Both the position numbers and the translations under genes were made by a program. From contig NZ_CP047950.1 in the NCBI RefSeq assembly GCF_014280075.1, positions 1,240,001 through 1,304,000 of the forward strand: 64,000 bases of DNA. Reading direction: 5' to 3'. The DNA comes from Synechococcus sp. A15-62 (GTDB lineage Bacteria; Cyanobacteriota; Cyanobacteriia; PCC-6307; Cyanobiaceae). Each line of letters opens with the position of its first letter. The stretch's first letter is position 1. The notes under the pieces are model-generated. The model was given only the letters and a program-made list of their open reading frames with translations. It searched no databases and had not been told where the DNA came from. This document shows positions 1-64,000 of the stretch, piece after piece.

Positions 1-102
1 GTCACCAACGAAAAGAACAGCGTCAGGCCTGAGCTGCTGCAGCAGCTGCTCATCCGCGTCGCCCCAGGCGCCGTGCAGATCACCGGCAATGGCAAGGCGC
101 AG
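1..102 (-). CDS. Metallophosphoesterase, N-terminal part (cut by window edge)
   Basis: The reverse strand reads [20 protein letters not shown] and ends in VLFVGD, the first two metal-binding blocks (GDLHG, GD) of calcineurin-like phosphoesterases. The rest of the gene lies outside the window. An in-frame TAG at 118-120 lies just upstream and no ATG, GTG or TTG falls between it and GDLHG. The start must be a CTG (102 or 111) or another rare codon, unless the TAG is an error. It is divergent from nadA. The family (cyanobacterial TIGR04168-like) is inferred from the motif. Confidence 0.7.
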
Positions 103-155
103 GTGCTTCAGAGCGAGTGCCTAGGCTGTGGCCATCCTGCCCCGAACCGGTCCTG

Positions 156-1088
156 ATGAGCGCTGACACCGCCGTTGTTGCGGCGATCAACCGGCTCCGC
201 CAGGACCGCAATGCCGTGATCCTGGCGCACTACTACCAGGAACCGGAGATTCAGGACATCGCCGATTTCGTTGGTGACTCCCTAGAGCTGTCGCGAAAGG
301 CCGCCAGCACGGATGCCGATGTGATCGTGTTCTGCGGTGTGCACTTCATGGCGGAGACCGCCAAGATTCTGAGCCCGGAAAAGACGGTGGTGCTGCCGGA
401 TCTAGAGGCCGGTTGCTCTCTGGCGGACGACTGCCCCGCTGATGAGTTCGCCCGCTTTCGTGCAGAACACCCCGACCACTTTGTGGTGAGTTACATCAAC
501 TGCACGGCAGCGGTGAAGGCGCAAAGCGATCTGATCTGCACCAGCAGCAATGCCGTTGATCTGGTGAACCAACTGCCTGCCGATCAGCCCGTTCTCTTCG
601 CCCCGGATCAGAACCTGGGGCGCTGGGTTCAGCAACAGAGCGGTCGCGAGCTGACCCTCTGGCCAGGACGCTGCATCGTTCATGAGACCTTCAGCGAAGA
701 AGCCGTTCTGGCCCTCAAGCACGAACATCCCACGGCTGAAGTGATCGCCCACCCCGAATGCCAGCAGAACCTGCTGGACCTGGCGGATTTCATTGGATCC
801 ACCAGCAAGCTTTTGAATTACGCCGAACAAAGCTCCTGCAACAGCTTCATCGTTCTGACGGAACCAGGGATCCTCCATCAGATGCAGCAACGGGTTCCGG
901 AGAAAACCCTGCTCGACGTGCCAGGGATCGATGGATGCAGCTGCAATGCCTGCCCCTACATGCGGCTCAACACCCTGGAAAAACTGAAGGCATGCCTGGA
1001 GACCCTCACGCCTGCGATCGAGATGGATGAACCGATGCGTCTGAAGGCCATGAAACCCATGCAGCGCATGCTTGAGATGAGCCGGTGA
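156..1088 (+). CDS. nadA: Quinolinate synthase A
   Basis: NadA condenses iminoaspartate with dihydroxyacetone phosphate to quinolinate in de novo NAD synthesis and carries an oxygen-sensitive [4Fe-4S] cluster. The protein (310 residues from this start) has [21 protein letters not shown] at the N-terminus, [26 protein letters not shown] and the C-terminal [10 protein letters not shown], which supply the three conserved cluster cysteines. I prefer ATG 156 to the GTG at 117, because the upstream 13 codons overlap the start region of the divergent phosphoesterase and are not NadA-like. It appears to be monocistronic. Confidence 0.95.
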
Positions 1089-1136
1089 CGCGCCAACCGA
1101 TCAAAGAACGACGCGTCATACGAATAAATTTCCATA

Positions 1137-1586
1137 ATGCGAGCCCCGCGATGCATGGCCCCCGTCATCCAGCCCAAGGGCATCAGGGTTCTGACCTTGA
1201 TGGCGGCGATGTCAGGGACGTTGTGCACCGCAGCGACTGCACAACCGTGGAACCAACCGATTCCTGAACCCGCGACGGAATCCACGGCACAAACCATGCA
1301 GTTGGCCAACCAACTGAACCAAGTGGGAGCCAGATTTTTTGGAGCCCATTGGTGCCCCGCCTGCAAAGAGCAGATGAAACTCTTCGGCAAACAGGCCGGA
1401 CGCCACCTGAACTATGTGGAATGCGGTCTGCCTGACAAATATCCCGACCAGGTCAACCAATGCAGGGATGAGAACATCCGATCCATCCCCACATGGACAC
1501 GACCCGGATCAGTACGGCTTGAGGGTGTTCAGTCGATCAACACCCTCGAGCGCTGGAGTGGCCTCAGGCCTGAACAGAAGAACTGA
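1137..1586 (+). CDS. Exported thioredoxin-like protein (WCPAC)
   Basis: 149 residues. A hydrophobic N-terminal segment ending near ATAQ looks like a signal peptide, so it should act in the thylakoid lumen or periplasm. The domain then reads FFGAHWCPACKEQMKLFG with a CxxC active site, followed by YVECG and IPTW (the cis-Pro region). This resembles the thioredoxin-like domain fused to cyanobacterial vitamin K epoxide reductase, here standing alone. A dithiol-disulfide oxidoreductase role is inferred. ATG 1155 is an alternative start. The gene ends against the convergent gene at 1587. Confidence 0.8.
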   Translation: MRAPRCMAPVIQPKGIRVLTLMAAMSGTLCTAATAQPWNQPIPEPATESTAQTMQLANQLNQVGARFFGAHWCPACKEQMKLFGKQAGRHLNYVECGLPDKYPDQVNQCRDENIRSIPTWTRPGSVRLEGVQSINTLERWSGLRPEQKN

Positions 1587-1820
1587 TCACTTCTTGCGGC
1601 AATAGCCAGCGCCAACATTCATCCAGCCGGAAGGGAAAGCTTCACCGTTGGTGAGCCTCATCTCGTAGTAGATGGGAGACGTGCAGGTGGTGCCCAGTGT
1701 GTTGACGTAACCCAGAGGGCATTGGTTGTGGCCTTGTGCCTTGGGAATCTTTTTCTGCGCCAGAGCGGAACTGGGCACAGCCAGGACTGAAACAAACAGA
1801 GCGCCAGCCAGAAGCTTCAT
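1587..1820 (-). CDS. Small exported cysteine-containing protein, paralog of 60722-60973
   Basis: 77 residues from the ATG at 1820: signal peptide to about residue 22 (ALAQ), then a mature domain with four cysteines in NQCPLGYVNTLGTTC and GAGYC. The mature part is nearly identical in layout to the gene at 60722-60973 (CPLGYVNTLGTTC, SPIYYE, VGAGYC/IGAGYC), so this is a duplicated family within the window, about 59 kb apart. Function unknown. The start codon shares bases with the region upstream of the divergent exonuclease. Confidence 0.8.
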   Translation of the reverse strand: MKLLAGALFVSVLAVPSSALAQKKIPKAQGHNQCPLGYVNTLGTTCTSPIYYEMRLTNGEAFPSGWMNVGAGYCRKK

Positions 1821-1887
1821 GGCAAACGGGGCAAACGCGCTCAAGGTACGGGGCTTCCAGACTGTTTGCAGCGATCAGCAGCGGAGC

Positions 1888-2874
1888 TTGATCGAACGCA
1901 CGCCTGAAGGGTTGTATTGCCGAGCCGCAAAAGCTTGGGTTGATCCGTGGCGTCCAGTACCCCGGGCCCTGATCACCCACGCCCATGCCGACCACGCCCG
2001 ACCCGGATGCGGGGAGTACTGGGCTGTGGCCTCAAGTGAAGGGGTTCTGCGCCAGAGGCTCGGCAAAGACATCACGCTTCACCCGGTGGCCTACGGCGAA
2101 GAACACTGGCTGGGGCAATGCAAGGTGTCGTTTCACAGCGCAGGACACGTGCTTGGTTCAGCGCAGATCCGCCTGGAATCAGAGGGGGAGGTGTGGGTGG
2201 TGAGCGGTGATTACAAACGTGATGACGACCCCAGCTGCGAACCCTTTGAACCGGTGCGCTGTGATGTGCTGATCACCGAAGCCACCTTCGGGATGCCGAT
2301 CTATCGCTGGCAGAGCGGTGAACAGGTGGCCAAGGACATCCATGCCTGGTGGAGCGGTGATCGCAGCAGGCCATCCCTGCTGTTCTGCTACGCCTTCGGC
2401 AAAGCCCAACGCTTGCTGGCTGAGCTGAAGGCCATCGGCGTCGAGGAGGAGGTGCTGCTGCACGGCGCCGTTGAGACCGTCACCCGCCACTACCGCGAGG
2501 CGGGAGTTCCCATGACCCCCAGCCGTCCCGTCAGCGAACTGACCCGCAAGGATCCGCTCCATGGGCGTTTGATCCTGGCCCCGCCATCGGCCCATCGCTC
2601 CAGCTGGATGCGTCGGTTCAAGTCACCACAAACAGCCTTTGCCTCCGGTTGGATGGCCGTGCGCGGAGCGCGCAGACGGCGGGGCTATGAGCGCGGCTTC
2701 GTGCTCAGTGATCATGCCGACTGGCCTGGGCTGATCCAGACCGTTCGGGACAGCGGTGCCCGCAAGGTGTACGTCACCCATGGACAGAGTGATGTTCTTG
2801 CCCGTTACCTGCGGGAGGTGGAGGGTGTGGATGCGGAGCCGCTGGACACCCTGTTCGAAGGGGAATCGGACTAG
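1888..2874 (+). CDS. Ligase-associated DNA exonuclease (MBL fold)
   Basis: Metallo-beta-lactamase/beta-CASP-like nuclease of the bacterial ligase-associated repair set. The metal motif HAHADH follows LIERTPEGLYC, and later blocks are SAGHVLGSAQI, SGDYK, ITEATFG, SDHADWPGL and YVTHGQ, in the order seen in this family. From TTG 1888 it has 328 residues, the normal size. An ATG at 1819 is in frame but coincides with the start codon of the divergent small gene, leaving no promoter space, so TTG 1888 is preferred with moderate certainty. It is followed by ligase and helicase genes. Confidence 0.88.
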   Translation: MIERTPEGLYCRAAKAWVDPWRPVPRALITHAHADHARPGCGEYWAVASSEGVLRQRLGKDITLHPVAYGEEHWLGQCKVSFHSAGHVLGSAQIRLESEGEVWVVSGDYKRDDDPSCEPFEPVRCDVLITEATFGMPIYRWQSGEQVAKDIHAWWSGDRSRPSLLFCYAFGKAQRLLAELKAIGVEEEVLLHGAVETVTRHYREAGVPMTPSRPVSELTRKDPLHGRLILAPPSAHRSSWMRRFKSPQTAFASGWMAVRGARRRRGYERGFVLSDHADWPGLIQTVRDSGARKVYVTHGQSDVLARYLREVEGVDAEPLDTLFEGESD

Positions 2875-3131
2875 AACTTGGCGATGCCGTCCGGCAGCTC
2901 GGGGAGGTTGAGGTTTGCTTCGCGACCTTCAATCGCGGCTGTGAGTGATTCGATCATCATGGCGTTGCCGCTGTCTTTGACAGCCTCAAGCGCCTTCTGA
3001 AGACGAAGACGACGGTCGGATGGATCATCCGCTGTGCCCGAGCCAGCCACGGGGGTGACGACGGCCGTGGCTGAGGCGGTAGCGCGCACGCTGCTCAGTT
3101 GTTGCGCGAGGTTGTCCCAGAGGAGTGCCAT
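2871..3131 (-). CDS. Conserved-looking small protein
   Basis: 86 residues, not recognised. It starts MALLWDNLAQQLSS, has a low-complexity Ala/Val/Thr linker, then a charged helical region (DRRLRLQKALEAV) and ends in LPELPDGIAKF. The 3' end overlaps the end of the exonuclease gene by 4 bases in convergent orientation, and the gene lies inside the repair cassette on the opposite strand. No signal peptide or membrane segment. Confidence 0.65.
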   Translation of the reverse strand: MALLWDNLAQQLSSVRATASATAVVTPVAGSGTADDPSDRRLRLQKALEAVKDSGNAMMIESLTAAIEGREANLNLPELPDGIAKF

Positions 3132-3250
3132 CCGGCTGATTCAGGAATCTGTCGCTCAGATCAACACAGGTCTCCGCCGGATTTCCAGCACTGCTCACAA
3201 AATGTCTTGTCAGGATGGCGGGGCTTTCCATCCATCCCGTTCCAGCGCGC

Positions 3251-4906
3251 ATGCGGGCCTTTCAGAACCTGTTCAATCAGTTGGATCAGGTCACGGGCAC
3301 CAAGGCCAAGGTGCAAGCGCTGGTGGATCACTTTCAGGGGGTCGAAGCAGGTGAAGCGGCCTGGGCGTTGACGCTGCTGCTGGGCAAACGCCGCCGGCGG
3401 CTGATCACCGGTCGTCGACTCCGCGACATCCTGCGGGACCGCGGCGGTCTTCCGGATTGGCTGATCGACGACTGCTACGGACAGGTGGGCGACTCAGCCG
3501 AAACCATCAGCCTGCTCTGGCCTGCCGTGCAAGAGCGTGTCGCAGCAAACGATCCGGGTCTGCCGAGCGGTGATGGGGACATGCACCTCAGCTGGTGGAT
3601 GGACACACTGCTGCCGGCCATCAGCACCAGAAGCGATGAGGACCAAGCCAATGCGGTGATCTGGCTGTGGCATCGAACCCCGCTCGACCAGCACTTCATC
3701 GTCAACAAACTGCTCACGGGAGGGTTCCGTGTCGGCGTGTCGACGGGCCTGATCAGCCGCGCCATCGCCGAGGCGTTTGATCTCGAGGAAAGCCTGGTGG
3801 TGCAACGGCTGATGGGAGGCTTTGAGCCCTCGGCCGAGCGCTTCAGGCAACTCACCGCCAGCGCAACCGCAGATGAACACCATTCCAGTGGCACCCCTTA
3901 CCCCTTTTATCTCGCCAGTCCCCTGGAGCCCGAACGACTGCGGGAGACATCCGCAAACGAATGGCAACTTGAGTGGAAATGGGATGGGATCCGCGGTCAG
4001 CTGATCCACCGCGGTTCCGGCGTCTACCTCTGGAGCCGTGGAGAAGAATTGGTCAACGAGAGCTTCCCTGAGCTGGTTGAGGTGGCTCAGGCCTTGCCGT
4101 CAGGAAGCGTTCTGGACGGCGAGCTGATCTGCTGGCAACAGGACGCGGCCACGCCACTTGGTTTTGATCAGCTGCAACGACGTCTCGGCCGCAAAACCGT
4201 TGGGGCAACATTGAAACGCGACTGCCCGATGCGGTTCATCGCCTACGACCTGCTGGAACATCAGGGCACGGACATTCGCCAGCTGGGATTACGGCAGCGT
4301 CAGCAGCATTTAGCTCAGCTGCTGGGCAGCATCGAGCATCCCGAGTCGTGGCGGTTGAAGCAGAGCCCGTCCTGGTCGATCGACACCTGGGGAGAGCTGG
4401 AGAAACAACGGAACCTGGCGCGTCAACACAACGCCGAAGGGCTGATGCTCAAACAAGCGGATTCGCCTTATCTCAGCGGGCGCAAACGCGGCAACTGGTG
4501 GAAACACAAGCTGGAGCCAATGACCCTCGATGCGGTGCTCCTCTATGCCCAGGCCGGCAGTGGGCGACGCGCCAACCTGTTCACCGATTACACCTTCGGC
4601 CTCTGGACCAACGCTAAAGAGCCGCATTTGGTGACCTTCGCCAAGGCTTATTCCGGCCTCAATGATGCCGAAATCCTCGAACTGGACCGCTGGATCCGAC
4701 GCAACACCCTGCAGCGCTTCGGGCCAGCACGGTCCCTGAAAACCGAGCTGGTGTTTGAAATCGGATTTGAGGGCATCCACTCCTCAAAACGCCATAAATC
4801 AGGCATCGCCGTGCGTTTTCCGCGCATCCTGCGCTGGCGACGCGACAAACCCGCCGATGAAGCGGATTCACTCCAGACCGCGATGGCATTGATCGAGAAC
4901 CGCTGA
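3251..4906 (+). CDS. ATP-dependent DNA ligase (ligase-associated repair set)
   Basis: 551 residues from ATG 3251. The N-terminal 200 residues form an all-helical DNA-binding domain. The adenylation motif EWKWDGIRGQ has its catalytic lysine at residue 243. Then come SRGEELV, LDGELI, FIAYDLLEH, EGLMLK and the OB-fold motif KRGNWWKHK. The C-terminus SKRHKSGIAVRFPRILRWR is the typical family ending. It seals nicks with ATP, unlike the NAD-dependent LigA. The stop overlaps the helicase start (TGATG), which suggests translational coupling. Confidence 0.93.
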   Translation: MRAFQNLFNQLDQVTGTKAKVQALVDHFQGVEAGEAAWALTLLLGKRRRRLITGRRLRDILRDRGGLPDWLIDDCYGQVGDSAETISLLWPAVQERVAANDPGLPSGDGDMHLSWWMDTLLPAISTRSDEDQANAVIWLWHRTPLDQHFIVNKLLTGGFRVGVSTGLISRAIAEAFDLEESLVVQRLMGGFEPSAERFRQLTASATADEHHSSGTPYPFYLASPLEPERLRETSANEWQLEWKWDGIRGQLIHRGSGVYLWSRGEELVNESFPELVEVAQALPSGSVLDGELICWQQDAATPLGFDQLQRRLGRKTVGATLKRDCPMRFIAYDLLEHQGTDIRQLGLRQRQQHLAQLLGSIEHPESWRLKQSPSWSIDTWGELEKQRNLARQHNAEGLMLKQADSPYLSGRKRGNWWKHKLEPMTLDAVLLYAQAGSGRRANLFTDYTFGLWTNAKEPHLVTFAKAYSGLNDAEILELDRWIRRNTLQRFGPARSLKTELVFEIGFEGIHSSKRHKSGIAVRFPRILRWRRDKPADEADSLQTAMALIENR

Positions 4907-7407
4907 TGGCACCTTCAAAAAAGAGTGCAAAAGCGGAAGCAAAGGCCAAACCATCAACCAACGACCCTCGCTTGAACCCGATTCATGCATGGTTCGCGCA
5001 AAGGAACTGGACACCACTGCCGTTTCAGCAGCAGACCTGGAGCGCCTATCTGGCGGGGCGGAATGGGTTGATCCAAGTGCCCACAGGGTCTGGCAAAACC
5101 TTCGCCGCCGTGATGGGACCGATCGCGCGGATGTTGGCGGAGGAGCAGCCGTTGAAGGGAATACGTCTGCTCTACATCACGCCCTTGCGGGCCCTCAGCC
5201 GCGACTTGTCGCTGGCGATCCGCGAGCCGATCGAGGCGATGGGCTGGCCGATTCGGGTGGGCATCCGCAATGGCGACAGCAGCAGCAGCGAACGCACCAA
5301 ACAGCTCAAGGCACCACCACAGATTCTGGTGACGACTCCGGAGTCCCTCGCCCTGCTGCTGAGCAATGCCAAGGCCGAAGAGCTGTTTGGCCAACTCGAG
5401 ACGGTGATCCTCGATGAATGGCACGAGTTGATGGGCAGCAAACGGGGCAGCCAGACGGAGCTGTGCCTGAGCTGGTTGCGGCAGCTGCGTCCCCAGCTCC
5501 AGACCTGGGCCATCAGTGCCACCATCGGCAACATCGAGCAGGCGGCGCGCCATGCCCTGGGGACGGCAGGCGAACCGCAGCTGATCGGGGGCGCGCCAGC
5601 CCGCAGCACGGAGATTCAGAGCATCCTCCCGGACACGATCGATGGCTTCCCCTGGGCCGGACATCTCGGTTTGCGGATGTACGAGGAGCTGGTGGCCCGC
5701 CTCAACCCCGGCATCAGCACCTTGCTGTTCACCAACACACGCAATCAGTCGGAGCGTTGGCACCAGTGTCTGCGCTTCGCCTGCCCGGAAATGGAGGAGG
5801 GATTGGCCCTGCACCACAGCGCCATTGATCGCAGCGAGCGGGAAGCGATCGAAGCCTCCGTGAAAGCCGGCAGCATTCGTTGGGTGGTCTGCACCAGCTC
5901 TCTGGATCTCGGGGTGGACTTCCAGCCCGTGGAACAGGTGGTGCAGATCGGGAGCCCCAAGAATCTGGCGCGGCTGCTGCAGCGGGCAGGCCGGTCAGCG
6001 CACTTGCCCGGCGGAACATCCCAGGTGCTGTTCATGCCCACCAATGCCCTTGAACTGCTCGAACTCAGTGCCGTGCGGCGGGGGTTGGCGGAGGGTCTGG
6101 TGGAACAACGCAAGCCGCCGAAAGCCCCTCTTGATGTTCTGCTGCAGCACCTCACGGGGTTGGCCTGCGGCCCTTGCTTTAATCCTGAGCAAACGTTGCA
6201 GACCGTGCGGAGCTGTGCGGCCTACGCCGATCTGAGTCAGGAGGACTGGGACTGGTGCATGCTGTTTCTCGAGCAGGGCGGAGAGTGCCTGGGGGCCTAT
6301 CCCCGCTACCGCAAGCTCGAATGGGAGGAGATAAGCCAGCGCTACCGGGTCCGAGAAAAAGCCATCGCCCGGCTGCACCGTCTCAACGTCGGAACAATCA
6401 CGGCCGCACCGGCGATCACGGTGCGGTTTGTGCGTGGTGCCGTTCTCGGCCATGTGGAGGAGACCTTCATCAGCCAGCTCAAGCCGAAGGATGTGTTCTT
6501 CTTCTCCGGCCGCCAGCTGGAATTCGTGCGGCTGCGGGACATGACCGCTTACGTGAAAGTGAGCACCAAGAAAACGCGCACGGTGCCTGCCTGGGCAGGG
6601 GGACAGATGGCCCTCTCCGATCTGCTGACCCATCACCTACGTCTCGAGGTGGACCGTGCCAGCCGGGGTGATCTCGACAACGCTGAACTGCAGGCTCTGA
6701 AACCCCTGTTTGATCGACAACAGGACATCTCGGTGCTGCCGACGGTTGGTCAGCTGTTGATTGAAACCTGTCGCACCCGCGAAGGCACGCACCTGTTTGC
6801 CTACCCCTTTGAAGGACGGTTCGTGCATGAGGGCATCGGCTTCCTCTGGGCGTCGCGGCTCACCCGTCTGGAGCGGGGCACGATCACGGTGTCGGTCAAC
6901 GACTACGGCTTTGAGCTGTTGGCACCGAAGAGCTACCCCATGGCGGAGCTGCTGGAAGACCACATCGATCTGCTACTCGATCGGCAACAACTGGAGCGGG
7001 ATCTGAAGAACGCACTGAATCTTTCCGAGCTGCAACGGCGACGATTCCGCGCCATCGCCCAGATCGCTGGTCTGATGAACCGCGGCTTCCCTGGATCGAG
7101 CAAAAGCACCGGCCAACTTCAGATCAGTGCCTCGCTGCTCTTCGATGTGTTCAGCCGCCATGAGCCGAACAATCGCTTGCTGCTCCAGGCCCAACAGGAA
7201 GTGCTCGATGACCAGTTGGAGATCTCACGTCTGGAGGCTGCCTTGGAACGCGCCGCAAGCCAGGAATGGCTCCACGTTGAAACCCCTCGCCCCAGCCCGC
7301 TGGCCTTTCCGCTGCTGGTGGAACGGCTCAACAACAGGATGAGCAATGAATCCGTTTTGGAGCGGGTTCAGCGAATGAAGGACGAAGCCATCCGCAAAGA
7401 GGGTTGA
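4906..7407 (+). CDS. Ligase-associated DEXH-box helicase (Lhr-like)
   Basis: 833 residues. Superfamily 2 motifs are in order: Q-like FQQQTW, Walker A PTGSGKT, TPLRAL, TTPESL, the DEWHE box (DEXH), SAT, LLFTNTRNQ, CTSSLDLGVD and QRAGRS. The long C-terminal region is of the Lhr type. With the upstream exonuclease and ligase it forms the three-gene ligase-associated DNA damage response unit; the phosphoesterase that often completes the set is not adjacent here. The start overlaps the ligase stop by one base. Confidence 0.93.
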   Translation: MAPSKKSAKAEAKAKPSTNDPRLNPIHAWFAQRNWTPLPFQQQTWSAYLAGRNGLIQVPTGSGKTFAAVMGPIARMLAEEQPLKGIRLLYITPLRALSRDLSLAIREPIEAMGWPIRVGIRNGDSSSSERTKQLKAPPQILVTTPESLALLLSNAKAEELFGQLETVILDEWHELMGSKRGSQTELCLSWLRQLRPQLQTWAISATIGNIEQAARHALGTAGEPQLIGGAPARSTEIQSILPDTIDGFPWAGHLGLRMYEELVARLNPGISTLLFTNTRNQSERWHQCLRFACPEMEEGLALHHSAIDRSEREAIEASVKAGSIRWVVCTSSLDLGVDFQPVEQVVQIGSPKNLARLLQRAGRSAHLPGGTSQVLFMPTNALELLELSAVRRGLAEGLVEQRKPPKAPLDVLLQHLTGLACGPCFNPEQTLQTVRSCAAYADLSQEDWDWCMLFLEQGGECLGAYPRYRKLEWEEISQRYRVREKAIARLHRLNVGTITAAPAITVRFVRGAVLGHVEETFISQLKPKDVFFFSGRQLEFVRLRDMTAYVKVSTKKTRTVPAWAGGQMALSDLLTHHLRLEVDRASRGDLDNAELQALKPLFDRQQDISVLPTVGQLLIETCRTREGTHLFAYPFEGRFVHEGIGFLWASRLTRLERGTITVSVNDYGFELLAPKSYPMAELLEDHIDLLLDRQQLERDLKNALNLSELQRRRFRAIAQIAGLMNRGFPGSSKSTGQLQISASLLFDVFSRHEPNNRLLLQAQQEVLDDQLEISRLEAALERAASQEWLHVETPRPSPLAFPLLVERLNNRMSNESVLERVQRMKDEAIRKEG

Positions 7408-7435
7408 GCCAGGATTGGCGTATTGCAACAACACC

Positions 7436-8368
7436 ATGGGGCGTTGGTTCACGGTTCTGGGTCACAGCGCCCTGTTGTTTGGCCTGGCTGTTGTTGAGCC
7501 AGGTTTAAGCCGAGCCGATGGATCGGCACGCAGGTCAATCTCCACAGCAGCATTCACAACAGAAGAGCAGTTAGCAGAACGAAATTGGCATGCCTTTTGG
7601 AACAACCACCTGGGGACATGGAAGGGAAGCTGGACGCGATACACACCGGAAGGAGACGTCAAAGAAAGCTTCGCCAGCACACGCGAATTCACCGCCAACT
7701 CAGCCACGACGGAGATCGTTCAAAACAATCGCCACCGCTATGCGGACGGTCGCTCAAGACACAAGCAATGGTCCTACAACGTCAAAGATCACAATCAACG
7801 TGATGGTTTTGCTCATCCAGCCAGCATTCCCATGCGCGGCCTTGCTCTCGACAATGGTGCCGCTGCCTGGTTGATCCCGTCGTTGGAGCCAAACCAGTTC
7901 ACACCCTTTGAGCTGTTTCTGATGGATGGCGATCGTCGCCACAGCGTGGGAGTGCTCTACGGGAAAGATAGGGCGTTACTTCGCACCGCTTCGATCAGAG
8001 AACAACGGGGCAACGCCCCAACCGATGGTTGGACAAACGCCATCGATCAGGTGAATCCCTGGCATCCCGTCGGCCAATGGCAAGGGCAAGGGCGACAGAT
8101 TCTCAAGGATTTATCGCGCTTGCCCGCCAGCCCCACGTTCTGGCAATGGATGCCCCCCGGAGAATCGGATCAATCCAATCACTACCTTCCGGATCACATC
8201 ATCCTGCGTTGTCCAAAACGCATCACTCCGATGCAGCCCTTTTCCATTCAGGTGATCTGGATGTTGCGCGACGATGCGATGCAGACCATCACAGCGGAAT
8301 ACGACAAGGATTTAGAGCTGATCGACGTGACACACCAAAGCCTCAGTCCCGGGACGCTTCCGAATTGA
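7436..8368 (+). CDS. DUF3598 family protein with signal peptide
   Basis: 310 residues from ATG 7436 (a TTG at 7415 is less likely). A hydrophobic leader ends near GLSRA. The DUF3598 signature follows: NWHAFWNNHLGTWKGSW, TRYTPEGDVKESF, NRHRYADGR, and later IPMRGLAL and ERCP-like blocks. DUF3598 is a cyanobacterial/plastid family with calycin-like folds and no settled function. It is separated by 28 bases from the helicase, so it may be co-transcribed with the repair genes. Confidence 0.8.
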   Translation: MGRWFTVLGHSALLFGLAVVEPGLSRADGSARRSISTAAFTTEEQLAERNWHAFWNNHLGTWKGSWTRYTPEGDVKESFASTREFTANSATTEIVQNNRHRYADGRSRHKQWSYNVKDHNQRDGFAHPASIPMRGLALDNGAAAWLIPSLEPNQFTPFELFLMDGDRRHSVGVLYGKDRALLRTASIREQRGNAPTDGWTNAIDQVNPWHPVGQWQGQGRQILKDLSRLPASPTFWQWMPPGESDQSNHYLPDHIILRCPKRITPMQPFSIQVIWMLRDDAMQTITAEYDKDLELIDVTHQSLSPGTLPN

Positions 8369-8517
8369 GATCCAACTGGATCACCCTTAAAGTTCCAAAC
8401 CTGCAGAGATCAGAAACGTTGGCAAAGCTTGGCGAGATCAAACTCAAACAGATTCCCCAACTGAACACGGCCAACAGCTCACCGTTGATTCGAAAACACA
8501 AGGAGGTTCTGAATCTG

Positions 8518-8619
8518 ATGATGAGAACGCTCTCGCTCGATACCTACGGCCTCACCTGGGCTCAGTTCGTCAAAGGTTTTGGTTGTGGCGGCTTGGCCGT
8601 TTGGCTGCTGATGCGCTGA
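8518..8619 (+). CDS. Small membrane protein, 33 residues
   Basis: Short ORF MMRTLSLDTYGLTW... with a single hydrophobic segment near the C-terminus (GFGCGGLAVWLL). A strong Shine-Dalgarno AGGAGG at 8501-8506 lies 11 bases before the ATG and is the main evidence. It ends 2 bases from the convergent gene at 8622. Function unknown. Confidence 0.55.
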   Translation: MMRTLSLDTYGLTWAQFVKGFGCGGLAVWLLMR

Positions 8620-8621
8620 TA

Positions 8622-8780
8622 TCAGCCATGGCGTACGGGCCTTCCACCCCGTCGCAGCGACTCCAGCATTCCCTTTTCTAAGGCCGTCAGTTTTGGGGCC
8701 GGCTCATTCAACGCAGCTTCCGCCCGTGTCTTGGCGGCAGCAATGAATCGATCAGTTTTATCTCCAGAATCAAAGGCCAA
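8622..8780 (-). CDS. Small protein, paralog of 33335-33508
   Basis: 52 residues from TTG 8780. The block DKTDRFIAAAKTRAEAALNE followed by PKLTALEK aligns without gaps to the protein at 33335-33508 (TKSDDFINAAKARGEAAL, PKLTKLEK), so both are real and related. The C-terminus is basic (SLRRGGRPVRHG). The TTG start is the only one after an upstream in-frame TGA and has no clear ribosome site. Function unknown. Confidence 0.65.
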   Translation of the reverse strand: MAFDSGDKTDRFIAAAKTRAEAALNEPAPKLTALEKGMLESLRRGGRPVRHG

Positions 8781-8937
8781 GGTGTCTCAGCAAGAACCAC
8801 CAAAGGTATGAAGCGGCATTAGTTCAGGCTCGGGACTTAAGGAAGATCACTGAACCATGAGATGCGGCAGCGAACTCCTTTCAACAATTCCCTCGATTGC
8901 ACAATCGTTGCTATCGGTTGGAGGTTGCAGCAACCCG

Positions 8938-9138
8938 ATGAGCCGTTACCCCGTCTTCTATTGCTCTCCAGCGGCCGTTGACGCTGGCTTCAGGCCTGTT
9001 GAAGCGGCGGATGCCTACGAGGCTGAACAGATCGTGCAGCGCGAGCACCCCGGTGCAGTCACGGCCTCTCTGAGCGAACGGGTCACCAACGAAGAGGAAA
9101 TCCGCCGATTGTTTGTGGCCTGGCTCGAAAAAGTCTGA
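8938..9138 (+). CDS. Small soluble protein, 66 residues
   Basis: MSRYPVFYCSPAAVDAGF start, then RPVEAADAYEAEQIVQREHP and a C-terminal helix LFVAWLEKV. An upstream ATG at 8857 is in frame, but its first 27 residues look non-coding. The pattern of a short beta segment followed by a DAYEAEQ helix resembles other picocyanobacterial small proteins here (for example 14623). Function unknown. Confidence 0.65.
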   Translation: MSRYPVFYCSPAAVDAGFRPVEAADAYEAEQIVQREHPGAVTASLSERVTNEEEIRRLFVAWLEKV

Positions 9139-9162
9139 ACAGCTGAAGTCAGCGAGGGGTGC

Positions 9163-9561
9163 ATGGGACGCAATCCGTTGTCGGTCACACCCCCCAGCTG
9201 GCTGGACATCCACGCCGACAGCTACAAGCAGCTGCTGAACCGCACCGCGGTCACGATCACCAAGCGCGCCAGAAAGCGTGGAGCCGCGTATCAGGTGAAG
9301 GAGGCCATCGATGCCATCCATGCAGCCTTTCAGCGTTGTGATGGCACGGACCCCTACGACGGACAGGCGTTGGACCATTGCCTTCATGATGGGCAGCGCA
9401 GTCCGACCGTTTCCCCGGTGAGCAGCACCACCACTGCGAGCTTTGAGATTCTCAGCCGGCAGACCAAGGAAGCCAAAGGAGAGAAAGACGCCGAGGAGTT
9501 CATCGCCCACTGCCGTGCTGTCGTCGCCCATGCCGACTCGGCGTCGACGGCACGGCCATGA
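9163..9561 (+). CDS. Uncharacterised protein, 132 residues
   Basis: Soluble protein beginning MGRNPLSVTPPSWLDIHADS. Rich in Lys/Arg near residue 35 (TKRARKRG), one HCLHDG segment, and a Ser/Thr-rich middle (SPVSSTTTASF). Its TGA overlaps the next start (ATGA, 9558-9561), so it is probably translated with the DUF1543 gene. No family recognised. Confidence 0.65.
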   Translation: MGRNPLSVTPPSWLDIHADSYKQLLNRTAVTITKRARKRGAAYQVKEAIDAIHAAFQRCDGTDPYDGQALDHCLHDGQRSPTVSPVSSTTTASFEILSRQTKEAKGEKDAEEFIAHCRAVVAHADSASTARP

Positions 9562-10103
9562 GCAGCGCCAAGAAGCTTTTCCTGGTGGTGCTGGGGGGGC
9601 GTTGCAAGGGCTGCCACGTGGAGCAACACGATGTGCGCTGGGTCGTGGGCGAAACCATCGACGCAACGTTGCCAGCCCTACGCAAGGAATGGATCGGCCT
9701 TCGCCGTGGCCTGCACATCGACAGCTACCGCTGCATCGACCATGCCGATGGACATCGCATTGAGGTTGTTGAGCACGCACAGGACGCAACCAGTGCAGAT
9801 GCTCCGCGTCTGTGGTTCGTCAACCTTGGCGCCTACGTCCCCACATCAATGGCGGAACAGCACGCCTTCGGAGTGATCGTAGCCCATTCTTCAGCCTCTG
9901 CAAAAGCACGGGCACGCCAGCGTTGGCTGCAAGGTCAGGAACAGATTCACAAGGATGATCTTCACCCTGTCGACATGGACGGCAGCCTCGATGATCTGCT
10001 GCCGATTCAGGGCAATGGCCAGTGGCATTTGAAACTGATCGCGGATCCTGACGTTGGCGACGCACCAGTGCACCCCGATTGGTACGGCTACTGGAGGATC
10101 TGA
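9558..10103 (+). CDS. DUF1543 domain protein
   Basis: 181 residues. Starts KLFLVVLGGRCKGCHVEQHD, the DUF1543 opening (LGG ... HD), followed by GLHIDSYRCIDHADGH. A second, shorter repeat of the same pattern follows (LWFVNLGAYVP ... HKDDLHPVDMDG), as usual in this family. Cytoplasmic; biochemical role unknown. Coupled to the preceding gene by a 4-base overlap. Confidence 0.8.
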   Translation: MSSAKKLFLVVLGGRCKGCHVEQHDVRWVVGETIDATLPALRKEWIGLRRGLHIDSYRCIDHADGHRIEVVEHAQDATSADAPRLWFVNLGAYVPTSMAEQHAFGVIVAHSSASAKARARQRWLQGQEQIHKDDLHPVDMDGSLDDLLPIQGNGQWHLKLIADPDVGDAPVHPDWYGYWRI

Positions 10104-10156
10104 CCACAAAACAAACACAGGTCAGCTACAACACACAACCACGCTGAGGATGAGTC

Positions 10157-10249
10157 GTGCTGATCCTGATCCTCCTTGTTCTGACGGGCTCCTATGCCGG
10201 ACTGTGGGCGTTGCGATTCGTACTCGAACAACGCACCGACACGCCATAA
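10157..10249 (+). CDS. Tiny membrane protein, 30 residues
   Basis: GTG start with GAGG 8 bases upstream. The product begins MLILILLVLTGSYAGLWALR and is a single transmembrane helix with a short charged tail (LEQRTDTP). Such one-helix proteins are common in photosystems of cyanobacteria, but this one is not recognised. Confidence 0.5.
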   Translation: MLILILLVLTGSYAGLWALRFVLEQRTDTP

Positions 10250-10324
10250 GCAGACCGATTCCACGATGAAGATTCAGTCACATCTGGTTGGGAACTGGAC
10301 GAAGTTTGGAGATTCAGTCGGTCT

Positions 10325-10681
10325 ATGGTCAGCCCACTCCATCCGCCTTCAGTGTCGCCAGCCCAACGTCTCAGCACAACTGCGCTGGTTGCCATCCTCG
10401 CCGGAACCGGCGTGAGTTCCGCAGCTGCAGTCCATGGTGATCACCATCACCACCACTCACGCAAAAAGAAGAAGGCCTACAACAGGGGCTACAGGCAGGG
10501 TTACAGAAGAGCGATCGAAAGCAGCTACCGCCCCCCTTACCGCACCTATTCACCGGTGTACGGGCCCATGGTTTCACCGGTGCCCCAGCGGGTCATCGTT
10601 GCCCCAGCGCCGTGGATCATTCCTGTTCACCCCCACCGGCAAGGCACCCGGGTCAATGTCGGGCTTGGCTTCAATCTGTAA
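10325..10681 (+). CDS. Exported His/Lys-rich protein
   Basis: 118 residues. A hydrophobic segment (TTALVAILAGTGVSSAAA) looks like a signal peptide with a long N-region. It is followed by HGDHHHHHSRKKKK, a Tyr/Arg-rich stretch (YNRGYRQGYRRA) and a Pro-rich region. The histidine run could bind metal, but this is only inference. The C-terminus GTRVNVGLGFNL resembles a beta strand. Confidence 0.65.
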   Translation: MVSPLHPPSVSPAQRLSTTALVAILAGTGVSSAAAVHGDHHHHHSRKKKKAYNRGYRQGYRRAIESSYRPPYRTYSPVYGPMVSPVPQRVIVAPAPWIIPVHPHRQGTRVNVGLGFNL

Positions 10682-10698
10682 GCAGGGTTCAAGGAACG

Positions 10699-10953
10699 AT
10701 GCCCAAACAAGTTGGCAACGATGCCAGTGAGGCCTGGCGCGACCATGTGCTGAAGCAGGTGGTGGATTATTTGGAGACCCATCGCGATGAGATCATCGAC
10801 CGCTTTGAGGTCGAGAACAGCTACAGCCTCAAGCGTGAGGACATCGAACAATCAGATCTTCTCGATTTCGATGTGTCAGTCACCCTGCATCGCGATCAAT
10901 CATCTTCGTTCGGCCTTGGGTTCGGTTTTTTCAAGGCAAACATGATTCGCTGA
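10699..10953 (+). CDS. Uncharacterised acidic protein, 84 residues
   Basis: ATG 10699 has AAGGA just upstream. Soluble, starting MPKQVGNDASEAWRDHVLKQ, acidic through the middle (EDIEQSDLLDFDVS), ending FGFGFFKANMIR. Short gap after the preceding gene suggests co-transcription. No family recognised. Confidence 0.6.
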   Translation: MPKQVGNDASEAWRDHVLKQVVDYLETHRDEIIDRFEVENSYSLKREDIEQSDLLDFDVSVTLHRDQSSSFGLGFGFFKANMIR

Positions 10954-10954
10954 T

Positions 10955-11104
10955 TCAACCTGCGGGCTTCCAGATCACGTCGGGATCCTGGCGTTGAAGG
11001 GTTTGTTCAGCCAGCTTCAGGTAATAGAAATAGCTTTGTCTGTCTTCAGATTCAGCAGCTTTGTTCATCAGGTGCAGATAGCTCAGACGCTGATCGCTGT
11101 TCAT
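10955..11104 (-). CDS. Small soluble protein, 49 residues
   Basis: MNSDQRLSYLHLMNKAAESE start and a TPR-like helix pair (YYLKLAEQTLQRQDPD), end VIWKPAG. A longer reading from 11254 exists, but its N-terminal 50 residues look non-coding. Convergent with 10699-10953, one base apart. Confidence 0.55.
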   Translation of the reverse strand: MNSDQRLSYLHLMNKAAESEDRQSYFYYLKLAEQTLQRQDPDVIWKPAG

Positions 11105-11254
11105 GCGAGGTCGTGAATTGAACCAAACAATCACCTCGAGCAGCCTTTGATTTCGGTATCGGAAAAAACAACCGAAACAATTCTGAGTATCACCAAGGCA
11201 CGTTTTTATCTTTTCTTTTGGCGCCTGGGTCCCATGCCTTCCCCAATGCTGCAA

Positions 11255-11509
11255 TCAACAAGGCTGAAAGTTCAGCGTGACGGGAGGACCACCTCCTGGG
11301 GGAACAACACAGCCGGGATCGGATGAACCAGTGTTCTGCTCAGGCAATGCAGGAGCTTGAAGCGAGGGCCCTCCTGGGGATGCCGGACCCAGATCAATCT
11401 TGCCCGGCCGGATCAGTTGAGACGTGACATTGAACGCCAAACCACCGAGCAAACCGAGCCCCATCGAGGCCGAGAAAGCGATGAGGAGTTGACGCTGACG
11501 GTTGTTCAT
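11255..11509 (-). CDS. Membrane-anchored Gly/Pro-rich protein
   Basis: 84 residues from ATG 11509: short basic N-terminus (MNNRQRQ), one transmembrane helix (LLIAFSASMGLGLLGGLAF), then a Gly/Pro-rich extracytoplasmic tail (PGGPSL, PPGGGPP) with two cysteines (GCVVP and the last residue). Function unknown. Divergent from the small gene pair at 11566. Confidence 0.6.
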   Translation of the reverse strand: MNNRQRQLLIAFSASMGLGLLGGLAFNVTSQLIRPGKIDLGPASPGGPSLQAPALPEQNTGSSDPGCVVPPGGGPPVTLNFQPC

Positions 11510-11565
11510 CCCACTGCTTGATCCCGATGAAGGTTGATGGGCCGCTGGCTTTGGCCTGAATCTCA

Positions 11566-11721
11566 GTGAATAACAGAGATTTGACAGATCAAAACAGACC
11601 GCTGGATGATCCGCCTGCTGCAAACGGAACGATCGAAACACAGTCTCTGCTGACGCTGCTCACGCCCTTCCTCGTCTTTGGGGCCTTGTTTGTGGTGCTG
11701 CTGCTGGTCTGGGACCGATGA
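11566..11721 (+). CDS. Small membrane protein, 51 residues (first of an overlapping pair)
   Basis: GTG start; N-terminal polar half (MNNRDLTDQNRPLDD), then one transmembrane helix (LLTPFLVFGALFVVLLLVW) ending WDR. The TGA overlaps the start of the next small membrane protein (ATGA, 11718-11721). The clean helix and the overlap support it. Function unknown. Confidence 0.6.
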   Translation: MNNRDLTDQNRPLDDPPAANGTIETQSLLTLLTPFLVFGALFVVLLLVWDR

Positions 11722-11840
11722 CAGCCCCCGTTGCGGGACTGTTCTGGACGCCATACGCCGATTGGATCTACACCGTGGTCAGCCTGAGTGGGTTGATGTT
11801 GATCACCTGGCTGGTGCTGGGCCGCAGCAGCGGCAGCTGA
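11718..11840 (+). CDS. Small membrane protein, 40 residues (second of an overlapping pair)
   Basis: MTAPVAGLFWTPYADWIYTV followed by a transmembrane helix (VSLSGLMLITWLVLG) and a short Ser-rich tail. Translationally coupled to the preceding small membrane protein, so the two may form a complex (inference). No homolog recognised. Confidence 0.6.
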   Translation: MTAPVAGLFWTPYADWIYTVVSLSGLMLITWLVLGRSSGS

Positions 11841-11856
11841 CGCGCTTCAAGGCACG

Positions 11857-12201
11857 TCAGGCGGCAAGCATTTCCATCTCAGGCTCAAGCAGCACATCGC
11901 GAGCTGTGTTGAAGCGCGTCATCACCTCAGGGTCGCCCCCTTTGTCGGGGTGATGTTGAACAGCCAGAAGTTTGTGGGCCCGCTTCACCTGGGCAACGGT
12001 CAACCGTCCAGTCAGCGGCAGGCCAAGGCACTGCCTGGCTTGAATCGCCTCGAGGCCGGGGTCGCGCCCCATTGGGCATTGATCGCGACGATGATTTGAC
12101 GTTCCCGGCTTGCGCTTGTTGCTTGTTTTGCGTTTGGCCGACCTGGCCTCACCCCCAAACCCTTTCGATTCCTGCACAAGCTGATCTCCGAAGCAGGCCA
12201 C
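11857..12201 (-). CDS. J-domain protein
   Basis: 114 residues with a C-terminal J domain: LTVAQVKRAHKLLAVQHHPDKGGD contains the HPD motif needed to stimulate DnaK ATPase, and FNTARDVLL is helix 4. The N-terminal half is basic and low-complexity (SAKRKTSNKRKPG). It lacks the zinc-finger and C-terminal domains of full DnaJ, so it would be a class III co-chaperone. Partner unknown. Confidence 0.82.
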   Translation of the reverse strand: MACFGDQLVQESKGFGGEARSAKRKTSNKRKPGTSNHRRDQCPMGRDPGLEAIQARQCLGLPLTGRLTVAQVKRAHKLLAVQHHPDKGGDPEVMTRFNTARDVLLEPEMEMLAA

Positions 12202-12219
12202 AATGCCTGATGGCCTGGT

Positions 12220-12942
12220 TCAGTCGCCGAGCAGCGACCACCAGCGCTGGATCCGATCGGTGGAGCCGTACCAGCTTTGGCCGAACAATCCGCCATGGGC
12301 CGTATCGTCCAGCTCAATCCCACGGGCATCCCGCAGCAGGGCTGATGGGAGCGGCACCAGACCATCCCCCTGCAGATCGGGGTCGCCCATGATCTGTCGA
12401 TAGCTGCGGGCAGCGCTGCGGCGCGAAAAGTTGGATGCATTCGCTCCCAGCGGATCAAGCCGACCCGCAACCGCCACGTAGTCGACCCGATCGGCTTCAG
12501 GGCAACCCGGAAACTCACGATCCACGCGAGCCCGCAGCGGTGTGGCACGCAGGGCCTGGTGGGGGCTGCCGAGCGTGATCAGGCGGTTGCATCGGGCTGC
12601 ACCGTTGAAACGGCGGCCCAGAAAAGTCTGATCGGCCAGATAAGGCCGCAACATCACCCCGCCGGAACTGTGACCAATCAAGGTGACGCGCCCTGTGGGC
12701 GACTGGCTTTGAAGCTCGCGCACAGCGGCATCAACGCGATCAAGCAGGCGACGCCAACCAAAGCCCCAGCTGGTGGCCAACCAATCCAATTTGGACGCAG
12801 GCACGATGCGCACGGCAACACCAGTGGCCTGATTAATCCAGTCGGCCAGGGGCCGGTAGGCCTCCTGCGTGATCAGAAAGCCACCAAAGATGACGACGGG
12901 CTGGGTAAGGCGAGACGTGCTCCTCACCTGATCAACGCACAT
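12220..12942 (-). CDS. Alpha/beta-hydrolase, lipase-like
   Basis: About 240 residues from ATG 12942 (12975 also possible). PVVIFGGFLI is the first strand and oxyanion region, VTLIGHSSGGVM is the nucleophile elbow (GxSxG, here GHSSG), GDGLVPLPSAL precedes the probable acid, and DDTAHGGLFG contains the likely catalytic His. The pattern resembles plant/cyanobacterial PGAP1- or lipase-like hydrolases. Substrate unknown. It overlaps the upstream small gene by 19 bases. Confidence 0.8.
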   Translation of the reverse strand: MCVDQVRSTSRLTQPVVIFGGFLITQEAYRPLADWINQATGVAVRIVPASKLDWLATSWGFGWRRLLDRVDAAVRELQSQSPTGRVTLIGHSSGGVMLRPYLADQTFLGRRFNGAARCNRLITLGSPHQALRATPLRARVDREFPGCPEADRVDYVAVAGRLDPLGANASNFSRRSAARSYRQIMGDPDLQGDGLVPLPSALLRDARGIELDDTAHGGLFGQSWYGSTDRIQRWWSLLGD

Positions 12943-13106
12943 TGCGGGGCCTTGATCAGGTCGTAACCACGCCAAATGCGGCTTCCACCAGGTTCAAGAA
13001 CCGTGCTCAGCTGTTGGTCCTCATACGAAGCCTCAAGAACAACCTGCTGACCGATTAACACGATCCTGAACCGCCAGGGGAGAAGACCCGGAAGGGTAAA
13101 GCTCAT
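12924..13106 (-). CDS. Small soluble protein, 60 residues
   Basis: MSFTLPGLLPWRFRIVLIGQ start, then VVLEASYEDQQLSTVLEPGG and a terminal YDLIKAPQCALIR. The alternation of short strands suggests a small beta fold. It is just upstream of the hydrolase and overlaps it, so the two are probably co-transcribed. Not recognised. Confidence 0.6.
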   Translation of the reverse strand: MSFTLPGLLPWRFRIVLIGQQVVLEASYEDQQLSTVLEPGGSRIWRGYDLIKAPQCALIR

Positions 13107-13184
13107 GCAGATCCTGGTTCTCGGCTCACGCTGCCGCAATTCAGAACAACGTCCATCCCTTCAAGTCAAAGGAAAGCCGAGGAA

Positions 13185-13841
13185 TCACTGGAGAGGTTTC
13201 TCAGCCACAACGGCAAAGAAAGGATCCCCCTTACCGCCGAACAAGCCCATCACCCCCTCAGCGCGGGTGTCTTCGGCAACGATCTCCGGCTGGGGCCAAC
13301 CCTGGGCCATCAACACCTCAGCGACATAACGGAGGTGATCACCGTCATCACCGTCGGTCCAGACCTGGGGAGCCTTGGTGAAGAACATTCGATTCGAAAA
13401 CGCCACGATCACCTGGCCCCGGGGACGGGTGATCCGCCACAGCTCTGAGGCGATCGGCTCGGGCTGTTGCAGGTACTGCCAACCGGCCACGATCAGAGTG
13501 GCGTCGATGGATGCATCCTCAACCGGGAGGGTTTGGTCGCGGTTGAGGTTCTGAACCCAGTGCCGGTCCAATCGGGGGTTGGCACTCAGCTCATCAGCAT
13601 TGAGGCCATGGCCGATGACGTTGTCGTAACTGACGTCGTCCGGCAGGTGGCTCACCCAACTGCTCATCAGATCAAGCACCTGGGCACAGGGAGGGATTCG
13701 CTCTCGGTAAAGGGTCGTCAGCCGTGCACGAAAACCCGCATCCAGGTGGTGAACGAAACGCGGCTCGCTGTAGAAGATCGCGTCATCGGTGGCATCCAAC
13801 TTGAAGCGTTGGGACTCCTTCAGAACAGGAACAACCGTCAT
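13185..13841 (-). CDS. SAM-dependent methyltransferase-like protein
   Basis: 218 residues. The N-terminus has YSEPRFVHHLD, then CAQVLDLMSSWVSHLP (degenerate motif I), GHGLNADEL (motif II acidic region), DATLIVAGWQYL (motif post-I/III) and WRITRPRGQVIVAFSNRMF (class I methyltransferase post-motif). The glycine loop of motif I is weak (DLMSSW), so the substrate-binding fold is inferred from the order. Upstream neighbour on the same strand is the Hli gene. Confidence 0.75.
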   Translation of the reverse strand: MTVVPVLKESQRFKLDATDDAIFYSEPRFVHHLDAGFRARLTTLYRERIPPCAQVLDLMSSWVSHLPDDVSYDNVIGHGLNADELSANPRLDRHWVQNLNRDQTLPVEDASIDATLIVAGWQYLQQPEPIASELWRITRPRGQVIVAFSNRMFFTKAPQVWTDGDDGDHLRYVAEVLMAQGWPQPEIVAEDTRAEGVMGLFGGKGDPFFAVVAEKPLQ

Positions 13842-13844
13842 CGA

Positions 13845-14066
13845 TCAACCCAGCTGCAGGTACCAGCGCAGGGCTGCACCAAGCTGACCTGCGATTCCCA
13901 AGCCGGTGGCCTTTTCAAGCACCACGGCAGCCAAGAAACCGAGCATGGCCACCCGGCCATTGAGCCGCTCAACATCAGTCAGGGCAGAACGGTTCCAGGG
14001 GCGTGCTGTGGTGAGCGACTCGCCGAAGCGTTCCGGTTCCTCGTAACGAAAAGCAGGCCGACTCAT
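13845..14066 (-). CDS. High-light-inducible protein (Hli/Scp)
   Basis: 73 residues. RLNGRVAMLGFLAAVVLEKATG is the single chlorophyll a/b-binding helix of the Hli family, with the conserved E(x)nN-x-R pattern. Hli proteins bind chlorophyll and carotenoid and protect photosystem assembly under excess light. The start overlaps the stop of the upstream gene by 4 bases (14063-14066), so expression is likely coupled. Thylakoid membrane. Confidence 0.9.
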   Translation of the reverse strand: MSRPAFRYEEPERFGESLTTARPWNRSALTDVERLNGRVAMLGFLAAVVLEKATGLGIAGQLGAALRWYLQLG

Positions 14067-14476
14067 TGCAGTGCGCAGATCCAGCGGACCTTAACCACGG
14101 TTCCATCGCGACCGGGGTAGACGGTCCAGGCACCATTGGCCTGACGTTGCTCCAGCTGACCGCTGGCGCAGTTGGCACGCATCGGCAGGACCCGTTGGGT
14201 CCACTGGTCCTGGCCAGCGCGCTGGATCAGCAGGCCTGCCTCCACCTCGACGGAACCGTCCACGCTCTGGGGGGAACGGATGTATTCAGCCGCCTTGAGG
14301 GCGGGGGTGTCGAGGGCCTCCATGAAGATCCAACCGTCGCCGGGAAGCAGATCGCCGCGACGGAATTGCCAAACCGCTGGCTCCTGCATCGGCTGCCATT
14401 CCGCCTTGACAGGCCCTGCGATCAGGGACAGAAGTGAAGCGAGAGCAACGTTGAAGGCCAAAGCAGGGGATGCCAT
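14063..14476 (-). CDS. Exported uncharacterised protein
   Basis: 137 residues from ATG 14476: signal peptide MASPALAFNVALASLLSLIA ending near VKAEW, then a beta-rich domain (FRRGDLLPGDGWIFMEALD, RMANCASGQLEQRQ, VRWICALQ) with two cysteines that could form a disulfide. An upstream start at 14557 would hide the signal peptide. Coupled to the Hli gene by overlap. Confidence 0.65.
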   Translation of the reverse strand: MASPALAFNVALASLLSLIAGPVKAEWQPMQEPAVWQFRRGDLLPGDGWIFMEALDTPALKAAEYIRSPQSVDGSVEVEAGLLIQRAGQDQWTQRVLPMRANCASGQLEQRQANGAWTVYPGRDGTVVKVRWICALQ

Positions 14477-14622
14477 GGGCAGCGGGATGCGGGCAGAGAG
14501 GTCGAACGGACTGTCGGTTGCTTCAAACAGCTTTACGAAGCGTTGAAACGCAAACATGAATCAATGGTTATGGAATTCCACCCGGCAGGAGTGCCAGCTT
14601 GAAACGACTGCTTCAACAGTCC

Positions 14623-14808
14623 ATGGCCAGCATTGCTCAAGGACGGGCTGCCTACACCGTCCGACACAAGACATCCAACGGAGAAAAGCTGGAATCCTGC
14701 TTCTACGCCACCGATGCCTTTGAGGCCCGTCTCCTGGCCATGGAGTTCAACGCCTACATCCGTCAGCACCCGAACTGCATCGATTCAATCCTCAGGACGG
14801 AGGCTTGA
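14623..14808 (+). CDS. Small soluble protein, 61 residues
   Basis: ATG 14623 is chosen (a TTG at 14599 would add 8 residues). MASIAQGRAAYTVRHKTSNG, then the segment CFYATDAFEARLLAMEFN and NCIDSIL. A small alpha/beta protein. Function unknown. Confidence 0.6.
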   Translation: MASIAQGRAAYTVRHKTSNGEKLESCFYATDAFEARLLAMEFNAYIRQHPNCIDSILRTEA

Positions 14809-14824
14809 ACGGCGCCCGCCGACG

Positions 14825-14983
14825 CTACACCTGAACGAACACCAGCCAGGCCAGGCTGGCGAGCCCCCCTCCGATCCAATCACTGCGCAGCAGTTCCACC
14901 AGGGCGATGGTGCTGGCCCCGATGCGCAGTCCCCGTAGAAGCAGGTCCGTTAGGGGAGGTGTCCGGCGCTTGTCGCGCTCCAT
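14825..14983 (-). CDS. Small membrane protein, 52 residues
   Basis: Basic start MERDKRRTPPLTDLLLRGLR, then two short hydrophobic segments (GASTIALVELL, GGLASLAWLVFVQV). Divergent from the next gene with about 20 bases between starts. Not recognised. Confidence 0.6.
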   Translation of the reverse strand: MERDKRRTPPLTDLLLRGLRIGASTIALVELLRSDWIGGGLASLAWLVFVQV

Positions 14984-15000
14984 GGGCCGACTACGAAAAA

Positions 15001-15519
15001 ATGGGGATGTTGCAGAGCCCCATGATCTCAGCCGTGCCTGTTTCGCCTGCCGCAGCTCTCCTGGCGAAGGAAGGCAAGAGCCGCCGTGAGGGCAGCGGCA
15101 TTCAGATCGAGCAGCTGCCGGGCTGCTGGATGTTGCAGCAGACCTGGACGCGCAGCGGTGATGCACCGGCACCTGGCACTGCAACGCTGCTGCGTTGGCT
15201 GCAGGCCAGCCTGACCTTGAGCCGCGGCAGCCAGGGCCTGAGCATCGTGAATCAGGTCTGCCTGGCCGGTTTCCGGTTGCGGTTCAGCGGCCAGGCCCAG
15301 CTGAAGGGGTCCAGGCCATTGCTGATGTTCAGCTTCACATCGTTGGAGCTGAGCTGGTTCGATCAGGTGCTGCTGCAGCGAAGCCTGCCGTCACCGGAGC
15401 CCCAACGCTTGCCCTTCTTTGCACTGATCGAACTGAACGAGCAGGAGGGAACACTCACAGCACGCGGTCGGGGCGGTGGACTGGCCCAGTGGTCACGCCT
15501 CGAGCCGCAGACGCCATGA
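15001..15519 (+). CDS. Uncharacterised beta-rich protein (possibly fibrillin/lipocalin-like)
   Basis: About 172 residues from ATG 15001; 15007 and 15022 are alternative starts. IQIEQLPGCWMLQQTW is followed by alternating strands (LSIVNQVCLAGFRLRFSG, LLMFSFTSLELSWF) and a Gly-rich C-terminus. The layout recalls calycin-type domains of plastid fibrillins, but this is a weak resemblance. Its TGA overlaps the Nudix start (ATGA). Confidence 0.6.
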   Translation: MGMLQSPMISAVPVSPAAALLAKEGKSRREGSGIQIEQLPGCWMLQQTWTRSGDAPAPGTATLLRWLQASLTLSRGSQGLSIVNQVCLAGFRLRFSGQAQLKGSRPLLMFSFTSLELSWFDQVLLQRSLPSPEPQRLPFFALIELNEQEGTLTARGRGGGLAQWSRLEPQTP

Positions 15520-15947
15520 AGCCCGCCGTCGCCCTGGCCATGCTCGAGCGGGAGGGCCGATGGCTGCTCCAGCTGCGAGACGATATCGACTCAATCATTT
15601 ACCCGGGCCACTGGGGGTTGTTCGGCGGCCATCTCGATCCGGGAGAGACAGCCAGCGACGCAGTGCACCGCGAGCTGCAGGAGGAGATCGATTGGTCTCC
15701 CAGCCTTCCGCTGGAACCATGGTTCAGCGATGACAGCGGCAACCGGGTGGCCCACGTGTTCCGCGGAACGCTCAGCGTGCCCCTGAGCCAACTGCAGTTG
15801 AAGGAAGGCCAGGAGATGAAGTTGGTCTCCCTCAGTGATCTGGTGCGTGACTCGATCTGGAGTGAGCGGCAGCAGGAGCTCCGTCCCGTCGCACCACGAC
15901 TCTCGATCGTGATCGAACGGTTGCTGCAGGAAGGCCATGACCGCTGA
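15516..15947 (+). CDS. Nudix hydrolase
   Basis: 143 residues. The Nudix box GHLDPGETASDAVHRELQEE fits GX5EX7REUXEEXGU, binding divalent metal to hydrolyse a nucleoside diphosphate linked to another group. Preceding GHWGLFGG is also typical. Substrate cannot be read from the sequence. Overlaps its upstream neighbour by 4 bases and the ABC ATPase downstream by 11 bases, indicating one operon. Confidence 0.88.
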   Translation: MKPAVALAMLEREGRWLLQLRDDIDSIIYPGHWGLFGGHLDPGETASDAVHRELQEEIDWSPSLPLEPWFSDDSGNRVAHVFRGTLSVPLSQLQLKEGQEMKLVSLSDLVRDSIWSERQQELRPVAPRLSIVIERLLQEGHDR

Positions 15948-16725
15948 AACCTGGCTCGATCTGCGCAACGTGCAGGCATGGCAGGGCGATCGCCCGGTGC
16001 TGCACGAGCTCAACCTGCAATTGAAACTGCGGCAGTCCACAACCGTGTTGGGGCCCAATGGCGCAGGCAAAAGCAGCCTGGTGAAACTGATCGACCGCAG
16101 CCTCTACCCCATCGTTCGCCCCGATGCTCATCTGCGGTTGTTTGGCAGCGAGACGGTGAACCTCTGGGCGCTGCGCAGCCGCCTGGGAGTGGTGTCGAGC
16201 GAGCTGGAACAGCGGCTTCATCCAAAAACAGCTGTTGAAGAGGTGGTGGTGAGCAGTTTTTTTGGGGCCACCCGACTGGGCCGCGATCAGGAGCCAAGCG
16301 TTAAGCAGTGGGAGCAGGCGCGAGATCTGCTTGATCAACTGCACCTCCACAGCATCCGTGAACGCTGCTGCGGAGAGCTATCGGACGGACAGCGACGCCG
16401 CCTGTTGATCGCTCGCGCTCTGGTTCACCAACCCGAGGTGCTGGTGCTGGATGAACCGAGCCGCGCCCTCGACCTCCAGGCCTGCCATCAATTGCTGGCG
16501 ATCCTGCGGCGCTTGATCCAAGGGGGAACCACGGTGGTGCAGGTCACCCATCGGGTCGACACGATCGTGCCGGAGATGGAACGGGTGCTGTTTCTGGCGC
16601 AGGGACGCATCGTTGGAGATGGAAGTCCGCGGGAGATGCTGCGGCCCGCCGAGCTGAGTGAACTGTTCAACACCCCGCTCAACGTGGTTGAAGCCCAAGG
16701 CTTTCGCCAGGTTCTTCCGGGATAG
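15937..16725 (+). CDS. ABC-type ATPase, solo ATP-binding protein
   Basis: 262 residues with Walker A GPNGAGKSSLVKL, Q-loop region GVVSSELEQ, signature LSDGQRRRLLIARAL (Asp replaces the usual second Gly), Walker B VLVLDEPSRALD and switch His VTHR. No permease gene is adjacent, and the upstream genes are a Nudix hydrolase and a beta-rich protein. It may serve a transporter elsewhere or be a ModF-like non-transport ATPase. Confidence 0.85.
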   Translation: MTAETWLDLRNVQAWQGDRPVLHELNLQLKLRQSTTVLGPNGAGKSSLVKLIDRSLYPIVRPDAHLRLFGSETVNLWALRSRLGVVSSELEQRLHPKTAVEEVVVSSFFGATRLGRDQEPSVKQWEQARDLLDQLHLHSIRERCCGELSDGQRRRLLIARALVHQPEVLVLDEPSRALDLQACHQLLAILRRLIQGGTTVVQVTHRVDTIVPEMERVLFLAQGRIVGDGSPREMLRPAELSELFNTPLNVVEAQGFRQVLPG

Positions 16726-16780
16726 ATCCAGACGCAGCACCCTGCTCTGCTAGGGATGAGGGCCAGACGACGCATCCGCC

Positions 16781-16981
16781 ATGGCAACGGCAGAACAGAA
16801 AAAGACCATCACCAAAAAGCGCCTGCAGGAACTGCGCAACCAGTGCCGTGACCACTACAACGTGGTGGCCGATGGTGTTCTGCCCGACGGTGCCGATGTG
16901 CGCGTCACCATGGGCAAGCTCCAGGAGCTGATCGAACTGCTCGATGGCAAAGCCAAGTGGGATGACAGCGAAGCCTCCTGA
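16781..16981 (+). CDS. Small charged protein, 66 residues
   Basis: MATAEQKKTITKKRLQELRN, then CRDHYNVVADGVLPDGADVR and VTMGKLQELIELLDG. Helical and charged with one cysteine. Good start context and high-GC codon use. Function unknown. Confidence 0.65.
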   Translation: MATAEQKKTITKKRLQELRNQCRDHYNVVADGVLPDGADVRVTMGKLQELIELLDGKAKWDDSEAS

Positions 16982-17150
16982 ACCGTTCCAGGACATGCGG
17001 GACGATCTGGATTACCGCGAGCCGTGGGACCAGGCCGGTTCCAAGCAAAGGGAATCCGATCGGAGTCGTTCCGCCAAGGACTTTCACTTTCGAGAAGCCG
17101 GCGTTCAGCGCTTCAACGACACCTACGACTGGGACGAGGACGAGCGCTGA
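16962..17150 (+). CDS. Small acidic/basic protein, 62 residues
   Basis: ATG 16962 gives MTAKPPEPFQDMRDDLDYRE and overlaps the preceding gene by 20 bases; ATG 16995 (MRDDLDYREPWD) is an alternative start. Strongly charged, disordered-looking, ends NDTYDWDEDER. Function unknown. Confidence 0.55.
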   Translation: MTAKPPEPFQDMRDDLDYREPWDQAGSKQRESDRSRSAKDFHFREAGVQRFNDTYDWDEDER

Positions 17151-17174
17151 TCCACTGATCCACTCATCCACTGA

Positions 17175-17999
17175 TCAGAGACGCCGCAGCACCCCCTGGC
17201 CAGGAGCAAGAAGAAAGGCGAGCACGAATTGCGCGGTTTGTGCCAGCACGATGCAACCGGCGGTGGAGCTGTCGGTCCAGTAGCTGATGAACACCCCCAG
17301 CACACTGGAGAGCACGCTGCTGGTGACGGCCAGCAGCGTCATCCGGTCAAACCGATCGGTGAGCAGATAGGCCGTGGCGCCGGGGGTGACGAGCATCGAC
17401 ACCACCAGGATGATTCCCACAGTCTGCAGACCAGCAACGGCGGCCAGGGACAGGAGCCCCAACAGCATGTAGTGCAGGAGTCCGGTGTTGATCCCGATCG
17501 ATCGGGCGTGGGTGGGATCGAAGCAGAAGAGCATCAGGTCCCGCCGGAACAGCAGCAGCAACACAAGCACCAGCACTGAAATCACCAGGGTCTGCTGCAC
17601 GTCCCCCGCTGAGATCCCCAGCACATTGCCGAACAGGATGTGGGTGAGATCGATGTTGCTGCGCGTCTTGGAGACGAGCACGAGCCCCAGAGCGAAGAAG
17701 CCAGTGAAGACAAGCCCGATGACGGTGTCTTCCTTCACCCTCGACTTCTGCTTCACAAAGCCGATGGCGGCAACGGAGCCCACACCGAAGACGAACGCCC
17801 CCAGGGAGAAGGGCAGGCCCAGGGCATAGGCGACCACCACGCCAGGGAGTACGGCATGTGAGACGGCATCACCCATCAATGCCCATCCCTTCAGGGTCAT
17901 GAAGCAGGACAACAGCCCGCAAACACCCCCAACCAGGGCACTGATCATCAAAGCCTTCACCATGAAGGCGTGACTGAGGGGTTCCAGCAAAAGCTCCAT
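17175..17999 (-). CDS. mntB: Manganese-type ABC transporter, permease
   Basis: 274 residues, ABC-3 family with 7-8 hydrophobic helices (for example ALVGGVCGLLSCFMTLKGWA and VVSMLVTPGATAYLL). GDAVSHAVLPGVVVAYALG is the conserved cytoplasmic coupling region. Its ATPase and binding-protein partners lie at 19397-21120 on the same strand, but an acyltransferase gene on the other strand sits between, so mntB needs its own promoter in the 33 bases (or inside the acyltransferase gene) upstream. Confidence 0.88.
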   Translation of the reverse strand: MELLLEPLSHAFMVKALMISALVGGVCGLLSCFMTLKGWALMGDAVSHAVLPGVVVAYALGLPFSLGAFVFGVGSVAAIGFVKQKSRVKEDTVIGLVFTGFFALGLVLVSKTRSNIDLTHILFGNVLGISAGDVQQTLVISVLVLVLLLLFRRDLMLFCFDPTHARSIGINTGLLHYMLLGLLSLAAVAGLQTVGIILVVSMLVTPGATAYLLTDRFDRMTLLAVTSSVLSSVLGVFISYWTDSSTAGCIVLAQTAQFVLAFLLAPGQGVLRRL

Positions 18000-18031
18000 C
18001 GGATCAGTATGGGCGCGCTGCAGCCGGTTCG

Positions 18032-19396
18032 ATGCCCCGCGCCTCCACCCAGAACGCCTGCCCCGCGCTGCGCCGGCTGCCCACCCGCCCCAGCCGAATG
18101 GTTCAGGCCGTGGTCAGCCGCCTGCTGCCCCTGCTCTTCCGCAGTCAGGGGCTGGAACTAAGCCACCGTGAAGCGGCAGAAGGCCTGGCCAGGGCCTTTG
18201 CAGCTCAGCAGTCGGGGGCCTGCAATCTGCTGATTGCCTTTCGTCACCCCAGCACCCGTGATCCGGTGGTGATGGCGGATCTGTTCTGGAACCAAGTTCC
18301 CCTGGCAGCTCGGCGGCTCAAGCTGCAGCTGCCACGACCCATCCAGCTGCGGTTTCTCTACGACCGCGGCATTCCGATCTGGGCTGGCCCCGTGATCGGC
18401 TGGCTGTTGCAACGCAGTGGCGGCATCGCCATCCACCGCGGCCGCTTGGATCGCCCAGCTCTGGCCCAGGCCCGCGGGGCTCTCGCCCAGGGGCGCTACC
18501 CGCTGGTGGTGGCACCGGAAGGAGCCACCAACAACCTCTCCGGCGAGATGGCGCCCTTGGAGCCGGGGGTAGCCCAACTGGCGTTCTGGGCCGCTGAGGA
18601 TCTGGAGAAAGCCAACGACGAGCGGCCGCTGGAGGTGTTGCCCATTGGCATTCACTACAGCTGGAGACACCCCAACTGGATCGCCCTCCAGGCGCGGTTG
18701 GCGTCCCTCGAACGCCATCTCGGCATCAACTGCACCGACGCCGGCCCGGACAATCCCGAAACCACCAGCCGCGACAGGCTGATCCAGATCGGCATGAATC
18801 TGCTCAAAGCCCTTGAGCAGCTTGAACGGCTGACGCCTGATCCAGCTCAGACCTTCATCGAACGGGTCGAGGTCTACCGGCTGCATGGCCTGGCCAAAGC
18901 CGAAGCCCATTTCGGCCTGCGTGCCGTCGGCAATCTTCAGGAGCGCTGCCGCCGGATCGAGCAGGCCGCCTGGGATCGGATCTACAGGGAAAGTGTTGAT
19001 CAGCTCCCACCGTTGCAGCGGAGCCTGGCGGACTGGGAGGCACGGGAAGCCGACCTCCAACTCACCCGCATGCGACTGGTGGAGCATTTCACCAGCGTGA
19101 GCGGTCACTACATCAGCGATCGAGCCAACTTCGACCGCTTTGCCGAGATGTTGCTGCTGGTGGAAGAAGCGATCGGCTGGATCGAAGACAAGCCCTGGAA
19201 GGGTCAGCCCAGCCTCGGCCCAGAACGGGTGGAACTGCGTCTTGGACGGGCCTTGCCTGTGCGGCCTCGCCTAAGTCAGTACCGCAGCAACCGTCGCGAG
19301 GCAATGCAGCTGTTCATGCAAGACCTGGAGCAGGCTCTCGTTGCCATGATGCCCGACGCCTCTCGGGAAACGGCAACTGAAACAGGAGAGCTCTAA
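18032..19396 (+). CDS. Phospholipid/glycerol acyltransferase family protein
   Basis: 454 residues. LIAFRHPSTRDP has the HX4D acyltransferase core, IPIWAGPVIGWLLQRSGGIAIHRGR is the second block and VVAPEGATNNLSG the PEG block. The C-terminal 200 residues are helical. It probably acylates a lysophospholipid or glycerol derivative in the membrane. It lies on the opposite strand between mntA and mntB and ends exactly where mntA ends (19396/19397). Confidence 0.82.
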   Translation: MPRASTQNACPALRRLPTRPSRMVQAVVSRLLPLLFRSQGLELSHREAAEGLARAFAAQQSGACNLLIAFRHPSTRDPVVMADLFWNQVPLAARRLKLQLPRPIQLRFLYDRGIPIWAGPVIGWLLQRSGGIAIHRGRLDRPALAQARGALAQGRYPLVVAPEGATNNLSGEMAPLEPGVAQLAFWAAEDLEKANDERPLEVLPIGIHYSWRHPNWIALQARLASLERHLGINCTDAGPDNPETTSRDRLIQIGMNLLKALEQLERLTPDPAQTFIERVEVYRLHGLAKAEAHFGLRAVGNLQERCRRIEQAAWDRIYRESVDQLPPLQRSLADWEAREADLQLTRMRLVEHFTSVSGHYISDRANFDRFAEMLLLVEEAIGWIEDKPWKGQPSLGPERVELRLGRALPVRPRLSQYRSNRREAMQLFMQDLEQALVAMMPDASRETATETGEL

Positions 19397-20152
19397 TTAG
19401 AACGTCTCCTCCGGGGAGCTGTTGCCTGTCAGTAGATCGGGCGGCACGCCTCCGAAGGTCATGGCGAGGTTTTCAGGGGTGAACACTTCCGAGGTTTCCC
19501 CGTAGGCGAGCACGGTCTTGTTGATCAGAACCACCAGATCGCAAAAATCACGGACGTGGCCCAGGTCGTGGGTGGAAATCAGGATCGTGCGGCCCTCGTC
19601 GCGGAACTGAAGAAACAGCTGGGCCATCAGCTGCTCAGTGCGCACATCGACCCCATTGAAGGGCTCATCCAGCAGAAGCACATCGGCGCGCTGGGCGATG
19701 GCTCGGGCCAGGAACATGCGCTTGCGCTGACCACCCGAAAGGGTGCCAAGGGGACGATCGGCCAGCTCCAGCAGATCAACCCGCGTCAAGGCGTCCCGCA
19801 CAGCCACACGATCCGAGCTGCGGGGAATCCGCAACGGATTCATCGCTCCGTAGCGGCCCATCATCACTACATCCCAGACCGACACTGGGAACTGGGCGTC
19901 CACCCCTTCGCTCTGGGGCACATAGGCCACCGCTTGATGACGCTGGGCTTCAGCAACGCTGCTGCCGTTGATGCGGATTCTGCCCCGCGAGGGGCGAACA
20001 AACCCAGTGAGGGCCTTGAAGAACGTCGATTTGCCGGCACCGTTCATGCCCACCAAACCGCAGATGCAACCGGCTGGCAGATGCAGGCTGGCGTCGTACA
20101 GGGCAACGGTGCCGTTGTAGTCCACACAGAGCTGGTCGGCCTGAATGCGCAT
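19397..20152 (-). CDS. mntA: Manganese-type ABC transporter, ATP-binding protein
   Basis: 251 residues: Walker A GMNGAGKSTFFKAL, Q-loop VPQSEGV, signature LSGGQRKRMFLARAI, Walker B LLLDEPFNGVD and switch STHDLGHV. It energises uptake through MntB with MntC as binding protein. The start overlaps the mntC stop by one base (20152). Confidence 0.9.
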   Translation of the reverse strand: MRIQADQLCVDYNGTVALYDASLHLPAGCICGLVGMNGAGKSTFFKALTGFVRPSRGRIRINGSSVAEAQRHQAVAYVPQSEGVDAQFPVSVWDVVMMGRYGAMNPLRIPRSSDRVAVRDALTRVDLLELADRPLGTLSGGQRKRMFLARAIAQRADVLLLDEPFNGVDVRTEQLMAQLFLQFRDEGRTILISTHDLGHVRDFCDLVVLINKTVLAYGETSEVFTPENLAMTFGGVPPDLLTGNSSPEETF

Positions 20153-21120
20153 CAGCGGTTGCTCTCGGACAGGTCCAGGCCCTTGAGGATTAGACCCACA
20201 TTGTGCCGCTGCAGTTCCAGCAGGGTGGGTGCAGGCCCGTCCGGAGACGAGAGGGAATCCACGTAGAAGGTGCCACCGAATCGTGCTCCGGCCGCCGCTG
20301 CCACCTCACGTTGGGCTTTATCGCTCACGGTGCTTTCACAGAAAATGGCCGGCACCTGCCGCTCGCGCACCGTGTCGATCAACCGTGCCATGCGTTTGGG
20401 TGTGATCTCGCTTTCGGCATTCACCGGCCAGAGATAGGCCTCTTCAAGTCCGTAATCCGCTGCCAGATAGGTGAAGGCCCCCTCGCAACTCACCAGCAGC
20501 CGTTGCCGGGCGGGCAGCTCGCCGATCGCCGTGCGCAGCTCCTGATCGAGGGCTTGGAGCTTGGCTTTGTAGGCCGACGCGTTAGCGGAATAGACCTCGG
20601 CTCCGGCCGGATCGAGTTGGCTGAAGGCCCGCTCAAGATGGTCCACATAGCCCATCGTGCGCTGGGGGGACATCCAGGCATGGGGGTTGGGCTTGCCGGA
20701 ATAGGCATCCTCCGCGATCAGCAGAGGCTCCATCCCCTCCGAAAGGGTGATGGTGGGCACATCCCCCGCTGCAGCCGTGAAACGCTGGGCCCACAACTCC
20801 AATCCCAACCCGTTCTCAACAATCAGATCTGCTTTGCTGGCGCGCTCGATGTCACTGGGGGTGGGTTGATAACCGTGGATCTCGGCCCCGGGCTTGACGA
20901 TCGAAGCCACCTGCATCCGATCACCCGCCACATTCCGGGCCAGATCAGCCAACACCGTGAAGGTGGTGAGCACCTGGGGGCGGGAATCCACGGCGATGTT
21001 CTGATCTCGGCTGCGGCAGGAGGCGAGCAACACACCCATCACAACCAGCAGCACGGCCGCCGAACGTTTCAAGTTCAACAGGTGCAATGAAGACAAATCT
21101 GGCCTGATCAAGGATTGCAC
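20152..21120 (-). CDS. mntC: Manganese-type ABC transporter, substrate-binding lipoprotein
   Basis: 322 residues; lipobox LLASC puts the lipid-bearing cysteine at residue 35. Metal-site blocks are IHGYQPTPSD (His), NPHAWMSP (His), INAESEITP-like glutamate and FCESTVSD, ending FYVDSLS (Asp). SCEGAFTYLAADYG is typical of cyanobacterial MntC rather than ZnuA, which often has a His-rich loop; no such loop is present. Mn2+ is therefore the likely substrate. Confidence 0.88.
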   Translation of the reverse strand: MQSLIRPDLSSLHLLNLKRSAAVLLVVMGVLLASCRSRDQNIAVDSRPQVLTTFTVLADLARNVAGDRMQVASIVKPGAEIHGYQPTPSDIERASKADLIVENGLGLELWAQRFTAAAGDVPTITLSEGMEPLLIAEDAYSGKPNPHAWMSPQRTMGYVDHLERAFSQLDPAGAEVYSANASAYKAKLQALDQELRTAIGELPARQRLLVSCEGAFTYLAADYGLEEAYLWPVNAESEITPKRMARLIDTVRERQVPAIFCESTVSDKAQREVAAAAGARFGGTFYVDSLSSPDGPAPTLLELQRHNVGLILKGLDLSESNR

Positions 21121-21218
21121 CTGCCGGTCCTAAAACAACTGCGGCAACGGCAGGGAAACGCTGCAACGAAGCGATGCAATCGCCGAAGCGCCAAGATCAC
21201 CTGACTCACTGAACACCC

Positions 21219-21872
21219 GTGCGCAGGTCTGAGCGAGTGGAGGTGATCCTGCAGCGCCTCAACGAGCAGTACCCAGAAACACCGGTACCCCTTGATCACA
21301 GGGATCCGTTCACCCTGCTGATCGCTGTTCTGTTGAGTGCCCAGTGCACCGACAAGAAGGTGAATGAGGTGACGCCAGCGCTGTTTGCCGCCGGACCGAC
21401 ACCCGCCGCCATGGCGGCACTCGAGGAGGAGCAGATCCTGGCGTTCATCCGGCAGCTCGGGTTGGCCAAAACCAAGGCCAGAAACGTGCGGCGCCTCGCC
21501 CAGATTCTGGTGACGGCCTACGACGGCGACGTTCCCCAGAGCTTTGAGGAACTCGAAGCGTTACCCGGCGTGGGGCACAAGACAGCCAGCGTGGTGATGG
21601 CCCAGGCCTTCGGCGTGCCCGCCTTCCCCGTCGACACCCACATCCACCGGCTGGCTCAGCGCTGGGGCTTGAGCGACGGCAGCAGTGTGGCGCGCACAGA
21701 ACAAGACCTGAAGCGCCTCTTCCCCGAGGAGCACTGGAACAAGCTGCACCTGCAGATCATCTTCTGGGGCCGCGAATTCTGCACGGCACGGGGCTGCAAC
21801 GGCACCGTCTGCCCCATGTGCCGTGAGCTTTATCCGAAACGGCGTCGTCCTGTGATCACACGCAAGCCCTGA
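21219..21872 (+). CDS. nth: Endonuclease III (DNA glycosylase/AP lyase)
   Basis: 217 residues from GTG 21219. The helix-hairpin-helix LPGVGHKTASVV carries the catalytic Lys121 and PVDTHIHRLA the catalytic Asp139. It removes oxidised pyrimidines in base excision repair. Four C-terminal cysteines (188, 193, 198, 201) should bind [4Fe-4S], but their spacing C-x4-C-x4-C-x2-C differs from the classical x6-x2-x5. Confidence 0.92.
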   Translation: MRRSERVEVILQRLNEQYPETPVPLDHRDPFTLLIAVLLSAQCTDKKVNEVTPALFAAGPTPAAMAALEEEQILAFIRQLGLAKTKARNVRRLAQILVTAYDGDVPQSFEELEALPGVGHKTASVVMAQAFGVPAFPVDTHIHRLAQRWGLSDGSSVARTEQDLKRLFPEEHWNKLHLQIIFWGREFCTARGCNGTVCPMCRELYPKRRRPVITRKP

Positions 21873-22157
21873 TCAAGACAAGTTCTCTTCAGCGTTGGCC
21901 TTGATCACGCAATCAGCGCTGGGATAGCTCACACAAAGGAGGGCAAACCCCTGACCCATCTGATCTTCATCGAGAAAGCTCTGATCGGTCTGGTCCACAG
22001 AGCCACTCACCAAACGGCCGGCGCAGGTTGAACAGGCGCCTGCCCGACAGGAATAGGGCAGATCAACACCGGCCTCCTCAGCCGCATCGAGGATGTACGT
22101 GTCATCAGGGCAGGCAAAGCTGGCACCACCCTCGATGCTGATGTTGAAAGAGGCCAT
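21873..22157 (-). CDS. Plant-type 2Fe-2S ferredoxin
   Basis: 94 residues. Cysteines 37, 42, 45 ([10 protein letters not shown]) and 75 (LLC) form the plant-type [2Fe-2S] site. Electron carrier for photosynthetic or metabolic reductases; which isoform it is cannot be told. Convergent with nth, with abutting stops. Confidence 0.93.
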
Positions 22158-22534
22158 GACGTGGAAGGTCCTGAAGGGTTGGTAGCTGAATCAGACCATC
22201 CGAGCCAGGAAAGCTGGACCTGCAATGTCGTCTCTTGAATGGGTGGGGGGAGGTGCAGGCGAGGGAACCTGCGCTTGTTCAACCTCCCGAAGCGTTGGCA
22301 GTGATGCTCGCGCCAAGCGAATCATCACGCGAATAAGAACAGCTCTTACTAAGCAGTAATGCCTAAAGACGTGCGCATCGATGCCCGCCAAAGCGCCAGC
22401 GTCATGGACAGTGCAGCGTGAAAGCAATGGTGCTTTCGATGCGTCACGGAGGGGGTGGGCTGAGGGGCCTGCTCCTTTTTTTGGCCCTGACCCGGAGCCT
22501 GAAGACGACTTGACCGCCCACGCCCACCCTTGCT
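22158..22534. other. Gap between ferredoxin and DUF1651 gene
   Basis: About 375 bases without a confident gene. A reverse-strand ORF from ATG 22325 to 22191 (44 residues, starting MIRLARASLPTLREVEQ) is possible but has no ribosome site. A forward 24-codon ORF near 22439 is weaker. The segment also carries the ferredoxin promoter region. Confidence 0.4.
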
Positions 22535-22548
22535 AGTACAGATGTACT
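22535..22548 (+). promoter_or_regulatory. Candidate LexA (SOS) box
   Basis: AGTACAGATGTACT is a perfect match to the cyanobacterial LexA consensus AGTACWNWTGTACT, an inverted repeat of AGTAC around four bases. It ends 6 bases before the ATG of the DUF1651 gene at 22555, so bound LexA would block transcription or translation initiation. Motif match is direct; function is inferred. Confidence 0.7.
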
Positions 22549-22554
22549 TGCAGC

Positions 22555-22809
22555 ATGGTCATGGGAGAGGGCTGGCTGATCGACAGCGACGATTGCTGGA
22601 TCTGGCGATTCCACCGGGATCAGAAGGGATGGATCAACGAGCCGAAGGTCTTCATCGACAGAGGCCGTCGCCTGCCGGATGGCCCTCCCCTGCTGAAGGA
22701 ACGCCGACATCTGCGAAAGACCGAAGCAGAACAGCTCTGGGCGTCCTTGCAGACCCAGGGCTGGAAGCGCCTTGCATCACCGGCCTGGGGCGACGCAGCT
22801 GAACTTTGA
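22555..22809 (+). CDS. DUF1651 family protein, probably SOS-regulated
   Basis: 84 residues: GEGWLIDSDDCWIWRFHRD, then RRLPDGPPLLKERRHLRKTEAEQLW and LQTQGWKRL, the full DUF1651 pattern (GWL ... RR.L...A..LW..L...GW). This family is found mainly in marine picocyanobacteria and has no known function. The perfect LexA box just upstream suggests DNA-damage induction. A second DUF1651 gene (41882) lacks such a box. Confidence 0.8.
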   Translation: MVMGEGWLIDSDDCWIWRFHRDQKGWINEPKVFIDRGRRLPDGPPLLKERRHLRKTEAEQLWASLQTQGWKRLASPAWGDAAEL

Positions 22810-22883
22810 CAAAGCCCGCTGGGGCCAACTGCGGGGCTGTCCATCAGCAATCCCACTGCACGCCTGGAGTTGGCATTTTGGTC

Positions 22884-22973
22884 GTGTGAGGAAAAACGCC
22901 TCACGGGGTGGAAACAAGGTCACACTCCCGAGAGTCGTTTTGGAGCCCCTGCCTTCGGCGGGGGTTTCTTTTT
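22884..22973 (+). ncRNA. Yfr2-family small RNA
   Basis: A 5' hairpin (GTGAGG ... CCTCAC), then GGGGTGGAAACAAGG with the family motif GGAAACA in the loop of a second hairpin (GGG-GTG pairs with CAC-T-CCC), then an intrinsic terminator. The same order recurs on the other strand at 59562-59650. This matches what is known of the Yfr2-type RNAs of marine cyanobacteria, which carry GGAAACA in a single-stranded region. The 5' end is estimated. Confidence 0.75.
22946..22973 (+). terminator. Intrinsic terminator of the Yfr2 RNA
   Basis: Eight-base-pair stem CCCCTGCC/GGCGGGGG with one G-T pair and a TTC loop, followed by TTTCTTTTT. Confidence 0.85.
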
Positions 22974-22989
22974 GTCTGCAGGGAAGCCC

Positions 22990-23253
22990 ATGGAATCGGT
23001 CATCAACGAAATCGAGTTCAATTTCGAGCAGACCGTCAGCATCCGAACTGACGTGAAGCTGAGCAAGGACGACGTGAAGCAGATCGTCACGGAAGCCCCA
23101 GCAGAAACGCTGGAGGAGATCGTCTACCAAAGCCTGGTCACCGATGAGTTGAACCTGAGGGCGAGGGCCAAGGAGATCGCCGCCAAGCTCAAACAGGACA
23201 CCCTTGAAGTGAACAGGATCGAGTACTGGGACGACGAAGGGAACAAGGTCTGA
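22990..23253 (+). CDS. Uncharacterised acidic protein, 87 residues
   Basis: MESVINEIEFNFEQTVSIRT start, charged helices (LSKDDVKQIVTEAPAETLEE), end YWDDEGNKV. It lies 17 bases after the Yfr2 terminator, so any expression needs read-through or a promoter overlapping the RNA gene. Function unknown. Confidence 0.65.
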   Translation: MESVINEIEFNFEQTVSIRTDVKLSKDDVKQIVTEAPAETLEEIVYQSLVTDELNLRARAKEIAAKLKQDTLEVNRIEYWDDEGNKV

Positions 23254-23641
23254 ACCTGTAACCGCTGGTTGACCTGAACACCCCAAGCACCAATTGCGAT
23301 TCCTCCATTGATGAGGAGTGGATGAACATCCTCCGGTTGATGAGAAATGGCCGCTGGCGGAGCTTGGCCTGGTTGGGCCATGGGGCAAGAAGGCGCCCTT
23401 GAACGCTGTTGCGCACTCAACGTCAGCTTCGCCAGCAGGCAAGCCCCGATCCTTGATGGATTACCGCTGGGCATTGTCAGAACATTCAAGCCCTGGCCCT
23501 GCTTTTGCCAGGCAAAGAACGCCGGTTCTTTCGACAGAACAAGCTGCACCGGGTCGATGGATGGCGAAAATTTCGCGGCTGTTATCCCGCCGCAAAGCGC
23601 AAACCCGTTGATTCAGTTCGTCGAACCACGGTCCACTGCAG
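23254..23641. other. 388-base stretch without a confident gene
   Basis: Several overlapping forward ORFs exist (for example one from 23318 to 23611 and a frame containing RFFRQNKLHRVDGWRKFRG near 23520), but none has consistent codon use and start context. It could be a decayed gene. No RNA signal seen. Confidence 0.4.
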
Positions 23642-24232
23642 TTAGCCGATTCTGCTGAGAACGGGCTCCAGATTCCAGTCGTAGCCGCGAACGACCACGT
23701 CCGCGCGGCGTTTCAAAGGGTGAATGAAGCGTCGCTCACCCGGCAACATCTCCCACAGCATCTGGCGAATCACGTACAAAGCCGGCCGCTGCCTGTCGCG
23801 CACATCACGCCAGAGGCGTTGAACCAACCGCTGCAGAAGAGGCGTTTCGATGTACACCACCAGCGAGATCGGCACAGACTCCAACAGATGTTGCGGCCCG
23901 TAGGAGCCTTCCACCAGAACCAAGTCATAGGGCTGCTGCAACAACCTGGAGTTGACCTTGCGGCTGCGCATGTCGTAGCTACGCAGGGAGTCGAGCTGCC
24001 GGTAGCGAACAGCGCTGAGCTCCAGCTTCAACTGATCCGCATCAATGGCATCCACCGTGTCGAAGCCGTAGCGCGAGTTGGGCGACCAACCACTGCGGTA
24101 GTAGTCGTCGCAGGAGATCAGCAATGGCTGGTACCCCCTGGCACGCAGTTGCCCAGCCAGATGGGCCGCGAAGGTTGTTTTGCCGGCCGCGGACGGGCCG
24201 CAGATGCATACCAGAGGTACTGCCCCAGACAT
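23642..24232 (-). CDS. Uridine kinase/phosphoribulokinase-type P-loop kinase
   Basis: 196 residues. P-loop GPSAAGKTTFA, followed by LLISCDDYYRSGW (Asp of the sugar-binding region) and LVLVEGSYGPQ (Walker B). The C-terminus has the lid-like RLVQRLWRDVRDRQRP. Similar to uridine kinases, though shorter and perhaps with another nucleoside or sugar substrate. Confidence 0.8.
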   Translation of the reverse strand: MSGAVPLVCICGPSAAGKTTFAAHLAGQLRARGYQPLLISCDDYYRSGWSPNSRYGFDTVDAIDADQLKLELSAVRYRQLDSLRSYDMRSRKVNSRLLQQPYDLVLVEGSYGPQHLLESVPISLVVYIETPLLQRLVQRLWRDVRDRQRPALYVIRQMLWEMLPGERRFIHPLKRRADVVVRGYDWNLEPVLSRIG

Positions 24233-24400
24233 GCGCCGCCTTCACTCACGCCAATGCTGACAACACACCCCGAACAAGGCAGCAAAAAAGTAGCCGTTGA
24301 TACAGATTGAGGCTATGGTGAAGTCACGTTGAGCCTCATCCACAGGCCGCAGTCAGATCCACGCCAGGCAACGGGGGTGTGGGCACCGGGCAAGAGAGAG

Positions 24401-24643
24401 ATGAACACCCTTCAACTGATCAAGGCACGGACTGTGCGCAACCAGGCCATCGAATCGGCCAGAACACAGATGGCACGGGCCTTCCGCCACCAAGGCCACA
24501 CCGACCGGGTGCACACCCCGGTGGGAACCAGAACCAAGCTGCTGCGCTATCGCGGCGTCACCTACGAACCGATTGATCCGCAGCAGCACCCAACCGGCGG
24601 GCGGGAACTGCGTTACCGCGGCGTCGGCTACGACGTGTACTGA
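24401..24643 (+). CDS. DUF4278 domain protein
   Basis: 80 residues from ATG 24401 (an upstream start at 24329 is unlikely). Two copies of the DUF4278 motif: LRYRGVTYEP and LRYRGVGYDVY, common in cyanobacteria. The N-terminus is a basic helix (LIKARTVRNQAIESARTQ). Function unknown. Confidence 0.78.
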   Translation: MNTLQLIKARTVRNQAIESARTQMARAFRHQGHTDRVHTPVGTRTKLLRYRGVTYEPIDPQQHPTGGRELRYRGVGYDVY

Positions 24644-24666
24644 AGCCAAACATGCACCGATGATTG

Positions 24667-24691
24667 AAGCGGGGAGCATCCCCGCTTTTTT
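24667..24691 (+). terminator. Intrinsic terminator after the DUF4278 gene
   Basis: AAGCGGGGA / TCCCCGCTT perfect stem with a GCA loop and six T residues. Confidence 0.9.
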
Positions 24692-24700
24692 CATGGGCTG

Positions 24701-26092
24701 TTGAGGGTGACGAAGAACCAGTTGCGCACTGCCTTGTTCTCAGCTGCAGCAGTGACCTTCAGCGCCGGGGCAGCCCTGGAACCGCCGTTGCAGAACCTGA
24801 CCAACCTCGCCAGGGCGGGCACGAGCTTCAGCGCCAAACAGCTCTGCAGCGGTGTGCTCATGGCTGGAATGGATCCGAATCGGATGCTCAGGGAAGATCT
24901 GGCCGCCGGCCAGGGGCTGATCCAAACCAGGATCGAGCCCGGGGCTGGGCGCGTTGAAGCCAGCGCCCTGTTCGGACTGTTCCGCTCTGAAGCCGTTCAG
25001 AACGGAGAACGGGGCTGCACCTGGCGGATGAACGGGCAGCCATCGCCACGGTTGTTCCGCCAGGCCAGCCCAGGTAACAGAGATCCCAAGCCAATCGGAG
25101 GTCCCTGGCGCCTGGTCGACATGGCTCCTGCAGAGCCACCGGAGATCGATCGCCAGGCGCTGAACGATGTTCTCGATCGCGCCTTTGAGGAAAACGAGCC
25201 ACTTGCACCCAAACGAACCCGTGCCGTTGTGGTGGTGCAGGACGGCTGGGTGATCGCTGAGCGCTACGCCCAAGGCATTCAGCCGAACATGCCCCTGATC
25301 GGCTGGTCGATGAGCAAAAGCATCACCCATGCCCTGATCGGACTTGCCGTCCAAAAAGGAATTCTGGATCCGGACAAGCCGCCGAGCGTGCCTGAGTGGA
25401 GCGATCCAGAGGACCCTCGTCGACGAATCAGCCTCGATCAACTGCTGCGGATGAACAGCGGTCTGGCCTTTGAGGAATCGACGGGAGACCTGAACTCAGA
25501 TCTGGTACGAATGCTCACCCAGGAAGCCGACATGGCAGGGTTCGCCGCCAGCCAGCCCCTCATCAAAAAACCAGGCAAGAAGTGGAGCTACTCATCCGGG
25601 ACCACCAACATTCTCAGCCGGATCCTGAGGCACGCCATCAACGACGATCAGGACTACTGGGCCTTTCCCTCAAAGGCTTTGTTCGCCCCCCTGGGCATGA
25701 CGACGGCTGTGCTGGAAAGCGATAACAGCGGAACTTTGGTGGGCTCATCGCTGGCCTGGGCCAGCGGACGCGATTGGGCTCGATTTGGCCAGCTTTATCT
25801 GGATCAGGGCCGATGGAAGGGCAAACAACTTCTTCCCGCGAACTGGGTACAGCGGGCGCGAACGGCGTCGCGAGGTTCCAAGAAGGGATATGGGGCGCAT
25901 TGGTGGCTCAGCCGTCGCAAATCTCGGCCTGATCTCCCCAACAACAGCTTTTCAGCGGAGGGCTACCAGGGACAACTTTTGCTGATTGCGCCATCCCAGC
26001 GTGCTGTGATCGTGCGTCTGGGACATACACCGAACAAGGCAGGATTCGATGCCAATGCTTTCGGGGCTGATGTTCTCTCAGCCCTGCGATAA
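24701..26092 (+). CDS. Serine hydrolase of the beta-lactamase (class C/PBP) family
   Basis: About 463 residues from TTG 24701; GTG 24707 is an alternative. Signal-like N-terminus (FSAAAVTFSAGAA). The SxxK catalytic motif is in WSMSKSITHALIG, followed by YSSGTTN as the YxN-type motif and, near the end, RLGHT. Such proteins hydrolyse esters or peptides and may act on envelope substrates; specificity unknown. Confidence 0.85.
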   Translation: MRVTKNQLRTALFSAAAVTFSAGAALEPPLQNLTNLARAGTSFSAKQLCSGVLMAGMDPNRMLREDLAAGQGLIQTRIEPGAGRVEASALFGLFRSEAVQNGERGCTWRMNGQPSPRLFRQASPGNRDPKPIGGPWRLVDMAPAEPPEIDRQALNDVLDRAFEENEPLAPKRTRAVVVVQDGWVIAERYAQGIQPNMPLIGWSMSKSITHALIGLAVQKGILDPDKPPSVPEWSDPEDPRRRISLDQLLRMNSGLAFEESTGDLNSDLVRMLTQEADMAGFAASQPLIKKPGKKWSYSSGTTNILSRILRHAINDDQDYWAFPSKALFAPLGMTTAVLESDNSGTLVGSSLAWASGRDWARFGQLYLDQGRWKGKQLLPANWVQRARTASRGSKKGYGAHWWLSRRKSRPDLPNNSFSAEGYQGQLLLIAPSQRAVIVRLGHTPNKAGFDANAFGADVLSALR

Positions 26093-26106
26093 GAGAACGG
26101 CAGAGC

Positions 26107-26232
26107 TCAGCTTTTGTCGCCGCCCTTGGGAACGAAAGCCTGGGATGCTGCAACAAGAAGCCCAGTAATCAACAGGGCAGGAAGGATGACGGTTGGACCG
26201 CCTGGAGCTGTCTGGGAAGCAAACAACAGCAT
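26107..26232 (-). CDS. Small membrane protein, 41 residues
   Basis: MLLFASQTAPGGPTVILPAL then LITGLLVAASQAF and a charged tail VPKGGDKS: one transmembrane helix. ATG 26232 chosen over the long upstream extension. Convergent with the serine hydrolase. Not recognised. Confidence 0.6.
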   Translation of the reverse strand: MLLFASQTAPGGPTVILPALLITGLLVAASQAFVPKGGDKS

Positions 26233-26235
26233 GGT

Positions 26236-26505
26236 GTGGCAACAAAAACCATTGGATACCCTGACAGAACAGGGACCAAACAGCGACTCCCGCAAACGTT
26301 TGTCGCAGAGGCCAAGGCTCAGCAGATCACAACAGGGAAGAGGAAGAGCTCACCCTGTACAGCCTCACAAACGCGAGCAGGACCGGATGGCCTGGCGCGA
26401 GGTTTCGTCGTTGCAGAAACCGTGGTCGAAGCCGTTGCCGGAAATGCCTTGCGCGGCCGGATCAAGGAATGGCGCATCCACTCGTCAGCACGAAAGGGGG
26501 CGTAA
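26236..26505 (+). CDS. Doubtful small ORF, 89 residues
   Basis: GTG-started reading (MATKTIGYPDRTGTKQRL ... FVVAETVVEAVAGNALRGRI) without ribosome site; an antisense ORF of similar quality exists at 26319-26522. It may be non-coding or decayed. Confidence 0.3.
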   Translation: MATKTIGYPDRTGTKQRLPQTFVAEAKAQQITTGKRKSSPCTASQTRAGPDGLARGFVVAETVVEAVAGNALRGRIKEWRIHSSARKGA

Positions 26506-26534
26506 GGAGAACTGGCAGACATGAGCTATGGAGC

Positions 26535-26562
26535 AGTACATCTGTTTTAGTGCGCATGTACT
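26535..26562 (+). promoter_or_regulatory. Two abutting near-consensus LexA boxes
   Basis: AGTACATCTGTTTT and AGTGCGCATGTACT lie back to back. Each differs from the cyanobacterial LexA pattern RGTACNNNDGTWCB at one base, and the outer ends form AGTAC ... GTACT across 28 bases. They lie 57 bases before the GTG start at 26620. Function inferred. Confidence 0.45.
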
Positions 26563-26619
26563 ACACCGTCAACCCAGGCGCCCTCGGCAACAATCACGGC
26601 AGCAATCGCCCACCCGCAG

Positions 26620-26871
26620 GTGCCGCAAGAGAACGAGGCCATCACCAGCCGCTTGAGCCGGATCGAAGCGCGTCTAGCCAGGATTGAAGAGCTTCTGGTC
26701 AGCGCCAGGGATGGTGAAGATCAGAACACCATGGCAACGCAACAACAGTGCTACCAGGCATGGATTCACTACCTGAACAACACCCCTGAAGCCGTTGAAG
26801 CGCACCTCACTGCCCACGAGATGGCCGTCCTGAAAGCCTCCATCAACGTCCAGGTTCCAAGCGATTCGTAG
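26620..26871 (+). CDS. Small coiled-coil protein, 83 residues
   Basis: GTG start. The first 32 residues form a heptad coiled coil (ITSRLSRIEARLARIEELLV), then CYQAWIHYLNNTPEAVEAHL and a terminal helix. It may oligomerise. Lies downstream of the paired near-LexA boxes. Function unknown. Confidence 0.6.
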   Translation: MPQENEAITSRLSRIEARLARIEELLVSARDGEDQNTMATQQQCYQAWIHYLNNTPEAVEAHLTAHEMAVLKASINVQVPSDS

Positions 26872-26873
26872 AG

Positions 26874-26893
26874 TTATACACAGCTTTTCCACA
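26874..26893 (+). promoter_or_regulatory. Two adjacent DnaA boxes
   Basis: TTATACACA (26874-26882) fits TTATNCACA, and TTTTCCACA (26885-26893) is the DnaA box typical of cyanobacteria; both point the same way. A third, inverted box TGTGGAAAA is at 27156-27164. Three boxes in 290 bases are more than chance would give, but no replication gene is nearby. Confidence 0.5.
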
Positions 26894-27016
26894 GGACTCA
26901 AACAGGTGATCCTGGCGAGCGCAGCGATTTTGGCGATCGGCGTGGAAAACACGTCAGACGCTCAACAGCTCCTCCGTAAATCCCGCGTTTCATTGCGAAG
27001 AATGCTGTGCTAGCGG

Positions 27017-27346
27017 TTGATTTCAAGCAAAAAAAGCATCAGTGATTCTGAAAACGCCTCAAGTGGCAACGAAGTGTCTTCTGCTGTGAACCAAGCAAAA
27101 AATCCTCCGCGGAAGCATGAAGGCCCCAATCCTTCGGAAGGGCCGGTTGAAAAACTGTGGAAAAACAAAAGTTTCTGTTGCGAGCACTGCAGACAGCCGG
27201 GTGACGTGCATTTCCGGGTCTGCAGCGCCCAACTCGCGGACTGGATTCTGGTGTGCGAAACCTGCTGGCCGAACTTTCGCGACCAAGCCGGTTATCGCTA
27301 TGGAGGAACGCGCAAGGCCAACCGACGCCAGCGAAAACGGCGGTAG
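27017..27346 (+). CDS. Zinc-ribbon-like small protein
   Basis: TTG start (GTG 27074 also possible). The N-terminal 45 residues are polar and disordered-looking; then CCEHCRQPGDVHFRVCSAQL and VCETCW give two CxxC-like pairs that could bind zinc. The C-terminus is very basic (RKANRRQRKRR). Possibly nucleic-acid binding. An inverted DnaA box lies inside the gene. Confidence 0.6.
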   Translation: MISSKKSISDSENASSGNEVSSAVNQAKNPPRKHEGPNPSEGPVEKLWKNKSFCCEHCRQPGDVHFRVCSAQLADWILVCETCWPNFRDQAGYRYGGTRKANRRQRKRR

Positions 27347-27358
27347 AAGGATGAAGGC

Positions 27359-27727
27359 TCAGATCAGTTCACATTGGTGACGGATCACCGTGCCGCGGCG
27401 CTCCCAGAATTCCGGCGCTGATTCATCAACAACACGCCACCACCAACGGCCATCGGTGTAACTGGGGGCACCTGCATTGTTGGTGCGCGGAAGTTGCAAG
27501 TCGAGATCGCGCCAGTGCAGCAAAACACCGTCCCCAGGCAGGGTTCCCTCCAACGTGTTGGGAATGCCCTCCTCCAGACCGGTGAGATCAACGGCTCCGC
27601 GTGTGATCTCAACACTGAGTCGATCCCCATCACAAACCCAATCCGCCCATGAGGGCTGGGGCGCCACCAACAACCAGCAAAGCAACAACAACGCAAGACC
27701 TAAGCCTTTCGCGACAGAATTCAGCAA
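27359..27727 (-). CDS. Exported uncharacterised protein, 122 residues
   Basis: TTG start; signal peptide (LGLALLLLCWLLVAPQPSWA) and a mature domain WVCDGDRLSVEITRG ... GRWWWRVVDESAP, with two cysteines at its ends that could form a disulfide. Starts back to back with the DCC oxidoreductase gene (overlapping at 27727), so both promoters lie inside the neighbouring gene. Function unknown. Confidence 0.7.
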   Translation of the reverse strand: MLNSVAKGLGLALLLLCWLLVAPQPSWADWVCDGDRLSVEITRGAVDLTGLEEGIPNTLEGTLPGDGVLLHWRDLDLQLPRTNNAGAPSYTDGRWWWRVVDESAPEFWERRGTVIRHQCELI

Positions 27728-28113
27728 TGCTGTTAACCCTCATCTACGACGGCGGGTGTCCATTCTGTCGGGAGTTCGCCCTGCGCAGTGAGCTCCAGGC
27801 GGGTGTAGCCAACCTGCGCATTGTTGACGGACGCGCCGATCACAACCTGCGTCGCGAGCTCAATGCCCTCGGATTGCCATTGCGCAATGGCGCCGTTCTG
27901 ATTGAAGGAGAACAGAAGTGGCATGGCAGTGAAGCCATTGCAGAACTCAGCCGGCGCATGAAGCCCAGCGATCCCCTGCTGAGGCTGCTGGCCAGGCTGT
28001 TCGCTGACAACCAACGCTCAGCACTGGCCTATCCCGCCCTGTTGGCAGCCCGGCGCCTGGCCCTCGCCACACGCGGCCTGAGCGTTGACCCGGATCAAGT
28101 TCCATCACGCTGA
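27727..28113 (+). CDS. DCC-family thiol-disulfide oxidoreductase (DUF393)
   Basis: 128 residues. LTLIYDGGCPFCREFALR is the DUF393 signature with its DxxCPxC motif, followed by LRIVDGRAD and GAVLIEGEQKWHGSEAI. Members are predicted thioredoxin-like oxidoreductases. ATG 27727 chosen on family start. Confidence 0.85.
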   Translation: MLLTLIYDGGCPFCREFALRSELQAGVANLRIVDGRADHNLRRELNALGLPLRNGAVLIEGEQKWHGSEAIAELSRRMKPSDPLLRLLARLFADNQRSALAYPALLAARRLALATRGLSVDPDQVPSR

Positions 28114-28246
28114 GGCAATGAGCCAAAACACGGGTAGTCGCAACCGATACCTCTGATCTACCGTCGAGGCACGCCTAAAGATTTTCTTAAGCATCGATCC
28201 CGATCCCTTTGTTCCTGACGCGCTGAGCCATCAGCAACTCAACGCC

Positions 28247-28483
28247 TTGCTGAAAGCGGCGATGGATCCATCCGCCGTTCCTGAAGGGCGACTCAGCGAT
28301 GACGAACTGCTGCGCGCTGCACTGAGTGCATGGGCCGACCAAACCCAGGAGCTGCTGCGTTGGATTGAAAGCCAGGGCGATGCCGTGAGCGACACGCGAT
28401 CACCCAAGCAGGTGATGGCGCTGGGAAGTTTTCGCACCCATCTGGTGATGGGCCTCAAAGCCCTGCGCTATTCCGAGGGCTGA
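28247..28483 (+). CDS. Uncharacterised protein with unclear start
   Basis: 78 residues from TTG 28247. The same frame stays open upstream to about 28160 and reads well (SIDPDPFVPDALSHQQLNAL), yet that part contains no ATG, GTG or TTG. The true start may be a rare codon. Helical, charged; ends LKALRYSEG. Overlaps the convergent gene by 16 bases. Confidence 0.6.
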   Translation: MLKAAMDPSAVPEGRLSDDELLRAALSAWADQTQELLRWIESQGDAVSDTRSPKQVMALGSFRTHLVMGLKALRYSEG

Positions 28484-28761
28484 ACCCTCTGCTGTTCCCG
28501 ACGGGCATCGCAACATTCCTCGAGAACGGAAAGAAACTGTTCCGGCTCCGGTTGATCATCAAGATCGAAGCGAGTGGCAGTGGTTACCGTGAAGTTGATC
28601 CAGGTTTCCACTTCAGGGCCACCGGATGCCATCACGAGGTCGTAGCAGGCTTGAAAATCTGAATCGGGTGCAAGATCACGTGCCGCATTGATGACGTCGT
28701 ACAGCTGATCCAAACCTTCCGTTTGAGCGTCAGCAAAGACGGCACGAATGCGAGCCAACAT
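28468..28761 (-). CDS. Uncharacterised soluble protein, 97 residues
   Basis: MLARIRAVFADAQTEGLDQL, then VINAARDLAPDSDFQACYDL and VETWINFTVTTATRFDLD; ends REQQRVQPSE. All-helical look. Its ATG shares one base with the stop of the small gene upstream (28761), so they are coupled. Confidence 0.7.
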   Translation of the reverse strand: MLARIRAVFADAQTEGLDQLYDVINAARDLAPDSDFQACYDLVMASGGPEVETWINFTVTTATRFDLDDQPEPEQFLSVLEECCDARREQQRVQPSE

Positions 28762-28907
28762 CAGCAGGCACGCTCAAGCTCAACAACAGAAACCTCTGCT
28801 GTGACATTGGAGGCTTCATCAGCAAGCTCGAGCAATTCTGCATTGAGCTCCAGCAGCATCAATGCAAAGGAGGATGCAAATTCGATGCAAAACGACTCGT
28901 CTTTCAC
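28761..28907 (-). CDS. Small helical protein, 48 residues
   Basis: GTG start; MKDESFCIEFASSFALMLLE, then LNAELLELADEASNVTAE and VVELERAC. A leucine-rich amphipathic helix with cysteines at both ends. Its TGA overlaps the next ATG by one base. Not recognised. Confidence 0.6.
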   Translation of the reverse strand: MKDESFCIEFASSFALMLLELNAELLELADEASNVTAEVSVVELERAC

Positions 28908-29075
28908 AGCACCGCCGCGATGAATGCGAAGGGTCTAATCAACACAACAAGTTGACTGTGGATCCCGCAATCCTGCTTTACACAGTCACCTCAATATGAG
29001 AGAAATTCACTCAATCTGTATCGAAAAATCAAATCAGCCGCAGAAGGAATACACGGCCGCTAGCGGATGCAGAGC

Positions 29076-29936
29076 TCAAGCCGCCACAGGTTCGAGCATG
29101 GAGCTGACGCTGGGCTGAAATCCGATCTCACGCAACCGGGCGTTGCTGACACGGGCATTGAAGACACGGGCGCCAGGTCGATCATGGTTGTCCCAGATCA
29201 CGGGAGGCAATCCGAAGTCATCACACAGAGCATTGGAGAGCTGACGCCGGGTGAACTGGAGATCATCCACAAGGTTGTAGATGCCTTGGAGCCGCCGGCC
29301 GAAGGCGAAATCAACGCCACGGATGATGTCGTGGAGATGAACCCAGGCGTTGATGTGATTACCGTTCTTCCGAACCGACTGTCCAGCAGCGCTGCGGATG
29401 TAGGACGGGATGTCCTTACCGGGACCGTAAATACCACCAAGCCGCAGCACACAGGCCTGGGTTGAGGCGTCGTTCAACGCAAGAACGCAGCTCTCGGCGC
29501 TGGCCAGAAGAGCGTTGGCATTGTTGGAACAATCCGGGGGCGTCAGCTCATTGCAGATCGCACCGGACTGATCGCCATAAACACCTGCACTGCTCAGGTA
29601 CGCCACATGCAGCGGCTTAAGCCCTTGCCGTTGACGGATGGCATCCACCAGGGCCGGCACTGCCTGGCCATAAACCTTCTCGTAATGATCCTCTTCAAAG
29701 GTGGCGGTGGTGGGGGCCATCGCAATCAGAACGCCATCAAGCCGATCCAGGAAGCTGGTGTCTGCCATCGGGTCGCCCGCGCTGTAGAGACGGGGGTGGT
29801 CAACCAGATCGCAGAGTTCAGCCAACCGTCCGGGGGTTGTGGTGGTGCCGACAACCTCATGGCCTTGGTGCCTGAGATGGGCTGCAACAGCAGAACCGAC
29901 ATATCCACAACCAACAATCCCGAAACGGCCCGGCAT
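29076..29936 (-). CDS. NAD(P)-dependent epimerase/dehydratase-like (SDR) protein
   Basis: 286 residues. FGIVGCGYVGSAVAAHLRHQGH is the Rossmann glycine motif (GxGxxG), then VAYLSSAGVYGD with the Ser/Tyr region and LRLGGIYGPGKD. Extended SDR family acting on a nucleotide sugar or a similar substrate; the exact reaction is unclear. Confidence 0.82.
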   Translation of the reverse strand: MPGRFGIVGCGYVGSAVAAHLRHQGHEVVGTTTTPGRLAELCDLVDHPRLYSAGDPMADTSFLDRLDGVLIAMAPTTATFEEDHYEKVYGQAVPALVDAIRQRQGLKPLHVAYLSSAGVYGDQSGAICNELTPPDCSNNANALLASAESCVLALNDASTQACVLRLGGIYGPGKDIPSYIRSAAGQSVRKNGNHINAWVHLHDIIRGVDFAFGRRLQGIYNLVDDLQFTRRQLSNALCDDFGLPPVIWDNHDRPGARVFNARVSNARLREIGFQPSVSSMLEPVAA

Positions 29937-30001
29937 ACCTGGTCAAACACCTTTTACAGAATTTAACGAACGAACATCGGGCGTGCCGTGACAATGGAGA
30001 C

Positions 30002-30406
30002 ATGCTTTCGATGCTCCTCAACCTCCTCTGGGTTGTTCTCGGCGGACTGCCCATGGCGCTGGCCTGGTGGCTGGCCGCACTGATCTGCGCGATCAGCATC
30101 ATTGGCCTGCCATGGGCGCGTTCGTGCTGGGTGATCGGCTGTTTCTCGCTATGGCCCTTCGGCTCCGAGGCCATGAACCGGCGTCAGCTCAGGGGACGAG
30201 GCGATCTGGGAACGGGCCCCCTGGGTGCACTCGGCAATGTGATCTGGTTCCTTGTGGCCGGCTGGTGGTTGGCCCTGGGTCACCTCAGCAGCGCCCTGGC
30301 CTGTTTTGTCACGATCATCGGCATTCCCTTCGGCATTCAGCACATCAAGTTGGCGTTGATTGCCCTGGCCCCCGTGGGCATGACGGTGGTGAAGTCAAGA
30401 CACTGA
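30002..30406 (+). CDS. YccF domain inner-membrane protein
   Basis: 134 residues with two YccF repeats: VLGGLPMALAWWLAALICAI SIIGLPWAR (first) and GNVIWFLVAGWWLALGHL ... ITIIGIPFG (second). Predicted four hydrophobic helices. Integral membrane protein of unknown role. Confidence 0.85.
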   Translation: MLSMLLNLLWVVLGGLPMALAWWLAALICAISIIGLPWARSCWVIGCFSLWPFGSEAMNRRQLRGRGDLGTGPLGALGNVIWFLVAGWWLALGHLSSALACFVTIIGIPFGIQHIKLALIALAPVGMTVVKSRH

Positions 30407-30423
30407 TCTGATCGAAGCTCTGA

Positions 30424-30777
30424 TCAGAACAGCAGCTGAACCAGCCAGACCATCGCCAAACCGAGCACGCCGGCCAACAGCAATCCACTCACCAAGAAAG
30501 TGATCGCCGCAGCCAGTCCGATCCTGGCCATGGTGTCTGGATAAAGAAGAAACAAGGTGAGCCCAAGGGCCAGAGGCCACAACGGCGGAATCAACAGGCA
30601 GACCCCGGTGAGGATCATCAGCTTGCGATCACGCCGTTGCTTGGCCTCCAGCTGAAGGGCCATGGCATCAACCTCGCGATCAAGCTCAGCCTGCTCATCG
30701 TCACTGAGCCAGCGGCCACGAGCCTTCGCACGATCCAGCTCATCCTCGAGCCGTTCAGCGGGGTTGCCCTTGCTCAT
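30424..30777 (-). CDS. Membrane protein with charged N-terminus
   Basis: 117 residues. N-terminal 50 residues are charged (LEDELDRAKARGRWLSDDEQ), then two hydrophobic regions (LTGVCLLIPPLWPLALGLTL; ITFLVSGLLLAGVLGLAMVW). Convergent with the YccF gene. No family recognised. Confidence 0.7.
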   Translation of the reverse strand: MSKGNPAERLEDELDRAKARGRWLSDDEQAELDREVDAMALQLEAKQRRDRKLMILTGVCLLIPPLWPLALGLTLFLLYPDTMARIGLAAAITFLVSGLLLAGVLGLAMVWLVQLLF

Positions 30778-30884
30778 CGGCTCACTTTAAGGAGCTTGGG
30801 CCTGCAATCAGATCGACTTGAGAGCGCTCCAGCACTGGATTAATGACAGGGATGCATAGATCGGAAACTTAGATTTGACTCGAA

Positions 30885-30906
30885 TAGGTATTCCTATCTA
30901 GGTATT
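30885..30906 (+). promoter_or_regulatory. Direct repeat TAGGTATT, candidate operator
   Basis: Two copies of TAGGTATT 14 bases apart start to start, with an overlapping inverted repeat ATAGG-TATT-CCTAT. It sits 71 bases upstream of the small gene pair at 30978, in an AT-rich intergenic stretch. Regulator unknown. Confidence 0.4.
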
Positions 30907-30977
30907 TACCCGCCGCAATAATTTCGTTGCCTTAAAAGAAAAATCAGCATAGTGTCACCAAGCGAATCGAAAAAGAC

Positions 30978-31139
30978 ATGCTGAGTACAAATTTGGAATC
31001 ACCAAACGCTGCCCAATCCTGCGTCACTGAATCACAAGTGAATGCCTACTTTGAGTGCCTAACACTCTGCAATCTCGATGATGGCAGTTGCTACGAGCAA
31101 TGCATTCTCGTGCATCTGAAAAACGAGGTTGATGCATGA
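30978..31139 (+). CDS. Small cysteine-rich protein, 53 residues
   Basis: MLSTNLESPNAAQSCVTESQ, then FECLTLCNLDDGSCYEQCIL: five cysteines in a CxxxC and CxxxC-like pattern, which could bind metal or form disulfides. No signal peptide. Overlaps the next small gene (ATGA, 31136). Confidence 0.65.
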   Translation: MLSTNLESPNAAQSCVTESQVNAYFECLTLCNLDDGSCYEQCILVHLKNEVDA

Positions 31140-31258
31140 AAAGCTTGAGTAATCAAACACAAATGGGCTTGGCTTCCCTTGCCTCAACTGTTGCCATTGC
31201 TCTTCTCGTGATTGGCTTCATGGGCATGGCCCAGCACATCAACGCCAGCCTGCTCTGA
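31136..31258 (+). CDS. Small membrane protein, 40 residues
   Basis: MKSLSNQTQMGLASLASTVA followed by a transmembrane helix (IALLVIGFMGMA). Coupled to the cysteine-rich protein by 4-base overlap. Function unknown. Confidence 0.65.
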   Translation: MKSLSNQTQMGLASLASTVAIALLVIGFMGMAQHINASLL

Positions 31259-31267
31259 AGCACTTGC

Positions 31268-31504
31268 TCACTTCTGGCGTTTGAAGGTGTAGCAACCGCC
31301 GTGGTAACCGGTGAAGGGTTGGGCATACGTGACCAATTCCCATCCCTGCTCACCCAATTCATTCATCAGGCCCACCAGGCTGACGTCACGCTGCGGGTGG
31401 CTTCTTGAGATCAGCTGCCGGTCATCCAGCCAGAGCTCCTCGATTTCTCCGGTCCATGACTTCCCCCGCGGAACAAAGCGCAACTGGGTGTATTCCCACC
31501 GCAT
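31268..31504 (-). CDS. DUF4177-like protein
   Basis: 78 residues: MRWEYTQLRFVPRGKSWTGE, then LMNELGEQGWELVTYAQPF and YTFKRQK. The pattern 'WEY ... LN.LG..GWELV' is that of DUF4177-like small proteins. ATG 31504 preferred to 31510. Function unknown. Confidence 0.72.
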   Translation of the reverse strand: MRWEYTQLRFVPRGKSWTGEIEELWLDDRQLISRSHPQRDVSLVGLMNELGEQGWELVTYAQPFTGYHGGCYTFKRQK

Positions 31505-31589
31505 CACCAAGCATCAGCCGAACGACGCACCATCTTCACCGCAGACGGCACCAACCGGGAGCGACAATTCAAGAACCCGCTGTTCTGTG

Positions 31590-32126
31590 ATGCGTCGCCT
31601 GCTCGCCCAGCTCGTTCTGCTCATCGGCCTGATCACGCTCACACCCGGCTGGTGCGACGCCTTGGAGGTACCCCTGCAACGCATTGATGCCAATGGCATT
31701 GGCGAGTCGATCGGCAGCGTCACCGCGCAAGACACCGACCAAGGCTTGGTGATATATCCCGATCTCGCGGGGCTGACACCCGGGGAACACGGCTTCCATC
31801 TCCACAGCACGGGGAGCTGTGAGGCGGGCCAGACTGCAGAAGGCACCGCCGTTGCCGGCCTCGCTGCCGGTGGGCACTGGGATCCTGACGAGACCGGCCA
31901 ACACCTCGGCCCCTTCGGAAACGGTCACCGGGGCGATCTGAGCAGGCTGGTGGTGGATGACGACGGCAAGACCAACACCAGCGTGGTGGCCCCTCGGCTC
32001 AGCACAGCGGATCTGCGGGGCAAAGCACTGATTGTTCACGCTGGAGGCGACACCTACAGGGACGAGCCCCCTCTCGGTGGAGGTGGAGCACGGGTTGCCT
32101 GTGGTGTGGTGCCTGACGAGCGCTGA
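31590..32126 (+). CDS. sodC: Copper/zinc superoxide dismutase
   Basis: 178 residues. Signal peptide (LLAQLVLLIGLITLTPGWC) then GEHGFHLHSTGSCE with the copper ligands, the zinc loop (GGHWDPDETGQHLG), GDLSRLVVDDDGK and LIVHAGGDTYRDEP. Exported enzyme that dismutates superoxide in the periplasm or lumen. ATG 31590 fits the signal peptide. Confidence 0.92.
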   Translation: MRRLLAQLVLLIGLITLTPGWCDALEVPLQRIDANGIGESIGSVTAQDTDQGLVIYPDLAGLTPGEHGFHLHSTGSCEAGQTAEGTAVAGLAAGGHWDPDETGQHLGPFGNGHRGDLSRLVVDDDGKTNTSVVAPRLSTADLRGKALIVHAGGDTYRDEPPLGGGGARVACGVVPDER

Positions 32127-32127
32127 C

Positions 32128-32295
32128 TCAGCCGTTCACCAGCCGCGCATGGAGGCGGCAGACCCTGATGGCCTGCGCGGGAGGCTGCTGACAGAGGGCA
32201 CCGAGTTCCCTGTTCAGCTGCTGAAACAGGGAAAGATCCGCTCCGGGAATCGAGGGAAACACCAGGAACAAACCTGAGGCGATCAATCCGATCAC
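32128..32295 (-). CDS. Small exported protein, 55 residues
   Basis: GTG start; hydrophobic N-terminus MIGLIASGLFLVFPSIPGAD looks like a signal peptide or anchor, then LFQQLNRELGALCQQPPAQA and VCRLHARLVNG with two cysteines. Convergent with sodC, 1 base apart. Not recognised. Confidence 0.6.
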   Translation of the reverse strand: MIGLIASGLFLVFPSIPGADLSLFQQLNRELGALCQQPPAQAIRVCRLHARLVNG

Positions 32296-32337
32296 GCCAC
32301 CGCTCCAACTCTTAAGAGAACCCTAAGCCCGCATTGG

Positions 32338-32493
32338 CTAGGGATCGTGTTCGTCCCTGCAGACCACGGCCATCAGAGCATCGATGTGCAGCATCAGGCC
32401 AGCACGCCAGGCGGCGTCTTCGTCATGGGCCTCGATGGTCTCCACCACAATCGAGCCTCCACGCTCAATGATCAGGTCATAGGCGGGTGGCAT
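32338..32493 (-). CDS. Small protein, 51 residues
   Basis: MPPAYDLIIERGGSIVVETI, then EAHDEDAAWRAGLMLHIDAL. The YDLI..GG....ET..A.D...A...G layout recalls the protein at 48068-48253 (YDLILQCNGELQTETVQVAD), suggesting a common small-protein family. Function unknown. Confidence 0.65.
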   Translation of the reverse strand: MPPAYDLIIERGGSIVVETIEAHDEDAAWRAGLMLHIDALMAVVCRDEHDP

Positions 32494-32605
32494 CGGAGTG
32501 TTGCTGCGCCTCCCCATTCAGCAGGCAAAGGGCGCCTGGCACATCCCCCACTTGGGGGAGTTCAGCGACAGGTGACCATGGTGAAACGCTTGAGCTCTTC
32601 GAACG

Positions 32606-32872
32606 TTGATCAAATCACCCCTGTTCAGGCGCGTCGGGATCTACCTCGTGCTCAGCACGGCGGCGGTCACCGTCGTCAATCAGCTCGAGATCGAACAGCA
32701 AAGTGCTTATCAGATCTACATCCCGATGTTCATTGGGATCTATATCGTTTCGCGTTGGCTCGACAGTCGGTTCAGCCAGGCCTCACAAGAGCAGACCTCA
32801 CAACAGCCACAGACCAACGCAACGCACGACAAAACCTCACCGTCCACAAACGATCGTGGTTTTGGACAGTGA
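32606..32872 (+). CDS. Membrane protein, 88 residues
   Basis: TTG start; MIKSPLFRRVGIYLVLSTAA is a first helix, AYQIYIPMFIGIYIVSRWLD a second; the C-terminal third is Gln/Thr/Ser-rich and disordered-looking. Convergent with the RRM gene. Function unknown. Confidence 0.65.
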   Translation: MIKSPLFRRVGIYLVLSTAAVTVVNQLEIEQQSAYQIYIPMFIGIYIVSRWLDSRFSQASQEQTSQQPQTNATHDKTSPSTNDRGFGQ

Positions 32873-32896
32873 GGTGAGTCGAAGCTGTTTTGAAGC

Positions 32897-33142
32897 TCAG
32901 CGGCGGGGTTCGGCCTTGCGAACGGAGATGGCGCGACCCATCCACTCAACGTTCTGCAGGTCGTCAATCGCCGACTGCTCATCGGCTTCGTTGCTGAGGT
33001 CCACAAAAGCGAAACCACGCTTGCGGCCTGTCTCCCGGTCGAGGGGCAAGGAGCACTTGCTCACTTCGCCGTACTGACCGAACAGATGAATGAGATCCTC
33101 CCGCTCAGCGTCCCAGGAGAGATTTCCGATAAAGATCGTCAA
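32897..33142 (-). CDS. RNA-binding protein with one RRM
   Basis: 81 residues: RNP2 IFIGNLSW and RNP1 KRGFAFVDLS with DLIHLFGQYGEV between. This is the cyanobacterial single-RRM (Rbp) type, which binds RNA and is often cold- or stress-responsive. No glycine-rich tail. Confidence 0.92.
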   Translation of the reverse strand: MTIFIGNLSWDAEREDLIHLFGQYGEVSKCSLPLDRETGRKRGFAFVDLSNEADEQSAIDDLQNVEWMGRAISVRKAEPRR

Positions 33143-33334
33143 AAAAATGAGTTAATCAAGACCTCTTACCCTCGCACACAGCGGCCAGGGGCCGAGCCTT
33201 CAGAGGGAATGGCTCAAGGATGGAGTCAAGGGCTACCAAACAATTCTGTTCAAGGCTGAATTCGATAGAAAGCCTTTGCTTCGAGGCGAATTGAGCCTCA
33301 ACGGAACCAGGCTTGATTCAGTTGAGGCATTGAG

Positions 33335-33508
33335 ATGAGTGGACTCAGCGGAACCAAGTCAGACGACTTCATCAACGCCGCCAAAGCCCGCGGCGAGGCT
33401 GCCCTGCTGGACAAGCAGCCCAAATTGACCAAGTTGGAAAAGGCATTCCGCCATGCTGCGATCCGGCGTCGGGCAGAAGATGCCCGCAAAAAAGGGCACC
33501 ACTCCTAG
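33335..33508 (+). CDS. Small basic protein, paralog of 8622-8780
   Basis: 57 residues; TKSDDFINAAKARGEAALLD and PKLTKLEK match the paralog at 8622-8780. The C-terminal third is strongly basic (RRRAEDARKKGHH). Overlaps the convergent glycosyltransferase end by 4 bases. Function unknown. Confidence 0.7.
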   Translation: MSGLSGTKSDDFINAAKARGEAALLDKQPKLTKLEKAFRHAAIRRRAEDARKKGHHS

Positions 33509-34698
33509 GTCAGAGAGCGGCCTTTCCAGGTCCAGCCGCGTCCCGTGTAGGTACGCCAGATCGAAACCGGGCCAATCGCACCCACCAGCAACCCACCGGC
33601 TCCCATCAGCCACCAAAGGGTGAGGGGCACATCAAAGTTGCTGCGGGTCCAGAGCCGCAGCAGCAGCTGTTGAAGAATGGCCAAGCTCGCCAGGGCCATC
33701 AACCACCACCAAGCTGAAGCCAGCAGGGGTTGGAGCCAGAGCAACACGAGCGATGCCGGCAGCAACAGCCAGGGCACGCTGAACATCAACACCACCACCA
33801 AGGCGGCACCGAGGGCTTTGACGGGGTCGCGGTCCAGGCCCAGAAACCAGTTCTTGGTCCAGCCCTCCCAAAGCGCCGCGAGATTGCTGTACATCCGCAG
33901 ATCGACCGCATCAAGCCCCAGCAGATAACGAAGCCGATGGCCTCCAGCCTTGATGGCGCGGGCGAGGGCCAGATCTTCCACCACCTCCCCAGCCAAGGCC
34001 CTGTGGCCACCGATCTGCCTGTAGGTGGAGGCCTTGAACAACATGAAAGGGCCCGCGGCAAACGCCACCGGCGAGGCCGGATCGTTGGTTTCGAGGATGG
34101 GAAAGCCGAGGCCCAGCAGGCTGGCCATGATTGGCTGCACCATCCATTCCGCCAGGCATCCGTAGCTCAACCGCGGCGCCAGGCTCAGCAAATCCGCCTG
34201 CTCATCATTGGCCTGAGCCAGGGCCCGTTGCAACGCATCGGGCTTGAGCCGAACATCGGCATCGATGAACAACAGCCACTCGCTGGAGACCTGTTCAACG
34301 GCCTTGCTGCAGGGCCAGTTCTTGCCCACCCAGCGTTCATTGACGGGCCTGGGGCCGGCCTGGATCAGGCGGAAGTGGGACGCCGCAGAGCCAGCACGGA
34401 GGGCGTTCTCCACCGTTGCATCGGTGGACTCGTCATCCACCACCAACACCGACCAGTCCCTGCAGGGGGGCTGGTTGGCCAGAACGCTGGCGACACAGGC
34501 CTCGATGTTGTGGGCTTCGTTGAAGGCAGGGATCACCACGGTGAGCGTGGTGTCCTGAGCAGCAACGTCCTGGCCCGGCTTCAAGCGCGGTGCAACAGCA
34601 AACACCCGTTGCAACCCCAACTGAAGGATCAGCAATCCCGCTGAGGCCGAACCAGCCGCAGCGAGAAACAGCAGGGGCTCAAGCAGGGCAAGGGTCAA
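33505..34698 (-). CDS. Family 2 glycosyltransferase, membrane-bound
   Basis: 397 residues. N-terminal hydrophobic region, then TVVIPAFNEAHNIEACVASV, VVDDEST, FIDADVRLKPDALQR (DxD-like), EVVEDLALARAIKAGG, and C-terminal hydrophobic helices (VVLMFSVPWLLLPASLVLLW). A GT-A fold enzyme. The layout resembles the carotenoid glycosyltransferases of cyanobacteria, but the acceptor is only a guess. Confidence 0.82.
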   Translation of the reverse strand: MTLALLEPLLFLAAAGSASAGLLILQLGLQRVFAVAPRLKPGQDVAAQDTTLTVVIPAFNEAHNIEACVASVLANQPPCRDWSVLVVDDESTDATVENALRAGSAASHFRLIQAGPRPVNERWVGKNWPCSKAVEQVSSEWLLFIDADVRLKPDALQRALAQANDEQADLLSLAPRLSYGCLAEWMVQPIMASLLGLGFPILETNDPASPVAFAAGPFMLFKASTYRQIGGHRALAGEVVEDLALARAIKAGGHRLRYLLGLDAVDLRMYSNLAALWEGWTKNWFLGLDRDPVKALGAALVVVLMFSVPWLLLPASLVLLWLQPLLASAWWWLMALASLAILQQLLLRLWTRSNFDVPLTLWWLMGAGGLLVGAIGPVSIWRTYTGRGWTWKGRSLT

Positions 34699-34728
34699 AG
34701 CCGGGCCATGGTCTGGTGGTCAGCCGTC

Positions 34729-35046
34729 TCAGTCGACGGTTGCTGCAGCTTCCACCATCGGCCACATCGCAGCAAATTCAGCATCCGAAACCACGGCGGT
34801 GACCTCGAACTGAATGCCGAAATCCTTGATCCAGGGGCCGAGATGCGCCCAAACCTTGCCGATGTCACTGGCAACGGCAATGGCAACACCGCTGCCGCTG
34901 ATCGGTTCGCAGACCCGATATTTGAGAGCAAAACCATCGAAAGCATCTCCCGGTGCTCCCGAATTGATGTAGTCAGCAAAGCCAGGGCACGACTCCCACG
35001 CACCCTCAACGGTCGGGAACGTCCAAACGATCAAGTAGTGCTGCAC
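34729..35046 (-). CDS. DUF3303-like protein
   Basis: 106 residues from GTG 35046 (an upstream start at 35106 is possible). Begins HYLIVWTFPTVEGAWES, then GFALKYRVCEPISGSGVAIA and WAHLGPWIKDFGIQFEVTAV. Small ferredoxin-like fold expected in this family. Function unknown. Confidence 0.75.
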   Translation of the reverse strand: MQHYLIVWTFPTVEGAWESCPGFADYINSGAPGDAFDGFALKYRVCEPISGSGVAIAVASDIGKVWAHLGPWIKDFGIQFEVTAVVSDAEFAAMWPMVEAAATVD

Positions 35047-35185
35047 GGTGAAGGAGGGCAAACGCTTGCTTCGTAGCCATGAAACGGCATCCAGGCGGAA
35101 TTGCAACTGAATTCGGTAGTCATTCAGCAGGAGCCTTCGTCAAAGCTGGCAACGGGCTACAGCTGAAACAGGACCCAGCACAGCC

Positions 35186-35356
35186 ATGACACTCCATATC
35201 GCCAATGAAATGGATGAAGTGGAAGTGGCCGTCTGGTGGGACTTATCACGCATCGTCCGTCACTTCGAGCGCCAGGGACTGGAACGACGGGAGGTGAAAA
35301 CTGCCGTGATGAATGCGGCGCTCCGCCTGATGAAGGATGAAGGGGAGCCCCATTGA
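35186..35356 (+). CDS. Small soluble protein, 56 residues
   Basis: MTLHIANEMDEVEVAVWWDL then RHFERQGLERREVKTAVMNA: a charged helical protein. Overlaps the next gene's start by 20 bases, so probably coupled to the MBL-fold protein. Not recognised. Confidence 0.65.
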   Translation: MTLHIANEMDEVEVAVWWDLSRIVRHFERQGLERREVKTAVMNAALRLMKDEGEPH

Positions 35357-36221
35357 CCGGTCCCCGGCTTCAGACGAGTTCCGCATCAATGAGCGCTGCA
35401 TCGATTGCGGCACCTGCTGGACCTTTGATCCGGATCACTTCGCTGCCGGTTCAGGAACGGCAGTGGTGGCTCACCAACCCATCGGAGCGTCATCCCAGCG
35501 CCAGGCCCTTCTGGCCTTACAGGCTTGTCCGGTTGCCGCGATCGAGACGAGCCGTACTCTGCAACGCACCACACCGGCTGAAGGCTTCCCGAGCTGGATC
35601 TGCAGCCACGCCGCCGGTGAGGTGTTCTATTGCGGCTGGGCGTCCCAACGCAGCTTCGGTGCCCGCAGCTGGCTGATTCAACGCGCCGATGGCAACGTCA
35701 TGGTTGACGTTCCGCGGTGGAGTGCGCCACTGGCCCGGCGGATCCAGGCGATGGGGGGACTGGCTCAGATCGTGCTCACGCATCGGGATGATGTGGCTGA
35801 CCATCAGCGCTGGGCTCAGGCCTTCGCCTGTGAGCGTTGGATTCATCGCGGTGATGCCGATGCCGCGCCCTCGGCTGAGCAGGTGCTGGAAGGGCAGGAG
35901 CCATTGGAACTCGCACCACAGATCGAACTGCTGCCCACTCCGGGGCACACCCCAGGCTCACTCTGCCTGTTGCTCGGTGATCAACGACGGGTTCTGTTCA
36001 GCGGTGATCACGTGTGGTGGAACCGCGACCAGGACGTGTTGGTGTGTTCCGAGCGCTACTGCTGGTGGGATTTCAACGTGCAGATCCGTTCGCTTCAGCG
36101 CCTGCAACGCCTCGATGTGGCTTGGCTCCTGCCGGGCCATGGCCATCGCCAGCATTTTCAACCGGGCTTATGGACTGAGGCGGTGAAGCAAACCCTGACC
36201 TGGATCCAGGCCCAGCATTGA
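35337..36221 (+). CDS. Ferredoxin-domain/MBL-fold fusion protein
   Basis: 294 residues. N-terminal cluster motif RCIDCGTCW and a later ACPVAAIE suggest a [3Fe/4Fe-4S] ferredoxin domain; then an MBL-fold domain with LTHRDDVADHQRW, TPGHTPGSLCLLLG, SGDHVWW and LPGHGHR. The first MBL motif is THRDDVADH rather than THxHxDH. This looks like a redox-linked MBL enzyme of cyanobacteria; substrate unknown. The 3' end overlaps the DUF924 gene. Confidence 0.8.
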   Translation: MKGSPIDRSPASDEFRINERCIDCGTCWTFDPDHFAAGSGTAVVAHQPIGASSQRQALLALQACPVAAIETSRTLQRTTPAEGFPSWICSHAAGEVFYCGWASQRSFGARSWLIQRADGNVMVDVPRWSAPLARRIQAMGGLAQIVLTHRDDVADHQRWAQAFACERWIHRGDADAAPSAEQVLEGQEPLELAPQIELLPTPGHTPGSLCLLLGDQRRVLFSGDHVWWNRDQDVLVCSERYCWWDFNVQIRSLQRLQRLDVAWLLPGHGHRQHFQPGLWTEAVKQTLTWIQAQH

Positions 36222-36738
36222 GAAAGGCTGTCTCCTCCGGACTGCTCATCCGAGCGAGGGCAAGGTTGCGCCCCAGGTAACGCCCGAAGCGCTCCAGTTC
36301 CGCGAGATGGCGGCAAGCAACATTGGCGGTGGCTTCATCAACATGCCGCTCCAGCAGGGGGATCACAGCCCTCACCACGCTGATGTCTTCGCTGTGGAGC
36401 TGTGGCATCAGCCAGAACTGCCGCCGCGGTCGTTGCGATTCCGCTGCGATCCATCCCCGCTCCAGCGCCTCCAAGCTCAGCTGCAGAGCCTGAGGATCGC
36501 CGGCAAAAGCCTTGGATTCACCGCGCCAGATCTGACGGGGGAACTGATCCAGCAGCAGCACCAGGGCCAGACCGCTGCTGGGCGCACAGCTCCAGTGGTT
36601 CAGGTCTCCGGTGAGGGCGCGCTCAACAGCCTCCCCGAACCGCTCTCGCACCAGGGCATCGAAGCTGTCGCGGCGACGAAACCACTGCCAGGGTCGGCAC
36701 TGCTGGAACCAGAACTCCAGAACGTCGTCGGCCTTCAA
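36073..36738 (-). CDS. DUF924 family protein with extended C-terminus
   Basis: 221 residues. DDVLEFWFQQCRPWQWFRRR start, LVLLLDQFPRQIWRG and LERFGRYLGRN are DUF924 landmarks. The family normally ends soon after the PEE-like SSPEETAFL, but here translation runs about 45 more residues into the antisense of the MBL gene (149-base overlap), likely because the original stop was lost. Confidence 0.78.
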   Translation of the reverse strand: MKADDVLEFWFQQCRPWQWFRRRDSFDALVRERFGEAVERALTGDLNHWSCAPSSGLALVLLLDQFPRQIWRGESKAFAGDPQALQLSLEALERGWIAAESQRPRRQFWLMPQLHSEDISVVRAVIPLLERHVDEATANVACRHLAELERFGRYLGRNLALARMSSPEETAFLNAGPGSRSGFASPPQSISPVENAGDGHGPAGAKPHRGVAGAEANGSAR

Positions 36739-38408
36739 GACGAACAGCTGTAGTGGGACACCCCACCGGCGCTGAAGAACTCCCGCGGTTTCAAGCGGTC
36801 GTAGCGGGCCGCCATGTCGGGGGACGGAGTCTCATAGGGGGTGCTGAACAGCTGCTGCAGTTCAGCCATCAGGGAGGTGTTGCCTTCGGCGGCCTGCTGG
36901 TAGGCCGGAGCAATCAACCATTCGCGCCAGGTGATCGCCGGGTTGACCCGCCGCATCCCAGCGGAGATCACAGATGGTTCAACGCCACTGGGCCACTGGG
37001 CGCGCCAGCGCAGCAACCAGTCGTTCCATTGGGCTTCAAGGGGAGCCGACAGGGGGAGATAGAAACAGTCCCGCAGCGGATCGATCTGCTCGGGCAGATC
37101 CGACAAACGGCGGAAGAACATCGAGTAATCGGCGCTCGACTCCACCAGAAGCTTCAACAGCTCTTGCACCAGTGCGTCGTCGGCACTGGACAGGCCGAGT
37201 TTGCTGCTCCACATCCGTTGCATGGCCTCCTGCATGGCAGCGGGGAAATCCTCCAGCAACTGATCCAGTTGGGCCTGGGCCTCCGCCTGGCCCTCCATCA
37301 GCGTGCGCAGGGATTTCCAGAACATGCGGTAATTGGCCTCCGCAGCCGCCGGCTGGTTGAAGAAGCAGAAGTGGGCACCGCCACCGGTCCAGGGCTGAAA
37401 GCGCGGGTCAAACAGCTCGCAGAAGCCGAACGGGCCGTAGTCGAGGGTGAAGCCACCGGCGGCGCAGTTGTCGCTGTTGAAGTTGCCCTGGCAGTAGCCC
37501 ACACGGATCCAGTTGGCCACGAGGCTCGTAAGCCGATCACGGAACAAGCGCGCCAACAGCACAACCTGGTCGCTGAAGGGCAGGCCGGGATCGATCTCCT
37601 GGCGGTAATTGCGTTCGATCAAGTGCGCCACGATCAGGTGCAGCTCCTGGTGCGCCCGGGGATGGGCCTCACTGCGGGCACGGCGGGCGAACAACTCCAG
37701 CTGACCCACCCGCAGAAATGAGGGCGCCACCCGGGTGCTGATGGCGGCCGGGTTGTCGACCATCACGTCCGGGTCCATCGAACGTGAGTTCTCGGAATAC
37801 CAGGGCCGTCCCACCGTTTCGGCGTGGGAGACGTACAGCGTCAACGAACGGGAGGTGGGCACACCGAGGGCGTGCATGAACTCCTGAGCCAGAAACTCAC
37901 GCACGCTGGAGCGCAGCACGGCGCGGCCGTCGGCACCACGGCAGTAGGGGGTCGGACCACCACCTTTGAGCTGCATCTCCCAGCGGCGCCCTTCAAACAC
38001 CCCCTCAAACACCGACATGGCTCGGCCATCGCCATAGCCGTTGCCATTGCCGAAGGGACACTGCTGCGTGTATTCAGTGCCGTAGATCGAAAGGGCGTAG
38101 CCGGTGGCCCAGCCCCAGGGCCGCATCGGACCGGTGGCCACACCGAGATCACCGGAGAACATCCGGCGGAACCGATCGTCCTGAGCCAGGTCGTCGCTGA
38201 GACCCAGCTCGCTGAACAAGCTGCGGCTGTGCGCCAGGTATTGGGGCTCGGGGATCGGGGTGGGCGTCACCGGCACGTAGTGGCCAGAGAGAACCTGGCG
38301 AGGGCGGTGATCGTCCCCATCCGCTGTCGCCTCCGGATCAGGCGTGAGGGACTCCAGCAGGGAGTAGTCGGCCCGTTCGGCGAACTCAGCAAACGTGGCG
38401 GTGCTCAT
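36735..38408 (-). CDS. selO: SelO/YdiU protein AMPylase
   Basis: 557 residues. Pseudokinase-fold enzyme that transfers AMP to proteins. NSDNCAAGGFTLDYGPFGF is the metal/active-site block, RGADGRAVLRSSVREFLAQEFM the N-lobe region and PEPQYLAHS the N-terminus. The start fits a 4-base overlap with DUF924 (36735-36738). Confidence 0.93.
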   Translation of the reverse strand: MSTATFAEFAERADYSLLESLTPDPEATADGDDHRPRQVLSGHYVPVTPTPIPEPQYLAHSRSLFSELGLSDDLAQDDRFRRMFSGDLGVATGPMRPWGWATGYALSIYGTEYTQQCPFGNGNGYGDGRAMSVFEGVFEGRRWEMQLKGGGPTPYCRGADGRAVLRSSVREFLAQEFMHALGVPTSRSLTLYVSHAETVGRPWYSENSRSMDPDVMVDNPAAISTRVAPSFLRVGQLELFARRARSEAHPRAHQELHLIVAHLIERNYRQEIDPGLPFSDQVVLLARLFRDRLTSLVANWIRVGYCQGNFNSDNCAAGGFTLDYGPFGFCELFDPRFQPWTGGGAHFCFFNQPAAAEANYRMFWKSLRTLMEGQAEAQAQLDQLLEDFPAAMQEAMQRMWSSKLGLSSADDALVQELLKLLVESSADYSMFFRRLSDLPEQIDPLRDCFYLPLSAPLEAQWNDWLLRWRAQWPSGVEPSVISAGMRRVNPAITWREWLIAPAYQQAAEGNTSLMAELQQLFSTPYETPSPDMAARYDRLKPREFFSAGGVSHYSCSS

Positions 38409-38516
38409 CGGACCCTGACGCTGTACCCATCATCGCCAGAGCTGCGGCCGGGTGTTTTGACCGATGGCCAATGGTGGATCGAGGGCTTACACCGAGGGAA
38501 GCATCCAAGGGGAACC

Positions 38517-38666
38517 GTGGGCAAAGCCAGGAAACTTCGCTCCGACAACCGACAGGAGGAGCTGATCACCAGCCTGATCGGCCTCACCGCCATTTTTGTG
38601 GCCACAGCCATCTGGTGGAGCGTGGCTCCCCAGTGGCTCACCAGCAGCTGGCAGACCTTTCAGTAG
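38517..38666 (+). CDS. Small membrane protein, 49 residues
   Basis: GTG start with AAGGGGA upstream. Basic N-terminus MGKARKLRSDNRQEEL, then one transmembrane helix (LIGLTAIFVATAIWWSV) and a short tail. Function unknown. Confidence 0.65.
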   Translation: MGKARKLRSDNRQEELITSLIGLTAIFVATAIWWSVAPQWLTSSWQTFQ

Positions 38667-38683
38667 TCGACTTGCTAGCCGGG

Positions 38684-38860
38684 CTAGTAGTCGGGCATGG
38701 ACGCCTCAGCTCGCAGCCTGCACCAGGGCTCAAGCAGGGTGGGGCGACCGCAATGGGGGCAATCCTGCCCCCTCTTTTCCACCTGCACGAAGGGGATCCA
38801 ACGGGAGTTGGCCTGCCCCTCATAGCCGCAGTGCTTGCAGTGAATCCGGTATTCCGCCAT
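38684..38860 (-). CDS. Zinc-ribbon protein, 58 residues
   Basis: MAEYRIHCKHCGYEGQANSR then VEKRGQDCPHCGRPTLLEPW: two CxxC pairs form a rubredoxin-like zinc ribbon. Possible nucleic-acid or protein adaptor. Not assigned to a family. Confidence 0.75.
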   Translation of the reverse strand: MAEYRIHCKHCGYEGQANSRWIPFVQVEKRGQDCPHCGRPTLLEPWCRLRAEASMPDY

Positions 38861-38863
38861 GAC

Positions 38864-39025
38864 TCAGAGCGCGGGCTTTTCCTGACGTTGCACGGCCTCA
38901 TGGGCCTGGCGCAGGCCATGGACCATGAAGCAATAGGCCGGATTGCACACCAGGTACTTGCCGTCGCCGATGGCGTCGATGGTGGACCCGCGCGAGGTGG
39001 CAAAAATTCGGCTTTTGAACTCCAT
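38864..39025 (-). CDS. Small protein, 53 residues, family with 63610 and 61471
   Basis: MEFKSRIFATSRGSTIDAIG then DGKYLVCNPAYCFMVHGLRQ and AHEAVQ. Similar segments occur at 63610-63810 (RGSSIQKVEAGKFLVCDSENVC) and more distantly at 61471 (YYRICDREGVCQVVRG). Strand-strand-helix layout with two cysteines. Function unknown. Confidence 0.68.
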   Translation of the reverse strand: MEFKSRIFATSRGSTIDAIGDGKYLVCNPAYCFMVHGLRQAHEAVQRQEKPAL

Positions 39026-39108
39026 CTCATCTCCTTGGCTGACCTCACTGTTGTGGGGACATGGAGGAGCGGCAACCCGTGTAAACGCGCATTGTGCGCA
39101 GGGCTGAC

Positions 39109-39261
39109 TCAGTCGACGGGGTCGCAGTGGTCGCCATCGCACTGAAGCCCACATTGGGGTTGCTTGGCGCCGTACTGCCAGGGACGCCGCATCGCCCAGT
39201 ACTCATCCACCAACCCGAGCAGGTAGGTGCCGATGCGCCGGAGCAAGGAAGCCTGTTTCAT
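39109..39261 (-). CDS. Small soluble protein with cysteines, 50 residues
   Basis: MKQASLLRRIGTYLLGLVDE then AMRRPWQYGAKQPQCGLQCD and HCDPVD. Three cysteines in the C-terminal part (QCGLQCDGDHC). Function unknown. Confidence 0.6.
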   Translation of the reverse strand: MKQASLLRRIGTYLLGLVDEYWAMRRPWQYGAKQPQCGLQCDGDHCDPVD

Positions 39262-39408
39262 GCCTTCAAGCTGGCAAGGGCGTGGCAAGTCCGCAACCGA
39301 AGGCGAGGACATCAAGGGGACGAACGCAAGGTGGCAAAACACAGCCTGGGTGGGTTAGGCCCGATGCAGTGCGACTGACCTTGAGCACCGACCCACCAGC
39401 ACCGAGCC

Positions 39409-39570
39409 ATGACCACCACGCAACATTCGAACCAGCTGCTGGAAGAGCTGGTTGCTGAAGAAATCAGCTTTCAGATCGATCAGATCGCGGAAGACCTGCA
39501 GCGGGAAGGCTGGCCGATCGCCATGGTGAAGCGGTTCATGCATGTGGCCGTGGAGCGCCTGCCGGAATGA
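39409..39570 (+). CDS. Small helical protein, 53 residues
   Basis: MTTTQHSNQLLEELVAEEIS then FQIDQIAEDLQREGWPIAMV: two helices, acidic. ATG with fair spacing, high GC. No family recognised. Confidence 0.62.
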   Translation: MTTTQHSNQLLEELVAEEISFQIDQIAEDLQREGWPIAMVKRFMHVAVERLPE

Positions 39571-39680
39571 CGCGAGGGGCCAACTAGGTGAAACGACTCA
39601 TCTGCAGAGAGCTGTTGCACTTTTAACAACGGTGATCCAGGCCATTCGTTGACAGTTGGGCGTCGCTTGCGCCATTCCCG

Positions 39681-40109
39681 ATGAATGTCGTCACTGCTTT
39701 TGCGGCCGTTGGCCTGACCGCGGTGTCATGGGACGACACCCTCAGCCGGGCTGGTGCCAGGGCCTTCAGGCATGCCCTCGACTACCGCGAGCCCTACTGC
39801 CGGATGAGTGAAAATGAGGTGGTGCTGATGATGGACGCGGTGCTAGCCATGCGGCTGGAGCGGGGCACCAAAGCGCTGATGTTGGAGGCCGCCAAAGCTC
39901 TCACGGCCGATCAAGCACTCACGGCCTACGCCATGGCCTCAGAACTGATGCGCTCCGATGGGCCCTATTCCGCCGAGGAGCGCCGGAGGCTGGATCTGCT
40001 GGCGTTGATGCTCTCGATCTCGCAGATGGAGGCCGAGCGCATCGACTCCGTTTTTGAGTTGCTGCACGCCCCCCTGGAGCCAGCTGTCATCCCCTCAGGC
40101 GTCAGCTGA
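39681..40109 (+). CDS. TerB-like protein
   Basis: 142 residues. Helical, with the TerB-type layout LMMDAVLAMRLERGTKAL ... SELMRSDGPYSAEERRRLDLL ... ISQMEAERIDSVFELL. TerB-like domains occur in stress-response proteins. Substrate or partner unknown. Confidence 0.75.
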   Translation: MNVVTAFAAVGLTAVSWDDTLSRAGARAFRHALDYREPYCRMSENEVVLMMDAVLAMRLERGTKALMLEAAKALTADQALTAYAMASELMRSDGPYSAEERRRLDLLALMLSISQMEAERIDSVFELLHAPLEPAVIPSGVS

Positions 40110-40408
40110 GGGCTGCAGCTCAATCCAAAGCAACCAGAGAACCCCGACGAACGGGATCAGAGAGATGAAGATCCACTGCCAGGAACGGCCGGTGTCCCGA
40201 ATGCGCCGAATGTTCATCGCCAGGCCAGGGCAGATGGAAGCGACAGCAAAAACGAAATAAACAGCTGAAGGCGAGAGACCTTCGCCAAGACACCGCCAAT
40301 GATCAGGTTGACGAGGACGATCTTCCAGTAGTCGATCCGGGATGTCCGCCCCTCGAAATCGAAGGATTGGGTCCAGAACTGGGGATAAAAGCTCAGCATT
40401 GAATTCAC
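40095..40408 (-). pseudogene. DUF805 membrane protein, frameshifted
   Basis: The N-terminal part (FDFEGRTSRIDYWKIVLVNL, frame of ATG 40408) and the C-terminal part (FVFAVASICPGLAMNIRRIR, DTGRSWQWIFISLIPFVGVL) together make a complete DUF805 protein, but they lie in two frames that switch at about 40240-40290. It may be a real pseudogene, a sequencing error or a frameshift site. The C-terminal half overlaps TerB's end. Confidence 0.75.
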
Positions 40409-40411
40409 GCC

Positions 40412-40561
40412 TCAAGCCGCACGCTTGTCGTCACCGAACCAGATGCCCCGGCGGCTATCGGGCAGACGGACCACGGCACGTTCATAGCGCTGGCGGCAGC
40501 TGCGGGCACGGAGGTGTTCTTCTGCCTCCTGAAGCAGCTGTTGCAGCCTGACGTCGTCCAT
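40412..40561 (-). CDS. Small basic helical protein, 49 residues
   Basis: MDDVRLQQLLQEAEEHLRAR then SCRQRYERAVVRLPDSRRG and FGDDKRAA. Convincing composition. Function unknown. Confidence 0.62.
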   Translation of the reverse strand: MDDVRLQQLLQEAEEHLRARSCRQRYERAVVRLPDSRRGIWFGDDKRAA

Positions 40562-40607
40562 GGCGTTGCCTTGATGCCCACCCATTCAGGCCACGATCCG
40601 CGCGGCG

Positions 40608-40790
40608 TCAATAGGCCACGTTCAACTCTTCTGATCCGTAACGGAGCAGGAAATCTGCTTCGGATTGATCGGAAAGCAGCAGGCAGGTGTGGTCGTTGGC
40701 GCCGGTTCGGTAGCAGTAGACGTCGAGCTCTTCAGGGTTGCGGTTGGAGTGGATGACCTCCCCCATCCGAAGCACGTAACGCGTTGCCAT
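40608..40790 (-). CDS. Small soluble protein, 60 residues
   Basis: MATRYVLRMGEVIHSNRNPE then LDVYCYRTGANDHTCLLLSD and FLLRYGSEELNVAY. Likely alpha/beta with two cysteines. An upstream start at 40841 is less likely. Confidence 0.62.
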   Translation of the reverse strand: MATRYVLRMGEVIHSNRNPEELDVYCYRTGANDHTCLLLSDQSEADFLLRYGSEELNVAY

Positions 40791-40871
40791 CACCTTGCAC
40801 CCACAGATGACTCCGAGATAGCGCTGATCCAGACGGTTCAATCATCTCTGTGCTGAGCTGCGTACAAGAGC

Positions 40872-41039
40872 TCATTCGTTGTCGACGCGAATGAAAAAAC
40901 GACTCTCCACATCCATCTCGCCCTGATCCTCAATCTCCGGGTCGCCCTCCACCAGCTCCACGGCGAAATCCATGTCGTCCAGTTCATGCACAACACTCTG
41001 ACCATGCACCAGGTTGTGGACGAGCAGGAGTCGTTTCAT
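40872..41039 (-). CDS. Small acidic protein, 55 residues
   Basis: MKRLLLVHNLVHGQSVVHEL then DDMDFAVELVEGDPEIEDQG, ending FFIRVDNE. Strands followed by acidic segments. Function unknown. Confidence 0.6.
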   Translation of the reverse strand: MKRLLLVHNLVHGQSVVHELDDMDFAVELVEGDPEIEDQGEMDVESRFFIRVDNE

Positions 41040-41087
41040 GGGTGGACGGAGACGCCGTTCCACCGGTTGGTAGCAACAGCTTGTCGT

Positions 41088-41279
41088 TCAACGAAAGCCG
41101 AAACCTTCTCGGATCGGCTGCTTGGAGGAATACTCCCGCGACAGAGCATCCAACATCAGAGAGATGTAGCGGTCATCCATGCCGATGTCCTGCTTCAGCT
41201 GGCGCATCAGGCTGTTAATGCTCTTGAACGCATCTGGAATTTGATGGTCCAGATGCTCCTTGGTGGGTTGGTAGGGCAT
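41088..41279 (-). CDS. Small soluble protein, 63 residues
   Basis: MPYQPTKEHLDHQIPDAFKS, then SLMRQLKQDIGMDDRYISLM and a short Ser/Arg tail (GFGFR). Helical. Function unknown. Just before the cyAbrB terminator. Confidence 0.65.
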   Translation of the reverse strand: MPYQPTKEHLDHQIPDAFKSINSLMRQLKQDIGMDDRYISLMLDALSREYSSKQPIREGFGFR

Positions 41280-41285
41280 CGGAGC

Positions 41286-41323
41286 CAAAAAAATTCCCCG
41301 TGAAACCTAAAGGAACCACGGGG
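41286..41323 (-). terminator. Intrinsic terminator of the cyAbrB gene
   Basis: On the reverse strand a CCCCGTG/CACGGGG stem with a loop of about 14 bases precedes ATTTTTTT. Confidence 0.85.
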
Positions 41324-41350
41324 AGAATGGTGTTGCTGCTGAACCGGAGA

Positions 41351-41716
41351 TCAATCCTCTTCTTCGGATCCACCAACTGGAATCAGGCGGATCTGCTTGC
41401 GTCCAAGCTTGATCTCGTATTCATCTCCGGGCTGCAATTCCAGGAGAGCGGTGTAGGCCTTGCCGATCAACAAATTGCCATTGCCCTGAACCACAGCTTT
41501 GTAGGAAAGCTTGCGGCCACCTTTGCCCACAACGGATCCACCCGTGGAGAAGGACAGGCCCTTGGCTTCCAGCAGAGCTTCATAGAAGGCGGTGAATTTC
41601 ACCTGTTCAGAGCCGTCTTTTTTGGTGACGACGTAGCCACAACCTCTAGCCAGGTCTGTTTTGGCGCAATCGCCAAGTTCCTTGACGCGGTTGAGCAATT
41701 CAGCTCCAGTAAGCAT
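41351..41716 (-). CDS. cyAbrB-family transcription factor
   Basis: 121 residues. MLTGAELLNRVKELGD and KTDLARGCGY are conserved N-terminal features; the C-terminal half has LIGKAYTALLELQPGDEYEI KLGRKQIRLI, the AbrB-like DNA-binding swapped-hairpin. cyAbrB proteins regulate carbon/nitrogen metabolism in cyanobacteria. Confidence 0.9.
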   Translation of the reverse strand: MLTGAELLNRVKELGDCAKTDLARGCGYVVTKKDGSEQVKFTAFYEALLEAKGLSFSTGGSVVGKGGRKLSYKAVVQGNGNLLIGKAYTALLELQPGDEYEIKLGRKQIRLIPVGGSEEED

Positions 41717-41881
41717 GGGTCTGTGAGGTCGTGACTTCTCTATTAGAGCAAATGTTGTGCTGTTAACAAGGGGAAAAAGAGCTGAATTCAGTTGATTTGC
41801 TGTGAAAACAAAAAATCAGGATGTGTTGGTGGTTTGACATAGCCCTCAGCATCAAACCGTTGGCCTCGACAATCGGTTGAG

Positions 41882-42151
41882 ATGGCCAACTCCCAATCAC
41901 AATCCGAATCACCGCCTGATACGGGAAGAGAGGGATGGTTGGTGAACACAACCCAGAAGCGGGTGGTGCATTTCAAGCCGGATCTGAATTCAGAAGGCAC
42001 GGCCTGGGTCTTAATCAGGACGTATCACTACGACCCTCCCAGACCACCGGAACCCCTCAGCCATCGCCGCGTTCTGGATCAGTACGCGATCGATACCTGG
42101 AGTGTGATGTTGAAACGGGGCTGGCGGCCCTGCCGCGCTCCAGCACGCTGA
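41882..42151 (+). CDS. DUF1651 family protein (second copy)
   Basis: 89 residues: GREGWLVNTTQKRVVHFKPD, RRVLDQYAIDTWSVMLKRGW. Same family as the gene at 22555. Longer middle region. No LexA-like box in the 60 bases upstream of ATG. Function unknown. Confidence 0.78.
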   Translation: MANSQSQSESPPDTGREGWLVNTTQKRVVHFKPDLNSEGTAWVLIRTYHYDPPRPPEPLSHRRVLDQYAIDTWSVMLKRGWRPCRAPAR

Positions 42152-42275
42152 TCACTTTCGTTGTCGTCGCTACTGGTTCGGCAATCAATGGCATCAATTG
42201 CGCAGTAATGCCTCGCTTCAGGCTGTCAAAGCGAAGCCACGATCGATAGGTTGCCGCAGAGGAACAGATTCAGTT

Positions 42276-42731
42276 GTGAGCGTCAGTTCGGTTCAGCCCG
42301 CCCAAGCGATCAGTTCCATCGGCGTGCATGGCGCGTGGCAATTGTTGAGCTACGACGTTGAAGAACAAGCCAACGGCACCACCTTCTCACCAATGGGGGA
42401 CAACCCCAGCGGCTATGTGATCTTCACAACGGAGGGACGTCTCTCTTTCATGCTTTCGGCGGAGGGTCGCCAACCGGGCAGCAATGCCGAGGAGCGATCT
42501 GCCCTGCTGAGCAGCATGATCGCCTACACCGGCACCTACCGGCTCGAGGGTGATCGTTGGATCACTCAGGTGGATGTGGCCTGGAATCCGGAATGGGTGG
42601 GCACGGAACAGACACGCTTTTTCGCGATCGACGGCGACGTGCTCACGGTGCACACCCCCTGGCGGGTGATGCCCAACTGGCCCGAGAAAGGCCTCACCCG
42701 CAGCATTGTTCGTTTTCAGCGCTGCCGCTGA
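42276..42731 (+). CDS. Lipocalin-like domain protein
   Basis: About 152 residues from GTG 42276. VHGAWQLLSYDVEEQANGTT, NPSGYVIFTTEGRLSFML, AYTGTYRLEGDRWITQVDVA and the C-terminal RFQRC follow the lipocalin-like (barrel) pattern. Possibly binds a hydrophobic ligand; unproven. Confidence 0.75.
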   Translation: MSVSSVQPAQAISSIGVHGAWQLLSYDVEEQANGTTFSPMGDNPSGYVIFTTEGRLSFMLSAEGRQPGSNAEERSALLSSMIAYTGTYRLEGDRWITQVDVAWNPEWVGTEQTRFFAIDGDVLTVHTPWRVMPNWPEKGLTRSIVRFQRCR

Positions 42732-42733
42732 AT

Positions 42734-42985
42734 TCAGGCTTCGCCCTTCTGGCCACCACAGGCGTGGCGGGGTTGGTAGCCCTGCTGCTCAGCCAGATAG
42801 CGGAGATAAACAATCTGATGACGGTCCGGCATGCCTACCGCAGCAATCAGACCCAACGGGCCAAACAGAAAACCCGCAAGTGCCCAGCGGTTGCTGTTGC
42901 GCGCCTTCTGGGCTGCAACGGTTTTCGAGAGGCCAGCGCTGATCAAATGGGCGATCAGCACAAACACCAAAGACTTGAGTTCCAC
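42734..42985 (-). CDS. Small membrane protein, 83 residues
   Basis: GTG start. First helix LKSLVFVLIAHLISAGLSK, then KARNSNRWALAGFLFGPLGL IAAVGMPDR, a pattern seen in many small membrane proteins. C-terminal part has a cysteine and a Gly-rich end. Function unknown. Confidence 0.65.
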   Translation of the reverse strand: MELKSLVFVLIAHLISAGLSKTVAAQKARNSNRWALAGFLFGPLGLIAAVGMPDRHQIVYLRYLAEQQGYQPRHACGGQKGEA

Positions 42986-43067
42986 AGACAAGGCACAACA
43001 CACCCGTTGAGATTGCCAGCGCCTGCAGCACTGTCAGCCCTAGAACGGCAGCTCACGCCGAGCTGCG

Positions 43068-44306
43068 ATGGCGACCACTCCCCTCCCCAGCACAGGCGCC
43101 GTGAGCGGACTGGGGGAAACCCTGGCCTCCTTCACCCAGGCGGATTTCGCCCAGCGTCGCTTCGAGACCCACGGCGATGTGTTCGAAACCAAGCTGCTGG
43201 CCCAACGGATGGTGTTCATCCGCGGCGAACGGGCCATCGGCGACCTGCTGGGGCAGGGGGATTCCCTCCAGGGCTGGTGGCCCGAAAGCGTGCGGCAACT
43301 GCTGGGCAGCCAATCGCTGGCCAACCGCAGTGGGCCAGGGCACAAAGTCCGGCGCCGGGTTGTGGGGCAACTGTTCTCCAGCGCAGCACTGGCCCGCTAC
43401 ACACCGTCGATCGAGCAGTTGGTGGGGGAGCTCTGCCAGGAGCTGATCACCACCAACACACCGCTGCCGCTGGCGGCACGGATGCGGCGCTTCGCCTTTG
43501 CGGTGATCGCCACCACGGTGCTGGGGCTGGATGGCGCCAGCCGTGATGCCCTGTTCGCCGACTTCGAGATCTGGACCCGGGCTCTGTTCTCAATTCCGCT
43601 GGCGATTCCCGGCACTCCCTTCGCCAAGGCGATGGCCGCACGCCAACGGCTGCTGAAGCGGATCAAGGGCGTGCTCCAGGCGGGCACCAACCAAGGCGGG
43701 CTTGATCTGCTGAGCGGCGGCTTGGATGAAGCAGGCATTCCCCTGGACGATGACGACTTAGCCGAACAGCTGCTGCTTTTGCTGTTCGCCGGCTACGAGA
43801 CAACGGCCTCATCGCTGAGCTGCCTGTTCCGGGCGCTGCTGCTCAACCCGGAGGTGGAGAGCTGGTTGCTGGACGGCCTCAATGACGATCCAGCATCAGC
43901 AAAGTTGGACGCAACGGTTCTAGAGGTGATGCGGCTGACGCCACCGGTGGGAGGGTTCTTCCGGCGCAGCCTGGCGCCGATCGAGCTGGCGGGGGTAGAT
44001 GTTCCCGAAGGCAGCGTGATTCAGGTGGTGCTGAGCCCGACGTCGGCCGGTGATGACGACGATCTGGCGACATTCCGGCCGCAACGCCACCTGGATGGAT
44101 CGTTCAAGCAGACGCTGCTGCCCTTTGGCGGCGGAGAACGGGTCTGCCTGGGCAAGGCCCTGGCGGAATTAGAGATCCGCCTGATGGCGGTGGGGCTGCT
44201 GCAGGCGGTAGAGCTGCAGCTGCAGCCGGAGCAAGACCTATCGCTGCAGTTGATCCCCAGCCCCACCCCCAAAGATGGCCTGTTGGTTCAGGCCGCCGCG
44301 CGGTGA
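43068..44306 (+). CDS. Cytochrome P450
   Basis: 412 residues. I-helix AGYETTASSL, K-helix EVMRLTPPVGGFFRRSL (ExxR) and heme-binding FGGGERVCLG with axial Cys near residue 360. Cytoplasmic type without membrane anchor, similar in layout to cyanobacterial CYP120-like enzymes. Substrate unknown. No redox-partner gene adjacent, though ferredoxin is at 21.9 kb. Confidence 0.92.
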   Translation: MATTPLPSTGAVSGLGETLASFTQADFAQRRFETHGDVFETKLLAQRMVFIRGERAIGDLLGQGDSLQGWWPESVRQLLGSQSLANRSGPGHKVRRRVVGQLFSSAALARYTPSIEQLVGELCQELITTNTPLPLAARMRRFAFAVIATTVLGLDGASRDALFADFEIWTRALFSIPLAIPGTPFAKAMAARQRLLKRIKGVLQAGTNQGGLDLLSGGLDEAGIPLDDDDLAEQLLLLLFAGYETTASSLSCLFRALLLNPEVESWLLDGLNDDPASAKLDATVLEVMRLTPPVGGFFRRSLAPIELAGVDVPEGSVIQVVLSPTSAGDDDDLATFRPQRHLDGSFKQTLLPFGGGERVCLGKALAELEIRLMAVGLLQAVELQLQPEQDLSLQLIPSPTPKDGLLVQAAAR

Positions 44307-44542
44307 CGGCGACGTCCGAGGGGTTCGATCCAGTCAACCAGCACCTCTTGGTGATGAAGCATCGACTCGGATAGGCGGCAGCCGAGGTTGATCTCGCCTT
44401 GGTCCATCAGGCGTCCGAGGCGGATGGCGGCAGCCTCTTCGGGCCGATCAAAGTTGGTTTGTTGGGCGGCCAACCAGTTCACCTCGCGCTCGGTGATCAC
44501 CCCGGTGGAGAGGCTCTCCAGGAAGATTTCTCCGACGGTCAT
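44288..44542 (-). CDS. Uncharacterised helical protein, 84 residues
   Basis: MTVGEIFLESLSTGVITERE then QQTNFDRPEEAAAIRLGRLM, ending GRRRHRAAA. Overlaps the P450 3' end by 19 bases. Function unknown. Confidence 0.7.
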   Translation of the reverse strand: MTVGEIFLESLSTGVITEREVNWLAAQQTNFDRPEEAAAIRLGRLMDQGEINLGCRLSESMLHHQEVLVDWIEPLGRRRHRAAA

Positions 44543-44607
44543 GGGAAACGTGTAACGAATTCGTTACATCCTGGCGCGGCCGGCGGGCAGCTGCGATTTA
44601 TGGCCGT

Positions 44608-44832
44608 TCAGGCCAGCCACTGATCGGCATCCATCACCTTTTTGATCAGCAGGCCGAGGCGCTTGAACTCAGCGAAGTTCACATCCTTCACCGCCTGATC
44701 CAGGCCGCAATCCACCCAGGCGCCATCGCGCTTCTCCTCAATCGTGAAGTCCTGTTCGAGGCTGTCGCGGCGGATCCGGTAAGTGATGCCGTCCTCGTGG
44801 AGGTAGTCGGCTGAAACCAGCTGCAGACCCAT
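44608..44832 (-). CDS. Uncharacterised soluble protein, 74 residues
   Basis: MGLQLVSADYLHEDGITYRI then RRDSLEQDFTIEEKRDGAWV and FAEFKRLGLLIKKVMDADQW. Beta-strand then helix. Next gene upstream on the same strand. Confidence 0.7.
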   Translation of the reverse strand: MGLQLVSADYLHEDGITYRIRRDSLEQDFTIEEKRDGAWVDCGLDQAVKDVNFAEFKRLGLLIKKVMDADQWLA

Positions 44833-44844
44833 CGATCGCTCGCG

Positions 44845-45510
44845 TCAATCCAGCGATGGTGGCGCGAAGGTGTCGGCCACCGCAACAATCCAGCGGGCCG
44901 CCGCCGCCGTCACCTGCTCCTTGGTGACGTTGAACTCCAGATCGTGCCCCTGCTCGAGCAGATCGGGAATGATCGTCTGCCAGGCCATGCCGGCGGCACT
45001 GGCGTTGAGATCACCAATCAGCACGAAGGCCTTGGCCGCCCCGGTGACGGCATCGGTGTACTCGGGATTGGCGCTCACCTTGCTGCGGTACCAGTCACCC
45101 ACAAGATCCCGCTGGGCCTTGCTCAGAAAAGGCGGGGCGCCAACGAGGTAGGCATCGAGCACGAGCATCGGGCTGGGAACGCTCTTGCCCGGGTGCTTGA
45201 GCTCGAACCAGGCCTGACCGATGGAGGCGGCATCGGGCCAGTGGCAGAGGATCGCCGCGTCCTGACTGTCGAGGGACCGCTGGCTGGCCAGCTGATCGAT
45301 GCGGTCCTGCAGGGCCTGCCCGGTGAGGGGCGGTTCACTGCGGGCGTGCTCGGCGCGTGCTTCATTGATCGCCTCGGCCACGGCCGCCTCGTTCTCGTTG
45401 AGCTGCTCGAGGGCCCGCTTGAGGTTGGCGTCGGCGGGAATGGCCACAAAGCATCGAGCGGGGGTCAACCCCAAGATGTCATTGCCGTCGCCAAGACGCA
45501 GCCAAGGCAA
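44845..45510 (-). CDS. Uncharacterised protein, 221 residues
   Basis: MPWLRLGDGNDILGLTPARC start, two or three helical segments (ALEQLNENEAAVAEAINEAR), a central CHWPDAASIGQAWFEL and a C-terminal VTKEQVTAAAARWIVAVADT. Soluble; no known motif. Possible operon with the 74-residue protein downstream. Confidence 0.72.
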   Translation of the reverse strand: MPWLRLGDGNDILGLTPARCFVAIPADANLKRALEQLNENEAAVAEAINEARAEHARSEPPLTGQALQDRIDQLASQRSLDSQDAAILCHWPDAASIGQAWFELKHPGKSVPSPMLVLDAYLVGAPPFLSKAQRDLVGDWYRSKVSANPEYTDAVTGAAKAFVLIGDLNASAAGMAWQTIIPDLLEQGHDLEFNVTKEQVTAAAARWIVAVADTFAPPSLD

Positions 45511-45518
45511 CGAACACG

Positions 45519-45758
45519 CTATTGATAATTTTCCACCTGAAGGTTGTAAGCCGACACCAGCAGATTTTTATCCAGACAGATCTCGGCTGGAAATTTTGGC
45601 GACGCCGATTTAATCAGCCGCAAGTGAACATCAATCGGCTTGTATCCCACTCTCAGACAGCTTTCAAAGAATTTGGAGACAGCAACTTCGAGGACTTCAG
45701 CACCAAAGAGAGGTGTCACTTGACCGCTTTCATGCACCAATAGCCCGAAGTAATGCAT
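45519..45758 (-). CDS. Small soluble protein, 79 residues
   Basis: MHYFGLLVHESGQVTPLFGA then VLEVAVSKFFESCLRVGYKP and FPAEICLDKNLLVSAYNLQV. Alpha/beta, two cysteines. AT-richer than its neighbours. Function unknown. Confidence 0.62.
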   Translation of the reverse strand: MHYFGLLVHESGQVTPLFGAEVLEVAVSKFFESCLRVGYKPIDVHLRLIKSASPKFPAEICLDKNLLVSAYNLQVENYQ

Positions 45759-45859
45759 CGACCAAATCAAAGCGTCGAGACTTTACAAAACCGAGAATCA
45801 TTTGCAATAAGCATAAATACCCACCCAATACCGTGCCAAAACGTGGGGGCTCTCATAAA

Positions 45860-45886
45860 AAAGCAGGAGGGTTGCCCCTCCTGCCC
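45860..45886 (-). terminator. Intrinsic terminator of the phycobilisome linker gene
   Basis: On the reverse strand a perfect nine-pair stem GCAGGAGGG/CCCTCCTGC with a four-base loop precedes TTTTTT. Confidence 0.92.
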
Positions 45887-45921
45887 TTACTGCTCAACTC
45901 ATCGCTGCAAGCAGCAATGAA

Positions 45922-46794
45922 TCAGAAGCGGCCGTAGTTGAACTTGCCGCCATACATGCGGCGGTAAGCAGCGTTGCGGGGGTTGCTGACGGCGTTCGTG
46001 TAGGAGAAGCCACCACGATCGCTGTCATCTGAATAAACAGCAGCAGCAGCGAAGGAATTGAGATCCATGCTGAAACGCTTCACCAGGGAAGGGCCGGTGT
46101 ACATGGCGTTTTCAGAGCTGGCATTAGCCGGAGTGATTTCGGCCATGCCAACAAAGGTGGAGCAGGAAGCCCGTGCTTCCGACTTGAAGCCACGCAGATA
46201 GGGAACCGTGTCGGTTCCGAAGGTTTCGAGGTACTCCTCCGAACGAACGAGACTGTCAACGAAAGCGTCGAAACCCTCTGCAGCGATCAGCTGAATGCCT
46301 GCACTCACTTCCTTCTGATTGATCGGAGGGCGACCCAGCAGGTGCTTGGTGGTGAGCTCGATGCCGCGCATGGGAGACACGGCGTGGAAAAACTTCTGCT
46401 TGTAAAGCTCGGATTTCACCAGGCCTGCCATGAAGCCCTGCACGTTGATGCGGCCGTCACAGAGGAAAGCCTCCAGTGAGACGAGACGCTGGTTGTCGGA
46501 GATACCGATGTTGCCAAACACCTGCTTGTAGCCAGCGGTGATGGCAGCTTCCAGAGCCTGGCTGCCCGTTGAGGCATAGGTGTGGTTGATCGCCGAGAAG
46601 GGGCACTCCTCATGGATCCGGGGGCCCATACCAATGCCCATAGCGGCGCACTGGTTTTGCTTGTACTCAGCAGGTGTAGATGCCGCCTTGCCCTTGTTGG
46701 AGCTGGCACTTTTGGCTGCATCCACGGAGTTCGCAAATGCGAATGACACCCGCTGTTCGTGGGTGAAATCCCGCTTGTACTTCAGGGCTGGCAT
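45922..46794 (-). CDS. Phycobilisome linker polypeptide, phycoerythrin-associated type
   Basis: 290 residues with one PBS-linker domain (about residues 60-190): YKQVFGNIGISDNQRLVSLE, GFMAGLVKSELYKQKFF, HLLGRPP, SEEYLETFGTDTVPYLRG. It lacks a CpcD-like C-terminus. The N-terminal cysteine 49 (NQCAAMGIG) matches the bilin-attachment position known for class II phycoerythrin gamma/linkers of the MpeC type, so the protein could carry phycourobilin; family member (mpeC/D/E) not decided. It lies alone, away from a rod-gene cluster. Confidence 0.88.
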   Translation of the reverse strand: MPALKYKRDFTHEQRVSFAFANSVDAAKSASSNKGKAASTPAEYKQNQCAAMGIGMGPRIHEECPFSAINHTYASTGSQALEAAITAGYKQVFGNIGISDNQRLVSLEAFLCDGRINVQGFMAGLVKSELYKQKFFHAVSPMRGIELTTKHLLGRPPINQKEVSAGIQLIAAEGFDAFVDSLVRSEEYLETFGTDTVPYLRGFKSEARASCSTFVGMAEITPANASSENAMYTGPSLVKRFSMDLNSFAAAAVYSDDSDRGGFSYTNAVSNPRNAAYRRMYGGKFNYGRF

Positions 46795-46876
46795 CCGAGA
46801 AAACAGTGAAATCAGGTCAAAGATATGGCGATCGCTTCATCAATGGAGATGAACTTAGTAATAGTTAAAAGCTGCG

Positions 46877-47071
46877 TTGCAGCAGCAATCGGCATTCATT
46901 GCTTCAGGCCAAATCGAAGGCCTGGTCTCGGCCAGAACACAGGCTCTTCTCAAGGGTGTTGGCCGCAACCCTTGGGAAGAGTTTGTCTTGAATCTCAGCC
47001 GCCATTGCAGTAGCGAACAGCTTCAGCTTGTGAGCGGCCCTCAGCCACAACGGTTTCAACGCAGCCGTTGA
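46877..47071 (+). CDS. Doubtful small ORF, 64 residues
   Basis: TTG start directly after an in-frame stop; reads LVSARTQALLKGVGRNPWEE, plausible in composition, but no ribosome site is seen and the 3' end overlaps the opposite gene by 77 bases. Confidence 0.35.
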   Translation: MQQQSAFIASGQIEGLVSARTQALLKGVGRNPWEEFVLNLSRHCSSEQLQLVSGPQPQRFQRSR

Positions 47072-47231
47072 ACTGGCGACTCTCCTGCTTCACGGCACAC
47101 AGACCAACAGCAATGGCCGCCAGCGACACGGCCGACACCACGGTGGCGGAGATCTGAACCAGGCCATAGGCGAGCATCGCCCACTTCTTGCCGCTGCAGG
47201 ACTGCTGGTTGGTGGTTTCCTCGGACATCAC
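46995..47231 (-). CDS. Small membrane protein, 78 residues
   Basis: N-terminal MMSEETTNQQSCSGKKWAML, then a long hydrophobic segment (VQISATVVSAVSLAAIAVGL), ending QFNGCVETVVAEGR. One transmembrane helix and three cysteines. Lies downstream of the LuxR gene on the same strand. Function unknown. Confidence 0.7.
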   Translation of the reverse strand: MMSEETTNQQSCSGKKWAMLAYGLVQISATVVSAVSLAAIAVGLCAVKQESRQFNGCVETVVAEGRSQAEAVRYCNGG

Positions 47232-47331
47232 ACAAAAGCAACGCCGAGACCCTATGGATCAAGCGTTGGCAACCGACGCACGATCACGACCGTGATCACC
47301 GAACAGGCGATCACCGAACAGCCTCAAGGAC

Positions 47332-48042
47332 TCAGCCGAGGGGATCGATCAGGCCGTAGAGCAACGCCATCACCGCCAGCTGGGTGCGATCCGCGGCACC
47401 CAACTTGTCTTTGGCAATTACCACGTGGGTCTTCACCGTTTCCACCGAGATGCCAAGGCTGCTGCCGATGCCCTGGTTGGTGAGGCCGCGGGCGACGCCA
47501 GCCACCACCTCCAGTTCCCGCTCGGTGAGCTCCTCAATCAACGGCGGCAGGTTCGGGTTCGGTGCTTCGGCCGCACCGAGCTGGCGAATCTCCTCAGGGA
47601 GATACACACCGCCTTCGGAAAGGGTTTGAAGGGCTTGAACGAAATCGCCCTTGCCGGTGCCGAGGCTTGATTTGAAGATCACCGCATCGGCATAGGCCTG
47701 CATCGCCTCCTGCACCACGGCCTGGGTTTCGCGCACCAGCACGATCAACAGCTGACAGGTGGGCAGCTCCTGCTTCACCCGCCGCAGCAGATTCATGCCG
47801 TAGCCGGTTTCCAGATCCGAGCTGCAGATCAGCAGGCTCGGCTTGTGGCGCAGCACCAGTTCAAAGCCTTCGTCTTCAGTGGTCGCGGCACCCACCACGG
47901 CACGGCGGATCGGCTCGGCCAGACAGAGGCAGGCCAGGGTGAGGCGATCACCGCAGCAGGCCACCACCCGCTGGGTCTTGAAAAACTGCGCCGTTGCTTC
48001 GACGGCTTCGTGCAAAGCGCGAGACTCGAGCCGCAGCTCCAT
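47332..48042 (-). CDS. LuxR-type two-component response regulator
   Basis: 236 residues from ATG 48042. N-terminal receiver-like domain (CGDRLTLACLCLAEPI, LLICSSDLETGYGMNLL with the likely phospho-Asp, ADAVIFKSS with conserved Lys) and C-terminal LuxR HTH LTERELEVVAGVARGLTNQG ... VETVKTHVVIAKDKLGA. The N-terminal acidic pair is reduced to one Asp. The nearby twin palindromes at 48305-48356 could be its targets. Confidence 0.88.
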   Translation of the reverse strand: MELRLESRALHEAVEATAQFFKTQRVVACCGDRLTLACLCLAEPIRRAVVGAATTEDEGFELVLRHKPSLLICSSDLETGYGMNLLRRVKQELPTCQLLIVLVRETQAVVQEAMQAYADAVIFKSSLGTGKGDFVQALQTLSEGGVYLPEEIRQLGAAEAPNPNLPPLIEELTERELEVVAGVARGLTNQGIGSSLGISVETVKTHVVIAKDKLGAADRTQLAVMALLYGLIDPLG

Positions 48043-48067
48043 CCCAGGCTGTTCGGATGCCCCTCTT

Positions 48068-48253
48068 TTAGCGGCGTTTGGATGGCTCAGCTGCAGAGCC
48101 ATCACGCCCAGCATCGCGACGGACCACGCCGCGGATGCAGTGGGGATAGCGCTGACGCCCCAGGCGACAGGCGTGGGCGGCATCGGCCACCTGCACCGTT
48201 TCGGTCTGCAGCTCGCCGTTGCACTGAAGAATCAGGTCGTAAAGAGAAGACAT
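48068..48253 (-). CDS. Small soluble protein, 61 residues
   Basis: MSSLYDLILQCNGELQTETV then DAAHACRLGRQRYPHCIRGV, basic C-terminus. Resembles 32338-32493 in its start (YDLI ... ET..A.D). Divergent from the gene at 48390 across a 136-base palindrome-bearing gap. Confidence 0.65.
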   Translation of the reverse strand: MSSLYDLILQCNGELQTETVQVADAAHACRLGRQRYPHCIRGVVRRDAGRDGSAAEPSKRR

Positions 48254-48304
48254 ACCAACCGGCGGCGCGCCTTTTTATTGAGCCCCAACAGCCGCAGGTT
48301 CACA

Positions 48305-48356
48305 TCCCTCAGCTGAGGGAGAAATTTCCCCCGAAAAAATCCCTCAGATGAGGGAT
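48305..48356. promoter_or_regulatory. Twin perfect palindromes CCCTCA-NN-TGAGGG, candidate operators
   Basis: TCCCTCAGCTGAGGGA (48305-48320) and ATCCCTCAGATGAGGGAT (48339-48356) have centres 35 bases apart, between two divergent small genes and 260 bases from the LuxR-type regulator. The palindromic half-site CCCTCA/TGAGGG fits a dimeric regulator. Direct observation; the binding protein is inferred. Confidence 0.7.
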
Positions 48357-48389
48357 GTGGATCCGCTTCCGCTTTAAGACAGTGAAGTC

Positions 48390-48647
48390 ATGCCTGCTGA
48401 CAACACACCTCCGATTCGCAAATGCTTGGCAGCTGAAGCCAAGGGAGTTGCGACCGATCCAATCAACCTGGCCATAGCGCGCGAGGTATTGCGACGGGTG
48501 CAGGAGGGGGAGTTGCCTATCGCCGCCAAAAACGCAGGCACAGAGAAGAGACCTGAACAGAGGCGTGTTCTGCCAAACATCCAAACCCAATCAAACCCCC
48601 TTCGTGTCATTTGGCACAACAGCATTGGGTTGGAGCCAGCACATTGA
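48390..48647 (+). CDS. Uncharacterised soluble protein, 85 residues
   Basis: MPADNTPPIRKCLAAEAKGV then NLAIAREVLRRVQEGELPIA and LPNIQTQSNPLRVIWHNSIG. Charged and helical in the first half. First gene downstream of the palindromes on this strand. Function unknown. Confidence 0.6.
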   Translation: MPADNTPPIRKCLAAEAKGVATDPINLAIAREVLRRVQEGELPIAAKNAGTEKRPEQRRVLPNIQTQSNPLRVIWHNSIGLEPAH

Positions 48648-48665
48648 TGCTGTTGCTTCAAAGCT

Positions 48666-48893
48666 GTGGCCAGCAGGCTGCGTCGATCCCTGCTTCAACT
48701 CGGTGACCGTGTTGGCCGCCGCGTGCAGCGCTGGCCGGAGGGATCCTGGCCCGATGCCATGCAACGCAGCCCCCGCCGGGTTCGCAGGACAGCCACGGAT
48801 GTGATCAAAAGCACCGCCCAGGCAGCGGTGGGGCTGGGGCGACGGGCTGCACGCCTGGGGATGGAATCAATTAAACGCGCCAGCAACCGATGA
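48666..48893 (+). CDS. Small basic protein, 75 residues
   Basis: GTG start; MASRLRRSLLQLGDRVGRRV, then VRRTATDVIKSTAQAAVGLG and RAARLGMESIKRASNR. Highly basic, possibly DNA- or membrane-surface binding. Its TGA overlaps the next ATG (48890). Confidence 0.6.
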   Translation: MASRLRRSLLQLGDRVGRRVQRWPEGSWPDAMQRSPRRVRRTATDVIKSTAQAAVGLGRRAARLGMESIKRASNR

Positions 48894-48961
48894 ACAGCGG
48901 CTTACTGGTGTTGTCTGTTCTGCTTTTTGTGGCAGGTGTCACCTTGATCAGCCTGGGCTGA
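48890..48961 (+). CDS. Tiny membrane protein, 23 residues
   Basis: MNSGLLVLSVLLFVAGVTLI then SLG: one hydrophobic helix. Supported by a 4-base ATGA overlap with the preceding gene. Function unknown. Confidence 0.5.
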   Translation: MNSGLLVLSVLLFVAGVTLISLG

Positions 48962-49086
48962 TTAAGCACAAGTACTCAACACGATTAAACGGATCGATCG
49001 GCAACCAAATTCAAAAAAATGACAGCGGTTGATACAGCTTGTCTCTGAAATTCGCCGGATTATGGCTTCATCAAATTCCAAAGCCA

Positions 49087-49188
49087 ATGGAATTCCTCGT
49101 TGCAAGCTGCTTCATTTTTCCGCTCTCTGCCCTGTGGATTCAATCTAGGGAAGACGACAACAATGAAGACGAGATGGACTTTCTCTGA
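49087..49188 (+). CDS. Small membrane protein, 33 residues
   Basis: MEFLVASCFIFPLSALWIQS then an acidic tail (REDDNNEDEMDFL): one hydrophobic helix. The 3' end overlaps the start of the tandem repeat on this strand. Function unknown. Confidence 0.5.
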   Translation: MEFLVASCFIFPLSALWIQSREDDNNEDEMDFL

Positions 49189-49189
49189 A

Positions 49190-49357
49190 TCAAGCCCAGA
49201 ACAGAGACAAGGCTGAGGTCTTCAACGCTTGGGTCAGAAGATCCACAACCAGCTTGGCGAGAGCGATATTCATCAGAGCAAGTGACATGCTCTATTTTTC
49301 TGAGGCATCAACTACATTTTCTGGTCAATTTAGATTTTTATCTCAGAAGAAATGCAT
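49190..49357 (-). pseudogene. Decayed copy of the small membrane protein gene
   Basis: Aligned to the intact copy at 49444-49614 this reading starts at the same ATG CAT TTC but meets three stop codons early on (MHFF stop DKNLN stop, then a third). The C-terminal half stays open from an internal ATG at 49288 (MSLALMNIALAKLVVDLLTQ), so a 32-residue product is possible. Confidence 0.7.
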
Positions 49358-49443
49358 CGTCTTGGAGTTGATGCATGTTTCCAAAGGCATTAAGATCTCC
49401 AGATCTAAGTGATCAGATGGAAATGGTGTGGACTTTCTCTGAA

Positions 49444-49614
49444 TCAAGCCCTGGAGGACGGCAAGACCGAGGCCTTCAACTCATGGGCCAGAAGATCGGT
49501 GGCAAGCATGGTGAGAGCAACACCCATCAGAGCGAGAGCCATGCCCTTATTTTTGTCTGAAGCAATGGCTACATTCCTGGACAATTCCAGATGTTTTTCC
49601 CAGGAGAAATGCAT
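49444..49614 (-). CDS. Small membrane protein, 56 residues (intact copy)
   Basis: MHFSWEKHLELSRNVAIASD then KNKGMALALMGVALTMLATD and LLAHELKASVLPSSRA. One amphipathic/hydrophobic helix. Preserved while its tandem partner decayed, which suggests selection. GGAGAAATG context around the start is only partly SD-like. Function unknown. Confidence 0.6.
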   Translation of the reverse strand: MHFSWEKHLELSRNVAIASDKNKGMALALMGVALTMLATDLLAHELKASVLPSSRA

Positions 49615-49811
49615 CAGCTCTAGGCCTATACATGCTTTCTAAGGCCATAAGCCTTTGCGATCCGAGTGATCAGTGGCATTCAGAAATGTTCTGTAATGAC
49701 AGCAATGCATTGAGATGAGCATTCTTTCCTCAAATCGGTTGCAAGTACTACGTTTTTGATTTGCAGCAGCAAAAGTTCTCGGGTACGTTCCGCTCACCAA
49801 GCCACAAGCCA

Positions 49812-49991
49812 ATGGAACCGATCGCGTTGACTCTGGGCCAGAAATTTGAAGTCGAAAAATTCTCACGCGAGATCGACAACTCGGACGACCTTGCAGCCCT
49901 ACGCAGCATTGCCAAAGAGCTTTTGGTGGCATGGAAACAACAGCAAGCCGCGTCAGCTTGGATCGTGCGCCAGCAGTCCCAGGGTCTCTGA
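49812..49991 (+). CDS. Small helical protein, 59 residues
   Basis: MEPIALTLGQKFEVEKFSRE then NSDDLAALRSIAKELLVAWK and a Gln/Ala-rich end. Layout (strand then long helix) recalls picocyanobacterial small proteins near phoH. An upstream TTG at 49761 is less likely. Not recognised. Confidence 0.65.
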   Translation: MEPIALTLGQKFEVEKFSREIDNSDDLAALRSIAKELLVAWKQQQAASAWIVRQQSQGL

Positions 49992-50033
49992 AATCAGCTC
50001 CTTTCGCTCTCAGCACCAATGGAAGGCAACCAA

Positions 50034-50210
50034 ATGATCACCACCATTACGTTGGAGAGAGATGTTCTGCGTCTTCTGCACCGTGTCGTGGCTGAAGCTC
50101 ACGACAACTGGCCCGGCGGTGACGCCAACGAACAGGCCTGCCTGTTGAACATGAAGACCCAGCTCTATGCGGCCTTGATGGACCACCTGCTCGAATCGGG
50201 TTCCATCTGA
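50034..50210 (+). CDS. Small helical protein, 58 residues
   Basis: MITTITLERDVLRLLHRVVA then NWPGGDANEQACLLNMKTQL. ATG 50034 has GGAAGG 7 bases upstream; ATG 50019 is the alternative. Directly downstream of the 59-residue gene, so probably one transcript. Confidence 0.62.
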   Translation: MITTITLERDVLRLLHRVVAEAHDNWPGGDANEQACLLNMKTQLYAALMDHLLESGSI

Positions 50211-50313
50211 TCCTCATTCCGAAGCAAATCAGTAGTTTTCCCTTACCCAGTAGAAAAACTCATGTAGGGGCAGCAGCTGCAACAACAGACTTGATCAGGC
50301 CGTGGAGTTTGCC

Positions 50314-50481
50314 ATGCAATCTGATCGCTCCCGCCTGCGCGAGCTGGAGATCCGTGTCGCCAACCCGCAGCACTGGAGTTCCGGCGAACACCAGATCAAT
50401 GTTGAAAACCTGAGGCAGCTGCGCTTTCAGATCGAAGATCAACTCAAGAAACTGCGCCAGCACAACCAGCCATCCGCTTGA
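50314..50481 (+). CDS. Small charged helical protein, 55 residues
   Basis: MQSDRSRLRELEIRVANPQH then QINVENLRQLRFQIEDQLKK. Heptad-like leucines suggest a short coiled coil. An opposite-strand ORF in the same place is a shadow. Function unknown. Confidence 0.62.
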   Translation: MQSDRSRLRELEIRVANPQHWSSGEHQINVENLRQLRFQIEDQLKKLRQHNQPSA

Positions 50482-50499
50482 TCGGGCAGCTGGGCCTGC

Positions 50500-51399
50500 T
50501 CAGCTCGCCTGGGGGTCGGCCTGCGTTCGGCTGCGGATGAAATCCCAGGCCTCTTGCGCTGAGTCTGAGAAATGAATCAGATCGAGGTCGTCATCTGAAA
50601 TCAAGCCCATCTCGGCGAGGTAGTCGAAATCCACCAGCCTTCGCCAGAACTCTGTTCCAAACAGAACAATGGGCATGTTGCCTTTGGTGCCCACTTGCCG
50701 CAGGGTGAGCAGCTCAAACAGTTCATCAAGCGTGCCAAAACCACCTGGGAAGAGGATGGCGCCAATCGAGCGCATCACAAAATGGAATTTGCGCAGTGAG
50801 AAGTAGTTGAACTTGAAGCAGAGATCGGGGGTGATGTAGGGATTGGGATGTTGTTCAAACGGGAGCGTGATATTCAGCCCAATCGAGCGGCAGCCGGCCT
50901 CAAAGGCGCCCCGGTTGGCGGCTTCCATAATTCCCGGCCCTCCACCGGTCACGATCACATGGGATGAGCATCCATGGATTTCCCCCTTATTGGCCTGCCC
51001 GTGCCGGGATGCCAATGAGGCGAATTCCCGAGCTGCATCGTAAAAACGAGACAACTCCACGAGCTGTTGCGCATGGACGACGTGCCGCTTCAACACCGGT
51101 GAGCCTGGAGTTTCACTGAGCCGTTGCTCAGCTTGCGCCAGCTTCGCTGCTGCGGTGTCGTTGTCGACAATCCTGGCGCCACCAAAAACAATGATCGTCG
51201 ATTCAATCCCGGCTGTTTCCAGATGCAGATCCGGCTTGGTGATTTCAAGCAGCATGCGCACACCACGCATGTCGTTGCTGTTCAGAAGGTCTTGATCTTC
51301 GTGGGCAATTCTGTAAGTGGGGGAATGCAGAATTGCATCCAGGTTGGCTTGCTCAGGCGATGCAGTATTTGGGAATTGGGTCATGTGTTCAACAGTCAT
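50500..51399 (-). CDS. LOG-family (TIGR00730) Rossmann-fold protein
   Basis: 299 residues. VFGGARIV, VTGGGPGIMEAANRGAFEAG and LFPGGFGTLDELFELLTL give the lysine-decarboxylase-like nucleotide 5'-monophosphate phosphoribohydrolase pattern with PGGxGTxxE. Members cleave AMP-type cytokinin precursors; the long N-terminus is common in cyanobacteria. Lies next to phoH. Confidence 0.85.
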   Translation of the reverse strand: MTVEHMTQFPNTASPEQANLDAILHSPTYRIAHEDQDLLNSNDMRGVRMLLEITKPDLHLETAGIESTIIVFGGARIVDNDTAAAKLAQAEQRLSETPGSPVLKRHVVHAQQLVELSRFYDAAREFASLASRHGQANKGEIHGCSSHVIVTGGGPGIMEAANRGAFEAGCRSIGLNITLPFEQHPNPYITPDLCFKFNYFSLRKFHFVMRSIGAILFPGGFGTLDELFELLTLRQVGTKGNMPIVLFGTEFWRRLVDFDYLAEMGLISDDDLDLIHFSDSAQEAWDFIRSRTQADPQAS

Positions 51400-51441
51400 T
51401 GGTGTAAGCGATGTCGGCGATATCGGCGTTGTCGTCTTGCA

Positions 51442-52830
51442 TCAGAGGATGTTGGCCGCCAGTTCAGCCAGTTCACTGCGCTCTCCTTTGGTGAGGGTCA
51501 TGTGGCCTACCAGGGGCTGACCTTTGAGCTTTTCCACCAGCCAGGTGAGCCCGTTGCTTTCGGCATCCACATAGGGATTGTCGATTTGATATGGGTCACC
51601 GGTGAAGACAACCTTGGTTCCTTCACCCACCCGCGTCACGATCGTCTTCACTTCCAGGGGTGTGAGGTTTTGCGCCTCATCCACCACCAGGAACTGATGG
51701 GGAATTGATCGGCCGCGGATGGTGTTGATCGCTTCAACCTCAAGCAAGCCCATGCCTTGCAGGTCGGCCCAGGCATTGCGTGGTTCGCGGTGCCGCTGTT
51801 TTTTCGTCTGCTCAGCCTCCTCGCCGGGAGACGAACCGGTGATGAAATCGATGTTGTCGATGATCGGCTTCATCCAGGGGCCGAGTTTCTCCTCAAGCGT
51901 GCCGGGCAGGTAGCCAATGTCTTTGCCGAGGGAGATCGGCGGGCGCGTCACCAACAGGCGAGCGTAGTGATGGGTGTCAGCCACCTGGTGCAAACCCGCG
52001 GCGATGGCCAGCAACGTTTTGCCTGTGCCGGCCTTGCCCACCAAAGTCACCAGAGCGACGGATGGATCGAGCAGCAGATCCAGCGCGAAGCTTTGCTCGC
52101 GGTTTCGCGCTTTGATGCGGCCCAAATGGGCGCGATTCAGCCAGTGCAGCGGCTTGATGATGTTGCTGTTGCCTTGATGCCGGCCCAGCAGGGTGTGGCT
52201 GTCGTTGTGCTGATCCACCAGCACCACAGCTTCATTGGCCTGAAGATGCTGCCCCTCGCGATCGGCGACAGCTTCCAAAGGGAGTTGATCCTCGTCATGC
52301 AGGGTCTGAATCGTCTCCGCATCGGTGCTGAGTTCACGGAAGCCTGCGTAGAGATCGTCGATCGAGACGTTGTCGTTGACGTAGTCCTCGGCTTGCAGGC
52401 CCACCGCATCAGCCTTGATTCGCAGGTTGATGTCTTTGCTGATCAACACAACCTCGGGCGCCTGTTTCAGCCCGCTGCATCGCATCTGCTCCAAGGCCAC
52501 GGCGAGGATGTTGTTGTCACCACCGCCCCCCTGCAACTCTGCCGGTAAGTCTTGAAGGGCTTGGGCCTGACAGAAAATCACCTGCAGCATGCCGTGGTTC
52601 GTTCCCTCAATCGGGACGCCATCGGCAAGGCTTCCGCGGGCTCGATAGGAATCCAGGAGCCTTGAAATCCGCCGGGCATTTCGGCCTTTTTCAGAGTGAT
52701 CTTTCTTGAAGCGATCGATTTCTTCAACCACTTGCATGGGGATCACAACCCTTAGATCACCAAAGCGATGCGGAGCCTCAGGATCGTGGAGCAGCACATT
52801 CGTGTCGAGAACGACAATTTTGTCTTTCAT
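51442..52830 (-). CDS. phoH: PIN-domain/PhoH-like ATPase (PhoH2 type)
   Basis: 462 residues. N-terminal PIN ribonuclease domain (VVLDTNVLLHDP, EEIDRFK, DNNILAVAL, VVLISKDINLRIKA) joined to a PhoH ATPase domain with Walker A GKAGTGKT (about residues 265-272), GRSIPHQFLVVDEAQNLTP and VFTGDPYQID. PIN-PhoH proteins unwind and cleave RNA. Probably transcribed independently of the LOG gene. Confidence 0.93.
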   Translation of the reverse strand: MKDKIVVLDTNVLLHDPEAPHRFGDLRVVIPMQVVEEIDRFKKDHSEKGRNARRISRLLDSYRARGSLADGVPIEGTNHGMLQVIFCQAQALQDLPAELQGGGGDNNILAVALEQMRCSGLKQAPEVVLISKDINLRIKADAVGLQAEDYVNDNVSIDDLYAGFRELSTDAETIQTLHDEDQLPLEAVADREGQHLQANEAVVLVDQHNDSHTLLGRHQGNSNIIKPLHWLNRAHLGRIKARNREQSFALDLLLDPSVALVTLVGKAGTGKTLLAIAAGLHQVADTHHYARLLVTRPPISLGKDIGYLPGTLEEKLGPWMKPIIDNIDFITGSSPGEEAEQTKKQRHREPRNAWADLQGMGLLEVEAINTIRGRSIPHQFLVVDEAQNLTPLEVKTIVTRVGEGTKVVFTGDPYQIDNPYVDAESNGLTWLVEKLKGQPLVGHMTLTKGERSELAELAANIL

Positions 52831-53043
52831 TGAATCTCACCATTGATGGATCAATTGGTGCTAAAAAGTCCATCAAGACCGTGATCTATAGAATCACCAC
52901 AGCAGATCCCTTCTCCCTGCAGGTAAGACGCAGGGAGAAAAAAATTGCAACAACAAAACCAGGCAGGTCAGCCAAGTTTTGTGGTTTGAATCATAGAGAA
53001 TCGATTGCGTTGCCTTGATGACGTGAACTGAGACGTGCTGGGC

Positions 53044-53223
53044 TCAGTCGTCGTAGATCTTGCATCCAGGCGCAGTGGGGGACTTGTCGCAACGTTCCTC
53101 CCAGTACAAATCGTGCTGAGATTTCATCGCTTGCTTGGCTTCATCCGCCTGGTCTGGCTGAGTCTTATCAAAGGCGTTGAGCGGGATGCATAGATCGAAA
53201 AAACCTGAACAGATCGTGACCAT
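53044..53223 (-). CDS. Small soluble protein, 59 residues
   Basis: ATG 53223 with AGGAGAG upstream. MVTICSGFFDLCIPLNAFDK, then AKQAMKSQHDLYWEERCDKS and CKIYDD. Four cysteines; no clear signal peptide. Function unknown. Confidence 0.65.
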   Translation of the reverse strand: MVTICSGFFDLCIPLNAFDKTQPDQADEAKQAMKSQHDLYWEERCDKSPTAPGCKIYDD

Positions 53224-53299
53224 CTCTCTCCTTGTCGCTGACTTATCTCTACTCCTCTCCCCTCCAGAATCAATAGGTACTTAACCCATTCCTTTACAC

Positions 53300-53334
53300 A
53301 AAGAAAAACCGCTCTTCCCAGAGGAAGAACGGTT
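53300..53334 (-). terminator. Intrinsic terminator of the 53391-53555 gene
   Basis: Reverse-strand stem AACCGTTCTTCC/GGAAGAGCGGTT with one mismatch, loop TCTG, followed by TTTTTCTTT. Confidence 0.75.
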
Positions 53335-53390
53335 GATGGATCACGCAGATGAATGGACTCACCCGCGCCCTGATCACTTGATCAAATTAA

Positions 53391-53555
53391 TCAAGCAGCC
53401 TGCTGGTTGCCTGCATCTTCTTCTTCGGAACGGATGAACCGCTTGCGTTGAGCCGATTCGTTGCCAGACAAATCATTGGCCTTTGAAGGCTCAACGGGTT
53501 TGCGTTCGGGTTTGTCCAAGCCCATCAAAAGGGGATGGATACCTCTCCTGCTCAT
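53391..53555 (-). CDS. Small polar protein, 54 residues
   Basis: Strong SD (AGAGGAGA) before ATG 53555. MSRRGIHPLLMGLDKPERKP then NDLSGNESAQRKRFIRSEEE. Basic and acidic, disordered-looking. Followed by its own terminator. Function unknown. Confidence 0.7.
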   Translation of the reverse strand: MSRRGIHPLLMGLDKPERKPVEPSKANDLSGNESAQRKRFIRSEEEDAGNQQAA

Positions 53556-53649
53556 TGAAGTCTCCTCTTATTCAAATCTCGCGTCGTGGTCTGTAGGCCC
53601 TTTCGCGTAAAACAACTATCGCGCAGATCAGTTGCAGACGCGTCCCAGA

Positions 53650-54066
53650 ATGCTTAAGAGAATCTTGCGAGTCACCCAACACCGCCGGCTTGGAAAGGAT
53701 TGGGGCTGCAGAGTGAGGGCACGAATCGAACGCAATGCACTGCGGGGTGCTCTATTGATTTGCATTCGAACCAGCCTCACCGCGGCATGCCTTGCCATCG
53801 CCACAGCCATTCCGGCAAGCGCTGAGATCGTTGCCTCAACCTGTCGACTGCTCAGCTACGACGGCCCCACCACCACCGTGGAGACCTTCCGCTGCGACTT
53901 CATGCAACGCGGCGGCAACGTGATGGTGAACAGTGCTGAGCATGAGTTCAGCTTTCTGGCTGCAGAGCAGGGCGAGACCTACATCCGCATCAACTCGATC
54001 CCGCTGCGCTTCACCCGCACAGGGGAGTACACCCTGGAGGTGACGCAATCGCCTTGGTTGAGATGA
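53650..54066 (+). CDS. Exported uncharacterised protein
   Basis: 138 residues from ATG 53650 (TTG 53632 possible). A long basic N-region precedes a hydrophobic core (LTAACLAIATAIPASA), then STCRLLSYDGPTTTVETFRC DF, SAEHEFSFLAAEQGE and INSIPLRFTRTGEYTLEV, a small beta-sandwich-like domain with two cysteines. Confidence 0.7.
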   Translation: MLKRILRVTQHRRLGKDWGCRVRARIERNALRGALLICIRTSLTAACLAIATAIPASAEIVASTCRLLSYDGPTTTVETFRCDFMQRGGNVMVNSAEHEFSFLAAEQGETYIRINSIPLRFTRTGEYTLEVTQSPWLR

Positions 54067-54260
54067 CCGTTGCGATGACCACCCCAAATAGGGGTATCGA
54101 GAAGCGAATGCACAGGAGTTGATTGATCCCACCGGCGGCAGTTCATGCGATCTGTCGGCGGTCGTCGAGTGAATGCCCTGAGGTCCTCCATGCTCTTGGG
54201 GTTTTCCTCCTCGAATCCGAGAGAGTTTTGAAACTGATTCTTTCGGGTGAATAAGGGAAG

Positions 54261-54290
54261 CCCTGGAGCCGTCACTCCGGGGTTTTCTTG
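54261..54290 (+). terminator. Intrinsic terminator
   Basis: Eight-pair stem CCCTGGAG/CTCCGGGG (one G-T), loop CCGTCA, then TTTTCTTG. It lies 195 bases after the preceding gene; the gap (54067-54260) may hold a small RNA but shows no other feature. Confidence 0.75.
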
Positions 54291-54524
54291 TTTGCAGCTG
54301 CTTGCAGTGTGAAAACGTGGCAGGGGGGAAGGCACAAAGCAAGGAAGCCACCCTTCCCGATTGCCTGCCGCCATGAAGGCAGGATCATGCGTGGACGAAA
54401 GCGTGACCAACCAATGAGTATCGAGTGGTTACTCAGTTCAGGATTTCTTTCGTGAATCTTCAGGGAGCATTGCCTCAGCAGGCATCTCAGTACCCATAGC
54501 TTCCAAGCAGTATCACGCTCCGCT

Positions 54525-54701
54525 ATGTGCCCACTTGATCTTGCCAGTCTCAAGTGGGGCGATGACGGCGAGTTGTCTCCCAACGACACCCTCAACCTGG
54601 TGGAGCGATTGGCCAAAGCGGAAGAGATGAGCCAAGGGTCCGACCAATCGGGTCTCAACTCCAGTTCAATTCCCCAGGAAAAACCATCACAAGAGCCCTG
54701 A
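54525..54701 (+). CDS. Small acidic protein, 58 residues
   Basis: MCPLDLASLKWGDDGELSPN then DTLNLVERLAKAEEMSQGSD. One helix and a Ser/Gln-rich tail. Function unknown. Confidence 0.6.
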   Translation: MCPLDLASLKWGDDGELSPNDTLNLVERLAKAEEMSQGSDQSGLNSSSIPQEKPSQEP

Positions 54702-54739
54702 TCTGAACGGATGGATCAAACCAACCTCAACTAAACGGC

Positions 54740-54976
54740 TCAGCCAACCAGCCGGTCATCGGAATTCAAAAGCGCCTTTCCTTTCGCAACTCTCACCACT
54801 TCGCCTGAGAGCCCAGGGCTTTGGTAGATGACGCGATACACGTTTGTGAAAGCAAGCGACTTAGCGCGTGCATTCACGAACGCCTTGAACTCAGTTTTGA
54901 AGCACTGTTCTTGAACCCATTGGTCGGGCCCATCGCTTCGCTCAACGCAGTACATCGTTTGGAGCACAGAGGACAC
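54740..54976 (-). CDS. Small protein, paralog of 57673-57903
   Basis: 78 residues; MYCVERSDGPDQWVQEQCFK and TEFKAFVNARAKSLAFTNVY RVIYQSPG align to MYFIERRGADRQWVRELNFK TEFKALIGARR ... TYRVVH in the other gene, 2.9 kb away on the same strand. A strand-helix-strand small domain. Function unknown. Confidence 0.72.
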   Translation of the reverse strand: MSSVLQTMYCVERSDGPDQWVQEQCFKTEFKAFVNARAKSLAFTNVYRVIYQSPGLSGEVVRVAKGKALLNSDDRLVG

Positions 54977-55377
54977 GCAGCTTGATGAGGCTGCGGCCGC
55001 TGGCCCTCGATCGACAGGCCAGCTTCGGGATCACGTCTTCAGTTGATGACGCGAAGCCTGGCGCCAACACTCTCAAAAGTTGTTATTTCGCCTTGAACGT
55101 CGATCAGATTTGGATTCACAAGTTGGGTGCACAGGTTGGATGCACACGACGGAATCACATCGCGTCGAGCGATGAGGGATGCGATTCCGCCACCGGTGTG
55201 CCCTCGAACGCACAGCACGGCACTTCGGTTGTATCTCCGCTCAACGGATCGAAATCGAGTCACCTACTACCGATGCCCGTTCTTCGTTGAGCCTTCAGGC
55301 AGCGATCGTCAACGCCAAAAACGATTCCAATCTTGAGACCAATTCGTGTAAAGTTTCAATAAGCCGCCTCCAGGAAG
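54977..55377. other. 401-base gap with weak overlapping ORFs
   Basis: A reverse-strand ORF 55039-55263 (74 residues, containing GHTGGGIASLIARRD and LCTQLVNPNLIDVQGE) is the best candidate, but forward ORFs over the same stretch are equally open and start signals are weak. Confidence 0.35.
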
Positions 55378-55638
55378 ATGCTCAAAGCCTTGTTCTCCCT
55401 GGTGTATGCAGCAGTGATGTGGGTCCAGGTGCCTCAGTGGCAGCCGGACTGGACGCAGTGTTCAGTTGATACGCCCGACGTGGATTGTCACTGGTATGTC
55501 ACGGCACCAGACAACACCTTTGGTGAAGGCTTCAGCTGGGAGAACGCACCCTGGTTCAGCGCCGAAGGGCTTCGGGATGTGGGCGAGCTGAACAACACGA
55601 TGACCACAATCCACAGCCAGGCCCTTCCAGGAACTTGA
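55378..55638 (+). CDS. Small exported protein, 86 residues
   Basis: Hydrophobic start MLKALFSLVYAAVMWVQVPQ, then WQPDWTQCSVDTPDVDCHWY, two cysteines, and a Trp-rich middle. ATG with GGAAG upstream. Function unknown. Confidence 0.68.
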   Translation: MLKALFSLVYAAVMWVQVPQWQPDWTQCSVDTPDVDCHWYVTAPDNTFGEGFSWENAPWFSAEGLRDVGELNNTMTTIHSQALPGT

Positions 55639-55687
55639 CGCAGCCAGCAAAGCGTCAGCCCTAACCTTTCTTTTTGGAGAGACTTCA

Positions 55688-55813
55688 GTGAACGACTACT
55701 CAGCAGCCATCACCGGTCTCATCGTGGTCACCGTGGTGATCTCTGCTGCCGTCGTTTACGTGCTGGCTCAGCCGACCGACTTGCCCAGATACAAAGAAAA
55801 CAAGGATCAATAG
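55688..55813 (+). CDS. Small membrane protein, 41 residues
   Basis: GTG with GGAGAG upstream. MNDYSAAITGLIVVTVVISA then AVVYVLAQPTDLP and a charged tail. One transmembrane helix. Function unknown. Confidence 0.62.
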   Translation: MNDYSAAITGLIVVTVVISAAVVYVLAQPTDLPRYKENKDQ

Positions 55814-55910
55814 AGGCCACCCCGTGGGTGAACACTGACCGTTCCACCCACGTCGCCGCGCAGGTCTGAATCCAGCACTAGTGTCACCAGACCACTGAGA
55901 AACACCTGAC

Positions 55911-56084
55911 GTGAAAGGTCCGAACCTCGCTTTTGTAGGCGGCTCCGTGATCGTCGCGATCATGGCAGTGGTTGTCTTTATTGGTGCCGCCAACGCTGGT
56001 GACTGCCCCCGCAGCAAGTCAGCCGAGGCCACCTCAGTTGAGGCCCACCACAACGCCGATGACAAGGCTGACGTTGAAGCCTGA
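55911..56084 (+). CDS. Small membrane prot., paralog of 58881-59024
   Basis: 57 residues, GTG start. FVGGSVIVAIMAVVVFIGAA NAGDCPRS aligns to IGGGVIVVVMYLAVFIGGAN AGDCTRS at 58881-59024. One transmembrane helix with a conserved ANAGDC motif at its outer end, then a His/Asp-rich tail. Function unknown. Confidence 0.68.
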   Translation: MKGPNLAFVGGSVIVAIMAVVVFIGAANAGDCPRSKSAEATSVEAHHNADDKADVEA

Positions 56085-56098
56085 TCGACTCCAACACC

Positions 56099-56287
56099 TC
56101 AGCGAAGCGGATCAACCTCAACTGGGGCGAAGGTCTGGAGCGTGCTCAACGCCTCACCGATGGTCTGACCAACAAAGATCCCACCGGTGAGTACCGCAGC
56201 GAAACAAGCCAACCCGAGGATGAGTCCAGCTGCAATGCGAGTGGAGCTCGCGGTTTCCGCTTTGGGTTGCTCACTGCTGAAACCCAT
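56099..56287 (-). CDS. Small membrane protein, 63 residues
   Basis: MGFSSEQPKAETASSTRIAA then GLILGLACFAAVLTGGIFVG, ending TFAPVEVDPLR. One long hydrophobic helix. Convergent with the gene at 55911. Function unknown. Confidence 0.62.
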   Translation of the reverse strand: MGFSSEQPKAETASSTRIAAGLILGLACFAAVLTGGIFVGQTIGEALSTLQTFAPVEVDPLR

Positions 56288-56382
56288 TTGAGTTGCTGCA
56301 ACAAACCAGTTGTGGCTCAAACCGCTCCCGGTTTCAACTGGACACCAAATCACTGCAGTGCTTTGCCGTACGCCCTGTTCCC

Positions 56383-56760
56383 ATGCCGTTCCCCACTGGG
56401 GTATCGAGAAATGGTTTCAGGCTTGAAACGATTTCTCTTGTTGATGCAGCCAAACTGCGAGTTCAACTCGATACATACAAACGGTATCTAGACGAACCCA
56501 CATCAATAACCATCACGCATCTTGGGGGTTTTGATTTGTGCCCACTAGCGTCATGCGGCTTGAAAAGACTTGTGCCTCTCAGGACATATCCACTCTCAGG
56601 GCCCTTCCGTGTGACCAATCCCAAACCCAAACGGTGGAGAACCGCCATCAAAGCCCGAGAGAATCAGCTGCTAACGCTTGCCAAAGAAGCTTTGCAAGAG
56701 AAGAAGGAAAGAAGAGTGATTCATTTTCTGGACTACATCGATCAAGACGTGGCTGCATAG
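56383..56760 (+). CDS. Uncharacterised protein, 125 residues
   Basis: ATG 56383 (a start at 56293 is possible). MPFPTGVSRNGFRLETISLV, then DAAKLRVQLDTYKRYLDEPT and a helical C-terminus KEALQEKKERRVIHFLDYID. Codon use is AT-richer than in the first 45 kb. Its start overlaps the short repeat GGGGTATCGAGAA (also at 54086). Function unknown. Confidence 0.55.
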   Translation: MPFPTGVSRNGFRLETISLVDAAKLRVQLDTYKRYLDEPTSITITHLGGFDLCPLASCGLKRLVPLRTYPLSGPFRVTNPKPKRWRTAIKARENQLLTLAKEALQEKKERRVIHFLDYIDQDVAA

Positions 56761-56820
56761 CCAGCTTTCCGAGTGCCGCAACCCTTGGCAGGAGGTTCTG
56801 TACCTGAGTCAGAGAGGAAC

Positions 56821-56852
56821 AAAAAAAGCCCTGGAGATCTCACCTCCAGGGG
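56821..56852 (-). terminator. Intrinsic terminator inside a 22-codon ORF
   Basis: Reverse strand: eight-pair stem CCCTGGAG/CTCCAGGG, loop of seven, then CTTTTTTT. An ATG at 56877 with AAGGAGG upstream opens an ORF that runs through the terminator to 56809. Confidence 0.75.
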
Positions 56853-56969
56853 CCAGTGTCCCTCGTTTGACGACCATTCCACTTTCCTCCTTACGACCCG
56901 CGGAAGGGAGTGGGAGAACCGTCAGAAAAAGTCGTGGACACCGGCCATTGTTCGGTCGGCCACAGGCAC

Positions 56970-56994
56970 AAAAAAGGCGGCAGGGAATGCCGCC
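56970..56994 (-). terminator. Intrinsic terminator
   Basis: Reverse strand perfect stem GGCGGCA/TGCCGCC, loop TTCCC, then TTTTTTG. What it ends is unclear; no coding gene lies immediately upstream on that strand. Confidence 0.8.
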
Positions 56995-57054
56995 CATCAA
57001 CAAGGGGACGAATGCGTCAAAGGTGCTGATGTTCCAGCAAAACTACCCTCTTCA

Positions 57055-57297
57055 ATGAGTCTGCGGGGCCGTGAGCATCGTTTACAAACCGCCAAAAAAA
57101 GGGTGTGTTCTGAGGGTGTCGGCTCGAAGGGCAGCTCTGAGCTCGCCCCCGACAAGAACCGTTATGCCCTGACGCTCGCTCTACATGACGCCCTCAATGC
57201 ATCGTGCACTTGCTTTGGGCTGCCACTCCTGGATCAGAATGGATTCAAGTGCCGATGTGGTTCGGTGACTGCCGTAGGTGGCCCAAACGATCACTAG
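57055..57297 (+). CDS. Doubtful small protein, 80 residues
   Basis: MSLRGREHRLQTAKKRVCSE, then NRYALTLALHDALNASCTCF and CRCGSVTAVGG. Cysteines could form a zinc site, but no ribosome site is obvious and the reading extends far upstream in frame. Confidence 0.4.
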   Translation: MSLRGREHRLQTAKKRVCSEGVGSKGSSELAPDKNRYALTLALHDALNASCTCFGLPLLDQNGFKCRCGSVTAVGGPNDH

Positions 57298-57672
57298 GTA
57301 GGTGATGGGTTCCATTGCGGGTGGATGCAGCGATCCAAATCATGCCGCGACGGTCAGCACGACACTCAGCTCACAGTCCCCACGACACCTCACCTCGGTA
57401 TGGCGATCCTGCATATCGGATCAATTCGGCCCACCACCTGCGACTGAGCTGATCAAGATGAAGTCGGTCTCAGGGGGGTGTGCCTTGTGCAGAACGAGCG
57501 CCCCTTTGTTTCCACCTCTCAGGCTTATCTCAGAAAGCTTTCAGCAGTTTTCAACCTTGGCTTCAGGCTCTGCTCAATAGTTTTCTCCTGAGCCTTTGGC
57601 TCTGAGAGAGAAGGGGGCAACAACCTCTATGAGCTGCGGGTTGTTGTCCTTTTCCTTGAGCAGATCGATCGG
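57298..57672. other. 375-base gap
   Basis: Only weak ORFs (such as one from 57302). The reverse strand near 57507-57530 has GGTGGAAACAAAGG, similar to the Yfr2 core, but no flanking hairpins or terminator. A forward terminator (CAACAACC/GGTTGTTG, 57618-57646, followed by TCCTTTTCC) lies at the end. Confidence 0.4.
57614..57655 (+). terminator. Intrinsic terminator (weak)
   Basis: Stem CAACAACC/GGTTGTTG with a 13-base loop, followed by TCCTTTTCCTT. Confidence 0.5.
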
Positions 57673-57903
57673 TCACTCCTTTGTTCCCACCTCGTTGGCC
57701 AATTCAGGTCCATCCACATAGCAAATCGTCTGGTTTGGCCACATCGCGTGGACGACTCGATAGGTACCCAAGGTTGAAATTGCCTTGCGTCGAGCACCAA
57801 TCAATGCTTTGAACTCAGTTTTGAAGTTCAATTCCCTGACCCATTGACGGTCAGCCCCTCGGCGTTCGATGAAGTACATGCCAAGGATGAGTCTCAGAGT
57901 CAA
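57673..57903 (-). CDS. Small protein, paralog of 54740-54976
   Basis: 76 residues: MTLRLILGMYFIERRGADRQ then ELNFKTEFKALIGARRKAIS and TYRVVHAMWP. Homologous to the 54.7 kb gene over the central 45 residues. C-terminus diverged. Function unknown. Confidence 0.72.
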   Translation of the reverse strand: MTLRLILGMYFIERRGADRQWVRELNFKTEFKALIGARRKAISTLGTYRVVHAMWPNQTICYVDGPELANEVGTKE

Positions 57904-58005
57904 ATCGGAGGGTAGATAGGTGCAGCAGCTGTGCTTCTCTCTTTCATCGATTCAGAACATCTCTCTCTCAATAGGTGTCAGGTGATGCGTTCTGCTCTGT
58001 CAAAG

Positions 58006-58093
58006 CAGGGTTACGACAGAAAAGCTCCAGTTGATTTGCAGAGCCGGAGCAACGGAACCACCATCGCTTGGTCGACTTGCCGGTGGTTTCGTT
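58006..58093. repeat. Two-hairpin structured element, copy A
   Basis: Box CAGGGTTACGACAGAAAAG, hairpin P1 (GCTCC 58024-58028 / GGAGC 58046-58050) and, immediately after, P2 (AACGGAACCACC 58051-58062 / GGTGGTTTCGTT 58082-58093) with a 19-base loop. Copy B at 59893-59983 has the same order, the same 12-pair P2 and 19-base P2 loop, with paired base changes. Strand of function unknown. Confidence 0.7.
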
Positions 58094-58095
58094 CG

Positions 58096-58122
58096 CCAAG
58101 AAAACAGAGCCCCCCAGCTCTG
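58096..58122 (-). terminator. Intrinsic terminator beside copy A
   Basis: Reverse strand stem CAGAGC/GCTCTG with a six-base G-rich loop, then TTTTCTTGG. GGGGCCCC lies just upstream on that strand. Confidence 0.65.
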
Positions 58123-58305
58123 ATGAAGGGGCCCCATGTCTATCGACCTTCTCAGACTGGCAATTGACAGACGAGGGGACAAGGCCGGTCAGTGAGCCCT
58201 CACGCTGCCACAGCTGGACCACACGCTGACTCTTATGGACCCGTTAGACGATGTGGAGCATCAAATCAACTGGAGGGTGGAACGCCCAAGGTGATTGACG
58301 CTGGA

Positions 58306-58815
58306 TCACAGCTGGTAGCTGCAGGTTGTTTGCCACTGATCACGACCGCCATAACCGTCGTTTTCCAAGTAAGTCAAACGAACATCGACACCGTTGATTT
58401 CGTTCGCAACGTACATGTGGTCTACAAAGACATAGCTCCCTGGATCCCAGAGAGAAGACTTGATTGCTCGCTCACAGTTTTGAACCAAGCCCTGACGCGA
58501 AGCTGCCTTCAACCTCTCGACAGGCTCCACATAAGACTTGAGCTCTTCGCATTTGAAATGCACATCTCCTGTGCCCGGTTCAGCCTTGTTGAGCTGGGCA
58601 CGAGTCCAGTGGCACCTCTTGAAGTCAGAAATGATCCCTGCGCTCTTGAAATCCAAGTGAGTATTGCCCCGCTTGGCGGTTACTGCTGAAGAAGCAACAT
58701 CATTTCCAGCCGACTCTGTTGGGAGGAATGCGTCTGCATGGCTGTAATAGCCCCGTGCACCAAGGCCACCCACAGTCACAAGCAGTGCCGAAGGAATCCA
58801 GTGTCGCCTTCTCAT
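58306..58815 (-). CDS. Exported uncharacterised protein, 169 residues
   Basis: Short basic N-terminus MRRRHW, hydrophobic SALLVTVGGLGARGYYS, then a domain with CHWTRAQLNKAEPGTGDVHF KCEELKSYVEP, RQGLVQNCERAIK and VRLTYLENDGYGGRDQWQTT CSYQL. Four cysteines suggest disulfides in an extracytoplasmic domain. A forward-strand ORF over the same bases is a shadow. Function unknown. Confidence 0.72.
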   Translation of the reverse strand: MRRRHWIPSALLVTVGGLGARGYYSHADAFLPTESAGNDVASSAVTAKRGNTHLDFKSAGIISDFKRCHWTRAQLNKAEPGTGDVHFKCEELKSYVEPVERLKAASRQGLVQNCERAIKSSLWDPGSYVFVDHMYVANEINGVDVRLTYLENDGYGGRDQWQTTCSYQL

Positions 58816-58880
58816 TGGCCTATTAAGGCCGGAGTCAGGGATCTCAGCAGTAGCGATTCAAACCCTCGGCACGATCAGGC

Positions 58881-59024
58881 TCAGTAGTGGTGTTTCGCAG
58901 CTGGTGCATCAGCTGACAGGCTGCGTGTGCAGTCACCAGCGTTAGCACCGCCAATGAAAACAGCGAGGTACATGACCACAACGATAACGCCTCCACCGAT
59001 GTAAGCCGGACTCAGAAGTTTCAT
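58881..59024 (-). CDS. Small membrane protein, paralog of 55911-56084
   Basis: 47 residues from ATG 59024: MKLLSPAYIGGGVIVVVMYL then AVFIGGANAGDCTRSLS. Shares the helix and ANAGDC motif with the 55.9 kb gene but is on the other strand. His-containing tail HHY. Function unknown. Confidence 0.7.
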   Translation of the reverse strand: MKLLSPAYIGGGVIVVVMYLAVFIGGANAGDCTRSLSADAPAAKHHY

Positions 59025-59046
59025 ACTGAAGAAGCTAACGACGTTG

Positions 59047-59199
59047 TTAAGCCTCAGGCACGTCATTTGATACGAAGTCAGCGTTGAACCAGTTGATGAC
59101 CGCGGTATCCACGTCCGCCATCCTCAAGTCGTTGCCGTCCTCAACGATCACGGTCATCCCCGCACGGGCGTGGAGGAAGATCGGATCCGTCTTGGACAT
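59047..59199 (-). CDS. Small protein, paralog of 60327-60575 (start codon decayed)
   Basis: 50 residues from ATG 59199: MSKTDPIFLHARAGMTVIVE, then LRMADVDTAVINWFNADFV. The 60.3 kb paralog begins MAVDHGSGV, and here the aligned start codon is CTG (59229), so the first ten residues are either lost or CTG-initiated. A central 20-residue insertion of the other copy is missing. Function unknown. Confidence 0.65.
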   Translation of the reverse strand: MSKTDPIFLHARAGMTVIVEDGNDLRMADVDTAVINWFNADFVSNDVPEA

Positions 59200-59242
59200 G
59201 GCGACGCCGCTGGCATGGTCAACCGACAGCCCTCTTGAGCGT

Positions 59243-59254
59243 GTACAGGCGTAC
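59243..59254 (-). promoter_or_regulatory. Degenerate LexA-type box
   Basis: GTACGCCTGTAC on the reverse strand keeps both GTAC cores with four-base spacing, but the flanking bases differ from the consensus (R and B positions). It lies upstream of the 59.0 kb paralog at the place where the 60.3 kb paralog has a good box. Confidence 0.4.
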
Positions 59255-59292
59255 GAGGACGGGCTGGATTTTGCTTTCTACCGACGGCCGCC

Positions 59293-59538
59293 TTAGGCAG
59301 CCATGGAGTTGAAATCTTGCCGATTCTTCAAAACTTGAACATTGATGTGCATCAAAACATTGTCTGCTTCCTGAATAAATTTTTCCCGGCACCATTCGTC
59401 AGACACCCTTCCAGCTGCTTCCATCAGAGTGATGTATTGATCCTCAAGCGTCACAACCTTCAAGCGAATAATTGATCTTCGCAGGACTAACTCAGGCTGC
59501 AGTAGTTGCTGATACCTGAGACCCGATAGAAACAACAA
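59293..59538 (-). CDS. Small helical protein, 81 residues
   Basis: TTG start: MLFLSGLRYQQLLQPELVLR, then VVTLEDQYITLMEAAGRVSD and ADNVLMHINVQVLKNRQDF. Helical, leucine-rich. Lies between the Yfr2 copy and the paralog. Function unknown. Confidence 0.55.
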   Translation of the reverse strand: MLFLSGLRYQQLLQPELVLRRSIIRLKVVTLEDQYITLMEAAGRVSDEWCREKFIQEADNVLMHINVQVLKNRQDFNSMAA

Positions 59539-59561
59539 ATTCTCTTCATGTTTGGGGAGCC

Positions 59562-59650
59562 AAAAAAGCCCTCCGCCAAAGGCAGAGGGCTTGAAACAAT
59601 CTCAAGGATGCAACCTTGTTTCCATCCCATGAGGTGTTGTCCTCACAAAT
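59562..59650 (-). ncRNA. Yfr2-family small RNA, second copy
   Basis: Reverse strand: GTGAGGACAACACCTCAT hairpin, GGGATGGAAACAAGG core, then terminator AGCCCTCCGCC/GGCAGAGGGCT (one mismatch, loop AAA) and TTTTTT. The hairpin, core and terminator align with 22884-22973. The terminator stem has changed at several paired positions and kept its pairing. The 5' end is estimated. Confidence 0.75.
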
Positions 59651-59892
59651 GAATCGTGTCTGCAGGAGAGGAAATCGGGAAGCCCGTCATGGACAACCTG
59701 TGGATTGTCCCTCTGCCTGAACACCCATCGGAAGACGGTGAGTCAGAAGACGGTGGGGCGGTATCCCTACGCCCCAGACAATGTTCCAAGTTTCGAGGAC
59801 AAACCGTGAGCGGTACCAAAAAAAAGCCCCGAGGTTTCGCGTGCATCTCGGCCGACCACCCTGTAGCAGGTGCACGTCCAAGCTTGGTTCGA

Positions 59893-59983
59893 CAGGGCTA
59901 CGACGGAAATGCCCCGGGACGGCCCGAACCACTCAGGGGCGGCGAAACCAACTTCGAGCGGTCATCTGACCGTTGGTTTCGCC
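59893..59983. repeat. Two-hairpin structured element, copy B
   Basis: Box CAGGGCTACGACGGAAAT, P1 (GCCCC 59911-59915 / GGGGC 59936-59940) and P2 (GGCGAAACCAAC 59941-59952 / GTTGGTTTCGCC 59972-59983) with a 19-base loop that itself contains CGGTCA/TGACCG. A reverse-strand T-tract lies near 59818-59825. See copy A. Confidence 0.7.
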
Positions 59984-60005
59984 TGAGATGGATCTGCAGA
60001 ACCTC

Positions 60006-60230
60006 TTAGCTCCGGCCAACGGCCTCGGCAAGGGACTTCTCCATGCGGACATACAAGGGAAGGAGCTTCGAGGGGACCTGCTTGAGGAACTCCCGTTCGG
60101 CTTTAACCGTCGCCAACGCATGGATCACTTGTCCCTTCTGGTCTTCGTAGCTGAAGACCTCAAGCCCTACTGGTGAGACTTCAGCCCCAACCTTGCTCCC
60201 GTCCCTGAGCAGAAATCGCGCCACGTTCAT
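60006..60230 (-). CDS. Small alpha/beta protein, 74 residues
   Basis: MNVARFLLRDGSKVGAEVSP then VGLEVFSYEDQKGQVIHALA and EREFLKQVPSKLLPLYVRME. Compact strand/helix layout. Function unknown. Confidence 0.65.
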   Translation of the reverse strand: MNVARFLLRDGSKVGAEVSPVGLEVFSYEDQKGQVIHALATVKAEREFLKQVPSKLLPLYVRMEKSLAEAVGRS

Positions 60231-60326
60231 CTGAAGCTGGAAGTGATTGTCTGATGGTTTTTCCCTTGCAGAGCGGCTGTCTGCATTCCGAGACTTGAGC
60301 TGCCTCGTTCAGCACCAGCAGGGGCT

Positions 60327-60575
60327 TCAGACCCTTGGAACGATGTGGGTCACAAAATCGGCGTTGACCCAGTTGATAACGCCGGTGTCGACATCGGCCA
60401 CTTGGAACAACGTTGGAGTATTGGGGTTCCTGGCACCGCCATCGACCCACATCACATCGGCCATCCGCCAAGCCCCATCCGTGTCAGTGACGATCACGGT
60501 CATTCCCGACTTGACATGCAGAAAGACCGGATCCGACGTGGGCGCCGAAACGCCGCTCCCATGATCAACCGCCAT
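60327..60575 (-). CDS. Small protein with SOS box, paralog of 59047-59199
   Basis: 82 residues: MAVDHGSGVSAPTSDPVFLH, then VKSGMTVIVTDTDGAWRMAD and VADVDTGVINWVNADFVTHI. Strand-rich. A LexA-type box lies 12 bases before its ATG. A central segment (MWVDGGARNPNTPTLFQ) is absent from the paralog. Function unknown; likely damage-inducible (inference). Confidence 0.7.
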   Translation of the reverse strand: MAVDHGSGVSAPTSDPVFLHVKSGMTVIVTDTDGAWRMADVMWVDGGARNPNTPTLFQVADVDTGVINWVNADFVTHIVPRV

Positions 60576-60587
60576 TCCCGTTGCGCT

Positions 60588-60601
60588 AGTACACGAGTAC
60601 T
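60588..60601 (-). promoter_or_regulatory. Candidate LexA (SOS) box
   Basis: AGTACTCGTGTACT on the reverse strand fits RGTACNNNDGTWCB and is flanked by CT/AG so that the outer 18 bases are nearly palindromic. Located 12 bases before the start of 60327-60575. Confidence 0.6.
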
Positions 60602-60721
60602 AGCACAAAACATCGGTCATTGCTGTCATCGCATCGGTGGTTTGCACCTCCGCAAGCCCGTTCTGAGCATGGGCCGGGTGTGAGGTACCCGGCGTTTATG
60701 TGCCTATTGCCCTGAGGGTGT

Positions 60722-60973
60722 TCAGAGGACTCCCAGAGGACCTTTCTTCTTCTTGCAGTAGCCAGCACCAATGTTCACCCAACCTGACAGGCAAGCTTTG
60801 CCATTGGTTGGGGCTACTTCGTAATAGATCGGAGAGACGCACGTCGTCCCAAGGGTATTCACGTAACCCAGAGGGCACTGATCATGACCTTCAGCCTTGG
60901 GGATCTCCTTCTGAGCCAAGGCAGGAACAGATGTGGAGGCAAGCAGTAGGCAGCTAGCGAGAAGAGCCTTCAT
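60722..60973 (-). CDS. Small exported cysteine-containing protein, paralog of 1587-1820
   Basis: 83 residues: signal peptide MKALLASCLLLASTSVPALA, then CPLGYVNTLGTTC, SPIYYE and IGAGYC as in the 1.6 kb copy. One further cysteine in the mature part (KACLSGW) is absent there. The lysine-rich end KKKKGPLGVL is an extension. Function unknown. Confidence 0.8.
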   Translation of the reverse strand: MKALLASCLLLASTSVPALAQKEIPKAEGHDQCPLGYVNTLGTTCVSPIYYEVAPTNGKACLSGWVNIGAGYCKKKKGPLGVL

Positions 60974-61044
60974 CGCAATCAGGAGAAGAGAACATTGCCA
61001 CCTGGGGTTAGCCGATGTTCAAAGGCTTGCCTACTGCTCTTGAA

Positions 61045-61224
61045 TCACAGCAGCCACCAGCCCAACAGCAAGCCAAGAATCAGGCCCTTCAACCAGACCA
61101 AGGCAGCCATCTGGTACTCAGACAGCCCGAACTTCCCCTTGATCCAGAAGAAGACCTTTTGATCTGCGAACAAGAGAGCACGCACAGGCTTCCAAACAAC
61201 AAGGCCATCACGTCGCCAGTTCAT
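61045..61224 (-). CDS. Small membrane protein, 59 residues
   Basis: ATG 61224. MNWRRDGLVVWKPVRALLFA then a C-terminal hydrophobic helix (MAALVWLKGLILGLLLGWWL). A forward ORF over the same bases is a shadow. Function unknown. Confidence 0.65.
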   Translation of the reverse strand: MNWRRDGLVVWKPVRALLFADQKVFFWIKGKFGLSEYQMAALVWLKGLILGLLLGWWLL

Positions 61225-61470
61225 CAGCTCTCCTGAGCAGTGGAGTGCACCTGACAGGTTTAGGAAGAGAGGAATCAGATTTCAACAACATTGGTGCGAC
61301 TCAGATCGCTTCAAAGGCCGATGGCGGCATTGCATCCGTTTTCGTTCAACGAAATGCAACTTCGCCTGTTAAGCCAACCAAGGTTTTGTAACGAGAAGAA
61401 CCTTTTGTCTCGTTTTCCCTGGACGCGACTCAATTCACGACCTACCTGTTGGATTAGCAGGGTTTGGTCC

Positions 61471-61641
61471 ATGAAAGCGACAAAACTCACCACCGCTCCA
61501 GAGGGCTTCGAGTACTACAGGATCTGCGACCGAGAAGGTGTCTGCCAAGTCGTCAGAGGCATGTGGGCAGCTCAGCACCTCACAGAGGACATCCGTGAGC
61601 TGAGCGCCACCAAGACAAAGTATTCAGAGGATTGGGTTTAG
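61471..61641 (+). CDS. Small protein, 56 residues, distant relative of 38864/63610
   Basis: MKATKLTTAPEGFEYYRICD then EGVCQVVRGMWAAQHLTEDI. The strand-Cys-strand-helix layout recalls 38864-39025 and 63610-63810, but identity is low. Function unknown. Confidence 0.6.
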   Translation: MKATKLTTAPEGFEYYRICDREGVCQVVRGMWAAQHLTEDIRELSATKTKYSEDWV

Positions 61642-61860
61642 AGCACTGAACCACAACAATCCTTGGCGCAGGCAATCCCGCCGCCTGAGCGGGACCGGCT
61701 CACCATTGGGCATCTCCCGACAATTTTTAACGGATCAGCCGACTTGTATCAAAAAAATCAAAACCAGCTTTTTAGCATCAAGCTATACCTTCGCTATGTA
61801 AATACCTGAGGCTAAAGAATAGAAATAGCGATTAACTTCCTGGGCCACTCTTCTGCAGCT

Positions 61861-62013
61861 ATGGCATTGGATCCCGCCGGGAAAGCACGTATCGTCACGT
61901 CAGAAGAGCTGTCGGCCTGGTTCAACGAGCGGGTAGATCAACTCACAAAGGACAAGCGCTGGCTGGACGCCAAAGCACTCGTCAGGGAGTTCTTTCTTCA
62001 AGGACCTTCATGA
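61861..62013 (+). CDS. Small helical protein, 50 residues
   Basis: MALDPAGKARIVTSEELSAW then FNERVDQLTKDKRWLDAKAL. Charged, one long helix. The upstream 220-base gap has AT-rich tracts but no clear feature. Function unknown. Confidence 0.6.
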   Translation: MALDPAGKARIVTSEELSAWFNERVDQLTKDKRWLDAKALVREFFLQGPS

Positions 62014-62286
62014 CCCTGAGGCTCTCGGCTGAGAGACAGAGGCCACTTGAGGAAAACAAGGAACTTCGGTAGACCGCGCAAACCGTGAGCGCATGTTGAC
62101 CCTGCAGGCCTAAGGGGGATCTGCACTGAGGAGTCGAGTGCCACAAGGGCTCTTCCCCGCACCATCCGTTTGGACAGTGTGGGCTAGCGGTTTATAGCTC
62201 AGTCGTGACTGCCTCGAGTGTTCCCCGCTCTCCAGACTCCAGCGATGCCTGATAAGGGTCGCACCACCACCATTCAGATGAGGTGC
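62014..62286. other. 273-base gap
   Basis: No supported gene. ORFs on both strands are short and start-less. Confidence 0.35.
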
Positions 62287-62373
62287 TTAGCCCTGGCTCT
62301 GTGGTGTATCCCCGTAGATGATTTGAGCCACAACCAGAACAAGGCCAGTGATTGGCAGCACCAAATGATCCAT
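62287..62373 (-). CDS. Tiny membrane protein, 28 residues
   Basis: MDHLVLPITGLVLVVAQIIY then GDTPQSQG: a single hydrophobic helix with polar ends. No strong ribosome site. A 45-codon forward ORF at 62402-62539 next to it is weaker still. Confidence 0.45.
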   Translation of the reverse strand: MDHLVLPITGLVLVVAQIIYGDTPQSQG

Positions 62374-62645
62374 GACAAGTGGCCCACCAGAAGGTCGAGG
62401 AGTGAAACAACGCTGGTCTGACTCCCTGCATCGCCAGAAGGAAGTCAGTGCAGTGACCAGCGCCCAATGGTCAACGGAACAACCACTGGAAAGAAGGAGC
62501 CTTCGTATGCGCCTTCGTGTTCCACCATGGCTTCGCTGAAAGAGGCCAGCGGGCACCAATGACGCGATGAGGCGGCACAAATGATTGACCCCAATGTTGC
62601 GGCACTGAATCAAACAGTCAGAGCACAGTCATCTCGGTCTCCCCG

Positions 62646-62747
62646 TTACTCAGTGGCCTGCATCAACCGCACAGCGCCATAGACGAGAACCAACACACCA
62701 ACAATGGCCAGGCAGGCTGCAGCAGTCAGGAACAGTGTGTTGAGCAT
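62646..62747 (-). CDS. Small membrane protein, 33 residues
   Basis: GGGAGGG SD-like run before ATG 62747. MLNTLFLTAAACLAIVGVLV then LVYGAVRLMQATE: one transmembrane helix. Function unknown. Confidence 0.6.
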   Translation of the reverse strand: MLNTLFLTAAACLAIVGVLVLVYGAVRLMQATE

Positions 62748-62918
62748 CAAACCCTCCCTGCATCTGACCTTGGTCTAAAGCTGAGGCGCATCAATATGGA
62801 GAGGGTCAACCGACCTGTTTCGTTCGCTTTCCCGCCGGGATGAAGAGGACGAATGTTGCCTTCGGTCAAGCCCACATCGCCACAGGCAAGGCATCAACGG
62901 AGTGATGCCACATCACAA

Positions 62919-63422
62919 TCAGGCTGACCGGCCGAGGGGCATGGCTTCAGATCCACCAAGGGCTCTGCCTTTAGTCGCCAAGTCGTACATCTCTTGGTGA
63001 ATATTGTCTGATTCGTTGCTGAACCAATTGACCAACTCTGGCTGCTCAATTTTTTTGACGCCAAGATCAACGAACGAATACTCCAGGGTGATGAAGTCAC
63101 CACCAACTGTGCGGCAACCAAGCTCAAGAAGCATCTGACCGCTTGCAGAGGGAAGTTCAACCTGTGCTTGCGTTGCCTTGAGGCTGAGCTCCACCAACTT
63201 GCTCGCGACAGTGCCGTCTCCGGAGGCATCCCTGATTCTGATCATCAACACTGATCCCTTGCTTTGCCTCAGCAAGAGCTGAGTTTGCTTGCTCAGAAGC
63301 CATTGACATGCAATGGCATTGGAGTGAACCGAGGTCTTAAAAAATGAGAGATCTTCCTTCAGATCCGGGGTGTTTTTGTGCTGCTTGAGTAAACCGAGTT
63401 TCGAGAGCAGCCACTTCATCAC
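62919..63422 (-). CDS. Uncharacterised protein, 167 residues
   Basis: MMKWLLSKLGLLKQHKNTPD, then CQWLLSKQTQLLLRQSKGSV LMIRIRDASGDG, LPSASGQMLLELGCRTVGGD FITLEYSFVDLG. The central part loosely resembles DUF4912 (a strand-rich domain reading '.RIRD..G', 'LELG.....G.F..L..S'). A polar C-terminus follows. Weak family link. Confidence 0.65.
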   Translation of the reverse strand: MMKWLLSKLGLLKQHKNTPDLKEDLSFFKTSVHSNAIACQWLLSKQTQLLLRQSKGSVLMIRIRDASGDGTVASKLVELSLKATQAQVELPSASGQMLLELGCRTVGGDFITLEYSFVDLGVKKIEQPELVNWFSNESDNIHQEMYDLATKGRALGGSEAMPLGRSA

Positions 63423-63609
63423 ATCTTTTTCAAACGAGACCGTAGATAGCCCATTTTTGGGCTGGCGCGAGAGATTCTTTTTAACGCTTAACCTGAGTAT
63501 CTGTTGTTACCAAGAAGCTTGAGCGAATGACATTGTCGAAGTGTGAGCGTTGTAACGACCAAACGAAATCTATGAAAGCCATGACAGGGGAGATTTGCCA
63601 GCACGCTCC

Positions 63610-63810
63610 ATGGCTCAAGCAGACTTGATTGCCCAGACCCCGCGCGGTTCATCCATCCAAAAAGTCGAGGCCGGCAAATTCCTGGTGTGTGACAGCGAAA
63701 ACGTGTGCTTCTTCACGCGGAGCCTCTACCTCGCCGAAGAACAGCTGGAGGAAATGGAGCTTGGCTACCGATTCCCCTACTCAACCAATTTCCGCAAAGC
63801 ACACGTCTGA
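63610..63810 (+). CDS. Small protein, 66 residues, paralog of 38864-39025
   Basis: ATG 63610: MAQADLIAQTPRGSSIQKVE, AGKFLVCDSENVCFFTRSLY then LAEEQLEEMELG. Related to 38864-39025 (RGSTIDAIGDGKYLVCNPAYC). Function unknown. Confidence 0.68.
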   Translation: MAQADLIAQTPRGSSIQKVEAGKFLVCDSENVCFFTRSLYLAEEQLEEMELGYRFPYSTNFRKAHV

Positions 63811-63857
63811 CAAGTGGGCTATTTGAGTAGCGGATTTCGCTGAAACGTCTGGTTCCA

Positions 63858-63977
63858 ATGGCTTATCTGTTACTCGTCCTGGTCTCATGCACCTGGCCCG
63901 GGACGCGGACCCATGTCAGCGGCAACTGCTGGGTCCGTCTGTCTAGCGAATTCAGCCGTTCTTCCGAGGCCAATTGA
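63858..63977 (+). CDS. Small exported-looking protein, 39 residues
   Basis: MAYLLLVLVSCTWPGTRTHV start looks like a short lipoprotein signal (LVSC), then a Ser-rich tail. Weak support. Confidence 0.4.
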   Translation: MAYLLLVLVSCTWPGTRTHVSGNCWVRLSSEFSRSSEAN

Positions 63978-64000
63978 GCATTTCGGTCGTCCGTATCAGT

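Follow-up and report, generated by a model that had tools for sequence, protein, structure and literature searches.

RESULTS

A small gene lies in a tandem duplication as one intact and one broken copy

The window analyzed here is a stretch of 64,000 nucleotides from the genome of Synechococcus sp. A15-62. On its reverse strand, an open reading frame from 49444 to 49614 (ATG at 49614, TGA at 49444-49446) encodes a 56-amino-acid protein, MHFSWEKHLELSRNVAIASDKNKGMALALMGVALTMLATDLLAHELKASVLPSSRA, which we call SMP. A second, broken copy of the gene lies downstream on the same strand at 49190 to 49357, and a repeat search of the window returned a direct repeat of 125 nt at 49175 and 49429, with an identity of 75% and a spacing of 254 nt. 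Comparison by blastn of the intact copy plus 60 nt of upstream sequence with its own downstream DNA gave 70.8% identity over 233 columns (E of 2.9e-24), a similarity far beyond chance. Unit 1 spans 49175 to 49416 (242 nt) and holds the broken copy, unit 2 spans 49429 to 49673 (245 nt) and holds the intact copy, and the 12 nt between them form a spacer. The units run from 15 nt beyond the SMP stop to 59 nt upstream of the SMP start.

An earlier note on this DNA had described two 257-base units in tandem, each with the same small reverse-strand gene, one living and one dead. The pair is real, with units that are 71% identical, and the unit length was about right, as an in-frame deletion of 3 nt in the dead copy makes the spacing 254 nt at one end and 257 nt at the other. 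The output of TRF at its default score contained no tandem array here, as is expected of copies this diverged. SMP copies elsewhere in the same genome, a single contig of 2,294,140 bases, were absent at an E of 0.001 or less. Translation of the dead copy begins MHFF*DKNLN*PENVVDASEK*SMSLALMN, with TGA, TGA, and TAG stops at codons 5, 11, and 22, after which the frame is open to the normal stop; three early stops in the first unit and an intact frame in the second are what the earlier note had reported.

Rfam searches at gathering and relaxed thresholds returned nothing credible across the repeat and SMP region. Elsewhere in the window, a Cyano-1 sRNA (22880 to 22944) and a Glutamine-II riboswitch (24324 to 24383), both on the forward strand, scored above the Rfam gathering score. 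A reverse-strand gene for a LuxR-type regulator with a GerE domain (47332 to 48183) had same-place matches only in separate pieces in three genomes (G031, G019, and G001), in a mapping step that dropped neighboring pieces, and this gene is possibly a second one decaying near SMP.

SMP is a conserved protein-coding gene under purifying selection

A protein search of 58 other genomes found SMP in 28, all of the same genus (28 of the 33 genomes within that genus). Of 400 family genomes, 106 matched a profile built from 19 members, and the matches were distributed over 9 of 59 genera. The best match contained a stop in 7 of the 106 matching genomes, and in the two of these seven that were read (G167 and G118) the gene merely ends earlier. 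Moreover, the SMP frame was open in all 41 loci compared, namely the window and 40 loci that were fetched because they matched SMP, and the start codon was ATG in 39 of them and GTG in 2. The family shares the core pattern MHFSW..H..LSR.V......G.ALALMGVALT.L..DLL. A codon model (M0) fitted to 41 sequences over 45 codons gave a family-wide omega of 0.16, a value that is approximate as a nucleotide tree supplied both the topology and the relative branch lengths; fixing omega at 1 gave a worse fit (2dlnL of 406).

SMP resembled nothing in the collections searched. Significant matches were absent from Pfam and PHROGs for 19 members, from NCBIfam for the window protein, and from the PDB for the profile. 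The best matches below threshold were phrog_16067 (E of 0.016, one member) and phrog_23349 (E of at least 0.038, seven members), and the best PDB match of the profile was a designed protein that is not credible (E of 0.0083). The phage collection held no match to SMP, and no description of SMP was found among open PMC papers. We conclude that SMP encodes a genuine protein, is conserved, and is maintained by purifying selection.

Second copies share a single origin and decayed separately

Among 59 genomes, an adjacent second match to SMP was present only in A15-62, G031, G029, G019, and G001. Alignment of 12 loci placed the duplication in the same five and indicated its absence from the other seven. 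The second copy was broken in all five carriers, with lesions that consisted of stops in the window, frameshifts in G031, G019, and G029, and a lost start plus indels in G001. Live copies of the five carriers had a pS of 0.260, a pN of 0.051, and a pN/pS of 0.20 (codon bootstrap, 0.11 to 0.34), whereas the dead copies of the same genomes had a pS of 0.261, a pN of 0.254, and a pN/pS of 0.97 (codon bootstrap, 0.71 to 1.54), with stop codons and gapped codons excluded. The contrast held in each half of the gene: pN/pS was 0.89 and 1.00 for the two halves of the dead copies and 0.22 and 0.18 for those of the live copies. What stays open of the dead copy, its C-terminal half, is therefore an unconstrained leftover. 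Both the pN/pS of the live copies and the family-wide omega bear out the earlier proposal that selection maintains the intact frame, and a frame broken everywhere, the observation named as contrary to that proposal, was not what the SMP-matching loci and genomes contained.

In a tree of live and dead copies, the dead copies formed one clade with a support of 0.999. Some lesions were apparently common to A15-62 and G029, and others to G031 and G019. The clade and the common lesions indicate one duplication followed by lineage-specific decay. Trees of flanking genes did not recover the carriers as monophyletic, in analyses that covered 11 of the 41 loci in one case and 10 in the right-flank tree, as some genomes were without the compared genes. 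Either later clean losses in the nested noncarriers or exchange between strains must therefore be assumed, and the history given here for the duplication is provisional to that extent. The locus had been characterized earlier as gene birth or decay caught in the act. Decay is borne out by the broken second copy in every carrier, but birth does not apply, as a gene that matches 106 of 400 family genomes and is open in every locus compared is old. We conclude that the dead copies have a single origin and that the locus records the decay of a duplicate of an old gene.

SMP is paired with a divergent gene at a conserved distance

Back to back with SMP, on the forward strand, lies a gene for a 59-amino-acid protein (49812 to 49991; MEPIALTLGQKFEVEKFSREID...), here called the partner. 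The two start codons are separated by an intergenic region of 197 nt (49615 to 49811). When the genes of the window were mapped on 40 loci, the partner stayed beside SMP even where the remaining gene order was lost. Of 41 loci, 24 had start codons exactly 197 nt apart and 40 had them between 178 and 206 nt apart; in the remaining locus (G024) the partner starts with TTG, and the partner of G022 is apparently frameshifted. A further small open reading frame of 63 amino acids (50019 to 50210, forward strand) lies beyond the partner, is present in 29 of 41 loci, and matched nothing in Pfam or NCBIfam.

The pairing was also seen when genomes were ranked by their partner match. SMP was present in 45 of the best 46 genomes, a set defined by a cut (E of 2e-30 or less) that was chosen after the partner matches were seen, and in all 45 the genes were divergent and 182 to 200 nt apart, 24 of them at 197 nt. 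In the 46th genome, G002, the partner lies at a contig start. Five genomes (G008, G013, G004, G299, and G167) contained additional divergent paralogous pairs, and in three (G249, G228, and G191) SMP and the partner were adjacent on the same strand. A same-strand partner 0.5 to 1.1 kb from SMP was the nearest among the matches listed for G225, G322, and G327. One genome that was 98% complete, G007, was without SMP, and its partner match was weak (E of 1.5e-11). Partner-family genes were more widespread than SMP, occurring in 242 of 400 genomes, among the matches listed, versus 106 for SMP, and some strong partner-family matches (E of about 1e-28) occurred in genomes without SMP, such as G126 and G135. 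Separately, a weak SMP-like frame in G029 (L141, 4214 to 4540, reverse strand; E of 1.9e-7) had no partner in the 9 kb read and may belong to another subfamily.

The spacer itself is constrained: in 15 diverged loci with 197-nt spacing, the mean pairwise identity of the central 100 nt was 0.70, between the values for the third codon positions (0.58) and for positions 1 and 2 (0.82) of SMP. The most conserved block (49679 to 49714; 15-locus consensus, TTCAGAAATGTTCTGTAATGACAGCAATGTATTGAG) reached a conservation of up to 0.92 in 12-nt windows, lies outside the duplication, and is missing from unit 1. It is probably shared regulatory DNA; a search of the intergenic region for a sigma-70-like promoter found none. 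We conclude that the pairing and the spacing of SMP and its partner are conserved.

The partner is probably a distant relative of NblA

Standard models gave no credible match to the partner: 17 partner sequences were searched against Pfam and NCBIfam, and the NblA model, PF04485, matched none of them. All 17 matched phrog_27081, a family of unknown function (best E of 3.5e-8). The same PF04485 model matched 20 of 23 genomes of other cyanobacteria versus 0 of 5 genomes of Cyanobiaceae. When a partner profile of 38 sequences was aligned by hhalign with an NblA profile of 28 sequences collected via PF04485, the probability was 91.4% over 56 columns, with a score of 33.6 and an E of 8.9e-7 that refers to a single comparison. 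Of 100 column shuffles, none scored above 17.6, and the reversed profile scored 8.1; a smaller partner profile of 17 sequences reached 73% over only 23 columns.

The partner resembles NblA in its length of about 59 amino acids, its two predicted helices, and an N-terminal L-[ST]-x-x-Q-x-F pattern, a likeness that concerns the partner and not SMP. It differs in falling below Pfam detection, in having several members per genome, and in being paired with SMP. An AlphaFold2 model of the partner had helices at residues 8 to 23 and 27 to 56 (mean pLDDT of 85, pTM of 0.53); a Foldseek search with it against the PDB returned nothing at an E of 0.001 or less and no NblA among the 48 matches listed. Partner-family members numbered up to seven per genome among the matches listed and six in A15-62, where two NblA-like paralogues also lie in tandem near 928 kb (L132, 3010 to 3395). 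An SMP paralogue is divergent from the first of these tandem genes in G008, G013, and G004, and none is visible in A15-62 or G033.

Phage genes were also related to the partner. The partner profile matched AEZ65625 of S-TIM5 (31 bits) and ACT65611 of PSS2 (50 bits), the latter annotated as similar to WH7803_0965. Neither phage homologue matched the NblA profile significantly (E of 0.07 and 0.54), and SMP was matched in no phage record, including those of S-TIM5 and PSS2 (L175 and L176). According to the text available from PMC9602691, the nblA of the cyanomyovirus S-TIM5 was grouped with picocyanobacterial nblA genes, and an excerpt of PMC7439483 attributes a divergent nblA-like gene to WH8102; both cite Nadel et al. 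2019 for such genes. In contrast, an nblA homologue was reported absent from strain CS-601 in the relevant passage of PMC6337551. We liken the partner to these picocyanobacterial and cyanomyovirus genes by their description and by the S-TIM5 and PSS2 matches, without implying that they are the same paralogue, but the portions available of PMC9602691 and PMC7439483 mention no paired small protein. Taken at moderate confidence, the profile comparison and the shared pattern argue that the partner is a distant relative of NblA.

SMP is a putative membrane protein of phycobilisome-bearing genomes

SMP contains a hydrophobic stretch at residues 25 to 43 with a Kyte-Doolittle maximum of 1.92, and the maximum was at least 1.6 in 27 of 32 family members. 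This is a short stretch, with a conserved Asp close to its end. An AlphaFold2 model placed helices at residues 5 to 21 and 23 to 49, the second of which holds the hydrophobic stretch (mean pLDDT of 77, pTM of 0.50), and a Foldseek search of the PDB with the model returned nothing at an E of 0.001 or less. That SMP is a membrane protein, as the earlier note called it, is plausible. Norf4 and HliR1, cyanobacterial membrane microproteins described in part of PMC5126843, are likewise tiny with one predicted transmembrane segment; the comparison is by description only, and Norf4 differs in that it is stated there to be missing from alpha-cyanobacteria.

Phycobilisome linker genes were present in all 106 genomes with SMP. 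When genomes were sorted by linker matches, SMP occurred in 104 of the 220 that had at least two, in 2 of the 83 that had a single one, and in 0 of the 97 that had none, an association that is confounded by descent. Within the window, a gene for a phycobilisome linker protein (PF00427; 45922 to 46794, reverse strand) lies about 2.7 kb from the pair and, in the loci fetched, is near it only in close relatives. NblA guides ClpC to phycobilisomes, as stated in the text consulted from PMC7760959. A candidate identity for SMP was NblD/NsiR6, which is small (66 amino acids), acts beside NblA, and has a reported homologue in marine Synechococcus WH 8102, but which is defined by four conserved cysteines according to the excerpts of PMC7760959 and PMC5126843. 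SMP was rejected as NblD/NsiR6, as the four cysteines are missing: any cysteine occurs in 10 of 32 aligned members, at most two per protein, and the SMP of the window has none.

DISCUSSION

We infer that SMP and its neighbor make up a module of two genes, with SMP as a membrane-associated companion to an NblA-like adaptor of picocyanobacteria. Our confidence is evenly divided for and against the full reading, that SMP of phycobilisome-bearing Cyanobiaceae works with the distant NblA homologue encoded back to back with it and that the duplicate was redundant and decayed. According to this model, both genes would be expressed from one shared intergenic region. The NblA-like protein would be an adaptor of two helices that acts on the light-harvesting antenna in the way that NblA delivers ClpC to phycobilisomes. 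SMP, which has one conserved hydrophobic helix, would tether or modulate that adaptor at the thylakoid membrane. A role as anchor or modulator is proposed for SMP because of the hydrophobic helix, the co-occurrence with linker genes, and the role of NblA with ClpC, and because SMP is not NblD. Membrane association, coregulation, physical interaction, and a part in antenna turnover may belong to the module. A more specific version is rather unlikely as stated: SMP, expressed divergently, would serve as an unrecognized anchor or brake and set the timing of an antenna-degrading adaptor in phycobilisome-bearing ocean cyanobacteria for which standard models find no nblA.

One alternative, doubtful and yet deserving serious consideration, is that SMP and the NblA-like gene share a regulatory region while their products act separately, SMP being a membrane microprotein of a photosystem, a transporter, or a stress response. 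Divergent neighbors need not interact, partner-family genes occur without SMP, and SMP resembles no known family, all of which would fit separate action. Separate action is harder to reconcile with an adjacency that persists from one genus to another, recurs in paralogous pairs, and survives a change of orientation in three genomes, or with G007, which is without SMP where the partner match is also weak and which we count as a joint absence. Two very small adjacent genes, one of them hydrophobic, with extra paralogous pairs in five genomes, might instead suggest something like a toxin-antitoxin pair, with SMP as the short hydrophobic peptide and the partner as a small helical antidote. We consider this improbable, as the loci read show a divergent pair and not an operon, the partner is distantly related to NblA, and SMP had no match in the phage collection.

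Two further alternatives concern the reading frames themselves. The dead copy could still function as a shorter peptide encoded by its open C-terminal half, as about 34 open codons follow the last stop and an ATG lies two codons after it. A functional truncated copy was rejected and is very improbable: the C-terminal half had a pN/pS of 1.00 among the five dead copies, 34 open codons are unremarkable with a chance of 0.14 at this composition, and the ATG is AGG in G029. Finally, the well-conserved intergenic DNA might lead one to suppose that a regulatory RNA or antisense transcript is the conserved entity and the open reading frame incidental. The codon pattern disfavors an RNA-only reading, which was rejected and which we regard as scarcely credible, since the pN/pS of 0.20 and the omega of 0.16 reflect constraint on protein and there was no Rfam match at that position.

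As for the duplicate, some marine Synechococcus descend from an ancestor in which a segment containing the whole of SMP was duplicated in tandem. The second copy, lying downstream and without the shared intergenic block, was probably redundant, and it decayed separately in the carrier lineages. Any expression of the new copy probably depended on read-through, given its place downstream and the missing conserved block. Its position and the missing block may be why it died. Duplication and decay are in themselves ordinary, and what they provide here is a natural control. A comparison of live with dead copies in the same five genomes, at equal synonymous divergence, shows that an uncharacterized open reading frame of 56 amino acids encodes a protein under selection. 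The locus also points to a conserved module of that small protein and a distant relative of NblA, through which antenna turnover in marine Synechococcus would become open to experimental test.
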